A DNA stretch of 64,000 bases, taken from positions 787,001 to 851,000 of the forward strand of contig NC_134684.1 in NCBI RefSeq assembly GCF_024713945.1, read 5' to 3'. The position numbers and the translations under genes are program-made. Below the pieces are notes generated by a model. That model worked only from the letters and a program-made list of their open reading frames with translations. It made no database searches and was not told the DNA's origin. Below are positions 1-64,000 of the stretch, in pieces. The stretch comes from Dermatophagoides farinae (taxonomy: Eukaryota > Arthropoda > Arachnida > Sarcoptiformes > Pyroglyphidae). Positions within the stretch are counted from its first letter, which is position 1. Each line of letters starts with the position of its first letter.

Positions 1-734
1 ATTTGATCATCATTAATCGATTGATGTTTTGTCTTAATCATCATCGGTGGTCTCGAAACTCTAGATTTACAGATTGGAATTCGTGTTTTTATAGTTTTTT
101 CTAACGAATTTTTCTTGCATGTTTTGTTGTTGTTGTTGTTGATGGTGGTGGTGGTAGCGGTGCTGGTGGTGATAGGAGAATCATGATCTTCAAGTAGGTT
201 CAACATTTTTTGGAATTTTAATTTATTGGTCATCATCATATTTGTTGATGATTTTGATCGATTTGATGCTATTAACGGTGAAATTCCATCATTATCATCA
301 TCATCATCGTCATCGCCATCAGCAGCAGCAGCATCAACGGTAGCTGCTATATTTCTATTATTACGTCTTAACCATTCACGACGAATTCTACCTTGAATAT
401 GTGGTGATAATAATAGAAATGAATGCAATGTAATTTTACCATCATTTATTGATTGTATAATTTCTTCATCTTTACGTGTTGCTGTTGTTTGTAATTGTAT
501 TTTTTTACTACCAACACCATTATGTACAATACGTTGATGTTTACAACGGCAACAAATATGACGACTTGGTGTATCTGTATCGGATATGGGTATAAATTTC
601 ATCGTCATTGATGATGATTTCATCATTTCTTTTTCATATTTTTCATTATTTTTCACAATTGATTGTGGTGTTGATTTTTTTATCATTTGAAATTTTGTCA
701 ATTTTCGTAACACTTTTGTTCTCGTTCTGATCAT
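1..734 (-). CDS. Unrecognised basic protein, 5' part only (runs off left edge)
   Basis: An uninterrupted reading frame of 244 codons starts at the ATG at 734 and is still open at base 1, so the C-terminus lies outside the window. An in-frame TAG at 786-788 precedes the ATG, which supports this start unless an upstream exon is spliced on. The codon choice resembles the certain exons elsewhere in the window. The first 60 residues are rich in Lys, Met and Ser. A compact Cys cluster follows (HICCRCKHQR, Cys61, Cys62, Cys64), then a charged helix-like stretch ending REWLRRNNRN, then Ala, Asp, Thr and Asn homopeptide runs. No signal peptide or membrane segment is visible. I do not recognise the family. 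The lack of stops over 730 bases in such AT-rich DNA argues that it is real. Confidence 0.6.
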   Translation of the reverse strand, partial: MIRTRTKVLRKLTKFQMIKKSTPQSIVKNNEKYEKEMMKSSSMTMKFIPISDTDTPSRHICCRCKHQRIVHNGVGSKKIQLQTTATRKDEEIIQSINDGKITLHSFLLLSPHIQGRIRREWLRRNNRNIAATVDAAAADGDDDDDDDNDGISPLIASNRSKSSTNMMMTNKLKFQKMLNLLEDHDSPITTSTATTTTINNNNNKTCKKNSLEKTIKTRIPICKSRVSRPPMMIKTKHQSINDDQ

Positions 735-3700
735 AATTGATGGCTGACTACCACACACACACACACACACACTACACAAACTTGTCTATACGAACGAATT
801 TTATAGAAAAAAAAAATCAAAAAATATTTTCAATGGCAAATTCGACAAAAAAAAACTCTGTTTTTCATACTTTTTTGTATTGATTGATAAAAATTCAATT
901 AATTAACAGCTCTGGTAACAATGACAAAAATTTTCGAGAATTTCCAATCAACCACACACTCTTTCTATTTCTACTTTATCGAAAAAAAAACCAAATCAAA
1001 AAGTGCAAGGTCATCATGATAAAATCTCGTTTTTTTTCTTTGGATAATTCTAATTGTTGTCGATGACCAAAAAAAAAATGTGTCTATTTGCACAACACAG
1101 AAAAAACAGAATCCTAATGATTTTTTTGTTTCTTCGTTTGTTTAATCTTCATAAACGTGATCGTCTATTTTCCACATAGTGTGTGTATCATTGTAATTTT
1201 TTCGGTGTTTAGTTTGTTGTTGTTGTTGATCAAGTTTTTTTCATTTTCATTTGTTTATTGCATTGTTCATTGGTTGAAATATGAATATTTTCAATGGATG
1301 AGAGAAAAAAAAACAAATGATAAATTACAAGAAAATTGTAATATGCAACAATAAATCTTTTTTTTTTTTTTTTTTTGACTTTGGTGGACACACTGTGAAA
1401 TCACTATTGGCAAAATATTAAATGGTTATATCATCAGTTGATATTGTTTACCACACTCGATGAAAGATAACCAATCATTATCATCATCATCATCATCATC
1501 CACTTTACCAGAAAAAAATAGAATATGACAATAACAGGAATTGGCGTTGTTTGTCATTAAAATCAAAAAAAAAAAAAAAAGAATTTTCCACTCGACCGCT
1601 GATTTTACAGACACAGACACAAAAAAAATCAAAAGTCAGCTTCACCACAATGATTTTTTTTGTTGTTGTTGTTCCATTCGTTCATTTTTTCGGTGGTCGT
1701 AATCTTATTTTTTCAGCCATAATTTAGCTTTTTTGTTCATTTAAAAAAATCTTATTCTTAATAACGTTTATCATCATCATCATTATTATTGTTTTAGCTG
1801 CGGTTTTGTCTTTATTTTTGTTTTTGTTGTTGTTGTGAATCACTTACGTATGTATCATTAACTTTTGTTATTATTTTTTTTTCTCTCACGCGCATGCAAA
1901 CAAGAATAATATAAAATTCTTGATTCCCATTGCATTGTTTTGATGATGATCATTGTAAATGTTTCCATTTCATCATCATCATCATCAATTTGTCTATTGT
2001 CTATTCCAAGAATGAAGAGAAAAAAAAATGAAATAAATTAATCACGGTCATGTACAAATCATCATCATCATCATATATCCATGGTAATCATTTTCACATT
2101 TTGTTGTCTTGTAGAGTGGCTGACCAGTGAAATAAAGAATAAAACAGTGAACGATACAATTTTCATTATGATTTTTTTATTTCTCTTTTGATGATGACGA
2201 TGTAAAAGAAACAATTCGTGTGTGTGTCTGTTTGTGGGCAAAAGAATATAATTTCTAACTAATTCAAAATTCTGGTCGCGAATAAAATATTTTCACACTC
2301 ACACTTCAACAGACAATGATGATTATAAAAAGGAAATGAATTTTGATTTCACTCTCTCTCTCTCTCTCTCAGTTGCCACCGCCCACTACCCCGCATTTAC
2401 TTGTAATCAACCAAAAACAATGATGATCAAGTTGATGAGAAAATTGTGAATTTTTTGTTTGGCGCAATCCAAAAAAAAAACCAATTGAAATTGTTGGATG
2501 ATGACACCAAAAAAAAGTTACATTTTGATTTTCATTTTGATTTTTTTTCAGAAAAAAATTCCTGTTTCTTTGCAGATGTCAATTACAAGGAAATTTTAAA
2601 TGAAAAAAAAAACATGGATCGACAAAAGTCTATGATTTATTCGGGTCAATTTTCCAGGGAAATTTTCTTTTTTTTTTCATTGGTTATGTTTTCGAAAACT
2701 TTTTTTTTCTTTTGGCTGTTGTTTTTTTTTCATGTCTGTCCATTTTGTCTTTGAAAATTGATTTTTTCTGTTTTTTTTCCGTGTTCATGTTTTCATTTTC
2801 ACTTTCATTTTGACTGTTGTTCATTTCAATCTATATATAGACTAAATAAAGACAAGAAAACAAAACAAAAAATTTTTTTTTGAAGTAGAAAAAAAAGATT
2901 GTCTGTCCATTGATCGATATAGATGATGAAAAAGGGATGGACAAAATGTGAAAATTGCCATTTAGCTAGAAAAAAACAGCCGAAACATGTAACAACAACA
3001 ACAACAACAATTGTCACGCATCAAATGAAGATGAACAGAGAAAAAAAATGAGTAAAATTGTTGTTGTTGCTCGAAAATCTGTGAAAAAAAGAGGTTGGGT
3101 TAAACTTGCTGCTGGAAAGAAAGAAAGACAAAAAAAAAACTTTTCATTCAACCCATTGATGATGAGTGTGTTGTTTAGAATTTTTGATTGTCATATCATT
3201 TCAAATCAAGTAAAATGCAGCGATTAACGATAATGTCAATGGTAATAAAAAAACCACGGCAACGACGACCACCACTAAAAACAACAACAACAACAACAAC
3301 AACAAAATCATCATGATGGAACAATGGGGAAAAAAATTCTCTTTCTCACGCATTGGCCATACTTGTTTTTTTTTGTATTTGTTTGGCAGCAATTTTCTCA
3401 TATTTTTTTTATATGTGATATGAAAATGGAAAATTCCAAAGAAAAAAAAATTTTTCACCATCTTGAATGTAAATGAATGATTATGATGATTATGGTTAAA
3501 TAATGATTTAGTGCATACACACACACACACACACACATGAAATGAGAATAACCGGATAATAATGAAATAAACTTTACCATCATCACCACCACCACACGAA
3601 AACGTTATTATCATCATGATGATGATGATAATAATAACGTGAAAGAAAAAAACAACAACAAAAAAAATTCGGTTAGCCTCGCTTTTTCAACCATGAAGAT

Positions 3701-6700
3701 GAAAATAAATAAATAAGATTCTGGTAGTTTATTTCTTTTCGATAAAGAATTTTCTTCTTCTCCATATTTTACCTTGATCACACATTGATAAAGTCGTTTT
3801 TTTGTTGTTGTTGATAACAGAATTTTGACTAAGTAAAGTATGATTTACTATTTGGCCAGGGTTAAAGGATTTAATGTTCAAATGAGTATGATGATGATGA
3901 ATAATTACTATCAATGAAATGAAATTAATCATAATCATCCAAAATTCATAATTCTAGGAATCTAATCTATTTGTTCCATTCTCTAGCCCCTCCATCAGCC
4001 CCAAGAAAACAAATTCTGATTTGTTAAAGGGGTAAATGAAATTGGAAATTTTTTTTTTTCGTTCCATTCACAAATTATCTTCCAAGTGTGTGTGTGTGTG
4101 CGTTTGTATTTTCAGCTGCGTCTTTTTTTCTTTTTTTCTGTTTTTTTTTCTTGCATCGAAATGTTCAATTCTTCACCATAATCATCATGATTCAATTCAC
4201 GATATGATTGTCTGGTGATTCTTTTTTCTCTCTGCAGAAAAAAAAATTCATCATTGGAAATCAGTATCTTTGAGATAGATCTATTTTTTTTACCCTGTTT
4301 GATGATTATTTTTCGATCTTTATATTTTCATCTTTTTCATCTTCATTCATTCGATGTTTGTGAATCATTTATCATTGGAATTATCGTCGTTGTTGTTGTT
4401 GTTGCTGCTGTTATGGTTTGTATTTTTTTTCTCTTAACTTCAGTAGTCTTTGGGTATTTTGTGATATATTGCATATTTCTCTATCTCTCTCTCTCTCTCC
4501 CCATACATGGTATTAACTGGTATTTTTTTTTTTGTTTTTCGTTGGTTATGCAATGCAGCGACATGCTGCTTCACTTGGACAATAAACGTGTCGATCATAG
4601 TTGATGCTTTGGTGGTGGTGGTGGTCAATTTTTTTTTATATATAGCAAGGTCCATCCAAATAACTTATTTGTCATAAAGTTTTTTTTCTTTACTTCATTC
4701 ATTTTTCAATGTTATATAATTTCTTAAATGGAATTTTTTTTTTATATACATTGTTTTTCTGTTTTATTTCATTCCAAAAAAAAAGAAAAAGATTGCATTG
4801 GTGCGTGGGTGGCTGGGTGTATGATTGGAAATATAAATCATTTTTTTCCACCCCCCGTATATATACGATATGATGATGATGATGATGATTCGTTCATCTC
4901 TATCGATTGTGATAAGTTGGATTTCACACACAACATCTGGCCATTTTTTTTTGTTGTTGTTGTTTAAAATTTTACGAATTTACCAACGAAGTAGCAACGA
5001 ACTATCTATCGATTTTTTTTGGGATTAAAAAAAAAAATTCTGATGATCCAAGCAAACCAGAAAAAAAATGAAAATAAATAAATCTTCTTGCATGTTCATG
5101 ATGAATTCATGTTTTTTTTTGTTTTGTTTTGTTTGATTCGAATAATGTTTTCAATTACACATTCAATGGATTCATTTTCAAATTCAACAACAATGAAAAT
5201 GGTCGGCATTTTTTTCATTCATTCATTTCTCGTTTTCATTGTCAATCACTTGGTGCATTTTTTTTTTTGTTTTGTTTTAGTCCTATTCAATATAATGTGA
5301 GCAGAGAAAACAACGAATCATGAATGACCATTGATATTGTTTGTTTGTTGATGATGATGATGATGATGCATTGAAATGATTATGGCTGACATATGAATGA
5401 CAATAGTAATTTTATTTCTTTTTTGTTGTTGTTGTTGTTGTTTTTTATATGTTGGCCAATATTTCATTTGCAAATTCACATCATTTTGGTAACATTTGGC
5501 TCATCTGTTTCATTTTTTTTTATCTGTTGTATATAAATCATCAACAACAACGACGACGACGACGACAACAACAGCATTATTATCAGCTTTAGGGAATTGA
5601 TTCATATTTGTTTGTGAAATCTTGGTACATTTTTGATGAAATGAATTTTGAATTGAATCGGAGTGATCCCCCCCCCAAAAAAAAAAAAAAAAATTGAACA
5701 CACACACACTCGTAGCAATTTTAATATGAATCAAAATTGTTTTTTTTTGTTTGTCTGAAAGTTGAAGGAACTTGGAATAAATAAATATAAATATGTAGTT
5801 TGTAAATAGCCAAAAATCTGGATGAATGAAATGAAGAAAAAAAACAGACCAGAGCATAGTCCGAAAAAAATAATGACCATGATCATCATCATCATCATAA
5901 ATCTTGACCATTGCCAATTGAATATAAATGTTTATATTGTTCAAAATAATGAGAAAAAATGAAAGAAAATTCCGAGAAAAGACTAGTTGTTATTGTACAG
6001 AATATTTGCCACTTTTTTTCATTCTGTTTTCTTTTTTGAATATTCTATGTTATGGTCAATTTAAAATGTAATGGCTCTCTTTTTTTGTGGATTATTTTTT
6101 TCTGTTTGTCCACAATTCCAAAGAAAAAAAAGACCAAACTTTTGTTTGACTCTGATAACAATTAACGGCTGAATTTTTTTTTTCGTTTATGAAGAAGAAT
6201 CTAGATTCTAGAAGATGGCCAAAAAAAAAAACGCAAAACGCAGTGAATGAATAAAATGATGATTTATGTTTAGAAATGAAAAATGGACAATGATTCTATT
6301 GGGATTTTTTTTTCTTTTTTTTTGTTGTTGTTTCATTCATTTCACACCATCATTCAATTTCTTTTCGTTTTTTTTCATTTTCCATATCCGTTTCATTCAT
6401 TTATTTATTCATTCATTCATTTTGTGAAGAAGAAGAAAAAAAAACAGCCAATAATTTCAAATAAATCAATCAACACATGTACCGGAGTTGAAAATAAAAT
6501 CGACAAGATTCTAGCATCATCATCGGTAGTGTAGGTGTTTTTTTTGTCGGTAGTGGACACGCACAAACACAAATTGCCAATCATTTTCTCACACATACAC
6601 ATATCTTTTTTTTAACAATGTATTTCTTGTCTCATACACACACACACACACAAAAGCCACCATAAATTGTCGTCATTGTTTCCGTTTTGTTTCATAATAA

Positions 6701-9700
6701 TAATAATAATCGATAGTATCGGTTGTAATCATGTCTGTGTGTGTGTGTGTGTGTGTTTTCGACTTTTTTTTCAAAGGAAATTACATTGTACACACACACA
6801 CACACACACACAACCAGTAAAGGAAGAAAAAAATGTCAAAAAATTTTATTTTTTTTTCACAATTTTTTTTCTATATTATCAAAAATGGTTAGTTTCATTT
6901 TTTTTCTGTTGTTGTTGTTGCTTGCTTTCTTTCTTTCTTCACTGAAACAATGATGATGATGATGATGATGAGATTGGCCCTTGGATCCGGCGGGAACCAA
7001 AAAAAAAAAAAAAAAGATTAATCATTTACATCGTCCTTATGATAAGCGGGCCCATTGTGTGTCTGTGTCTGTGTCTGTGTCGGTACGACTGAAAAAAAAA
7101 GAATGAAAAGAAAAGAGAAAAGTAAAGGAAAAAAAATGTAATAACCGAAAACACACAGACACACACAGAACGTAATTTAAAAGATTGTCTCATCATCATC
7201 AGTTTTGTTCTGATTAAATTTGTATTGAAAACAACGAAAAAAAAAACATTTCTTAAACGACTAAAAAAACAACACACACACACACACACAAACATTCACA
7301 TTCACTGATCCCAATTCTTAAGCCATAAATAACGGTTTCTTTTTTTTCTGGTTCCAAAATAAAATGATCGGTCAAATTTTTAATCAATTGGATTGAAGTT
7401 TTTCTCATCATTCTCTCTCTCTCTTTCTTTCTCTTGTTTTGAATCTTAATCTAAGATTTAAACTTTCCATGCAAAATCAATGAGCCATATAAAGCTAGTG
7501 ATGGAGAGGCATTTTTTTTTTTTTTTTTTGCTTTGTCAATATGGTATATCTACGGCCAATCGGGATTCTAACTATTGGTGATTTTAATGTCGTACTACAT
7601 TTAGTACCATTGTTTGAAGTTCAATTTAGTTTAGTCCCGCTGTGAATTTAATTTTTCGTTTGAACAAAAAAAAAAAAAAAAATCTTTTGAAAGAAAACCA
7701 TTTCACCATTGATTTGATTGTAATATAGTAGTGAACAACATAAATAACATTGAAAATCATCTTTATGAAGAAAAAAAAACGACGACGATGATGTTGATGA
7801 TGATTATCATCATCAATTGATTGTTTGATCGATTTGTTAAAATATCGAGATTTATTTTCATTATTATTGATTGCCAATATAGGAACAAATAAACAGAACA
7901 AGAATGAAGAAGTTCATCTATTGATCTTTGTTCATTAAATCTAATCATCAAAATCAATAAAATCATCATCGTCGTCGTCGTCATTGTCTATTAGTGATTA
8001 TTATCATCATCATTTGAACTGGGATATGAGAAAAAAAAATTCTTCATCATGATTCACGTGTGTTTTTATGAGAACTAAATTCTTTTTGTTTTCTGTTTCC
8101 ATCATTATCATCATATATTCTGATGTTCGTCTGTTTCCATATTTTTTCTACTACAACCAGTGTAATAGGAATAATGAAATTTTTTTTTAAGTGAATTTTC
8201 AATTCACGATGAGACCATATTAATTCCGCTGCCGCTACCGCTACCGTTGATGGTGTGAATGAATTTTTGTACAAAAAAAATTTTTTTTTATAACCAAAAT
8301 GAAATTATGCAAATTCTTTGTTGTTGTTGTCGTTGTTTTTTTTTTTACTTTAACATGGTTAATGCAATTTTTGCTCTTTTGCCATATCAATATCTATCTA
8401 TCTATCTCTCTCTAGAGAATATTCTTTTCTCCGAATAATGTTTTTATAATTTTTTCATTTTCATTGCAAAAAAAATAAAAAAAAACACAAATCATTAACC
8501 TCATTCGCATCAAGGATAGTATTTCCGGAAAATTTTTTCATCTTTCACTTTTACCGATAATCCGATACTATTCAGAGTGAAACCGAAAAAAAAATTATCC
8601 ATTTATTTAGGTCGATATATTCATAAACATTCGTCATCACTTTTTTTCCGGAATCTAAATATCGATTTATTTTTTATTTTTTTTTTTTGTTTTTTGTTTT
8701 ATTTTATTTGATAGATCGATTCATTTTGAATATTTTTTTTTGTTTTCACACCACACAGATTTATTTTTTTTTCTGTGTGTGTGTGTGTGTCGCTGTTGAT
8801 CCATTTTCATCTGTGAAATGAATTTTTTTTTCAGTGTACACATTCCACATAATAAAGATATGCCAATTTTAACAAGATTTGTGTGTTTGTCTCTCTGTGT
8901 GTGTGTGTTTGTGTTTGAATCGTTTATTTCGATCGTTGTCGTCATCGTCATCATCTTAGACGACAATGATGAGACAAAGATTCCAGAAACCTTCTCATTC
9001 ATTCATTCATTCTAAGAATTGAAATTGAAATTGAATGAATAGAAAAAAAAAGATTTAATCTTACCAGAGATAAATGTAGTTTGCCATTTTTTCTTCTTCT
9101 TCTTCTTCGTTTTGTTAAATTTTTTTTTTGTTCTCCACTGTTTGTATATGATGCTGGCAACGTGTAATGTGTGTATATTTATATATAGATAAATCACAAG
9201 ACTAGAGACAAAAAAAAGGATGATGAAGAATTTTTTTTTCTCTCTCTCTCTCTCTCTTTCTGGGTCGGTTTTACTTCATCAACCAAACCAACCAAATGCA
9301 ATACAACGCAATGAAATAAAAACACACAAGACTAATCAGCATAATAATGAATTGACATTTATCTAATTTTGTATTTCTGCTTGTTCATTCATTCAGTCAT
9401 TCATCCTTTTTTTTTATTTTCATTTTCATTTACATTTCTTCGGGATTTATTCATGTGTTTTTTGTATATATACACACACACTAATGGCGGAATTTTTTTT
9501 TATATTCATATTATTGATTTTTTTGGTGGTGGTGGTAGTAAAATTGTCATTGACGAATTTGAATGGAATTCTCATACAATATCAACAACAACAAAGAAAA
9601 TCGAATGTTTTATGATATGGTTATGGTGAATGATGGTAAATCTGATGATCCATAAAGTTAAGAATGAATGAATGAATGAATTGTAAATGAAAAAAAAAAG

Positions 9701-10625
9701 AAAAAAAATGAAAATTGAATGAGAATTGTAAATGTGTGTGTGTGTGTGTGCATTTGTCGTGGTTGTCGATTAGGTTCTTCACTTCTTCTTCTTTTTTTTT
9801 ATTCTCTGAGAGAAAAAAAAAACATTGATTTTGACATTTATTTGATTCTGTGTGTGTGTGTTTGATATATCGATTTCATATTATTTTTTTGTTATTATTC
9901 TATGACAATGACGATTCTTTTCTTTTCGTTTTTGGGTTTAGATTGAGATTGAGAAAAGAAAAAAATTTACATTATAAAAATCAATTGTCAATTTGGTGGT
10001 GACAATTTCAAAAAGAATTTTGTTTATTTTTTTTTCTTGTCTACAAAAAAAAAAACAAATAAACATTGAAACCTAATCAAAGATTACAGATTCTCTGTAT
10101 GAATATATATTCTGTTTATTTGTTTTTCAAGATTCAGTCTCTGACTATTATACAATTTCGATCCTTGTTTGATAATGAAACACGACATCATATTGATTGA
10201 ATTGATTCTTGTTTTACTATAGTCGAAGACGATTGTTTTGTCTTTTTCTTTTCGACACATTCATTCATCGTACGTTTTTTCATTTTATCATCATCGTCAT
10301 TAGCTCCGGAAACACGAAACAAATGAGTTTACAAAAAGAATTTCTTCAATTTCTTCAGTTGCTTGATTGTTCTGCTGCTGCTCATTTTGATTTGTTTTCG
10401 TTTCATATCCGTTTGTGTTCATATGTATCCTGAAAATGAAAAATCAAAAAAAAAAAAAAAAAAACAAAAAAGAAATTATCATGAAATGAAATGAAATGAA
10501 TAAATAATCATCATCTTTGTCATGTACACGAAAACGGAATCGTACTATTTCTTGCCATTTTTGTTTGTCATTTGATTTGTTTCTTGTTTGACATTTATTT
10601 ATTGGTGAATATATAAATGTAACCG

Positions 10626-10628
<3 letters not shown>

Positions 10629-10659
<31 letters not shown>
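10629..10659. repeat. (TG)n microsatellite
   Basis: About 15 uninterrupted TG units, likely to vary in length between individuals. Confidence 0.95.
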
Positions 10660-10661
<2 letters not shown>

Positions 10662-11306
10662 AAATATATTTTCATTTCCATCATCGATTGTCGATGTATT
10701 TGCCGATTCAAAAAATTTTTTCTATCTTCAACCAAATTACGATTGAATTGCATATTTTTTTCGTGTGTGTGTGTATGTTATTTGTGAATGATAAATTTTT
10801 ATTTTTGCAGAATAAATAAATGATGAATCATTTTTTTTCCTTTGGTCTCGATTCATTCGATTCGATTCGATTCGATTCCTTCGCCAACATCATCGAAATT
10901 CGTTGTTTTTTTCTTTGGTTGTCGATTTCTATGTGATTTAACCGGCTCGTTTTTAAATGTGTGTGTGTAGTAAATTGTGACCGGAAAAAAATGAACGGGC
11001 AACTGAAGAAAAAAAGCCAATCTTTATTTTGAAGTGAGAAATGATTCTGTTTGTGTGTGTGTGTATGCATGGAAACAGAAAAGAGCAACAAAAATTCAGA
11101 AAAAAAATCCAAAAAAAAGAGGACGAAGGAAAAAATCGATCAAAATCAAATTTACATTTTTGCCTATATATATTGTGTGTGTTTGTGTTTGATCTGACTA
11201 TGGTTTTTGTTTTTTTTTTTTTGCATTTTCGTCATGCTGTGTATCTTATATCAGGAATCAGGAATTTTTTCTCTCTCACTATTGATGCTCTATAATTCCA
11301 AGATAA

Positions 11307-11310
<4 letters not shown>

Positions 11311-11339
<29 letters not shown>
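11311..11339. repeat. (AC)n microsatellite
   Basis: About 14 uninterrupted AC units, about 225 bp before the three-armed hairpin. Confidence 0.95.
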
Positions 11340-11342
<3 letters not shown>

Positions 11343-11563
11343 TTCATCCCCTTGTTCGTTAGTGACAACACTGAAACGCTGTGGATTTTCTCTCATATCT
11401 TTAACAATAAATGAGAATCAAGAACCAATAAAAAGGCAAAGAAACGCCAAGCCAAACCAAAACAAAAAAAAAATATTCTTGAAAACTAAACATTCAAAAC
11501 ATTTCAGACTTTTTTTTCTTCTTTCGTTCGCTATTCACTTGCTTTTTTTTATTATTCACACAG

Positions 11564-11648
11564 GAAAATGAGTCATGAAATAGTTTGACTAAAAGTCAAG
11601 CTATTTCTCGTTTGCACCTACTTCAAGCTATTTCATGACTCATTTTTC
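11564..11648. repeat. Foldback element with three complementary arms
   Basis: The left arm (11564-11588) pairs with the right arm (11623-11648) over about 25 bp with only one or two mismatches. Both arms contain ATGAGTCATGAAATAG or its complement. A third, shorter arm (11594-11607, AGTCAAGCTATTTC) also pairs with the left arm across a 3-nt loop. Two hairpins therefore compete for the left arm. No coding capacity. It could be a foldback repeat, the relic of a small transposon or a small-RNA precursor, and the sequence alone does not decide. Confidence 0.75.
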
Positions 11649-14600
11649 TGTGTGTTATATTATTGATTTGATTATTGCTACAACAACAACAACAACAGCA
11701 ACGACAACGAAACATGAAATCTGAATCAAGGAATAAAGTGGATAAAAATTCTCAACGAAAAAAAACACTACTTTTTTATGAAAAATAGAAAAATTGATTC
11801 TATAAAGTGGTGTTTTTTTCCCCAAAAAAAATAACGCACAAACACACACACAGTGTGAATATAAGAATATTCTTTTGATTAGATTTCATATGAACACACA
11901 CACACAAGATGAAAAACAATGCAATATGTTTTATTTCAAAAAAAATCGAGCATTATTCCACGACCACCATCCCTTACACAACACACAAAACAAGAAACTA
12001 ACACCAGAAATTAAGTGTTTTGATCAAAAAGAATAAAAATATGCTAACCAATTGAATGATTGAAGAAATATTAAATATCAGCTAAATCACCCATCAAAAA
12101 AATGACAATAATGAAGCTAAGAATCGAGATATAATAATAATAATAATAAAAACAATTGCCCATTTCATAGATTATTGACTTTGTCGTTTGTTTTGTTTTT
12201 TTTTCTTTTTTTTGTTACTCATTATTGGCCATTGGAATGGCAAAGTGGATTTTTATTCTCTCATCGTCATAAAAAAAACGATTCTGGAATCAAAAAAAAA
12301 CGATCAATTTTTGCCAGACACACTTACACACCTGCTAAAAAAGCCAGTATTTTTCGATGATGATGAACTGAAACTGAAATTCATTCATTTTGATTTCCAG
12401 AATAAAAAAAAAACTTTGACATTTGTTGGTTTTATTTACAGTGGTGGCTAGTTTGTTTTTTTTTGTGTGTTTACCAGCCATTTTCATCATCATATTTGTG
12501 AATATTTTTGGATTGAATGACAAAAAAAAAATGATGCTGATTGATATCATTTTTTTGTGTGTGTGTGTGTTTGATATTGATAATCAAGCTAAGCATTAAT
12601 GAACTTATCATCATCATCATCAGCAAATATTTGGGTCAATTTGATTATTGTATCCATTGACAATCATCAATCATATACACATCCAATGGATTCAGACATT
12701 CAATAGCCCGAATAATAATAAAAAAAGCAATATGGTCCTCATATTCGGTTACTTTTGGATTGCAATCATTTTCTGATTATTATTATTATTTTTTTTTTGC
12801 TGATTCGGATTCTCTTCTTTTTTTTGTTTTTTGTTTTGGACAATCATATAGAATATAGTGTCGCCAAAAAAAAATATAACAAATTAACTTAGTGAGAACA
12901 GAAAAAAAAGTGTCAATTTGATTAGTCAGTCAATCGAATCGCTTTATATATGATAACAACAACAAAAAAAATGTATGGTCACTACAATGAAATCAAAAAC
13001 TGTGAATTGTCGATGACAACAAGAAAAATCAATTTATGATGATGACGCTTTCACACACATACACACACAAGAGATAGATTTAGAATGGTGGAGTAAAGAA
13101 TTGAAAGTGATCAATTTTTGTTTTTTTGTTTTTGTTTTGAAAAAATTCTCCACTTTCATATTTTTTTATCATTAAAATTGCAATAATTTGACCTAAAGTT
13201 CATCCAATGTGTGTATATGTGTGCCACAATCACCTACAAAAAACCAACTACAATACAACCAGACAAAAGACTTGATAATTTTCACACATTGATGGTGGCA
13301 TAAATAGGTTTTTCTTTTCGCTTCAATGCTTCCATTATATTCCAATATTCAAATTTGTCAATTTGTTTTTTTTCCGTGTGAATATAGAATCGATTCCATC
13401 AATAAAAATTCAGATTCGTTTCGATTAAAATTGGCAAAATAAAAATTGTAATGTCCAACATTTTTTTTTTCGTTTTGTTTTGTTTTTGATTTGAAAATAA
13501 TGCAACATGAATCATGTATGCAGAATTTATTCTTGACAATTTTTTTTTCGACACACACACAAACACACCTACGCGGCTGAAAATATGAAAAAAAAATTCC
13601 ACAAATCAAAATGGCTACTTTTTTTTGTTCTGTTTTGATATTTTGTTGATAAAAATCTCACACAGTTTCTCTCTATATCCTGATTGAAACCGGTTAGTAG
13701 CCGCCACCACCACAACCACCAAATGAACGAAAGAAAAAAAACGAATCCACGACAATCAAGATATAAACACACACGCAGAATATTCAATGAAATCACCGAA
13801 TTGCTGTTGTTGTTGTTCAATATTGAATCAAAAGTTTTTTTTGTGTTGTTGACCATTCTGTTTGTTTGTTTGATTTGATTCTTCTCCTGTATTTTTTTTT
13901 CTGGTCACAACATTTCACTTTGTTTGAAGACAACAAAAAAAAAAATAAGCAAGGAAAATAGAATTGACAATATAATAATAATAAGTTGTTTCGGTTCGTT
14001 TCATTTTGTTTCTTTTGACTTTTGGTTATCCGATTTTGTATTATTACATAGGAAAAGTTATTTTCTCATTCTTGGATAAAATTCTGGTAACAAGAAAGAA
14101 GGAAAACAAAAAAAAACGACAAGAATCTTGCAAGTAGATTATCGCTTCACATCATGCAAAAAAAATGAACAAATGAACAAACAGAATCCTATTTACCGAA
14201 ATTTTCCATGTAAATAATATGCAAATAAATAGATGAAGTGAATTATTTTTTTTCTTGGACCTCCAAATGTCATGTTTGTTCACCACCACCACCACCACCA
14301 CCACCAATGGCCACCCTCAAACATAAATCAGAATTTTAGAAAGTTTGTTTTTGTTTTTGTTGGTGGAGAAAAAAAATGAATTGAAAAAACTTTTTTTTTT
14401 TGATTTTGAATCCTAATTTTTTTTTTCGTCATTGCTGAATGACAATAATTCCTTCGGGCTATTGTTCAAACCAAAAGTTTCGCTTTTCATGATTAATCCC
14501 GTTTTTGAATTGAAATTGACCTTTTAATTTTATCCATTATTGATTGATAAAAAACATTAATGTTTCGTTTAAAATGGGATTTTGTTTCATTTGTTTTTTT

Positions 14601-15585
14601 CCTTTCTCGCTTGCTCGTTTGTTTGTTTTTTGTATTTCATTTGCACGACCAATGGATAGAGTTTTGGGTGGTAACCAGATTTTTTTTTATTATTATCATT
14701 TATTTCTTTGCCAAACAATCATCTTTCACTTGAATAAACATTTTTAATTGGAATTAAGAACATAAGAATTGCCAGAATAATGTTGGAAACTGATTCTCGA
14801 AATGACAAAAAAAAATAAGAATTGAAATCGATTGTGATTGTGTTAATCAACGTACACACACACACACGCACACATTTGATTTGTTTCGATTCATTTAATT
14901 ATTGTTGTTGTTGTTGTTGTTGTTTTTTAAGCATTCAGAATATTCTGTTAGATTATTGAATCTTGTGTCTACTGTGTATGCTCAGGTTATGACAATAATG
15001 GTGCATAGAGATGACGCAAATTCATCATATTGCAAAGAATAAGAAAATGTTGCATAATTATACATTGTTCATGGCGAATAAAAAAAAAAAATGAAGAACA
15101 TCGTCTTTTGTCGATGTCAAAAGTGTAAAATTATTAATGAAATGAAATGAATGAATGAATGATATGATGATTTTACAGAAAAAAAAATTTTCATTTTTTC
15201 CATTTATTCTCTTGTTTTATGCTTTGTTGGCTTAATATTAAAATCATCATATCATTATCATCATCATGTTTTTTTTGTTCATTTTGCTTTTGCATTTTCT
15301 TATAATTTTTTTTGTTCCATTTTCATTTTTTTTTTGTTACATTAGTGTGTGTGTGTGTTTTCGGTATGATTAATTGTTTTAACTGGAATAAGAAGAAGAA
15401 GAAGAAAAAGAAATCAAATTTTTCATTTTCCATTTTATTTTTTGTCGTTTCATGGATTTGTCAAATGTTTTTACAATGTTTCTCTGGCTCCAATTTCATC
15501 GATCATTTTTTTTTCATTCATTCAAAAATGGATAACGATGCTGATGATGATAATGATTGGATGATGATAATCAGAGACCGTTACA

Positions 15586-15593
<8 letters not shown>

Positions 15594-15635
<42 letters not shown>
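15594..15635. repeat. (AG)n microsatellite
   Basis: About 21 AG units, followed by the short palindromic GCTAGCTAGC. Confidence 0.95.
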
Positions 15636-15637
<2 letters not shown>

Positions 15638-15727
15638 AGCTAGCGTTTAGTTTCTCTTTTTTTTTCTTTGAATAAAAAATTGATTTTTTTTTCACATTTT
15701 AAATTCATTTCATTCCATTTGACATTA

Positions 15728-15730
<3 letters not shown>

Positions 15731-15762
<32 letters not shown>
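15731..15762. repeat. (TG)n microsatellite
   Basis: About 16 TG units, only about 95 bp from the (AG)n tract. Confidence 0.95.
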
Positions 15763-15763
<1 letters not shown>

Positions 15764-17953
15764 ATTCATTTGTTCAAACAAAAAACGAAACGATTCTCCT
15801 ATTTCATTTTCGATCGAATTCGAATGAAAAATAATTTTTTTTTCTGTTCACCAGAATCGATCCAAAAAAAAAACAGAGAAATGAATTGACGTTGACTAAA
15901 TTTTTTTTTTTATTTGGTTGTGATTGTCGTCATCGTTCTCTTGCTCTGTAGTTCTTTCATTTTCTCGGATTTCATTTCGACGGCCAAGAAGAACAGAAAA
16001 AAATAGCCAATGCAAAGGCAGCTAATAGCAATCAAAAATCATTTGATTTGATTGTTTTCAATTTGTCTCTCTTTCTCTCTCTCTCCAATCGTTTTTGTTT
16101 TTCATGATAACGCTGTTTTTTTTTCGTGTCTTTCATTTCGTAAACTGATCCAATAAATAATTGATGGATTTGCTTCTTGTTTTGTTTCCATTCATTGATT
16201 TACAATATTTCATTTATTTTCTCCCTTTTTTTCTTTGGACCGGATTTTCCAATTTCTAGTGAAAACACGCCCATCATATATCCAAAAACAACAACAACAG
16301 AAACCCGACCATTTCGGGTTAGTGGTTTGTGTTTATGTGTGTGTGTGTGTGTGTGTGTGCGTGGATCCAAAAACAATTAAAATTTCCAACAAATAACAAT
16401 AATTCTGCAGAAATTGTTTCCTTTTTAAAGATGTTTTATTTATTTATCCCGATTCTAACTAGAAATGATTAATGAATTTTGGTTTTTCACCACCATCATC
16501 ATCATCATCATTGTTTGCTCGTTTTCATTTGATTTGAATATACTACGTGGTGGTTCCATTTACATTTTCATTTTGGTTGTTGCAAATTCAATTTATCCAT
16601 TTAGCGCGAGAGAAAATAGAGAGAGAAAATACAAAAAAAAAAATATTCCATTCTCATTCACAACTCGTCGTTGTTGGGTTATCAAATTTTTTTTTTGTTG
16701 AACGATCGATTTCATTCCATTTTCCTTTTTGAATTGAATTTTTTTTTTCATTCATTCATTCATTTTGATCCTTTTTTTTCTTGACGGTGGCAAAGACAAT
16801 TTTTTTATCGGTCCAATTTTACTTACAAATTTTTCCCATCTCAAAATGGATGGTTGTTTTATTCAACAGAACAAAAAAAAAAAAAATTTTTCTCAAGAAA
16901 TTTCCCTTTCAACAAAAAGATGATTCTTGTCTGATTCTACTTTTTCGTGGAAATTTCTTCCATTACACAGTAGTAGAATTTTCAAAAAAAAAAAAAAAAT
17001 TTCATCTTTTTGAAATATGAAAAAATTCTTTTTTTTTCTCTCCAAAAAAAATATCTAATCCGATTAGCTTTTTCATTATAAATTTGAACTTTTTGTTGTT
17101 GTTGTTGTTGTTGCTACTGCTGTAGCAGAATAGTTTTTTTTGTCGTTTCTTTTGTTCGATCATTGATTGATCATCGAACAAGCGAGAAAAAAGAAAAAAA
17201 GAGATGCAAAAACCATAATTAACACTAGATATACAGTTAGTTATGTAGTTTTGTTTCATTGTTTCAGATTGTAAATTAGCTAAAGAAAGTTTTTTTTCGC
17301 TTTTTTTTTCTTCTTAACCCAATGATGATGATGAATTTCCAAGATGAAAATTACAAGAAAAGAATCGAATCTACGATTATTCTGCTAATTATATACTTCT
17401 ATTCAAATGAGAATTGAGAATCTGGGAAGAAAAAAAATGTTTAATCAGAATTCAAAACCAGTTGTCGGAAGTAGTAGTGTATTTTGAAATAAATCAAAAA
17501 AAAAACTGATTGTGAATAGAAATGAAATTTCGAAAAAAAAGATGGATATGCTAGAATCATGATCAGTGAAATTCTAAGAACCGGGTGTCGTTTGTCTCGA
17601 CATTCCATGATTCCATGATTCGATGATGATGATAATTTTCATCAACAGTCAGCAAGAATACAAGAAAAAATTATAACAAAAAAAAATTATTCCCAAATTT
17701 TTTTCATTTGTTGAAAAATCACGTATTCATCATTTGATCAATTGGCGAAAATTCAATGAAGCATTTTTTTTTCGATGATTCAACGTTGATTCTGATTCTG
17801 GTTTCATAAGTGGAATATTGAAATGGGAAATATGAATATGAAAAAAAACGGACGGAAATTCAATTAAAATATCCATTAAAACAAATTATTTTCCATATTT
17901 TTATTCCACTTTATGTTTATGGCTTAATGCAAATAAAAATGTGCCTTGGAAAC

Positions 17954-17983
17954 AAAAACGAGCAAATCGATTTGCTCGTTTTT
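17954..17983. repeat. Perfect 30-bp palindrome
   Basis: Both halves read AACGAGCAAAT from the outside inwards, with flanking A or T, and meet at a central TCGA. There is no spacer. Nothing coding lies across it. It may be a cruciform-prone repeat or a dyad binding site. Confidence 0.85.
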
Positions 17984-18290
17984 TTTCTAAAAAGATTCTT
18001 TGAAACCAAAAACAAAAACACAGAATTCCAAATTCCAAAGAAATAAATTATTACCTAGTCAACCATTTTATTTATTTGATTTGATGTTTTTGCTGTTTGT
18101 TTGTTTTGAGAACTCCTCATATTACCTGCGATATATTTTTGTAAACATGGAAAAATCACATGATGATGATGATAAATATCGCTTTATCCATAAATGACGT
18201 TATTGTTTCTTTTTTTGTTGTCGTGGTGGTGGTCTTTGTCATCTGTAATTTTTTTTTCTTCAAAATTCATTCATTTTTTTGGCAATAACA

Positions 18291-18807
18291 ATGGATAAAA
18301 ATTTTGATTCCAAATCATCAGAAGAACGTGAAGATTCTCGATTATTGTTGATGAATGATGATGATGATGATGATTCAAAATTATTGCCTACAAAACAATA
18401 AATCATCATCATCATTCAATGATCATATAATTGTAAATAATTTTGCCAAGGATTTTTTCTTGCTATTCATTTTATCCAATTGTTATCGTGGTGGTAATGA
18501 TCCATTAACATCGACAACTAAATATGATTATCAACAATCGTCACCATCATCAACAACACCTGAATTGAATGAATTGATAAATAGAAAATTAGATCATGAT
18601 CTTGAAAAATTGATTTTATTCAATGATGATCATCCAATAATAAATTATTCCGAGAATCATATAATGCATCATTACCATGGTTACAATCATCATCATCATC
18701 ATCAACAACATTGTGGTCATCATCATGGACAAAAGCAACAACAAATCATCATCATCATCAACAATAACAACATCCAGATTGATTTACATTTTGATTCAAA
18801 TATTTAG
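18291..18807 (+). CDS. Possible coding exon(s) with conflicting frames, unknown product
   Basis: An ATG at 18291 opens a 36-codon frame (MDKNFDSKSSEERDSRLL, then an Asp run) that stops at 18399-18401. A second, overlapping frame is open from 18355 to the stop at 18807. It includes the coding-like stretches NCYRGGNDPLTSTTKYDY and PELNELINRKLDHDLEKL, then a His/Gln/Ile-rich tail. Both parts have the codon texture of real exons here, yet they lie in different frames with no convincing intron between them. Possibilities are two exons with an unrecognised splice, a terminal exon of a gene upstream, or a frameshifted relic. It does not resemble the missing N-terminal part of the neuroligin immediately downstream. 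Confidence 0.3.
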
Positions 18808-19087
18808 ATACATTTCCATTATGATTATTTTTTCATTTATCATTTTTCTAATTTATTATTTCATTATTTCTACCTAATGTAAAAATATACGATTTTTTTC
18901 AATGTATTTCGAATGTACTCATATTTATTTATTTATTGATATTGATTCAGATTGATGAATTTACTAATAATTAATTGATTAAAATTAAGCTATATTTCAA
19001 TTTTTAAAATTTAAATTCTTTTTCATTCATTCATTTACTCATACTTTATTCTTTGTTTTTTGTTTGTTGTTGTTGTTGTTTATACAG

Positions 19088-22000
19088 AATCCAATACTCA
19101 TCATCATCATCATAATAATAATCAGTATTTGAAAAATCATCAAACAAATGGCAAAAATCAACAACAGCAGCAGCAACAACAACAACATTATCCAGTTATT
19201 GTATTCATTTCCGGTGATTCATATCAAACCGGTACAGGCAATTCATTTGATGCATCAATATGGTCTAGTTATGGACGTGTTATTGTTGTCACATTGAATT
19301 ATCGTCTTGGTGTACTAGGCAAGTTGATATTCATTCATGATTACAAAGCATCTATATTCATTGATCATCATCATTTTTATTATATGTTTATTAAAATTCA
19401 GGATTCTTACCAGCTTTAGTTGATGGCACAATTCGTGGCAATTATGGTCTAATGGATCAAGTGGCTGCATTACATTGGATACAAGAAAATATTGCCGAAT
19501 TTGGTGGTGAACCTCGTAATGTTACACTAATTGGACATGATTTTGGTGCTGCTTGTGTCCATTTGTTAATGTTATCACCAATGGCTAAAGGTTTGTTTGT
19601 TTGTTTGTTTGGATATTGATTCATAAACAGTGTTTATTGAACACACATTGTGATGATTAGGATATTTGTGTGATTGTGTAATCTATTTCTGTTTTTTTCA
19701 TTGATTGATACAATGAATTGAATCGCTCACTGTGTTTCACAATCTGAACATGGCACTAAATCAATGAAAAATTTATAAAGATTACAACAAACAACAACAA
19801 CAACATTCCATTACATTAAAATAAATAGATTCAATAGGTGGCAAGGATATATAAATAATTAGTTTTTTTATTCGTTCTTCTCCTTTCTTACTTGAATTCA
19901 TTGATATATTGATTTGGATTCTGATTGAATCTTGATCATGATGATCATGTTTTCTTGATAATAATGATGATGATCATCATCATCATCGTAATCAAAAAAC
20001 AAACAAAATCTAACAATAACAACAATGAAACAAAACAAAACAAAAAACCTAACCAAACTAAAAAAAAAAAAAGTTTCGATACAAATATTCTGTTTTTGGG
20101 TTAATTTAGCAAATTAACACGCTCAGAACCATTCACTTAGATGTATAATAAAAAAAAAAATAAATCTTGTAGAACGAACAAAAAACAGAAAACAAGATTT
20201 GATCCATACACTCAATCAATTCTTGAAACTTACTTATGGACCAGTTTTTTTAACACTCACTCACACACACACACACACACACAATCACGGTGAAAATCTT
20301 TACCGTTTTTGATTGATTGATGCACTTTTTTTTGAGTGTGTTGAAATCCAACAACAAAAAACGCAAAAAAAAATATTACAAAACGTTAATTATTCTCTCG
20401 ATTCTGATAATGTCTACTGTCTATGAATTGGAAATTATTCTCTTTTTTTTGTGTGTGTGTGTTCATCCAATAAAAATCGATTCATGTGTGTTCTATTTAT
20501 TTATTTGTTTGTTTGTTTGTTTGTTTGTTTGTTGTTGTTGTGTTGTTGTTGTTGTTTTGACATTTCCAACAACTACCACAACAACAACAACAACAGCAAC
20601 AAACTTGTATTGACTTGTATCTATGTATTTGAATTTATAATCTATTCTCTATATCTGTCCATCTGTATTATTATTATTATTATATTCTTTGTTGTCTGTG
20701 TTGACAAATTCCTAGAATTTTTTTTCTTTCTTCCGTTCATATTATATTCTCATATGTCAATGATGATGTAACTGAATGGTTTTTTTTTCTTCTGTAAATT
20801 GTGTAAATGGTAACACAAAAAGCCTATAATCATCATTATTATTATTATTACCAAAAGAGAAAAAAGAATCATCATAATGAATCCCATCAAACTCTGAATT
20901 TTTTTTTTGTTTGTTTGTTTCGCCTATAGGGTTGTTGTTGTTGTTATTGTTATAGTACTCTATGGAAGCCATAAATTCTATAGTTGGTTGATCACTTTTT
21001 GAATTGATTCTGTTGTCGGTTTGTTTTCCGGAGGGGGGGGGGAAGTGGGAATAAAATTTCCCTTTTTTTCCCATATCATAAATATTCATAAAGCTTTACT
21101 TCGTTTTAATTTTTTTTTTGCCACACAACAAAATAGACTCATGGTTCATCATGGTATGGGTAGTGATATAAATTTTTTTTTCAGCTTTTTTTTTTTCACC
21201 CGAACAAATGAAAGTTGAACGACGGTTAAACCTTGATGAGGTCAATAAACACACAACACACACACACAGTGTGAAACCACAATTGTTACAATAGATCCGT
21301 GTGTGTTTAATATTTCATAAGCAGGTGAAAACAAAACAAAAAAATTAATCCTTCGTTTTGGTAATCTATAGAAAAAAACAAAAAGAGCGAAATCATTTGT
21401 CAATCATTCAATGTTTTACTTTACGAAATTTTTTTTTCAAATTTAATTTTTTGTCCTGTTTTTTTTTGTTGTTGTTGTTGTTGTTGCCGCTTGTAGGTTT
21501 ATTCGCTCGTGTGGCCTTATTAAGTGGTTCGGCATTAGCACCATCTGCTATTGTTCGTGATGCTGAAAATAATGCAAGACAATTGGCCAAACAATTGAAT
21601 TGTCCAGTTTATGTAAGTGTAGATTTTGGATATCATTTTCCTCCTTCCACCCCAGCCCCCACATCCCGACCATTCACATCCACATTCTACCTCGTAATCA
21701 TCATTTATTCGATATATATCGATGGTTTGGTCATAATGAAGAGAGAAAATGTCTCGACGTCTTTTTTTTCCATTCTGGTTATATATCGCTCATTGCTTCT
21801 GCTTCTTTTTGCCGATGTTTTTTTTTTTATTTTATTTCGATTGATCATTGATCAGCTGTCGATCGTTTGTTTTGTTTCATTAGTAATGAATCGATCTGGA
21901 ATTTTTTTGGTTTTCTGGATAAGAAGAATCAAAAATCGAAAAGAAAAAACGTCACACACATTTCGATGAGATGGCAATCATTCTAATACTATCGTAGACG

Positions 22001-25000
22001 ATGTAAACAATTGGATTGTGAATGAATGACAAACAAACGGCCCTTGACACCCACAAACAATCTATTTCCACTTTATTCATTAATGTGATCTCTAATTTCT
22101 TTTTATTTTGCTTGATATGCTTTTTTTTATATTTTCGTTTTTCGTTCATTCCATTTTCTTTTTTTTTTTTATAAGGATAATACACAATTAGTTGATTGTT
22201 TGAAAAGAAAACCATTCGATGAGCTTATTCAAGCAATGAATCATATTCACATATCACGTTATCTATCACCATTTGGTCCAATAATCGATGGTATCGTTGT
22301 GGTGGAAGAACCACGTACAATGATGGAATCAATGGTTTATGGACCATTATCATCTGCTGCCTCATCATCATCATCATCTTTTGTATCGTCATCGAAAATT
22401 ACCTCATCATCATCATCATCGTCTTCATCATCACCATCATCTTCAAATTATGTTTTTTTCAAAAATAGTGCCTCTTCATCTGTTTCTTCGGATTTATTTG
22501 CTGCCAATCATTATCATGGTGATATATTATTCGGTGTGACAAAAGTTCAATGTCCATTAGATGTTTTCACTGGTTATGAAGAACGTTATGGAATCAATGT
22601 TGAACGAAGAAATCAGATTGTTCGAACTTTAATACGCAATTTATTTGATTTTCATCAGCAGGTAAATGTGCTATTTTTTAAAAAAATTTTTGTTTATTAT
22701 TAATGTGATTTGTTTTGGGTTGTTTAGACAATTTTCTGGACATTGATCAATGAATATACTGATTGGAGTCGTCCAAGTGAACATCCAATCAATTTATTAG
22801 ATTCTACAATCGATATATTGGGTCATGCATTGATTCTTGCACCATTGATTGAAACCGTTGAGCTTTACGCTAAATCAATGGCTGATCGTTTTCCATTTAA
22901 TACGAACAGTAACAATAACAACAACAAGGATAATACATTCGATTTTGCATATCATTCTCATGATCATTATCAACAACAACAACAAAAACAGGATTCAAAA
23001 TCTGGAAAGATTTTTTTCTATGTCTTTCAAAATAATCCAAAATCTATATTATTGGATTCTTCGACGTCGTTACCAAATTTTGGATCAATAGACAGCAATA
23101 TCTCACCAATGATGATGATGATGACGACTAGTGGCCAAATACAATCAATTGATCAAAGACTTGGATCAATGTTGAATGATGAATTGGATTATTTATTTGG
23201 TGCACCAATTGCTCAACATGTAACTGGTCATTCAATTGGACATTTTCAAACTAATTGGACAACAATGACTGCTGGACATCGACAACAACAACAGCAACAA
23301 CAAGATCTAATATTTGATAGCTTAATTGCTAATGACAAACATCAGGCATCAACAAAATCAAAAATCGCAACAGCTGTAGTAGCTGCTGAACATATTCATC
23401 TTAGCCAAATGATGATTACATATTTTAGTAATTTTGCCAAATATGGGTAAGTTGATGATGTAAAATAAAATGCATTCGTGTAGAAATTCCATTCATTTGT
23501 GTGTATTCTATATACACACACGCATTAACTACTTTGTAAATTTTATATGAATGAATGATTACCACTAGACCATGGAATTTTTCTTTTTCTCTTTATAGAA
23601 CATGTAAATTTTCACATGTCACATGATAATCAAACTACTAAACATAACATATAGGATTTATTATAGTGAATTATATTCATTATATATATTAGTGCACCAT
23701 GCTCCATCATCATCATCATCATCAAGCTCAAAGAGCACAGGTGGACAAATACAAACATGCAAATATAATAATAATTTGGCTAAACATTCACATCATAATC
23801 ATAAACTATCAAAGAAGTCTAATTCTATCTAATAGAATCTATGTTTATAAGAAAGAATCATTTCTCATAATGATTGTGTTTGTGTGCTGAATTTTCAAAG
23901 AGATTAACCGTTCGGTATTCATTATTTTCGTTTTTTTTGGACAATCTTTTTTTTCTAGCCTCATTATTTTTTCCCAAAAACTATTACTATTACTACTACT
24001 ACTACTACTAACGAACTACTAAGAAGGTCGAAAAAAAATTTTTTTTTGACAAATCAATCATCGATTCTTATAGACACAAATTCTTTTGAGTCCAGTGTTT
24101 CCAACACATTGACTAGCAAAGTATTTTTTTTTATTTTTTGATAAAGCTTGAATTTGAAGAGAGTTGTGTACACTAGCAATGACGTTAAGTAAATCAGTAA
24201 TTTGTGGTCAAACCAAAACAAAACAAATCATCATCATCAATCATTTATCGTCTATGGTAACAGATTGAAGATTCAACAACAACAAAAAAAAAATTTTTTT
24301 TTTTATTCGTTGCTCAGCAAGGTCAATTTAGTTACTTTTTTTAATTAAAAAATTTTTTCTTAATCACAAAAGAGAGTTTAGGATAAATAATTTCTGGCAA
24401 CAAATTCTGGAGAGTCTCAGATTCTAATTATTCTTGCCAAATGTCTGTATGATATCTGAATTGGCTGAATTCAATTCTATTTTTTTTATCGGAAAAAATA
24501 AAACATTTCCTTTATCCTTGAATGAAAACTAAATTTTTCTTATTTCAACAATTTCATTTTTTTTCGTTTTCAAAAAATAGGAATCCAAATCATCCTACTG
24601 GTTATAGTAATGATAACAACAACAACAACAATGGCAACAATGGCAATTATGACAAAAAAAATTATCCTTATTCTCACAATCATCATCATCATCATAATAT
24701 GGATGATTCCGCATCATCATCATCGATTCGGAATGAAAATAATGAATTCCGGACATCCTTGCCATCACCACAAACACCATCATCATCATCATCATATCTA
24801 CTTAATTGGCCTCAATATACTGTTGGCCAACAACGTTTTTTACTTATAGGTTAGTTGTTATGAAGAGTAAAAAAAAAAATTGAATCGAATCCATTTCCAT
24901 TGTTGAAAATTCATCATAGATTCATTTATGGAATCGATGGAATCTTTAATATTAAATTCCTATTAACTTTCTTTTTCTCTTTTAATGATATGTTTAGGAT

Positions 25001-26679
25001 CCAAACCACGTTTACGTGATCATTATCAATCGCATCGTTTAAGCTATTGGCTCAATTTAATACCACATTTATTGCAGGATCAATATCGATATTCAATGAA
25101 TAGCCGGAAACAATATGCTAGCATCAGTAACAGTAATAATAATATTCATCATCATTCTGATCAAGATGTTGTTAATCATTTACTTGATTTAGATATTGAT
25201 CATCTAGAATTTGGATCATCATCATCATCATCGTCATCATCAGATGATATTGGACTTCGTTATATTCGTCATCATTTATTGGATAATTTTGATGATGAAA
25301 ATTCCTATGATGGTCCTGTTCGACAGATAACATTAGTGCATGGTCAACAATTGAATTCTGTAGTTGGCAATGATGGTGGTGGTGGTAATGTTCAATCGAT
25401 AATGAAAAAATTTCCAGGCAATTCATGGCTTCGTAGTTCGTCATCATCATCATCATCATCCGGTTCATTATTTCGTATGAATTCTGATCAATCATTGAAT
25501 GATTCTTCAATGAATGATTTCACATTTTCAATTGGTGAACAATTTAGAATAAAAAGTGCTTCTGGACAGCAACAGCAGCAGCAACAACAACAACAACAAA
25601 ATATTGGAGATGATAATACAACTGCGACAAGTAAACGTCATAGTAGTAGCACTGGTGATTCAAATAATGACAGCAATAATAATAATAATAATGGCGGCAG
25701 TAGTCATAATCTTCTTCAAGCTACCATTGCTGTTGGTTGTTCATTATTAGCTTTAAATCTTTTAGTATTTGCTGGTGTTTATTATAATCTTCAACGACAA
25801 AATTCCGTTTCCATATCATCATCATCGACGACAACCGATTCGATTGTAGATTCAACAAGTTGTTCAACTAAATTTAATGCCACTAAAATGGATGATCATC
25901 TAATGATGATTGGTGGTGGTCAGCAATCAATCATCACAAATAATAATCACAATAGCTGTGCACCTTCAACATCTGCATCGGCAACTTGTTTTGCTAATCC
26001 AATGGGAATATTATGTACGAATAATTCAGATTATTATGGTGTTAATAATGTCAACGAAAATTTGATCGATTCAAATTTAGCAGATGGACAGCAACAGCAT
26101 CACCATATTATTCATCATGTACATTATGCTGATCATGAAATGTCAGCTGATCTACAACAACAACAACAACAACAATCCTGTCATCAAGGAATGGAAACAT
26201 CATCCGATATTCTAAATTGTTCATTGTTGAATGATCATCATGGATCTTTGTGTCAATCGCCCACAACCAATCAACACCAACACCAACATCATCATCATCA
26301 TCATCATGAACCAGAACATTCTCATATTGCTCAATATTTTCCATTACATAGCTTTTCATCATCAAGCGGTAGTGTTGGTGGTGGTGGCGGTGGCGGTGGA
26401 TCAGGAACGGCAACATCAAGTAATCCAAGTAATACAACCGAAACGGATACTGATAATCCATCATTTTCGACATCATCAACAACGAAACAAAATATTATTC
26501 TATCCAATCGTACTATACGTTTTAATCTTTCAGAACCAACAACAACAACATCATCTTTTAATCTTGATGATCATGATGATTGTCATCATAATCGACAATT
26601 ATCACCAACCACAACCACAACAATAGTGCCTTCAACATCATCAACAAATAATGAAATATTAAAAAGAGTAAAGATTTGA
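19088..26679 (+). CDS. Neuroligin-like postsynaptic adhesion protein (partial: N-terminal exons missing)
   Basis: Exons 19088-19318, 19402-19590, 21497-21612, 22176-22661, 22728-23446, 24581-24849 and 24998-26679 join in frame to 1229 residues ending KRVKI. The fold is the carboxylesterase-like ectodomain of neuroligins, which bind neurexin across synapses. Family blocks are [33 protein letters not shown], the nucleophile-elbow equivalent [45 protein letters not shown] and [16 protein letters not shown]. The elbow lacks the catalytic Ser: Asp, codon 19539-19541, is in its place, so it should be inactive like known neuroligins. A membrane helix at about 25708-25785 ([21 protein letters not shown]) precedes a cytoplasmic tail of about 300 residues rich in Ser, His, Gln and Asn. 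Exon 1 starts at an acceptor in phase 1, so upstream exons with the signal peptide and first esterase segment must exist. Intron 1 is GC-AG; the others are GT-AG. Confidence 0.88.
19591..21496 (+). other. Neuroligin intron 2
   Basis: Starts GTTTGT and ends TTGTAG. It contains CA, GTTT and GTT/CAA repeats and no exon-like sequence. Confidence 0.8.
21613..22175 (+). other. Neuroligin intron 3
   Basis: Starts GTAAGT after the PVY codons and ends at the AAG before DNTQLVD. The frame stays open across its start by chance, but the product there ([17 protein letters not shown]) does not fit the family. Confidence 0.8.
23447..24580 (+). other. Neuroligin intron 5
   Basis: Starts GTAAGT and ends AATAG. 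It splits the FAKYG/NPNHP junction, which matches the FA(R/K)TGDPN-type block of neuroligins. It contains an (ACT)n run near 23982-24010. Confidence 0.8.
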
Positions 26680-26794
26680 ACAAATTTTTCTGTTTTGTTT
26701 TGTTTTTTGTTTTCGATAAATTATGATTTATTTATATATATATATATTGAACTGTGAAATTTTAATGTCTTTTTTTTTAGTTGAATTGAATATA

Positions 26795-26800
26795 AATAAA
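26795..26800 (+). terminator. Polyadenylation signal AATAAA for the neuroligin gene
   Basis: The first of several overlapping AATAAA hexamers, about 115 nt after the stop codon. Position and strand fit cleavage of the neuroligin transcript, but AATAAA is frequent in this AT-rich DNA. Confidence 0.5.
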
Positions 26801-29006
26801 TAAATAAAGAAAGAGAAAGAAATCATTTATTCTGAAATTATTCTGGAATAATTTGTCAACGGAGAGAAAAAAACCAGAATAGCAGCAAAAAAAAGATGAA
26901 CAGAAAAAAAACTCATCCATCATCAACATCTTTTTTCATCTTTATTGTTGTCATCATATATGGCCAAGCGTCAATACGTCTTTTATTTTTGCATCCATGT
27001 GTTATCTCTCTATTTTTTTTTTGATGTTTATTTTTTTTCGGTTTGTTCGTTTGTTTGTTTGTTCGATGACAAACTTTTCTATTTATATAATATACGTGTA
27101 AAGTGTGTATTTTTAGTGAGCTTTGTTGTTATATATGAAAAAAAAACTTTGATCAAAGAAAAGAAAAAGAAAAAGAAAATATTTACATCGCCCATCACCC
27201 ACACATATATTCAATAATAAGAATCGCAGCGGCAATTCGTAAACAACAACAACAACAACAACAAAGAAAAAGTGTCATCCCATTCATCTATTTTTCATAT
27301 TTTGTTTTGGTTTTTTTTTTGTTTGTCAAAATGGTTGGTTTTTTTTTGGTCTTTTTTTTATCATTCTGGTTGTGTGTGTGTGTGTATGTGGCTGTATTAA
27401 TCCTTCGAATTTTTTTTTTGTCATAGGGATAACAAAAGAAATATAATTGTCGGCTTCCAGCCAGCACAGTCAACATTATCTTATGGAAAAAAGAAGAAAA
27501 AAAAACCGGAATGACCCGAAAAAAAGGTCTCAAGAACCGTCGTCAACCACCACAATTATTGGCTCATTTCGTTTTGAGAATAAAAGAAAAACAATCTTTT
27601 CGAAAACCATTTGCCATCGCTTATAAAACCAAGACAAAAAAAAAAGATCAAAAAGTTTGTTGTTGCTGCTGCTGCTGCTGCTGACGAAATGGATCCAATT
27701 TGTCTTAATTTATGTCAAACATTTAAACATCATTTTATTTATGTTATTGTCGTCGTTGTCGGCGTCGTTTTTTTTGTTTTGTTTTGTTTTTTTGTTTTCT
27801 GTGTTCTATTTTCTTCACTTCCATTGGATTGGAACAATTATGTTTGGAACCCAATAACAATACAAGTCAAGTGTTTATTTTTTTTTATTTTTACTGGTGT
27901 TGAATCCATCCAATTGATGAATCGTGAATTTGTGTATTTTTGTGGCCACAAAAATTCGTCTTTAAAAAAACATATATGGTGGTTGATGAAAATTGTCACT
28001 ATCTGTCTCTTTCTTATTGATGATGATCATCAAAACAATCACACATAGTTTCGACAATGATGAATTTCATTCATTTGAAATCGTTTTTGGTATGTTTGTT
28101 TTGAGTGCGAAAATGAAAAAACATTTACTATTTAAAGTTTTTATTCTTTTTTTCTTGATTAGGCACACACACACATGTTCAAATTGTTCCAGATTTTGTT
28201 GGACAAATTTTTTTTTTTTTGAATCAGTGATTAAAGGATAAAAGTTGTGTTCAACAACAACAGCAACAACAACATTTGAATTTGATTGAAGAAGTTATCT
28301 TTTTTTTCTGTGGTGTTTGGCTGAAATGAAATCAACTCATAAATCATTTTATTTCAAGACATAGATAAAGCATCAAAAACTTTTTCTTTTTGACAATCAA
28401 ACTGGCCCCATATCAAAAGTCATTCATGTAAAAATGGAAATCGATCATCAAATCATTGGTTTATTCAATTCGTGAATGAATTTTCTATTGGAATTTTTCA
28501 TTCTGAAATTGTTTATCATGTCCACACTCTATTATTGAATTGTGTTCCACACAGAATGTGTTATTGAATCCTAATCCTAAATGTGTGATAATTAATTTTG
28601 CAAGTAAATTAATAATATTGATAATCAACAAAACTTGACATCTTATAACGTATATATATACGTTTTCAGAATATTTTGTTTTCTCACTAATTTTTTTTCA
28701 ATTTATGTTTAGTTGTTGATTTATTGATCTGTGTGTTCATGATGTTTTATTGCGAATTCCATTGTATTTGAATGTGAATTAATTTTTTTTTTGAAGTAGG
28801 TGCTGACATCTATCCACTTCCATTTTAATTCAACAATATCAACTACTTTTGCTACCTCGGAGACTTAATAATTATTCTCGTCGACAGATGGCAGAAAATA
28901 TAGTTGATCAATCAATTCATGTTTTTCAAGATCTAATTTTAATTTAATTCGCTCTTAAACGCTATCATCACTCAATCTATCGATGTTTTTTAAAAAAAAA
29001 AAAAAT
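26801..29006. other. Intergenic region with no supportable gene
   Basis: Poly-T tracts, CAA and GCT repeats and short spurious frames. The longest frame (27611-28048) is a translation of GTC, TTT and GCT runs. An 18-bp AT palindrome (AACGTATATATATACGTT) lies near 28648. Confidence 0.7.
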
Positions 29007-29543
29007 TTAATTCGAATCTTTTTGTTTTAATATTACTTTTCGCCATCCATGACTGCCAATCATCATCACCGGATTAATGGTTTCGGTTGTTATTATTTTT
29101 GTTTGTCTTTTTAAATCTTCACTTATTATCTGTAATGGTTCATGTGGTTGTATTAATTTTAATAATAAATTATTATCATTTCTTTGTAATGATTCTGATT
29201 TTGTCGTAGCCGTCGATAATGTTGTCGCTGTTGTTGTTGATGTTGATAATGGTGATAGTATTGGCGATGAATGACGTTTTGCTGTTGCTGTCAATATTCG
29301 ATGTCGTAGTCTCATCATTGTTGGTCCTTTTATTGTTGGCATCATTTTACTTAAACAATAGCTTAATATTAATAAAAGTCCAATGAAAAATGTCGCTATA
29401 CCAATAATAAGAAAAATGTATGCACGTGTAAAACGTTCGTTAATAATCTTTGTTGTTGTTGTTGTTGTTGTCATATCATCATCATCATCATTTTGATTAA
29501 CGAAAATCGTTGTTGTTGTTGTTGTTGTTGTATTCCAAGCCAT
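29007..29543 (-). CDS. Unknown single-pass membrane protein, 178 aa
   Basis: A single-exon frame from the ATG at 29543 to a stop at 29007. The first 41 residues are Thr-rich with an Asp run. One strong membrane helix follows (residues ~42-66, YIFLIIGIATFFIGLLLILS). The next segment is basic (KMMPTIKGPTMMRLRHRI), then a Ser/Thr-rich tail with the charged stretch PHEPLQIISEDLKRQTK and a C-terminus SHGWRKVILKQKDSN. Positive charges right after the helix suggest the N-terminus is outside and the tail in the cytosol. I do not recognise the family. Codon use fits the certain exons better than nearby spurious frames. An upstream exon may exist. Confidence 0.5.
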   Translation of the reverse strand: MAWNTTTTTTTTIFVNQNDDDDDMTTTTTTTKIINERFTRAYIFLIIGIATFFIGLLLILSYCLSKMMPTIKGPTMMRLRHRILTATAKRHSSPILSPLSTSTTTATTLSTATTKSESLQRNDNNLLLKLIQPHEPLQIISEDLKRQTKIITTETINPVMMIGSHGWRKVILKQKDSN

Positions 29544-31855
29544 CTATTTTTAAGTGGAAATGTAAAAATGAATCATTCATTCCTTGCATTTAAATTCATA
29601 CTTGCCCCATTATCAGGATTCTTGGTTGCTGTCGTTTCAATTATCATTGTACTGCTAGCATTTATTATTGTTTCCATCGTTATCATTATCATATTCATCA
29701 TCATCATCATTCGTCATCAATTTGAAAACCGATTACTTTTCGTTGAACGAAAATTGATGAAATTCTGAATGTGTGTCTATGTGTTATTTGTTTCTTTGGA
29801 AAAAAAAATTAAATTTATCACAGAAAAAAAATTTTCATTTTCATTTGCCTTTAAAAACCAATTAATGTATCGATTTATTGTAATCGAATTAGTCATTCTT
29901 TATTTTATTCGAGAACCAAAAAATTGAAAACTCCAAAAACTTAATCTACCACCACAAAAAAAAAAATTGGAAAACAACAACAACAAATGCACATTGATCA
30001 TTATCAAATATTCATATATATGCTCAATGTGTGCGCGCGCTTGTGTGTGTGTATCCAGGACAAATTGATTTCAATGATGATTGGTAATAATAAAAAAAAA
30101 ATTCATTCAAATCAATAAATTTGAAAATTGTATCGAATTTTTATTTTTTTCCAACAACGGAAATGTTTTTTGTTTCCATTCTACAAACACACATGTGTAT
30201 ATGGAAATGGAAAAAGAGTAAACATGCGGAAAAAAAAATTTTCTACGATTACATTGGAGAATTTTTTTTTCAAACGGTTCAATTTTTTTTCTGGTTGAGA
30301 TAACCAATGAACAAAAAAAAAAGAAAAAAAAAGGTAAGCCATGGATCCATGGACCACCTTGAAGCATGTACATTGATTGTTAATCTATGTGTGCGGCAAC
30401 TATGTTTTTTGTTGTTGTTGTTGTTGTTGTTTTGGCAATTTGCCAGAAACAAAAACCCAAGCTAATCATTTCAGGTGTAAATCGGCACGAATCATTTTCT
30501 CATCAATTTTATTTCATTAATAAACCAGAAAAAAAAATTCGTCAACAACAACAACAACAACAATATGCAATTAACGAAAATTAAAGAGTAGTAAAAGTGA
30601 ATTCTCAACATCCTTGTTGTGGTCATCACATTTTGGTGGCCTGATCATCAGATGGTGGTCATCACCACAACCACCACCACCATCACCACCACCACTGCCG
30701 CCAATTACATGATAATAGTTCTAAACATCAATTAATGACATTAGACAGCAAAAAAAAGATCTTGTTCAATAATTAATAATTTTTTGACTAAAATTTCTTG
30801 GTTGTCCCAACAACAACCAACCAACCAACCGACCGACCGACCAAACAATTAATTTTCTGACTTAACTGATGATGTTGTCCTAAATTGAAATAAATTTTTT
30901 TTTTTCAATTTGAGTTTTAGTTTTTCATTCATTCATTCATTCATTCATTTCATGATCATCGTCATATTTTATTCGACAGTCTCGGATTTGTCATTTTTTT
31001 TGTGTGCGTGTGTGTGTGTGTGCACACTGATTGATTGTGACATTTATTTCCTGAATAAATAAATGGTTTTAGAATGCTAAAGTCAATCTTTTTAAATCCA
31101 GAAAAAAAAACAAACAACAATATTATGTCATGGTCTGGATTGTTTTGTTTTTTTTCCAGATTTATAATGTCTGAATTGCTGAATTATTTATCTATAATAA
31201 TTGCTGCTGTTGTTGTTGTCAATCAAGTGAGAAGAAAAAAAAATATATAAATCTAAACTCCCCCTCGTCCCGCCCCCCGAAAACAAGGTAATTCTATCAT
31301 CATCACCACCACCCCATCCATCCATTCGCTCATTAAGCAAAACAAATTTATAAATAAATGAATTTCAGTTGAATCACTGTTGTTGCTGTCATCAACAACA
31401 ACAACTTAATCATTAGAGATTCTCATTAAAAATGACAAAAATAATAAATTGTGTCTGGTTTTGGCCCTAGTAGTGTTTTCAATCCTTTTTTTCTGGAACC
31501 TAATCGGCTTAAATTGTTGTTGTTTTGTTGTAAATTGTCATCGTCGTTGTTGTTTCAAGAATTGTCAGAATTTTTTTTTTTTTTTTTAGATTTTGATTTG
31601 AAATAAACAAAAATTGAAAATTTGCTCGTTTTTTTCGAAACCAAGTTTTTTTTCACATATAGTTCATCGACATTTCCATTGCTTGTATAACGATCATTTT
31701 TTCTTTTGGTTGTTGAAAAATGTATTAAAAAAGAAAGAGAGAAAAACATTCAGTTAACCCCAATTTTGAAAGGGTCGTCAACCGGTCGTAAGTTTTTTTT
31801 TTGTTTTTGTTTTTCTTCCTTACACAATATTAGAATCGGAAGCTTTGCATGCTTG

Positions 31856-31896
31856 AATTTCAATGTATTCAACAATGTGTTGAATACATTGAAATT
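31856..31896. repeat. Perfect 19-bp inverted repeat with 3-nt loop
   Basis: The left arm is 31856-31874 (AATTTCAATGTATTCAACA) and the right arm 31878-31896 is its exact complement, separated by ATG. The stem has no mismatch, which is unlikely by chance even in AT-rich DNA. No coding use is apparent. Confidence 0.85.
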
Positions 31897-33702
31897 GTCA
31901 ACCACCAAAAAAAAAACACCAACCTGATTTGATCTGTTCAATTGAACGAACGAAAAAAAAAACAGTTAGTCTAACCATAAAATGATAGAAAAACAGGTCA
32001 AACGGAAATCATTTCTTTCTTTCTATTTTTTTTATTATCATGTACATTATACTGATGATGATGATGACGATAAACAAAATATACATCGGCGGCATTTGTG
32101 AGTCGCGGTAAAAAAAAAATGTCAAATTAAATATTTATTAATTGCAATTTTATACCTGAGTCTTTTTTTTTATTTGATCATCATATACTACTAAAAAAAA
32201 CACATTACATGATTACACACACACACACACACTACAATGCAATCATTTAACATGTAATGACCACACATTCATTCATTCATCTATTGTGCACAAACAAGGC
32301 GGCACTTTATTTTTTCATGTTTTTTTTCCTTTAGGCAATAAATAATTGGACGCACACATTATTATTACATGATCAAATAGGAAAATTTAGATGGCCGAAA
32401 TTATTTACCAGATGATGATGATGATGATTACAAGTAAATTTTCAATCATTATCCATCATATTGATGAATAATGAATGTTATAGCAGTTAACCAACTCAAT
32501 CAATCAATCAATCAAAAAAAACAATATTTAATTGATGAAAATGAATATTGTCCAAATATTTATTGCGCTTGGTCTGTTTTTTTTGTTTGTTTGTTCGGAT
32601 ATTGTTTTTTTTGTTTTGTTTTTTTCTTTTTCATTGTTGATTTGTGCGGTAAAAGATAAAAGATAAATTGAAAATCTATATTGATTTTAGATATGAAATG
32701 AAATGAAACAAACAAACCAAACAAAACAAAACCGCAACATACAACAAATGATGTGAGCCAGTAGAAAGAATGAAAATGATACATACACACACACACACAC
32801 ACACGCTAATAATAATAATTAGCCGTCGGCTGAGCACTCAAATACAAAGGTAATTCCTTTTTTTTGTTCTTCTTTGTTTAATTTTTTCTAAACATTTTAT
32901 TTATCACGGATAAAAAAAACAATTGCCGTCAATATAAAGGTAAATTATCAAACAAAACCGATGATGACGACATCTTCGTTTGATTTATTTATTCAATTTT
33001 TTTTTGTTCTGGTCCAAATGCAAACAAATGTGTTTGTTAATTCATAATTATCACGTTGATCTAACATATTCATATTCATATATTCATCATACACACATTC
33101 ATATAAAAACATTCTTAAATCTTGCCTGACAAGACACACACACACACACAGACTGCTTGGCGGCAATAATTCTTGAGTGTGTGTGTATGTGTGTGTGCAC
33201 CAATCAAATGATCCGACAAGTGGCATGATCTTCTTCTTTTGATGATGATGATGATGATAATCACAATTGGCTCTTTAAATCTTTAAAAAACATGCTTACT
33301 TTCCGGCGCTTTTTTCTTTCTTTGTGATTTATCATCGGAAATTGAATTTACATGAGTCATCATCATCATCATCATCATTGATTGTGTGTTGAATTTATTT
33401 TGATGTTTAATTTTTTTGTTTCTTCATTATGTAAACCATTGCTTTAATCTCCTCCCCTTTTTTTTTTACTTTTTTCCATACTACAAATTTCGAGCTATAA
33501 TATGACATACTTACACACACACACACACCAGTGAAGATTTGATCAGCAAAAGAGAGAATGGTAGAGAGAGAGAGAAAAAAAACCAGAAGAAAAAAAACCA
33601 GCCCACTAAATCGAAAAAAAGATCCACCTATTTTAAGGCATTTTGTTCAAACACAAAAAATTGTGAGAATAGCCTACCCATTACGAATTTATATTGGCCG
33701 AA

Positions 33703-33786
33703 ATGGCTGATAATGATATTTCTGGAAATGAAATATCACAACTTGTTGCATATACACCTGCTGATGCTATATATATAAATTCAAAG
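33703..33786 (+). CDS. Possible short 5' exon (28 codons)
   Basis: The ATG at 33703 opens a non-repetitive, coding-like frame (MADNDISGNEISQLVAYTPA, then DAIYINSK) up to AAG|GTGGCT, a weak donor. It lies 500 bp before the RFX start codon. It could be a leader exon of that gene or a chance frame. No in-frame acceptor was established. Confidence 0.2.
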
Positions 33787-34293
33787 GTGGCTTTCTATAC
33801 ACACACACACACACATAAACATCCGATACTAGTGATATCAAACTGATAAATATACAGAAATCAGATATATACTACAAAATACCGAAAGAGAAAAAGAGTG
33901 AAAGAGAGAGAAATAAAACGGTGTTTTTGTTGTTGTTGGTTTCAATTCAAAATCAAAAAGAAAAACAAACACAAAGTCAATAATAATAATAAAGAGCTTT
34001 TAATGTAGAAAAGTGATCTACATGAATATAAAAATGCGATGACAATTTATTACTTTTTTTTAACCTGTTGTTGGTTAGCTAGTTGGTTGGTTGGTTTTGG
34101 TTTTGGTTTTGGTTTTATTTTAGGTTTCCTAGATAGATTTCATTTCATTTGAACGACAGGTTGTTGTTTTTTTGAAAATTTTTACTAAAAAAAAAAAAAT
34201 TCAAAATCATTTCATCACAACAACAACAACAAAAATCTTTTTTCCCTTTTTGTGAATTAAAAAATATTCAAAGAAAAAAAGGGTGAAATAAAA

Positions 34294-37200
34294 ATGAATC
34301 CCAGTTACCTTTTTCAATATCCTCATCATCATTATAATTATCAACAGCAGCAGCAGCAGCAGCAACCAGTATCTTTGATGAATCATCATCATCATCATCA
34401 TCATCATCATGAACAACAGTCAACAACTGGAAATTTTGATGGTGATAGTGAACAACGACATTTAACCGCTGCTGTTGCTACATTTAATCATCATACAATT
34501 CCAACGACAACAAATACATCAATCATTGATTATCGATTATTAAATAGTCATCATGTTGCCATTGCTGGTGATCATTGTTCAACAAATTATCATCATCAAC
34601 AACAACAACAACAACAACCGAATATGATATATTCGCCATCATCATCAACAGATTCAGTTTCAGATATTGGATCAAATAATGAAAATTTACATTCATCAAA
34701 GAATCAACAACAACAACAAACATCGTTTACTATTGAAACGACCACGAATGATGGTATAAACAACAAAACAACGAATACAACATCAGCTTCATATCAAAGA
34801 TCATTATTAAAACTACAACATCGACGATTAAATGAAATGACATTAAAATGGTTGGATGATAATTATGAATTACGTGAAGGTATCTGTTTACCAAGATGTT
34901 TAATATATCGTCATTATCTACAATTTATGCGTTGTAATGCACCGGATTCCAAGCCAGTTGGTGCAGCTGCATTTGGAAAGGTAATTGTATCGTGTGTGTG
35001 GGTGTGTGAAATGTTTCCATTTTCCATTTGAAAATTTTTCAATTTTTCCCATTTCTGCTTTAGTTGGTTAGACAAAAATTTTCAAAAATCTCTACACGTC
35101 GTCTTGGTACACGTGGTCAATCGAAATATCATTATTATGGTATTAGTATCAGGCAAACATCACCATTATTTCATGAACAAACATCATTGGTCTCTTATCA
35201 AAATTATGGTGGATCACCATCAAGTTTGGCATTACAAGATTTACGTTATCATCAACCAAAACAACAACACCACAATCAATCCACAAATTATCATCATTCA
35301 CCCAATAGCTATAATATTAATGATGATGATCATGGTCGAAATCATTATTATTCTTATTATCATCATCATCAACAACAACAACAACAACAGCTGGATCGAA
35401 ATGATGAAATCGATGCCACAAACACGTCCAATATGAATGGATATTTTTTATTACAATCAACAACAACAACAACAAGCGAACAACAGTCGATAATCGATAA
35501 TCAAAATTGGTTCAATTCAATTGAATGTCAAATTCAGCAATCACAACAACCACAACAACAACAACAGCAGCAAAAATCATTAATAATTAACTGGTAAGTT
35601 GACGATAATCGAAGAATATGCTAGATCTGGATTAATATTTATTCAGTGATAATCTAGTGAATAAGAATTCATCGTTTATTGATGAATCATACCATTATCA
35701 TAAACAATCGTCAGAGAATTTTGCACCAATGACACCAAATGCAATCAATTATAATAATGATGTTGACATTTCATCATCAGTTGATGGCATTGGAATATAT
35801 CGACATTTACCATTGATAAATAATGATGATGATGATGATTCAAAACGTAATGGTAGCCCAATAGAACAATTTCATTTGAATAATAATGATAGTGGATATC
35901 AAGATTTTTCGATGATTGACAATAATAATGAATTCCATGATGAATCGAATACAATGATAACCAGAAAACAACAACAATCAATGAAATCGGAGGAATTAGT
36001 AGATGAATGCCGGAAAATTTCCTTAGAAATTGAAAATGAGATTGATGAATTTATTTGTCAACAACAACAACATTCCAAGCCATCATCATCATCATCATCA
36101 GTGACAATAATGGCAATAAATTATTTTCAAAATATGTATCCAAAATGTGATGATTTTGAATATATTCGACCCACAGATATTTCCTCGCAGATTGTATCAA
36201 CATTTTTATTAATGTATCGTAGCCATTGTGAAAGATTATTTGATCTATTTCAATTAGCAAATGTGGATGAAATGCGTAGATCGATACAAAATTTTTGGCA
36301 TCAAATGCCAACACATTTAGCATCATTTGTGTCATCATCACCATTTTCATATCAAGTAATTAAATTTATCGATACATTATTATATAGGGTAAGTGTTTGC
36401 GAAATATTCGATTCAATTTACAATTTACAAATAATGATTATCATTCAAAATAGACAATGGAAGATTTTTTTTCACAATTAAGTTTATTACCAGAAATGTC
36501 CGATATATTCATCCAAGATATTCGTCATATAATTGAAAATCTAGAACAATGGTTATATGCATCAATAATGGATCCATCTGGTCAAATGTTTTTGATTATT
36601 TTTCAACATCGTCATGATATGGAGATGGCAGCAGCAGCAACAACAACAACAACCATTTCACAATGTCGAATAAATGAAATTCAAAATGAAGTTCAAGAAC
36701 ATTTGGTTCGTTTTTTAAATCATAAATCACGAGTATTCAAAGATTTCAGTACCGGTATGCTAAAACAATTGGAATTTATCAAAATGATCAAAGTAAGATT
36801 GACAATGAATCAATAAAAAAAATCCATGATTGATTTCTAATTCTTTCAATCGTTCAGGAATGTCGACAAACCATCAATCAATTGCGAAGACAAAAATGTT
36901 CAAAAGATTATGCAGAAATGATTTCCGAAATACAATCAATATCGATTGGTGTTGGAACAATAAATTGTTCACAACAACAAGTATTACCAATGTATGATAT
37001 ATTGGCCACTGATCCATTGGATTTAATACAAATGGATGAAATCCTAAAACAAGATCCCACTGTTGTTGATTCGAATGATGAAATGAATATGAAAATAGCA
37101 CCAATTAATAATAATTTCAGCAACAACAACAACAACAACAACAAGCGAAAAAAATTATGGATCGATTCATTTTTTTGTCAATGTATTACAGCCGAATCTG

Positions 37201-38321
37201 CCAATCATTCGATTGAAATGATACAAAAACAATTCCATTTATTAATACGTTACATTCAGAATGTAACGGATTTTTCATTGATAAAAATATTGAATTGGAC
37301 AAAAGCAATTGTTGATCAAAATATTTGGAAGGTTAGCTATATTCTTGTGCTCGCAAAACAATTGGCTTAAATTTTATTAATATTTTCTCATTTTTTTTTA
37401 TCATCATGATGATGGTATAGTGCCATTGGAAATGTATGCGACGACGATCAAAATTATTATTATATGGTATCAATTATTATATCAATAATTTAATGCGTGA
37501 TCTAACTATCAACGAATCAAAAACATTATGTAAGCTCTTTCTAATCTGTTTATCTTTTTTTTTTCATCTATCTAAACACACACATACACACACACAATTC
37601 CAAAAAAGAATTACATTCAAATTCATTTTTCAATTACTGCCCATGGAAAATAATTCCTTATTTTTTTTTCTTTCTTTTTTTGGCCTAAAATATTTTGACA
37701 TTAGCTATTTGGGACATGATATTTGTTTGTATCAAAGAATGTCTATTATTGAATTTAGCAAGAATTGATCGTTATGAAATGAAATTATCATTAATGTTGG
37801 CTAATAATATAAACACATCATCTTCGATTATTTGTGCCAATGGCTATAATAATAATAATAATAATAATTCTAATTCTTGCCGAAATATCGATTTCCAATT
37901 GCAACAGCAACAACAACAACAAGATTATGGTCAATTTCATTTGAAAAATGAACAAAACAATACTATTAAAGCTAATGATGATGATAATAATTCGATTAAA
38001 TTGGAACCAGTCACAACGCCTCCTATTACGATTACGAATAATTCGATTCCACCCAATGATTCTGTAAAATTTTGCGTTACGAATTACAATCAATCATTAT
38101 TGTCCGATGATTGGTCAGCTACAGCCGCAGTTATAAATGATGATCAATATCCAACAAATGGAAAACAAGCTGATATTGAACTAGAGAATTCTTCATCGTC
38201 ATCATCGTCTAACGAATCATCATTATCAATTTCTATCAATAATAAACAACAACAACAACAACAACATCAAATTGATTATATGTCTACAGCCAATGGTAAT
38301 ATTTATGCTTGTCTCAGTTAA
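34294..38321 (+). CDS. RFX-family transcription factor (RFX4/RFX6-like)
   Basis: Seven exons (34294-34980, 35064-35593, 35647-36388, 36454-36792, 36858-37331, 37421-37529, 37705-38321) join in frame to 1165 residues. The winged-helix RFX DNA-binding domain spans residues ~178-258: TLKWLDDNYELREGICLPRC, then VGAAAFGKLVRQKFSKI and STRRLGTRGQSKYHYYGI. The first intron splits FGK/LVRQ. RFX proteins bind X-box sites as dimers. GICLPRC resembles RFX6 and RGQSKYHYYGI resembles RFX4. From about residue 570 (STFLLMYRSHCERLFDL, IQNFWHQMPTHLASFV) comes the extended conserved region shared by the RFX4/6 group, continuing through the remaining exons. An insertion of ~310 residues, rich in Gln, His, Asn and Ser, separates the two, and both ends of the protein are also homopeptide-rich. 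It starts at the ATG after GTGAAATAAAA. A PolyQ/PolyH N-terminus of 170 residues has no recognised domain. Confidence 0.9.
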
Positions 38322-38358
38322 TGGTTTTTTGTTTTTTTTTTTATAAAAATTCTTTTTC

Positions 38359-38364
38359 AATAAA
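38359..38364 (+). terminator. Polyadenylation signal AATAAA for the RFX gene
   Basis: Lies 38 nt after the RFX stop, with further overlapping copies downstream. The stops of RFX and the opposing GPCR gene are only 112 bp apart, so their 3' ends probably touch or overlap. Confidence 0.6.
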
Positions 38365-38433
38365 ATAAAAATAAAAACAAAACAAAACAAAGAATTTAAT
38401 TAAATTTTTAAAATAATTTTTTTGTTGTGTTTT

Positions 38434-40450
38434 TTAAACACAAGTATCATCATCATTTAATTGATTGTCATTATCAAATGTTTGATGATGATTATGATTA
38501 TTAACCATTGATAATAAATTGCTTTCTTCTTCTTTTTCTTCTGAATGATGTAAACTTTTCATTGATGGTGATGATGAACTTGACAGTTTTTTCAATAATT
38601 TTATTCTATTTGTTGTTGTTGTTGTAGTTTTTATTGAATTTTCACAAGTATCAGCAGCATTATTAAAATGATAATGATTAACCATTGAAATTTTTTCTTC
38701 TTCTTCTCCTTCATCATCATCATCATCATCATTGTGATGTTGATTATTCATTGTATGTATAGTTTGATTGGAATAAGAACCAAATGTATTTGATCGTATT
38801 ATAGAAGAAGGTGAAAATCGAACGTTTTCCATTGTCATAGGTGGTGGTGTTGGCTGCTGCTGCGGCTGCAGCTTTGTTTGTTGTTGTTGTTGTTGTTGTT
38901 CGATTTTCAATTGACCCTCTACCATTGAAGACCAATTAGATTTTTGATGATTATGTTGATTATTGTTGTTAATATTTTCATTATTTGGACCATTCAAAAT
39001 TGTTGAATCACCACGATTCATCATCATCATCATTGCACCACCATGATGACGATTAAATGGTATGGTAACTGTTCTACCTGAACAACTCGATGCTGCTGCT
39101 GCTGCTGATGTTGATGATGAACGATATTGTCGACGATTACAAAATTTCCATCGATTTAAACGTAATAATCGAAGAAATTTCAAACGAAATTTTCTTCCAA
39201 ATATACAATAAATAACAAAATTGATTGATGAATTGAAACAAACCAATACATTGGAAAATATTGTCATCAATTCCAAAACAGGTGTGCCAACCTGAAAATA
39301 TGGTTCCAAACAATTGACAATGAATGCCGGTGCATTGCAAGCTATTTAAGGAAAATGAAAAATATTAGTAATTCGTAAAACATTCATTTCATTTCATAAA
39401 TACCAATAAATATAGCTACAATGGCGATAAACATTGATGCTAAATGTAATTCACTTTGACGTGCACGGGTTAATTCATTACGATTTTGACTTGCTTTTTG
39501 TACGCTAAAATAAATTTTTACATTCAATGCAGCCAATAATGATAATGGTACAATATAATTGAATGTCAGATTCAGGAATATATAATAAACTTGATAATAG
39601 ATTTTATTGTGACGAAATTCTGTCGCTCGAACTTGATTACAAGTGGTATCCACTTCAGCAAATCGTGGTAAATTGAATAAAAATGCCATAATGGATAAAA
39701 TTGACAATGCCCATATTGCACGTGCACGTGTCGATAATGTCATTGTCATTAATGGATGACAAACAGCTAGATATCGTTCAATCGTTATCAGACATGTTGT
39801 CCATATTGATCCAGTTTGTGCAATCAATGCCAGTGGATAAACAATTTTCACATAATAAACTAATGGTGAAAAAGGCATTTCAATCATGAATGGACATCCA
39901 TTGGTAGCATTTGAATCAACAACATCATCAACAATGAAATTCCAATTGCAGAATCGTTGATCATCATCAACAATGGTGGTGATATTGTTTGTCAACGATA
40001 ATAATATTTGTAAATGTTTTTCTAACCATAAATGGTCTGGTACAATTTTTGCATTATCAAAATGATCCATTATATTGAGCGTTTTATTCATTAAATGTAA
40101 ACAAATTCTATTTGGTTGCATTCGATTAGACCAAGGAATTAGAATATTATTTTGTTGTGATGATAATTCAATTGATGATTCATCAGAATTTTCTTCAATT
40201 TCTTCCATAAATAATGGATCCGATATCATTGTATATGAATTTAAACGAAATAATAAACGACAATATTGCCAATCAAATTGTGATCTATAATCATCATCAT
40301 TGTTGCTGGAATGGTCATCTTTCGTCGTTGTTGATTGATCCACCGATAATAAACATTGATTAATGAATGCAATGAATGAATCATTCAATGCATGATTCCA
40401 TGATATTATTGAATCGTCATATTGATGTGTATGCCGATGTTTAAATGGTA

Positions 40451-40481
<31 letters not shown>

Positions 40482-43400
40482 CGATGGTAATGGATATTTA
40501 ATATTTTTTTCCGATAATAATGTTGGCACTGATAGTGTCGTTCCAATTTTATTCATCATTTGTTGATTCATCATCAAAGGCATATCATCATCATTGTCGC
40601 CATTCAACGATGGGGATTGTGTCATCATCATTACATTCATCAATGACATTGACGTGTTGGAATTATTATTATTATTTATAATAATGGCAGAAGAATCATC
40701 ATTAATAATTTGATTTCTTGATTGTGATGATGATGATAATGGTATTGGCGGTGGCGGTGAGGGTGGTGGTTCACCCAAACGATTTGGATCATCCATAAAT
40801 GAAATAAATTCATTTGTTGTTGTTGTAGCCGCTGATGTTGCTGCTGCTGCTGCTAATATTTGTTGTTGTTGCTGTTGTAGCTGATAATCATTTATAGCCG
40901 GTATATTGAGCATTAATACAGAAAATATTAATACACCATTATCATATAATGTCAATACGGTTAAATAAATGTTGATTGTTGATTTTCGCATGTCTAAATG
41001 TAAAAAACGAAAGAGAAAAGAATTAATGAATGAAAAAAAAACTTTTAAATCATGTCATCATTTCATCAGTAGCCCAAAAATAAATTCCAATTGAATCGAT
41101 AAATGTGTATTTTAATGTAAACCGATGTTGAACCGTATAAGGAGAAAGTCTACAGCAAACATTACATAATAATGTGTGCTGCAAGAGTGAATGTTTTCAT
41201 GATTGTTAAACATGGATGAAAAACAAAAACAAAAAACAAAATTAATTATTCAATCAATGAATTGAATTCGATTCGATTCGATTCAAGTTCTACACAATTA
41301 AACAACAAAATAAAAAACAAACAAACGAACAACTAGACAAACAATTTGTGCTTGAATAAAAGATGAAAAACATAACATTAACATGCTATTTTTAAACTTT
41401 TAGCAATCTCACCATCATCATCATCATGATGATTATTTTGGTCAGTAGTTGGTCAAAAAATAATAAAATTGATGATTACTGATATATCAAAATTGGAATT
41501 TAGATTTTTTTTTTGTTCTTTTTTGTTTGTTGTTCCAAAATTTTTGCTTCAAGCAATTAACAAACTTGTCTCATAAATGTTAATTAAATGTTAACGAAAA
41601 TCGAAAAAAATGATGAAATTAATGATAAAAAAAAAATTCTTCATGACGATGATGGACAATGAATGTGAAGAAATATTTGATTTTTCTCAGATATGATTGT
41701 TGTTGTTGTCTGTGTGTTTCATACAGTTTCCATTTATAAATAACAATTTTGCACTGAATTTATGAATGCTTCAATTGGCTGAATTTTTTTTTTTTTTTTT
41801 TTTTGAAAAAATAAACTTGAAAAAAGCGCCAAAAGCTATATCGATTTTCATTTTGAATACTAAAATACATATATACAAATCATAGCAACCAGAGTGAATT
41901 TTTTCTTACGTTTTTTGTCAAAAAAAAAAAAAAATTTTTTTTTACATTTTGAAAATTTTTCTGTCAATCAATTTGTCACTACATTTTTTTTTCTTTGTTT
42001 AAATTTTTTTTGTATTTATTTTCAATGGCTCATCATCATCTTAAAAAAAAAAAAAATTTTCATCCCAAAATATATGCCCCACGGGTTCCAAGAACCCTGT
42101 TCATTCATCATTTTTTCCAATAATGGTATGGACTCTTTCGTATTATTTTTAGCGTCTCCATCTATCTCTTTCTGTGTGTGTGGGTGTGTAGTTTGTCTTA
42201 TGGTTTTGAATTTCATTTCATGACTGAAAGTTCCTTCTTTCTTTATTTTTTTTCTATTATTGATGCTAAAATCAATGAAGCAAATTTTTTTTTGCGTTGC
42301 TGTTAGTATAGTCAATTTAGAGCGATTCTTGTTGAGAGTGAAATAGAAAAAAAAAATCCAATAACAAACACCAATACACACACACAGAGTATCAAATTCC
42401 AAAAAATGTAAAAAAAATGATTGGACATATTCCTCTCTTTTTTTTTGGTTTGTTTCTTCTTCGGAACGAAAAAAAAGAAAATCAAATAAAAAACAATTCA
42501 CCACCATTACCGAGGAAAAAAAACCACAAATTATTTGTCATAATCAAGGCCATGTTGATTGGTTGTTGCTGTCAAATCTATTCGATTTGTATTTCGTAAT
42601 TTGAATCGAAGACAAATAACTAGTCTATCACTCTGATGCTGTCAAACTAGCTATTTGAAATCAAAATGGAAACAAAAAAAAACACAAACACACACACACA
42701 TCAATGATGATTATTGCCCTCAAGGGAAATCTCGTTTTTGTTTTGTTTTGTTTTGTATTTCGAAATTTTTCATTGTAATCCAATTCATAATATTCCTTCC
42801 TTTCATTGGCTTGAATCGTTGGTCCATTTGCTGCTGCTGCTGCTGCCGCTGCTGCTTATGATCAATACCAATCGACTAGAAATGATGGTGAGAATAATGA
42901 TAATTCTGTGAAATGATAATGATAAAAAGTTCTGCTACTACTGCTGCTGCTATAGCCGAAAAATATTCATACGAAAAAAAGAAAGTTTTTCTTTAGACAT
43001 AAAAAAAATGTAACCTTTAATTTCATTTCAAAAGAAAAAAAGAAAATTGTTTTCTAATGGACTCAGAATGTGTGGATGCCATTTATTTTTTCTTCTTGTT
43101 TTATTTTCTAGCACACACACGCACATAAAGTCATACAGAATTCAGAGAATATTCTTGGCGGAAAAAAAGGAAAAAAATCTAAACCTATGCTAAATGGTAT
43201 GCTGTTTGTGTTTTGTTTTACCCAAAAAAAAAAATAAAAGAGTGCAATCTGGTACATCCAGGAATCTAATCCGAAAAAATGGAATGTCTACGTAATAATT
43301 TTCTTCTTCATTTTCAGATTTTCACTTTTTCATCTCATCCATAATAATCAAAATGTTGCACTTTTTCATATATATTTTTTTTCAACATTTTCATTTATAA

Positions 43401-45208
43401 AATACCTGAAACAAACACACACACACACACAAAAAAAACATTTCATTTATTAAAATGACATACACATGCATAGTCAGCAGAAAATGAAAGAATTGAATTA
43501 AGTTGCAGAATTGAAGATGAAGATGAAGATGAATTCATTGCAGACAAAACATATATGTACAAACTTTAATGGATTTTTTTTTGTAGATTTTTGGATCTCT
43601 TTTTTTGCTTTCAACAGAATGATCGATATTGATTTGTGATTATTATCGAACCAGTGTAGGCAGAAAAGAAAAGCCAGAATAAAAAAGAAAATAAAATGAA
43701 ATGAAACTAAACGAGTGAATGGAGAAATTGACAATTAAATAGCACACACACACAAAGACACACAGACAATCAAATGACTATAATTGACTATTTTCGATAA
43801 TTACAACTCACTATCTATCTATCTATCTATCTATCTATCCATCAGTATCGATTTGATTTTCAAACAAACAAAAAAAAAATTCTCCAATCTATCATTACAA
43901 TAATAATAAAAAACAGAGGTAGATAGATCATCATTTGATGCTATCAACAACAACAAATCAACAACAACCATCATCAACTTTGTCGAGATTCTGAAATGAC
44001 AAGAAGAAGAAGAAAAAAACAGAAAACAAAAACTGACTTTTTTTCTCATGGGGAAATAGATAAAAAAAGAAGAAGAAACAAAAAAACGTTAACTAACGTT
44101 ATCATCATCATCAATAAAGAATTTGTGATGATTATGCAAACGTTGGTTGTGTTTGTTTGTAACTTATACAAATATATATATAAAAAAAATGACATTCGAT
44201 GATGGCCAAATTATATTTGAAATGAATGGGGAGAGGTAGAAAAAAAAACTAGACACGATAGCTTGTAGTAAAGCACGCAACAACAAAAAAAAAAACCAAA
44301 CACGAAACCGACAACAAAAAAAAACAAGTGTGCGTGCGTGCCTTTGTGGAACAATAAGATTCACTTTATTTTACTTTACTTTACATGTAACAATTCATTC
44401 ATTCAATCATTGATGATGATGATGATGAAAAAAGAATCAAAAAAAAAGAGCATCATCATCATCATCATCAATAAATATTTTGCTTTCACTTTAATTTTAT
44501 TTCTCATTCATTCATTCATTCATCACTTTTTTTTAAACACAAACTTGAACACTATATAAAATGCAATGATAATGGAAAACCAATTTAGTTTTTTTTTCTA
44601 CCGTTTTTTCTTATTCTTCTTCTTCTTCATTTTTTTTACACTCAATTCATTCATTCCAAAAGCAAAAGCAAAAAAAAACAGAAAAGAAATGTTTCTGCCT
44701 TTCTCTCAATCATTCGAAGTTTTGATGATTTTTTTTGCGAAAGTCTCCCAAGTGAAATAGTAATAGCTTTTTCTTATTATTATTTACTGGCAATCATCAT
44801 CATCAACATCAACATCAACATCTCAATCATTGATGATGATGATGATGACCCATCAACCAATTATCAACCGTTGGCTAATTGAGCGTTTGTTTTTTTCCTT
44901 TTTTTTATCGTGGCAATTTCATCATGATAAACGAATGAAAATTGATCCATTAAATTGAACTTTGAACAATCTCATTATTATGTAAGATAAATGATGATGA
45001 TGGTTTTTTTTTGTTTAAATTTCAGAATTGATTAACGAAAATTTCAATCATGTGGCGACTATATTAATAACGAACCTTTATAAAAGATCAATATATACAA
45101 TGTGATCATGTTGAATATGAAACCAACAATGACGATGAACATATTGAAATGGCCATAACAATAATATTTCAATGTTAATGACCATACAGGTGGCTCTTCT
45201 TTGTCCAT
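38434..45208 (-). CDS. FMRFamide-receptor-like GPCR (form A, proximal first exon)
   Basis: Exons 45076-45208, 39404-40993 and 38434-39341 join in frame to 876 residues. It is a class A peptide GPCR. Helix 1 is in exon 1 (FIVIVGFIFNMITLYIL). Helix 2 opens exon 2 (MRKSTINIYLTVLTLYDN). Helix 3 is IVYPLALIAQTGSIWTTCLI, followed by ERYLAVCHPL in place of DRY. Helix 4 is IWALSILSIMAFLFNLPRF. Helix 5 is FNYIVPLSLLAALNVKIYF. Helix 6 is split by intron 2 (SMFIAIVAIFI/ACNAPAFIV). Helix 7 ends NSSINFVIYCIFGRKFR in place of NPxxY. IAQT...ERY.AVCHPL and IACN are typical of insect FMRFamide receptors. Between helices 2 and 3 lies an insertion of ~330 residues (about 80-408) with Ser, Asn, Gln and Asp runs and glycosylation sequons (NDS, NKT, NIT, NAT). 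The tail of ~240 residues is Ser/Gln-rich. The exact ligand cannot be told from sequence. Confidence 0.85.
40994..45075 (-). other. First intron of GPCR form A
   Basis: Starts GTTCGT after AAAG and ends TTTAG before ACATGCG. It is noncoding, with long T and A runs, CA, GCT and CTAT repeats. I see no additional helix-1-like exon in it. Confidence 0.7.
43810..43839. repeat. (CTAT)n microsatellite
   Basis: Seven to eight tetranucleotide units inside the GPCR intron. Confidence 0.9.
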
Positions 45209-48200
45209 TATTGAAAAACAAAAACAAACAAAAAGAGACAAAAAGACACACGCAAAAATGAAATTGTACACAAAAAATGACGATGACGAATTGATGAAAA
45301 TGAGTATTCGTTTGTTTGTTTGTTTAGTTTGGTTTATTTTTATCAAAAAACAAAAAAAAAATTGTAATTATGGCTCAAGGTAATAATGTGTGTGTGTGTG
45401 TACGGTGGGGGCAGGTGGTGATAATGATAATCTCTGGGATAAGAAAATTTACAAAAATGCCTGCAATCATCATTGGCGTCATATTTTTTTTTTAATTTTG
45501 TTTTGCATGGAATTTAGTTTGGTTTGGCGTTTTTTTTTCTATTCAAAATTTACGACTTATGATTACACGTCATTAAAAATGGAGATTATTGGACAATTGT
45601 TTTATTTTCATTTAGCAAAAAAAAAAAAAAAAAAAAAAAAAAATGACACTAATACCGTAATGTTGATGCACCAAGCACAAAGTAAAAAAAAACAAAACAA
45701 AACAAACCAGGAACCATTTGGTCTGAATATATATATATAGATATATGATGCAAAATAAACAAAAGAAAAAAAAAACAATAAATTCATAGCGATTTCATCA
45801 TCATTCATAATCATCATCATCATCATCATCATTATTATTATTATTATGATTATTATGGGAATAATAATCATCATTAGTGCAAAACAAAACAAATTTGAAG
45901 TGGGGCAAAAAAAAAAAGATTGTCAGATTCTTCCATATTCCTTGAGTGTACTATAGTGATACTATCGTTTGTCTCAATAATAATTGATTGATACATACAT
46001 GGAATTATTTTAAGCTAAACAAACATAGAAAAAAAAAACGAAAGACGAAGAAGAAGTAAAAAAAATGATTGAGATTCATTCTGTTGGCCAAATTGTGTGA
46101 ATGAACATTTGATGATGATATACGATCGACCATTATCATCAAACTAATAATAATATTTCTCAATCTTTTTTTTTCTTTGCTCGTTAACATCGTTTTTGTT
46201 ACTCTTCTTTTTCTTCTTCTTCATCATTTTTTTCCATCTTTCTTTATGATCTGTGGTTGGATGGATGGATCATCATCATCATCATCATCCATATTTAATG
46301 TTTATTTGCACTCTAATGGCTAGAAAGAATTTCATTTTTTTTCCAATTTCACATTTACCCAGTAGCCAGGTAATCAGGTAATTTGGAAAATTTAATAAAT
46401 GGATAAATTATCAGTAGATTCTAAAAATGAATATAAATTAATGATCATCATTGCGCTATTCATTTAGTTCTTTTTTTTGGTTAAATGAAAATAAATTTAT
46501 TCTACATACAGAATAATAAAAAAACGACAAATCATGTTGAAGAAAAACATGTTTCGATTCTGTGAACAACAACAACAACAACAACAGCGAGAGAATAATG
46601 ATTTCTAATGATCCCAATGGGGATTTCGTTTCGTTTCGTTTTGTTTTTTAATTTATTCATTTTATCATTTCAATGATTGTGTTGGAACATTGATCCATTG
46701 ATGGATAGATAATCGTGCACATCGTATATGAATGGATAAATATCACTGGCCTGGCTTAGCTCTAAATCCGTTAGCTCCATACACTTTTTTATTTCCATAA
46801 CACAACAAAACACAAAAACATTCAGGCTAGCAGGTTGGTCATTGGTAAAAAAAACGGATGTTGTTGTTGTTGTTATTGTTGTTGTTGTTGTTGTCCCAGG
46901 AGTGAACATTGTTTAACTTTTTTTTATTCGATCTGGTAAAAAAGCAACAACAACAAAAAAAAGTTGTACAAAACTAATCTGTGTTTTATCATTTGATTTT
47001 TCCAAGTTTTTTCAAAATTGGAAATCCAAAAGTAACAAAAAAAAAATTCCAATTCTCGAAAAAAAATACCGAAACGAACAAATTACACAAAAAAAATCGG
47101 AAACTTTCTGCTTTTGTTATTGTTGTTGTTGTTGTTTCTAATGGAAAAACTACAAATTAATTTTTCATTTATTTGTACAACTTTCGTGTTCAATTCTGTG
47201 ATTGTCATTTGTTTCATCTTTGTTTTCGGAAGTTCTTTGCTTTCTTTCACAATCATTATTGGTGGCTTGAAAATGTCAAAAAAAAAAATCCAAATCAAAA
47301 TCGAAATTGAAGACTCAAAATAAAAATTTCACTCGTTCTTGTTGTTGCCGAAATAACCAACAACCATACAATAAAGTAAAATTGTGGAAACAGAATCAAA
47401 TTTTGTTACTACAGATCATCATCATTATTGAGAATTGTTTGTTTGTGATTTTCAAATTCTTTTTCTATGGCTTGCTTTGTCGTTTTTTTCTCTCTCTCAA
47501 TTTTACAGAATCGAATTTTTTTTTCATCACAAACAAACAACAAACATACATGGAAACCTAACAAACGAACAAATTAGTAATGAAAAATAAAACCAACAAA
47601 CAAGGCCAGACGTTTTGATTTCATTCTTCAGTCTATTTATAAACGTTTCCGAAAATGAAATGAAATTTTTTTTTTGTTGCTTGTGTGTGGGTGGTTGGTT
47701 GGTTAGTTAATCAGGAAACAATGAACAAGATTATTATTATAAAATTTGTCATCACCATCATCATTTTGGTTAGTTGACCAGAAACAAAATCAAGAAAAAA
47801 AAATACACATTTATTGTCCAACCACAGCCGTCGCGACACATTTTATTAGATGAAAAAAAAAGAAAAGAAAAAATTGATTATCGTATGTGCTTGTATTTGT
47901 GTAATCGTTGGAATAAATGAATGAATAAATAAATAAATGGATCGTATAGAATTCCAGAATATTCTGCATGACAATAATGAATGAATGAATGATTAAATGA
48001 ATTTTACACTGATTACTGTCTACATTCATCAATGCAATGATGTTGATATTAAATTTTTTTTTCCAAAGTAACAAAATCACTGATTAAATCGCCATCATGG
48101 CAATGATTTTGATTCTGATGGCTACTTTTTTTTCTCGTTTAGTTATCATGGAAATCAAAAAAAAAAAAAAAAAAAAAGAGAAAGAGAAAAAGAGAGAATT

Positions 48201-48509
48201 TTTTTTTCTTCAAGCTAAAAAAAAAATCATCATCATCAAAATTATTGAGTACATTGAAACTTCCATTTGCTCATTAAAATTCTATGGAAAACGTTTAGTT
48301 TAGTTAATGAGAAAAACAATTTGATCCATACAAATGAACAAACGATGGATGAAGAATTGATCAAAAATGAATTCATTATCAAAAAAAATAATGAACCAAA
48401 ATTTGATTTGATCAAAAAAAAAAATTCAAGTAATTGAGTTTGATTGACATTTTAGTTTTTTTTTAATTGAAAAAAACAAGAATTTTTTTAAAAAAAAATC
48501 AGAATTTAC
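45209..48509. other. DNA between the two GPCR first exons
   Basis: Noncoding by inspection. It would be intron for form B and promoter for form A. It contains CAT/GAT and GTT/CAA runs. No core promoter element can be singled out. Confidence 0.6.
45617..45643. repeat. Poly-A tract of 27
   Basis: Uninterrupted run of A, one of the longest homopolymers in the window. No retroelement sequence is recognisable on its 5' side, so it is probably a simple homopolymer. Confidence 0.95.
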
Positions 48510-48615
48510 CTTTACTTGAATTCAATATGTACAATGTTAATGTATTGCCCAATAGACCAAAAAAACAGATTATATTCGACAGAATTCCATATGAATAAAA
48601 TTTGAAAATCTCCAT
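48510..48615 (-). CDS. Alternative distal first exon of the same GPCR (form B helix 1)
   Basis: The ATG at 48615 is the first Met after an in-frame TAA at 48628-48630. It opens a 35-codon exon: MEIFKFYSYGIL, then NIICFFGLLGN, then TLTLYILNSSK, ending AAAG|GTAAAT. The donor phase (1) equals that of the proximal exon at 45076-45208, so joining to 40993 restores the same GAC-ATG-CGA codons. The resulting receptor has 867 residues. GLLGN is the classical helix-1 Asn motif. Over 31 aligned positions the two exons share about 13 identities, including Y.YG, the helix Asn and TLYIL. This looks like a duplicated, mutually exclusive first exon with its own promoter. No transcript evidence is available here. 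Confidence 0.7.
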
Positions 48616-50017
48616 TTTTCTTTTTTTTTAATTCTTTGATTGATTTGATAACTTTGTTTGTTTGTTTTAAATACACAAAGACAGACGTACACACACATAA
48701 ACAACAGTAAATTGAGCAATGATTTTTTGGTAAATTACCAATTTTCACTGTTTCGTTGTGTTTTTTTTTCTGACCAAAAAAAAAAAAAAAAAAAAAATGT
48801 TCACCACACTTTTATCAACAACGACGACGACGACGACAATGACGACGATGATGATGATGATGATGATGACAAATGTAGATGAAAATTTGACAATTTCTTT
48901 CTCACTTTATAATGTTGGTGTGTGTGTGTGTGTGTGTTCGCTTCATCGATCAGAGGATTAATCAATTTTTTTTTCACATCCAATTTGAAAATTTTTTTTT
49001 GCCGCTTCTTTTGATTGAAATTTTTATTAATTCCACCATTAATGTGAAAACAACGACAGCAGCAACAACAACAACAACAACAACTGTGAATGGCTGAAGA
49101 TAGAGATAAAGGTGTAAAGTCGTTGATTTTTCCAAAAAAAAAAAACACTATCGATCAGATTGAATTACTGTTACTGCTGTTGTTGTTGCTGCCACCAAAG
49201 TTAAGAATAAATTAATTATTCATTCTCATTACTAAGACGAATAATAATAATAATAAAAATCGATCATCGATAATCGTAAAATGTGTGATCATCGTCATCA
49301 TACACAATTGATTACACATACATTGGCACATTTATATGATATACAACAAACAAAACACTAAATAATAATAATGGTAAAAACTTCCGATAAACTTTTCATT
49401 ATTTTTGGATCAACAACAACAATAACAAGAAAAGAATCAAATCATCATCCATAGTATTTTTACGATGATGAAAATGAACGAATGATTATGATGATGAACT
49501 AATGATGATCATAACCACACTAAGCGAACAACCGAACAACCAACCAACCAGCCAACCAACCATTCATCTAATCCATTGATGAAGCCATCTCGTATATATA
49601 TGGTTGTTACATATACACATGCAGCATATATACATGGCGCTTATTTTTATTTTTTTTTTTTTTTTTTGGTCGAAAATACGGATTCTGCGTCCTGTGTAAC
49701 TAAGTGTATATGATAAACGGAACAGGATAGTGAATGGTTTGGTTCATAGATTGATTGGATAAATGAAGATTTTTTTTCCTCTTTCACTCTCTCTCTCTCT
49801 CTCTCTCTCTCTAGTGATGGTGATTCAACATACGTACAGGTTAAATGCGCAGTAGAGATACACACATCGATGAGTGAACCATCATCATCATGATGATGAT
49901 GATCAAAAAAAAAAAAAAAATTCGTAATGATCTCTCAAATGATTATTAATTTGATGTAGATGGAATGAATAAATTGCTGAATCGCATACTTCTTTTTTTT
50001 CTGGATTAGACACATAC

Positions 50018-50048
<31 letters not shown>

Positions 50049-51775
50049 AACAAACAAATGAATGAATTCATCAATGAATAAAAACAACAACGTTTGTCTA
50101 ATGTAAACATAACCAATATATACCAATTATATATCTATATATAAAATAATTCTGATCATCATCATCATAATCATCATCGAATTTGAAATAGGTAAATGAA
50201 AAGAAAACTGATGAAAAAAAAAATAATAACAAATTGAAAAAGATCTATAGATGAATCAATAAATAGTAATGACTCGATTCGATTTGATTTGATTTGATTT
50301 GATTTGATTCAATTATTTTGTTCCCTCTCTCTATCTCTCTTTCTCTTTTGTTCAACACACACACACACATCAAATGAATATATTTATAATGGTCGTTTGC
50401 ATTGAATCAAATTCATTTGTATTGAATCATCGTTTTCAATTTGTTTTTTTTTCGTTTCATTTTGTTGTTTGTTCCGTATACATTTCAAACAATAAATCCA
50501 AATGAATCAGTGATTTTTTTTTTGGTCTAGATGCAATGTCTGGATCATTGCATCATCATCATGATTCTGTGCATTTTTTTTAAAAATAATTCGACCAGCC
50601 AGAATCGGATCATCGTCATCAGAATTTGACATTCGATTGAATTTTTCTGAATAAACTAATCTGATTAACATTATCGATGAATAAAAAATTCTACAATAAC
50701 AATATTTTCATTCATAATAAAAAAAAAATACCAAGAAAATATTCTGGAAATGCAAACACACACACACACATGCACATAAATAAGCCTGATCGATGAAATT
50801 CCAGTATTCCAGAATATTCCAATATTGATGATGTTGTTTCTTGCTTGACTTGATGTTTTGTGTGTGTGTGTGTATATATATATTGAAACCATTCAACCGA
50901 ATAAAAGAAAAAGAAAAAAAATTACATTTCAAAACTACAAGATCACAAAGTATCCATTTTCTTTCTTTCTTTCTTTTCTTCTTAACTCTTTAACAATTAG
51001 AAAAAATCCAAAGATTTCAATCCAAACTTTGGCATCAGGTGTACACACAATGCCTACAGGCTTTCTTTCTCTCTCTCTCTTTATCTTGTTCAAATACATT
51101 AAATTCGTTCTTTGGAATCGATCGAATAAACTTAATTCACAATAATCGAGAAAAAGAACGAATGAATGTAAACAATAAACGAGAAAATTTATCGGATCCT
51201 CTTCATCATTATCGTCATCGTTTTAGTAGATTTTTTCTCGATAATTTTTCTAAATTTATTCAAACATACAACAAGTTAACTATTTTATAATGATGATGAT
51301 GATGATTATGATGTATAACAAGAACAAATAATAGAATGGGTGGATCTTTAAATATCCATTAAAGCTCAATATAATTGTCATTTTGGGATTTTTTTTGTTT
51401 TCATATACAGAATCCATTTGTAATCAGTGATTCTTGATTTTTTCTTGATATGAATAAATTCTCTAAAGAAAAACAAAAAAAGAAAAAGAAAAAGAAAAAA
51501 AATCCAATTAAAAATCAAATTGTGCAACCAAAGTATTCATTAAAAAAAACGAAGACAAAACAGACCTGTTGTTGTTGTTGTTGTTGTTGGACAAAAAATC
51601 ACTACTTTTTCACTCAAAAATAAAGTATAATTTTGTCGAACAATTTTTTTTCTCTTTCCAATTAAAGTGAATTGAATAATCAAAAAAAAATTCGAATTGT
51701 ATCCGATTGGTGGAATTTGGCAAAAAAAAGTTTTCAACTTTTTTTTTCATTTTCAATTGAATTGAAAAGCTAGAA
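48616..51775. other. Shared upstream region between GPCR form B (-) and TAF11 (+)
   Basis: About 3.1 kb with no gene. It contains GAT/CAT, CA, CT and CAAC repeats and A/T homopolymers. Both flanking genes point away from it, so both promoters should lie here. Confidence 0.6.
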
Positions 51776-52270
51776 ATGGACGAAATGCATACAACAGCAC
51801 CAATGGCATCTATGACATGGAATGATAAAATGATGTAAACGCACACGTTATAATGTATTAAATCGGTCCGTTATTTTTTTTTTCTTTTAATCCAAACGCT
51901 CACATAGGATTCTATTGGAAAATTTTAACCATGAACAATTTAGCCGTTATGAAATGTGTCGTCGATCGAAATTTTCTAAAAGTGTAATGAAAAAATTCAT
52001 TCGTTCCATAACCGATGTGATGATTAACGATAAAACAGCCATTGCATTGGCTGGTATAGCCAAAGTTTATGTCGGTGAATTAATTGAAACCGGTAAGTCA
52101 GTGATGATGATGATTAATCAATCGATTCATGTATTATTATAAAAGCTCTAGATTATCAACAAAAAATTGGTGAAAATGGACCATTAACACCGAAACATTT
52201 ACGTGAATCTTTTCGACAATTGAATCGTAATAATCAACGACGTGTTTCATGTTTTTTTCACCATGTTTAA
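51776..52270 (+). CDS. Taf11: TAF11, TFIID subunit with histone fold
   Basis: Exons 51776-51834, 51908-52092 and 52146-52270 join in frame to 122 residues. TAF11 pairs with TAF13 inside TFIID at RNA polymerase II promoters. The junction of exons 1 and 2 gives DKMMILLENFNHEQFSRYEM, which matches the start of the TAF11 histone-fold region (IL..F..EQ..RYEM.RRS.F.K). RSITDVMINDKTAIALAGIA and KVYVGELIE continue it. Exon 3 gives ALDYQQKIG, then GPLTPKHLRESFRQL, which corresponds to the family's EALD...PLQPKHMREAVRRL. The start is the ATG after an in-frame TGA (51758-51760), leaving only ~20 residues before the fold. Vertebrate TAF11 has a much longer acidic N-terminus. The C-terminus after RQLNR also differs from the usual basic tail. 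Introns are 73 and 53 nt. Confidence 0.9.
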
Positions 52271-52312
52271 TCCATTAACAAACCACGTTGTGTTTTTTTT
52301 CCCCAGCCAATG

Positions 52313-52318
52313 AATAAA
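52313..52318 (+). terminator. Polyadenylation signal AATAAA for TAF11
   Basis: The first AATAAA after the TAF11 stop, 43 nt downstream, immediately before the transposon remnant. Confidence 0.65.
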
Positions 52319-52335
52319 CACATTCAATTTTGATA

Positions 52336-52405
52336 CAGTAATGCGTCGTTTTATGGTCAAAATTTTTAGAACATAGCTCCAGCGTTAAGCGGCGGTTTAT
52401 TACTG
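52336..52405. mobile_element. 70-bp nonautonomous DNA transposon remnant (Tc1/mariner-pogo type)
   Basis: The unit begins CAGTAATGCGTCG and ends CGGTTTATTACTG, and is flanked on both sides by TA, the target of Tc1/mariner-superfamily elements. The ends are inverted repeats (CAGTAAT at the tip, with imperfect CG-containing continuation). The inner part of the right end read inward (CAGTAATAAACCGCCGCTTA) resembles pogo/Tigger termini. No transposase is present, so it would be a very small MITE or internal deletion product. Confidence 0.55.
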
Positions 52406-52407
52406 TA

Positions 52408-53944
52408 CACACACATACACACACGCGAAACATTGTTTTTCAAGTTTTTCGTGACATTTTTCTCATGTTAATCATTGTCTGTCTGGTTTAGAGAGAAAGA
52501 TTTTTTTTTCCATTTTATAATTTTGATTGGAATTTCAGTTCTCATTTTCAGAATATTTGAAATTTATCTGTCTGTCTGTCTGTCTCTTTCTCTTTTGATC
52601 GTATATTTAATAGAATTCCATGTTTTTGATTCTGTAATTTGTTTCATACAAAACAAAAAACAAAATGAAACATAACATATACATACACACATCTACAAAA
52701 GAATTCATAATTTGTGTTTGGTGGATGGTATAGAAAAAAAGGAAACAACAACAACAACAACAACAACAAAAATAATTAAATATTCAACATTGATATCATA
52801 CAAAACATTGGATAGTAGCTGTCGTCGATTTTTTTGTTTCGTAACAGATTGTTTCATCTTGCATGCGTGACATATTTACTTTTACTTACATTGAAAATAT
52901 ATGACCACACCACCAAACAAAACAAAAAACGAATGAATAAATGTTGAAATTCCAGAAATATTTATTGCACACAAAAAAAGATTCCATGGCTTTTGTTTTC
53001 CATTTTTTTTTATTTCGCTTTTGGCGCAGAAAGTCATGATCACACGTGGTGATCACTGTCAATCATCAAAACAATCAAAATTCAAGACAGAATTTTTTTT
53101 TTTTTTGACAATTATAAAAAAATAAAAAAAAATTTTTTTTCTTTCATAAATAAATATATGTAGAATACAGAATGCTGTGTTGTGTGCAAAATATATATAT
53201 ACAAAAAAAAGGTAAGTTGATTTTTCTTTTATCGAAAAAAAGTGTCAAGAATCGACGATGAAAAAAAAAAGAATTTTCCTTTCCTATTTTCCTATTATAT
53301 ATATATAAATATATAAAATAAATAAATAAAAAGTCTGTATGTCATCATGAGAATAAAGCAAACAAAACAAACAAAACAGATACGAAAAAAAAATCTGCCT
53401 ACAAAATATCATTGAATCAATCAGTTTGAATTTTATATATATTATGATGATAATGATGTTGTTTTTCCATGAGTATCATCGTCGTATGGGAATTATTTTT
53501 TCATTCATGTTTACACAAATCAATGGTTTCATCTAGGTGTGTGTGTGAGTGTGTGTACATTAGCCATCAGAGTCATCATGATGAGAATGTGAGCTGCTTA
53601 AGAATAACGGTGAACAAAAAAAAAAATTGTTTTTTTTTTTGTCGAAAAGAAATCAGATAACAAATGTTGTGAAGAACAAATTATGCAAAATAGTTGTAAA
53701 CATGAACAACAACAACAAAAAAAATTAAGTTAATAAACCAAGTTTATAAATCTTGGTTTCTCGGTCTGATCATCTGGTCTATCATCATCATCATTATATC
53801 ACAAAATGACTTTTTTCTTGCTGCCAATTTTTCCATAATTATCGTATTAGCACACACACATAGTTCATTAAGCTAATTCATTTCACACTTTTTTTCTGGT
53901 TCGATAATTTTTATCACTTCATTGGATAGTTAGAAATTTTATTA
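52408..53944. other. Intergenic region between convergent TAF11 and phosphatase genes
   Basis: Noncoding. It contains CA and CAA repeats, poly-T runs and AT-rich stretches. The minus-strand AATAAA at 53938-53943, right after the phosphatase stop, may be that gene's polyadenylation signal. Confidence 0.6.
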
Positions 53945-56900
53945 TTAAATTCCAGATTCAGCCATTGCTTCGTCATCTGTGACAAAAAAAAAGAAATTGT
54001 CGATGCATTATAGGTAACAGACATGGATAACTTTTTTTTTTTGGTTCTTACCTTCATAACCAGGATTTTCGTGCATTTCTATTAATTCTTCTTTACCTTC
54101 CAGTACACTCATCAAACATTCGTGAATACAAATATATTGTTGCTATATTTGTTTTGATCAAATAAATGTGATAATAATAATCATTAGTTGTTTTTTTTTT
54201 TGTAAATCACCACTTATGGAACATAATTATCACACATACCTCATTTTGAACCATCCAGACACGTTCTTTACGCATTTCATGAACAATACCAAATATATCG
54301 ACCGTATCATATTTTTTAACATGTTGTAGAATTCGATCCAATGCAATGAATGTACCAGATCGGCCGACACCAGCCGAACAATGTACAATAATTGGTTTAT
54401 TATTATCGGCAGTGATTCTTTCACGAAATGATCGAACAAATTTTACTAATGTATTCGGTGGTTCTGGTACACCGAAATCTGGCCATGTTGTGAAATGAAA
54501 ATGTCGAACAATACGATATTGATCACCCTATATGTATGGTGAATGGAAATCCAAAGAGAAAAAAATTTAGCTAAATAAACAAATGAATGATCAGTAAGCG
54601 CTTACCCTCATCACTTTGAATTCCGAAATTGTCCAATCTTGATATTGTGTTTCATTCAAAATGGTCACCTGTATATTGCCATAGAATACTGGCTGTGTAT
54701 CGTATGGCCAATAACGATCACATTTTTCTCTACCTTTTTCAATACATCTTGTAAGCATAACAATTGCACGAGAATTCTGTTCCCAAACCATACGCCAGAA
54801 ATCATCACGTGTTGAATGTAATGGACCTTGTGTGACAATAAATTCTCTTGGTGAATTAAATCCCGGTATATAGTTGGAATTAATATAATCTGATCCTTCT
54901 TCATCATCGGTGGGTAATAATTTAACCCGTGAATGATCATATGGTAAAATGTTAGTGAAACGATTTTTCGGCCGATTAACCGGTAAATCAGCCGCATTAC
55001 ACGGCCTATCACGTCCAACATGTTTCAATAGTTCAAATTCTTCACTAAAACGAAAATCTGAATCAGCCGACATCAATCTGAAATGATCTGCGAAATCTTT
55101 GAATTTTATCGGTCTATTAGTGATCATTTCACCTTCTACAATCGATAAATTATCGCCTACAGCACTACCCGCTGCATTACCCAATACATTGACACCACCA
55201 AGTCCAGTGCCATCTTTCAACATGATTGGCATTCCATTCGGTCCAATCGTTGACATATGATGATGTGGATGTTGATGAATGAATTTTCCACCATCTTTGA
55301 ATGGACCTAATCGATTTCGGCGTAAATAGACAACCAGAAGAATCAACAAGGTAAGAAATATAAATGGAGCTAATATGGATAGATAAAGTGCCGTATGATC
55401 TGGATCTGTAGACATTGCATATGAATAAACGGTATCGGTGAATTTTTCGGCCGTTGTAAATGCTCGTATTTTGATTTTATATGTAGAACCCGGTTTTAAT
55501 GGTCCATTACAATATTTTGGGGAACCACCTCGAATCGATGTCGAATGTCGTAAATGTTGTTTAATATCACATTGTTCAGCACCAATAACATAATCTTCAA
55601 TTTGTGAATTATTAAATGGATAAAATGGATCATTTGTTTGATATGGTGGCCATACACTATAATCTTGTATATCGAACCATGATGATATATCTAAAACATT
55701 TGAATTGACTGTATCATCTTCAGCTACAATGATTGCATACGATTGAATTGAACCGTACATATTGGAGAAATAATTTTTACGAAATCGAATTCGTATCGTT
55801 CTAGTACTGTGGCCAACTTCAGTAGGAAATACAGTATCGGCTGGTGCTGGTGCCGACCATATTGGCATTGTTTCTTCCCATACGGCTTTATGACCGGGTC
55901 CAACTTTAGTATGAGCTTGTATTTGAAATACATATGTTTTACCCGGTAATAGATTATAAATAGTACCTTGTGTTTCATATGGTTCAAATAATTGATGTTT
56001 AGTAATTATTGTACCAGTTGATTTGATCCAATAGACAATTTTATAGCCAGTAAGAATACCATTCATTTCAGATTGTGGTAATGACCATTGTAATGTTATT
56101 TCATTTGGTTTTACATCCACGGATTGAAAATACGATACTTTGCCTGGTACTGATTCAAGTGTTAGAAATGTCTGTGATATTGGTGTCGATCGTAACATTG
56201 TCGATGTACCATAACCGGATAATGTCGTAACGATGAATGTATAATTATTATGTGGCTTTAGATTACGATATTCAATCTTTTCGATTAATGTAACATTCAC
56301 GACAAGTGTTTTTTCATGTGGATCAAAATATTGTACTTCATAACCATCTTTATCACCATAAGGTACATCCCAACTTAACGTAATCTCTGAATCAGTGATT
56401 GATAATCCATTTATATTTCTTATTGGTTCTGGATAAAGACGTGCTTGACGTTGAATAGGCACAGATAATGTTTGACCACTTATAGTCCATATGGAAAGAT
56501 TATATAAACGCCCGGGGATTAGATTATCGAACAAAACAAAACGATTTGTATCATTCCATTGTTTTTCTTGCGATGGTATTGTGGTGCCCGAAAGTTGAAA
56601 ACGATAACGATCAAACACAACGTTTCTTAACGGTGTAGGCGTATATTTAATGCCCAAAGTTTTTGTTTCATGTTCACCAACAATTACATTGATAACTGAA
56701 TCGATAACAGGAACTATATTGATGGGTAAATAAAAATTAGAATTTTCGAATCACAACAACAACAAAATAATCACTTACTTGTTCGTACTTGGACACCGAT
56801 TCCTTCGGAACGAAGTTTAAAACTTATTACATAAAAACGAAATGAATATTCTTCACCAGGTTTTAGATCCTGAATGAAAACGGTGATCAAATCACCTGGT

Positions 56901-58780
56901 CTTGTACCATTATAATAATTAATACGTCTGGATTCTTGTAATTTAGGTTGATTTACGGGATTATAAATCACATTGAAATAATCAATAACACCTTCTGGTG
57001 CTAGCCATTGAAATGTGATATTATGTGAATCGATTAATGTTTTTATACTTGCTATTGAATTAGGAAACATTGTTTGTTCCAATTCACGTATGTCTGGACT
57101 TTCAGCACGATTCGATACGGATGATACACGTACAGTGTACATTTCACCGGCAACAAGATTTTTAATCTCCATCGATGTTGTATTCACAATGCCTAAATCA
57201 CGCCAAACAGTTTGCCTGGTTGGACGATATCTTGCGATATAATGATCGACTAATGAATCGATTGGAGCTGACCATGATAACATTAATGAAGAATTCGTAT
57301 GCTGTGCTACATGTAGTGCTTCTGGTGGTCGAGGAAATATCGTCTGAAAATATGAATGTGGATCACTGATCAATCCATGGCTAATGGCATAGACAGATAT
57401 TTCGTAAATAGCACCCGGATAAAGATCTTCAAGTACAGCCCAATTCGAACGTATGATACGTTCTTTTTTCTCTTTTGTATCGTTTCGTATCCAAATTATT
57501 TTATATGAATCTTGTTTACTAGTTACATCCCATTTCCAACTAATATTCAATGTACGACCTGATATTGGTTCAAGTACACCAATTACTGGTGATGCTGGTT
57601 TAGTTGGTTGTGATATTACCACATAATCTGAATAAACATTATTCGATATAGCAGCCACAGAAATCGAATAATTTCGACCAGCTAATAAATTGGATAAATG
57701 TACATAAGTGTCTTTCGTCACTTCGATAGCTGCATCGGAATTAAATGCATCCAATTCATGATAGGTAATTATGAATGAATCTTGGCGAGAATGATTATCG
57801 GGGCGCCAAGAAAGATGAATTCCAGAATATTTATCTGGATCAGATTTTAAATCCAACACTGGTAATGGACGAGTGGTTATGTTGGTTGCAATAGCCGAAG
57901 AAATGACATTACCAGAAACGGTTTTAACGGTCACTTCATAGGTTTCACCTGGCTGTAATCCTTCATCAGAAAAACGAACGATTCGTAGATCATCTTTGAA
58001 TACCATTTTAGGTGATACATTCTTCAGACCGATCGATATTTGATAACGATCAAATTCACATTCACCAATTGGTGGATCCCAAATAACATCAAAAGAAGTT
58101 GACGTAACAGTAGCTCGATTGAATGAAAGATTCGATGGTGACAATGGAACTGTACGATATTGAGCTTCGGTTGGATCTGATATCTGATTTCGACTAACAG
58201 TTTGTACGGTTATATTGTAGATTCGTCCTGGTATCAGACCATCAAAAGATGTTTGTACAGGACCCGGTGGATCAGATTCTTTCTTCACGAACAATATCGA
58301 TTGATGAGCATCTTGTGGAAAGATCGATACTTTGTATTGATCAAATATACCAGATGGATAGGGAGGTTGCCACAAAACTAATAAAGTAGTTTCATTACGG
58401 AACCAAACAATAAAACGACCCGGAGTATTTGGTTTAGTTGTGAACGTAACTGATTCATTACGTGATTGTCGTCCATTTGATATGACTGATACGAAAATTT
58501 CATAAGTACCACCGGCAGTAAGATTTCGTATAGATAATGGTAAACGATCATTAATGGATACATCCAATTGATATGGACGAAAATCATGTTCGGCCATCGG
58601 TTCTTTTGGTACTACGGTCACTTTATAGCCATCAATATTTGATAAAACAGAATCGATCATTACATCGGGTGTTTTCCATTCTAATTCCACTTGTTTACCG
58701 CTTAATACTTGTATTCGTAAATCTTCTACTGGTGGAACTGAAAGACAATTAAAAAAAATTAACACACTATATATATCAAC

Positions 58781-58823
<43 letters not shown>

Positions 58824-59211
58824 TAGAGATTGACATACCGAAATTAGCTGCAGTCATAACAATCGTTGAATAAAATGTTAACAGAAAAAGAATCAAAAAT
58901 AAAAATAGTTGCCTAGTTGATTCACCGTTGTACAATAATGGATTCGAATGATGACTAAATTTTGAATATTTTTCATAATCATCATTCTTATCCATTAATC
59001 TGTTAAAATGATTGCAATTTATTTTCAATTGATAATAATCTAATGATAATGATGTTGTAGATGATTTCTGTACATTGATGATTTGTTTCCGTCTCCGGTG
59101 TCGATGAAAACAATATTCATGTTGTTCAAGTTGTTGTTGTTTTATTTCACCGGAATTTGGATTTGAATATATCTGATTGGTAGATTCTTTACGACTTGAA
59201 ATAGTTGCCAT
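53945..59211 (-). CDS. Ptp10D: Receptor-type protein tyrosine phosphatase, Ptp10D/R3 type
   Basis: Exons 58839-59211, 56779-58737, 54606-56713, 54240-54527, 54052-54142 and 53945-53976 join in frame to 1616 residues. The ectodomain has about eleven fibronectin type III repeats (seven in exon 2, about four in exon 3). A membrane helix follows (residues ~1216-1238, [18 protein letters not shown]). There is one cytoplasmic phosphatase domain: [36 protein letters not shown], the WPD loop TTWPDFGVP, the catalytic loop [10 protein letters not shown] near residue 1529, and the Q-loop [14 protein letters not shown]. All catalytic residues are present. This matches the R3 group (Ptp10D; vertebrate PTPRB/PTPRJ), which acts in neuronal and epithelial tube signalling. 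Exon 1 encodes ~95 polar residues before a hydrophobic stretch ([20 protein letters not shown]). That stretch probably is the signal peptide, and translation may start at a later Met ([12 protein letters not shown]). Confidence 0.92.
58785..58821. repeat. (CA)n microsatellite inside a phosphatase intron
   Basis: About 17 CA units (one interrupted by G) fill a third of the 101-nt first intron. On the transcribed strand it reads as TG repeats shortly after the GTATGT donor. Confidence 0.95.
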
Positions 59212-61754
59212 GATTTTGATTATCAATGGCACATTGATGGAAAATGAAATTAATGTAACACATATGCAAACACACACACCAATGCAGAGAGATAGAAAAT
59301 TTCAAGATAAAAAAGCTGCAAATTCGAATGATGAATAATAACACAACATATATGAGGCTATTAAAGGTATATTCCAAACGCAAACCTTATGGGCTTTTTT
59401 GGCATAAAGACAACTATGATGATGTCATTGTCCATTTTTGTCACATACACACATACACACACATAAACACAAAGAAGCTCACTTGCCCATTAATAATTTA
59501 CAGGTAAATAATAGGTAATAATCGAATACATAAAAGCACAATGACGTTTTGCATATTCAAATATGAGAAAAAAAGCCCAAAAGCTTTTTTTTTGTTTGTG
59601 TTAACCTGTTGTTGTTGTTGTTGGCCACAAACAAAATGTGTGTGTGTGATCAACAAGTGTCAAATATCAATCAATGTAGAATCATGGTTGATCATTATAA
59701 TTTTGATTTATCAAAACCAGAATTGAATTGCAATCAAACCGAGTGATCAAGAATCAACAGGTTAAACACACACACAACGAAGAAACAAAACACAAGAGTG
59801 ATACACAATCATCATTTTTTTTTGTTGTTGGAACACACACGCAATAATGAAACGAATATTAAATGGAAAAATTGTTCTCGTGCTCTCGTGTTTCAAGACG
59901 AGACAATCATCATTCATCCTTGAGATTTTTTTTTTTTGTTTTCTTGGTTTAAATTTTTTCAAGACGTCATCATCATCGTTAGTAGTAGTTTGTCGTCAAA
60001 AAAAAGCTTGTTGATTTGCCATATAGAAAAAAAAAGAAAAGAAAAATCTCATTTCAAAGACGCTCACCTTCAACACATCCATGCATGTTTTTTTTCTTGT
60101 GATCATGGTGGTGGTCATTTTTTTGTGTGTGTGTGTGTGTGTGTATATGCCATGGGGCAGTAGCATTTGACACTTGTATTTTGAAATTTTTATGAATTTC
60201 TTTTGTAGTAGCAAAAGAAAATGTGTTGGAATAAAAACACTAGAATTCAGGTCATTCATCGTCGACGGAAAAAAAATTGACCTCATCGAAAGAGGGTGAT
60301 AGTAGCTGCAGTAGTAGTAGTAGTAGTAGTAGTGGAAATATAGCAGTCATTTCGAAACAACAAATGGCGCCCATATATTTGATAAATAGAAAAACCTGTC
60401 ATTCGACCCGACAAATTTCACAGTGATCCCGTAGTTATATGGATAACAGAAAAGAGAGAGAGAGATAGAAAATAAGATTTCCTTTTCTGGTATCTTCTCG
60501 ATAATCATCATGTTCATGGAAATTGATTTTAAACAGAAAAAAAAAATTTAATTGCAAATTGATCCATTGTAGTAGTAGCATTGTGTGTCTCTCTTTTTTT
60601 TCTTCCGTTTCATTTTTTTTTTTTTTTTTGATCAAAGCCGATTATTAAAGACGATTTCTAATTTTTTTTTTGTAAGTCATTTCTCTCTCTTTCCAAAAAA
60701 AAAATTTTTCCACAAAAATCTTGTAAATCCACTTTTCATTAAAGAAATGAACGAAAACAAAAAGAGAACAAAATAACATCATCATCATAATCTGTGCCAT
60801 TTTGTTGTCATCATCATCATCATATTTTTGTCATTCGATTTTGGAAAGAGAATTTTTTTTGTGTTTGATTTAAAAACAATAATAATTGCATTCGACGTCC
60901 ATCTATCGGCCGTCGAATAATGGTAAGGATTATTTTTTGTTTTGTTTTTCAATTTTTTTTTCTGTCTCTGAATATAGACATTTTTCTGTACTTTTTATGT
61001 ATTGAAATAGGTTTGATAATGACGATGTAAATGGAATGTTGATGACGATGAATGGTCACGATCATCATGTTTTTAAAGGCTTTATTTGGCATCCATCATC
61101 ATTCATTTATTATTTAAAATGATGATAGTGCTGACCTTGATGGTGTTATATTGAAAAAAAAATGAATGAATGAATAAATGATTCATTCATTTCATCGAAT
61201 TGTCCATCCCCCTCATTTTATTCACACATCAAAAAAAAAAAAAAATGATTTTAATGTGTGACCTAATGACCTTAATATATTATAACCATTCCTCGAAACG
61301 ATGATGATGATGATCGGGATAAAAAAGATGGCTGAATAATAAATTTTTCCAGGTATTGTGTAATCGGCCGGGTATAATGGAAATCTCTATAATGGAAACC
61401 TCTAGAACTAAGGAGAGCGGCCAGGGGTTTGTGTGAAATGTGAAAAAATTTTTTTGTTTCAATCAGAATATGGTGTCGATACCATTTAATTATTATTGGT
61501 TTGATTGATTAATAATTAGCAATTGAATTGATAAAATCTGAGAAATTTTTCTCTGGTACCGGATTCAATCGATTGTTTTTTGTTTCGAATGCAAAAAATG
61601 GCAAAACTTTTTATTTCATCACGTGAAAAAAATTTTTTTTTTGTTTTGTTTCATTGATACACATACACCGACAAAAATAGCCATCAATCTAATGAAAATA
61701 GTCATTTTTTAGCCACTTTCTCTCTCTCTCTCTCTTCTCTCTCTCGAAAAAAAA
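59212..61754. other. Shared upstream region between the phosphatase (-) and ionotropic receptor (+)
   Basis: No gene seen. It contains GTT, CA/TG, AGT (60311-60334, eight units) and CT repeats, plus a short tandem repeat with transposon-end character (61373-61402). The promoters of both flanking genes should lie here. Confidence 0.6.
61373..61402. repeat. Two 15-bp tandem units, possible degraded transposon end
   Basis: TATAATGGAAATCTC is followed directly by TATAATGGAAACCTC. Repeated CCTCTATAA-type units are common within termini of pogo/Tigger DNA transposons. No CAGT tip or TA duplication could be defined, so the transposon reading is weak. Confidence 0.35.
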
Positions 61755-63364
61755 ATGGAGAATTTAACATTAAAGATTGGTTTTATCAATGTAAGTTATT
61801 AATTTTTTGGTAATACAGAATCGAATCATTTGATTTTGGATTATATTTTCATTAATTCCACATTATATATAGGTATTACCATATACATGGCTTAAACTTA
61901 ATCATTCATCAACATCTGGACAATATTCAGTAATCGGTGGTATTGAAACACAATTATGGCAACTTGCAAGTGAATATTATAATTTTTCCATTGAATGGAT
62001 AATTGAACCAAATAGTCATTTTGGTGCACAATATGAAAATGGATCATGGTCAGGATTGATTGCAGCAATAATGAATAATGAAATTGATTTAGCTGTTGGT
62101 GGTTTGATGCCAACTACTAAACGTTTGGAAGTAGTGGATTTTCTTTTTCCATATGATCATGATCAATATACATTCGCTAATCAACCATTACCAGAAACTG
62201 GAAGTCATATGGATCTTTTGATACGACCATTTCATTATAAAGTTTTCATTTGTATTTTATTCACTGTGATTCTTTTCTGGTTATTCAATTGGATTGAAAA
62301 AAAATTGCAACAACACCAGCAACAACAACAATATTCAGAAACAAACAATCATCATAATCTTTTATGGATCAATTTTTGTCTGCTTGTACGTCAACCATAT
62401 CATTGGATGTCATCAACTGGTTCGGCCATTCGTATTGCATTGATTATATGGGCATTTTCAAGCATTATATTGGTCAATTTTTATCTTTATACACTTTGTT
62501 CAATGTTAGCATTACCTTTAATCGATAAAATCGATACAATCAATAAATTTATTGATGCTTGTAACACTGGTTATCTAATACCAATGGCCATCAGTAATAC
62601 AAGTGTTGAGGAATTTTTTCTGGTTTGTATCAAAGAATACATTTCACACTTATATTGAACTTAATCAGCTTTTTTTTCTATTGGAATTTAACAGAATTCA
62701 CAAGTGGATACAGTACGTAATCTTTGGTCATCACATCTTATGCTCCTACCAAATTATTCTTTACCATTCACATTATTACTTTCATCATCTAATCGTCCAT
62801 ATTATGCATTGATTGCAGCACGTAAAAATCTATTATTTCTTCAAAGTGTAAAAGGTAAAGATAAAATTTATCTGCCACCATATACGGAAAAATCTTCATT
62901 ATTTCCATCACTTTTGGCTACACCGGTTCAAAAAGGTTTCCATTACAAGCGGCCATTCGAACGATTGTAAGTTTGAATTAGTTATGAATAATTTCGTTTT
63001 GTACATCCATTTAATAACATCGTTATCGAATAGCGTATCTCGTTTAATTACGACAGGAATAATGACACATTGGGAAATGCTTGATTCAATTAAATTAAGA
63101 TTTTATCTGAAACGTGGTAAAGGTGGTAAATTTCAAACTTTTTTCGATAACACATCAATGTCACAGCAAGATGATGAAGAAAATGTTGATGATAATAATG
63201 AACATCGAATTGATGATATTAATTTTATCGATTTCACTATTCAACATTTACAAAGTATTTTCTATTTATATCTGAGCATGATCATCATTTCTTCATTGAC
63301 GTTTATATCAGAAATATTCAATCATTTTCTTATGTTTGGAAATTTTATCTACGATATACCATAA
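61755..63364 (+). CDS. Divergent ionotropic receptor (iGluR/IR family)
   Basis: Exons 61755-61790, 61873-62622, 62695-62966 and 63034-63364 join in frame to 462 residues. The ligand-binding lobe S1 is GFINVLPYTWLKL, GGIETQLWQLASEYYNFSIE, then WSGLIAAIMNNEIDLAVGGL. PTTKRLEVVDFLFPY follows, which keeps the Arg that contacts the ligand in glutamate receptors. Membrane helices are at ~136-153 (VFICILFTVILFWLFNWI), ~200-222 (IALIIWAFSSIILVNFYLY) and ~427-448 (FYLYLSMIIISSLTFISEIF), with a short pore segment between the first two. The second lobe runs between helix 3 and helix 4. No amino-terminal domain is present and no signal peptide precedes the lobe. It fits arthropod IRs, which are chemosensory or synaptic cation channels. 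The ATG follows a long CT tract that could instead be an intron end, so an upstream signal-peptide exon is possible. Confidence 0.82.
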
Positions 63365-64000
63365 AAATAGATAATCCAAATGCTTTGAATACAGTGTTTT
63401 TTTTTTGTTTCACCATCCAATGAGAATTTGATTGATTCTTATTTGCAAAACTTTGAACCAGGTAAGATTTTTTTTTCGCACTTGAAAAGTAATCCATTCC
63501 ATTTCGAAATTGTAGCTATTTTCAAATCTTACATCTACACACACACACACAATTCAGATGAGAATTTTCTCATCATCATCATTTAATATTTTGCAACTCG
63601 TTCATCTCGTTCAATCGATCAATCAACTCGAAAACATTGTTTCGAACATTCGAAATGAGCATTTACTTTTTTTTTGCTGGCATTTTCTTTTCATCAAAGT
63701 TTTATTTATTCATCATGGGATAGTGAAATTAAACACCAATGAAATGAAATGAAATTCAATCTTCATAACGAAACTTTTTCAATTGGATTTTTGAATGCAA
63801 GTCATATCCTGTATATGTCTATTGATTTCATTAATCAAAAAATCATCGCCATATATGCATGCATGGATTCGATGGAATGAATCATCATCATCATCAGCAT
63901 ACTATAGAAAGGTAGAAAATTTTTATTTGTGTATTTTTGATCAACCAAAATGAATAAAGACATAATGACGAGTATCTCTGTAGCAGTATCAATATAATTT
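63365..64000. other. Downstream region of the ionotropic receptor
   Basis: Noncoding by inspection. It holds a CA repeat near 63537-63551 and CATCAT runs. An AATAAA at 63953-63958 is the first clear polyadenylation hexamer after the stop, about 590 nt downstream. Confidence 0.5.

Follow-up and report, generated by a model that had tools for sequence, protein, structure and literature searches.

Can one receptor gene offer a choice of first transmembrane helix by keeping two versions of its first coding exon? The question is raised by a locus in the Dermatophagoides farinae genome (62.4 Mb, 22 contigs), within a 64,000-nucleotide stretch of contig 8 (bases 787001-851000; hereafter the window; G+C 29.7%). 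A sequence-only reading of this DNA had proposed that two exons, called A and B here, are alternative beginnings of a single peptide GPCR and diverged tandem copies of each other. Our follow-up leaves most of that proposal standing: we put at about 0.65 the probability that an old tandem duplication of the first exon gives this gene two helix-1 isoforms. The features concerned are listed in Table 1.

Table 1. Predicted coding features of the receptor locus, in window positions; slashes mark exon boundaries, and the coordinates of the loop were derived by hand from residue numbers.
Feature	Position	Strand	Content
First coding exon A	48510..48615	minus	ATG, short outer tail, TM1 with GLLGN; ends AAAG/GTAAAT, phase 1
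First coding exon B	45076..45208	minus	ATG, outer tail, TM1 with GFIFN; ends AAAG/GTTCGT, phase 1
Common exon 2	39404..40993	minus	TM2, giant ECL1, TM3-TM5, start of TM6; donor ATTG/GTATTT
Common exon 3	38434..39341	minus	remaining TM6, TM7, long C-terminal tail; stop codon at 38434
First extracellular loop (ECL1)	39861..40895	minus	345 residues (2.66-3.21), within exon 2

Gene layout and receptor class

The coordinates, start codons, phase-1 ends and AAAG/GT donors first given for the two exons all proved correct. Exon A reads MEIFKFYSYGILSNIICFFGLLGNTLTLYILNSSK/G and would place about 10 residues in its outer tail; its ATG is the likely start because in-frame stops lie directly 5' of it. Exon B reads MDKEEPPVWSLTLKYYCYGHFNMFIVIVGFIFNMITLYILIFYK/G, with a predicted outer tail of about 20 residues. 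The claim that either exon joins the helix-2 exon at 40993 in frame also held: spliced in silico to that position, at the acceptor TACATTTAG/ACATG, both leave the frame unbroken, and the products are 867 aa long with A and 876 aa with B. Exon 2 joins exon 3 in phase 1, and the C-terminal tail runs to 262 residues, counting from the Asn of NFVIY. The insert in ECL1 carries six N-x-S/T sites and five Cys, and matched nothing when compared with Pfam.

With the ECL1 insert and the C-terminal tail removed from the queries, for Pfam 7tm_1 and solved chains alike, exons 2 and 3 alone match the 7tm_1 profile at 75.9 bits. This match begins at profile position 18, and the helix-1 part is therefore absent from both exons. 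Adding exon A raises the score to 81.6 bits, with the match now running from position 1, and adding exon B raises it to 80.6 bits from position 2; both isoforms exceed the gathering cut-off of 30.5 bits. The same holds against the solved chain of somatostatin receptor 2 (SSTR2; 7wic_R), which scores 42.8 bits without a first exon, 56.6 with A and 51.0 with B.

The hallmarks of class A receptors are Asn1.50, Asp2.50, an E/DRY motif at the end of TM3, CWxP in TM6 and NPxxY in TM7. The helix-1 Asn that had been pointed out in each exon, in GLLGN and GFIFN, does sit at position 1.50, and the spliced product contains both Asp2.50 (in LYDNG) and a motif at the E/DRY position (TIERY, at the end of TM3). 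Exact CWxP and NPxxY are not present; CNAP and NFVIY stand in their place and retain the Cys, Pro, Asn and Tyr of those motifs. Residue 3.25 is Val, and is Tyr and Phe in the two nearest paralogues of the same genome. A Cys normally occupies this position and forms the disulphide between TM3 and ECL2, but class A receptors without it exist, and Val here does not rule out membership. The description of the product as a peptide GPCR fared less evenly: that it is a GPCR stands and its nearest solved chains, SSTR2 and GPR139, agree with a peptide ligand, but aminergic receptors score as well. We take the FMRFamide-receptor/sex-peptide-receptor/GPR139-like group as a presumptive lead for its placement.

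Origin and relatedness of the two exons

A pair of short hydrophobic exons could be a product of chance. From 49 TM1 segments found elsewhere in this genome (53 loci, less two without Asn at the expected place and four with stops, plus two paralogues) we derived a helix-1 profile, and we scanned both strands of the window for stretches of 31 open codons with an in-frame ATG and a phase-1 G/GT end. Among the 125 candidates, exon A ranks first (10.6) and exon B second (-2.3), followed by the membrane span of a neighbouring phosphatase (-3.2). A third-order simulation of 4.05 Mb, read on one strand and trained on a stretch that still contained A and B, gave 2419 candidates, of which one reached B's score and none A's; none of the 2419 attained a BLOSUM62 score of 59, that of the A-B pair, against either exon. 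The ranking depends on the conditions imposed, in that a low-complexity stretch at 48810 scores 6.4, above B, once the ATG and G/GT conditions are lifted. Both exons also score well under the training set, whose 5th percentile is 33.8, which marks this receptor as an outlier within its class. The exon pair is nonetheless a real and non-random feature of the sequence. The best eight phase-1 stretches on the minus strand between 41000 and 54600 included no third helix-1 copy.

The last 31 residues of A and B align without gaps and are identical at 13 positions. With a BLOSUM62 score of 59 they are closer to each other than to any of the 49 segments, whose best scores are 50 with A and 35 with B; none of 100000 shuffles of B reached 59 against A. 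A score this high also occurs in 61 of the 1176 pairs that the other TM1 segments form, so it speaks for relatedness rather than uniqueness. At the DNA level, 38 of 93 positions differ (12, 11 and 15 by codon position), and the duplication therefore does not appear to be recent. When gaps are allowed, a local alignment of the two exons' DNA scores 28, barely above the best of 200 shuffles (27), so the case for homology rests on the ungapped protein alignment. The flanking DNA of the two exons is also similar (on the 5' side a score of 56, where 100 shuffles reached at most 31; on the 3' side 36, where they reached at most 34), a comparison that we dropped as evidence because shuffling destroys the T runs common in this region.

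Exons A and B are thus homologous and adjacent, equal in phase and, over the 31-residue ungapped core, in length, and each other's best match among the segments compared, as is expected of a tandem exon duplication. A second close copy of exon 2 was not found in the genome, where 17 candidates were scored and other matches are at most 38% identical. A diverged tandem duplication of the first exon, as originally suggested, is therefore well supported as the best reading of the pair. We let each exon evolve neutrally, in 20000 runs, until its DNA had diverged as far as A and B have; the frame was still open, and the protein similarity no lower than observed, in 52 runs starting from A and 118 starting from B. 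This argues that both exons have been under constraint for much of their history; their current use is a separate matter.

The two copies seem to have diverged at different rates. The nearest two paralogues, one on contig 10 and one on contig 3, give BLOSUM62 scores of 50 and 44 with exon A and of 29 and 32 with exon B, which suggests that A is the slowly evolving copy and B the one that has changed faster. In both paralogues TM1 and TM2 share one open frame, and these genes consequently have no intron in loop 1.

We numbered TM1 from Asn1.50 by the usual class A scheme. The residues common to A and B are 1.31, 1.33, 1.35, 1.36, 1.42, 1.46, 1.50, 1.53-1.57 and 1.61. Taking 100 degrees per residue, we found that identity has a helical moment whose direction deviates by no more than 25 degrees from Asn1.50; permutation on three spans gave P values of 0.051, 0.049 and 0.026, and repeating the calculation with BLOSUM scores gave weaker ones (0.10, 0.18 and 0.08). 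This pattern hints that the core-facing side of the helix has been conserved and the lipid-facing side has diverged, and is suggestive only.

A search of the genome with the Pfam 7tm_1 profile gave at least 151 matches, counted exon by exon. The genome's best group 2 allergen-like locus is a relative of Der p 2 and Der f 2, identical to neither, which makes an astigmatid mite likely. We examined about 8 kb upstream of six hand-picked GPCR genes in which the 7tm_1 match starts late and which may or may not have an intron in loop 1, taking up to five best stretches per region. Two strong TM1 stretches never occurred upstream of any of the six: five have one (29.9-44.5) and one has none. Weak stretches without a GN motif reach 8.2 in this control, above B's -2.3, so that a copy as diverged as B could have escaped it. 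A pattern search of viral and genome contig collections returned 13 and 49 fitting stretches, none of which encodes a relative.

Proposed use of the two exons

We propose an ancient tandem duplication, in a class A receptor gene, of the exon with which its coding sequence begins, after which both copies retained what such an exon must supply here: a start codon, a single TM1 helix with Asn1.50 preceded by a short outer tail, and a donor in phase 1. Whether a transcript starts at one of the two exons or is spliced into it, the common exon 2 would follow. Two complete 7TM receptors would result, identical from intracellular loop 1 onwards and different in helix 1 and the outer tail; on the sequence evidence, one gene can probably make two receptors that differ in these parts only. 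Both exons would be in use, with the choice between them made by promoter or by 5' splicing.

The most likely arrangement appears to be two first exons, either each with a promoter of its own or both spliced to a single untranslated exon. Separate promoters expressing A and B as alternatives are plausible. In a scan for acceptors from 400 nt upstream of each exon to 30 nt inside it, a pyrimidine-rich stretch with a YAG precedes each exon, at a distance of 154 nt for A and 225 nt for B. The latter is the YAG nearest to B; A has YAGs at 132 and 154 nt, the more distant one behind a T run. A shared untranslated 5' exon would serve as well as two promoters.

The alternative that survives best, though we think it unlikely, is that only exon A is used and that exon B is a leftover duplicate, open by luck or recently dead. 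The greater closeness of A to the two nearest paralogues fits such a history, and so do two peculiarities of B. Where 51 TM1 loci of this genome have Asn at the expected place, the residue before it is Gly in 43 and Phe in none, and B carries Phe instead of Gly at 1.49. Its donor, GTTCGT, departs from the familiar consensus at +3 and +4 and is weaker than that of A. Against this, B has kept its ATG, frame, Asn1.50, phase and donor GT through the 38 DNA differences, beyond what the neutral runs would lead one to expect. Codon usage points the same way. In each exon the annotated frame outscores the other two, by a measure that penalises stops in them, and over 35 codons, compared with open non-coding stretches, B lies at the 97th-98th percentile, above A at the 87th-94th.

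It is quite improbable, in our estimate, that exon A is never joined to exon 2, being instead part of a different gene or a remnant of a tandem receptor copy since lost. The thought is prompted by its position upstream of B, 7.5 kb from exon 2. The failure to find a close second exon 2 in the genome speaks against it, as does the listing of no other 7tm_1 match in the window, by a search that short exons escape; moreover, A is more family-like than B and joins 40993 in the correct phase. Least credible of all is that B is an internal cassette, giving A-B-2 transcripts with an extra helix or modulating receptor output in that way: such a transcript would keep the frame and encode 908 aa, using an acceptor within exon B at ATGGACAAAG/AAG, a pyrimidine-rich tract lies immediately before B and the 150 nt scanned upstream of B contain no in-frame stop, but AAG has a poor -3 base by the familiar consensus, the YAG nearest to B's ATG is the one 225 nt away and two TM1 helices in succession would presumably upset the topology.

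The duplication with two helix-1 isoforms thus remains our preferred reading. A fuller version of it, in which two long-maintained, interchangeable TM1 modules would yield a pair of 7TM receptors distinguished by helix 1 and outer tail alone, the core-facing side kept and the lipid-facing side changed, has in our judgement an even chance of being right. The exchange may affect membrane insertion, trafficking or ligand entry.

If the preferred reading is right, the gene would provide a natural pair of receptors identical outside helix 1 and the outer tail, in which the exchange of one TM1 for another lets the contribution of helix 1 to insertion, dimer contacts, ligand entry and trafficking be asked directly. 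It would also be a case of GPCR modularity at the level of a single helix, achieved through the choice of first exon, and mite receptor gene models with one first exon may overlook isoforms.

Comparison with known receptor genes

Alternative first exons are in general ordinary, and the known alternative starts in GPCR genes mostly change the tail or take TM1 away. Three systems invite comparison: the opioid receptor genes, the Drosophila gustatory locus Gr39a and the insect neuropeptide receptor ETHR. Gustatory receptors are not class A GPCRs, and the exon swapped at Gr39a encodes most of the protein, whereas a single helix would be swapped in the mite gene. In ETHR the variable part comprises the TM6-TM7 exons and so lies on the 3' side; that of the mite receptor would lie in TM1. 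A search of the open-licence literature, by titles and the beginnings of abstracts, found no earlier case in which a class A GPCR gene has a pair of exons for TM1.

Of the three, Gr39a offers the likeness in exon organisation. Duplicated and diverged large exons are alternatively spliced there to shared small exons, with exon gain, loss and pseudogenisation (PMC2204066); the mite gene would similarly join duplicated alternative exons to common ones. ETHR shows a neuropeptide GPCR whose two splice forms, ETHR-A and ETHR-B, are found in different central neurons (PMC3510462). The opioid receptor genes (OPRM1, OPRD1, OPRK1 and OPRL1) resemble the mite gene in having TM1 encoded by exon 1 and alternative starts joined to the same exon 2; starts between exons 1 and 2 give 6TM variants, and nothing replaces the missing TM1 in these 6TM (or 1TM) products (PMC8159799). 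Where an alternative start in those genes costs the receptor its first helix (PMC8159799), the second of the mite gene's two first exons would supply a full TM1 in its place.

The first extracellular loop

The receptor's first extracellular loop (ECL1) extends over 345 residues (compared with only 19 and 11 in its two nearest paralogues in the same genome) and contains six N-x-S/T sites and five Cys. A Pfam search of this loop returned no match. Alongside it, the predicted outer N-terminal tail is merely ~10–20 residues long.

Neighbouring genes

Beyond the RFX exons, further plus-strand open frames run up to 38321; the minus-strand stop codon of the receptor lies ~110 bases away from that point. 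The receptor's upstream neighbour is a receptor tyrosine phosphatase gene, whose open frames continue to 58816. The carboxylesterase-family matches we take to be perhaps neuroligin-like.

Features in the window
Feature	Position	Strand	Basis
Carboxylesterase-family exon	19060-19419	+	Pfam, 50.8 bits
Carboxylesterase-family match	22743-23450	+	Pfam, 22.8 bits, below cut-off
RFX-type transcription factor exons	34294-36481	+	Pfam RFX_DNA_binding (34294-35031), BCD_RFX (35657-36481)
Receptor, common exons	38434-40993	-	
Receptor ECL1	39861-40895	-	single open frame, inside exon 2
Receptor tyrosine phosphatase, fibronectin III repeats	54591-56657	-	Pfam Y_phosphatase, fn3, PTP_tm
Ionotropic glutamate-receptor-like exon	62056-62658	+	Pfam Lig_chan, 34.7 bits

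Departures from class A motifs

The usual disulphide between TM3 and ECL2 is made by Cys3.25. Position 3.25 is Val in the receptor and likewise lacks Cys in the two nearest paralogues, one of which carries Phe and the other Tyr. In the spliced product, TM6 reads CNAP where CWxP is expected, and TM7 reads NFVIY in place of NPxxY.
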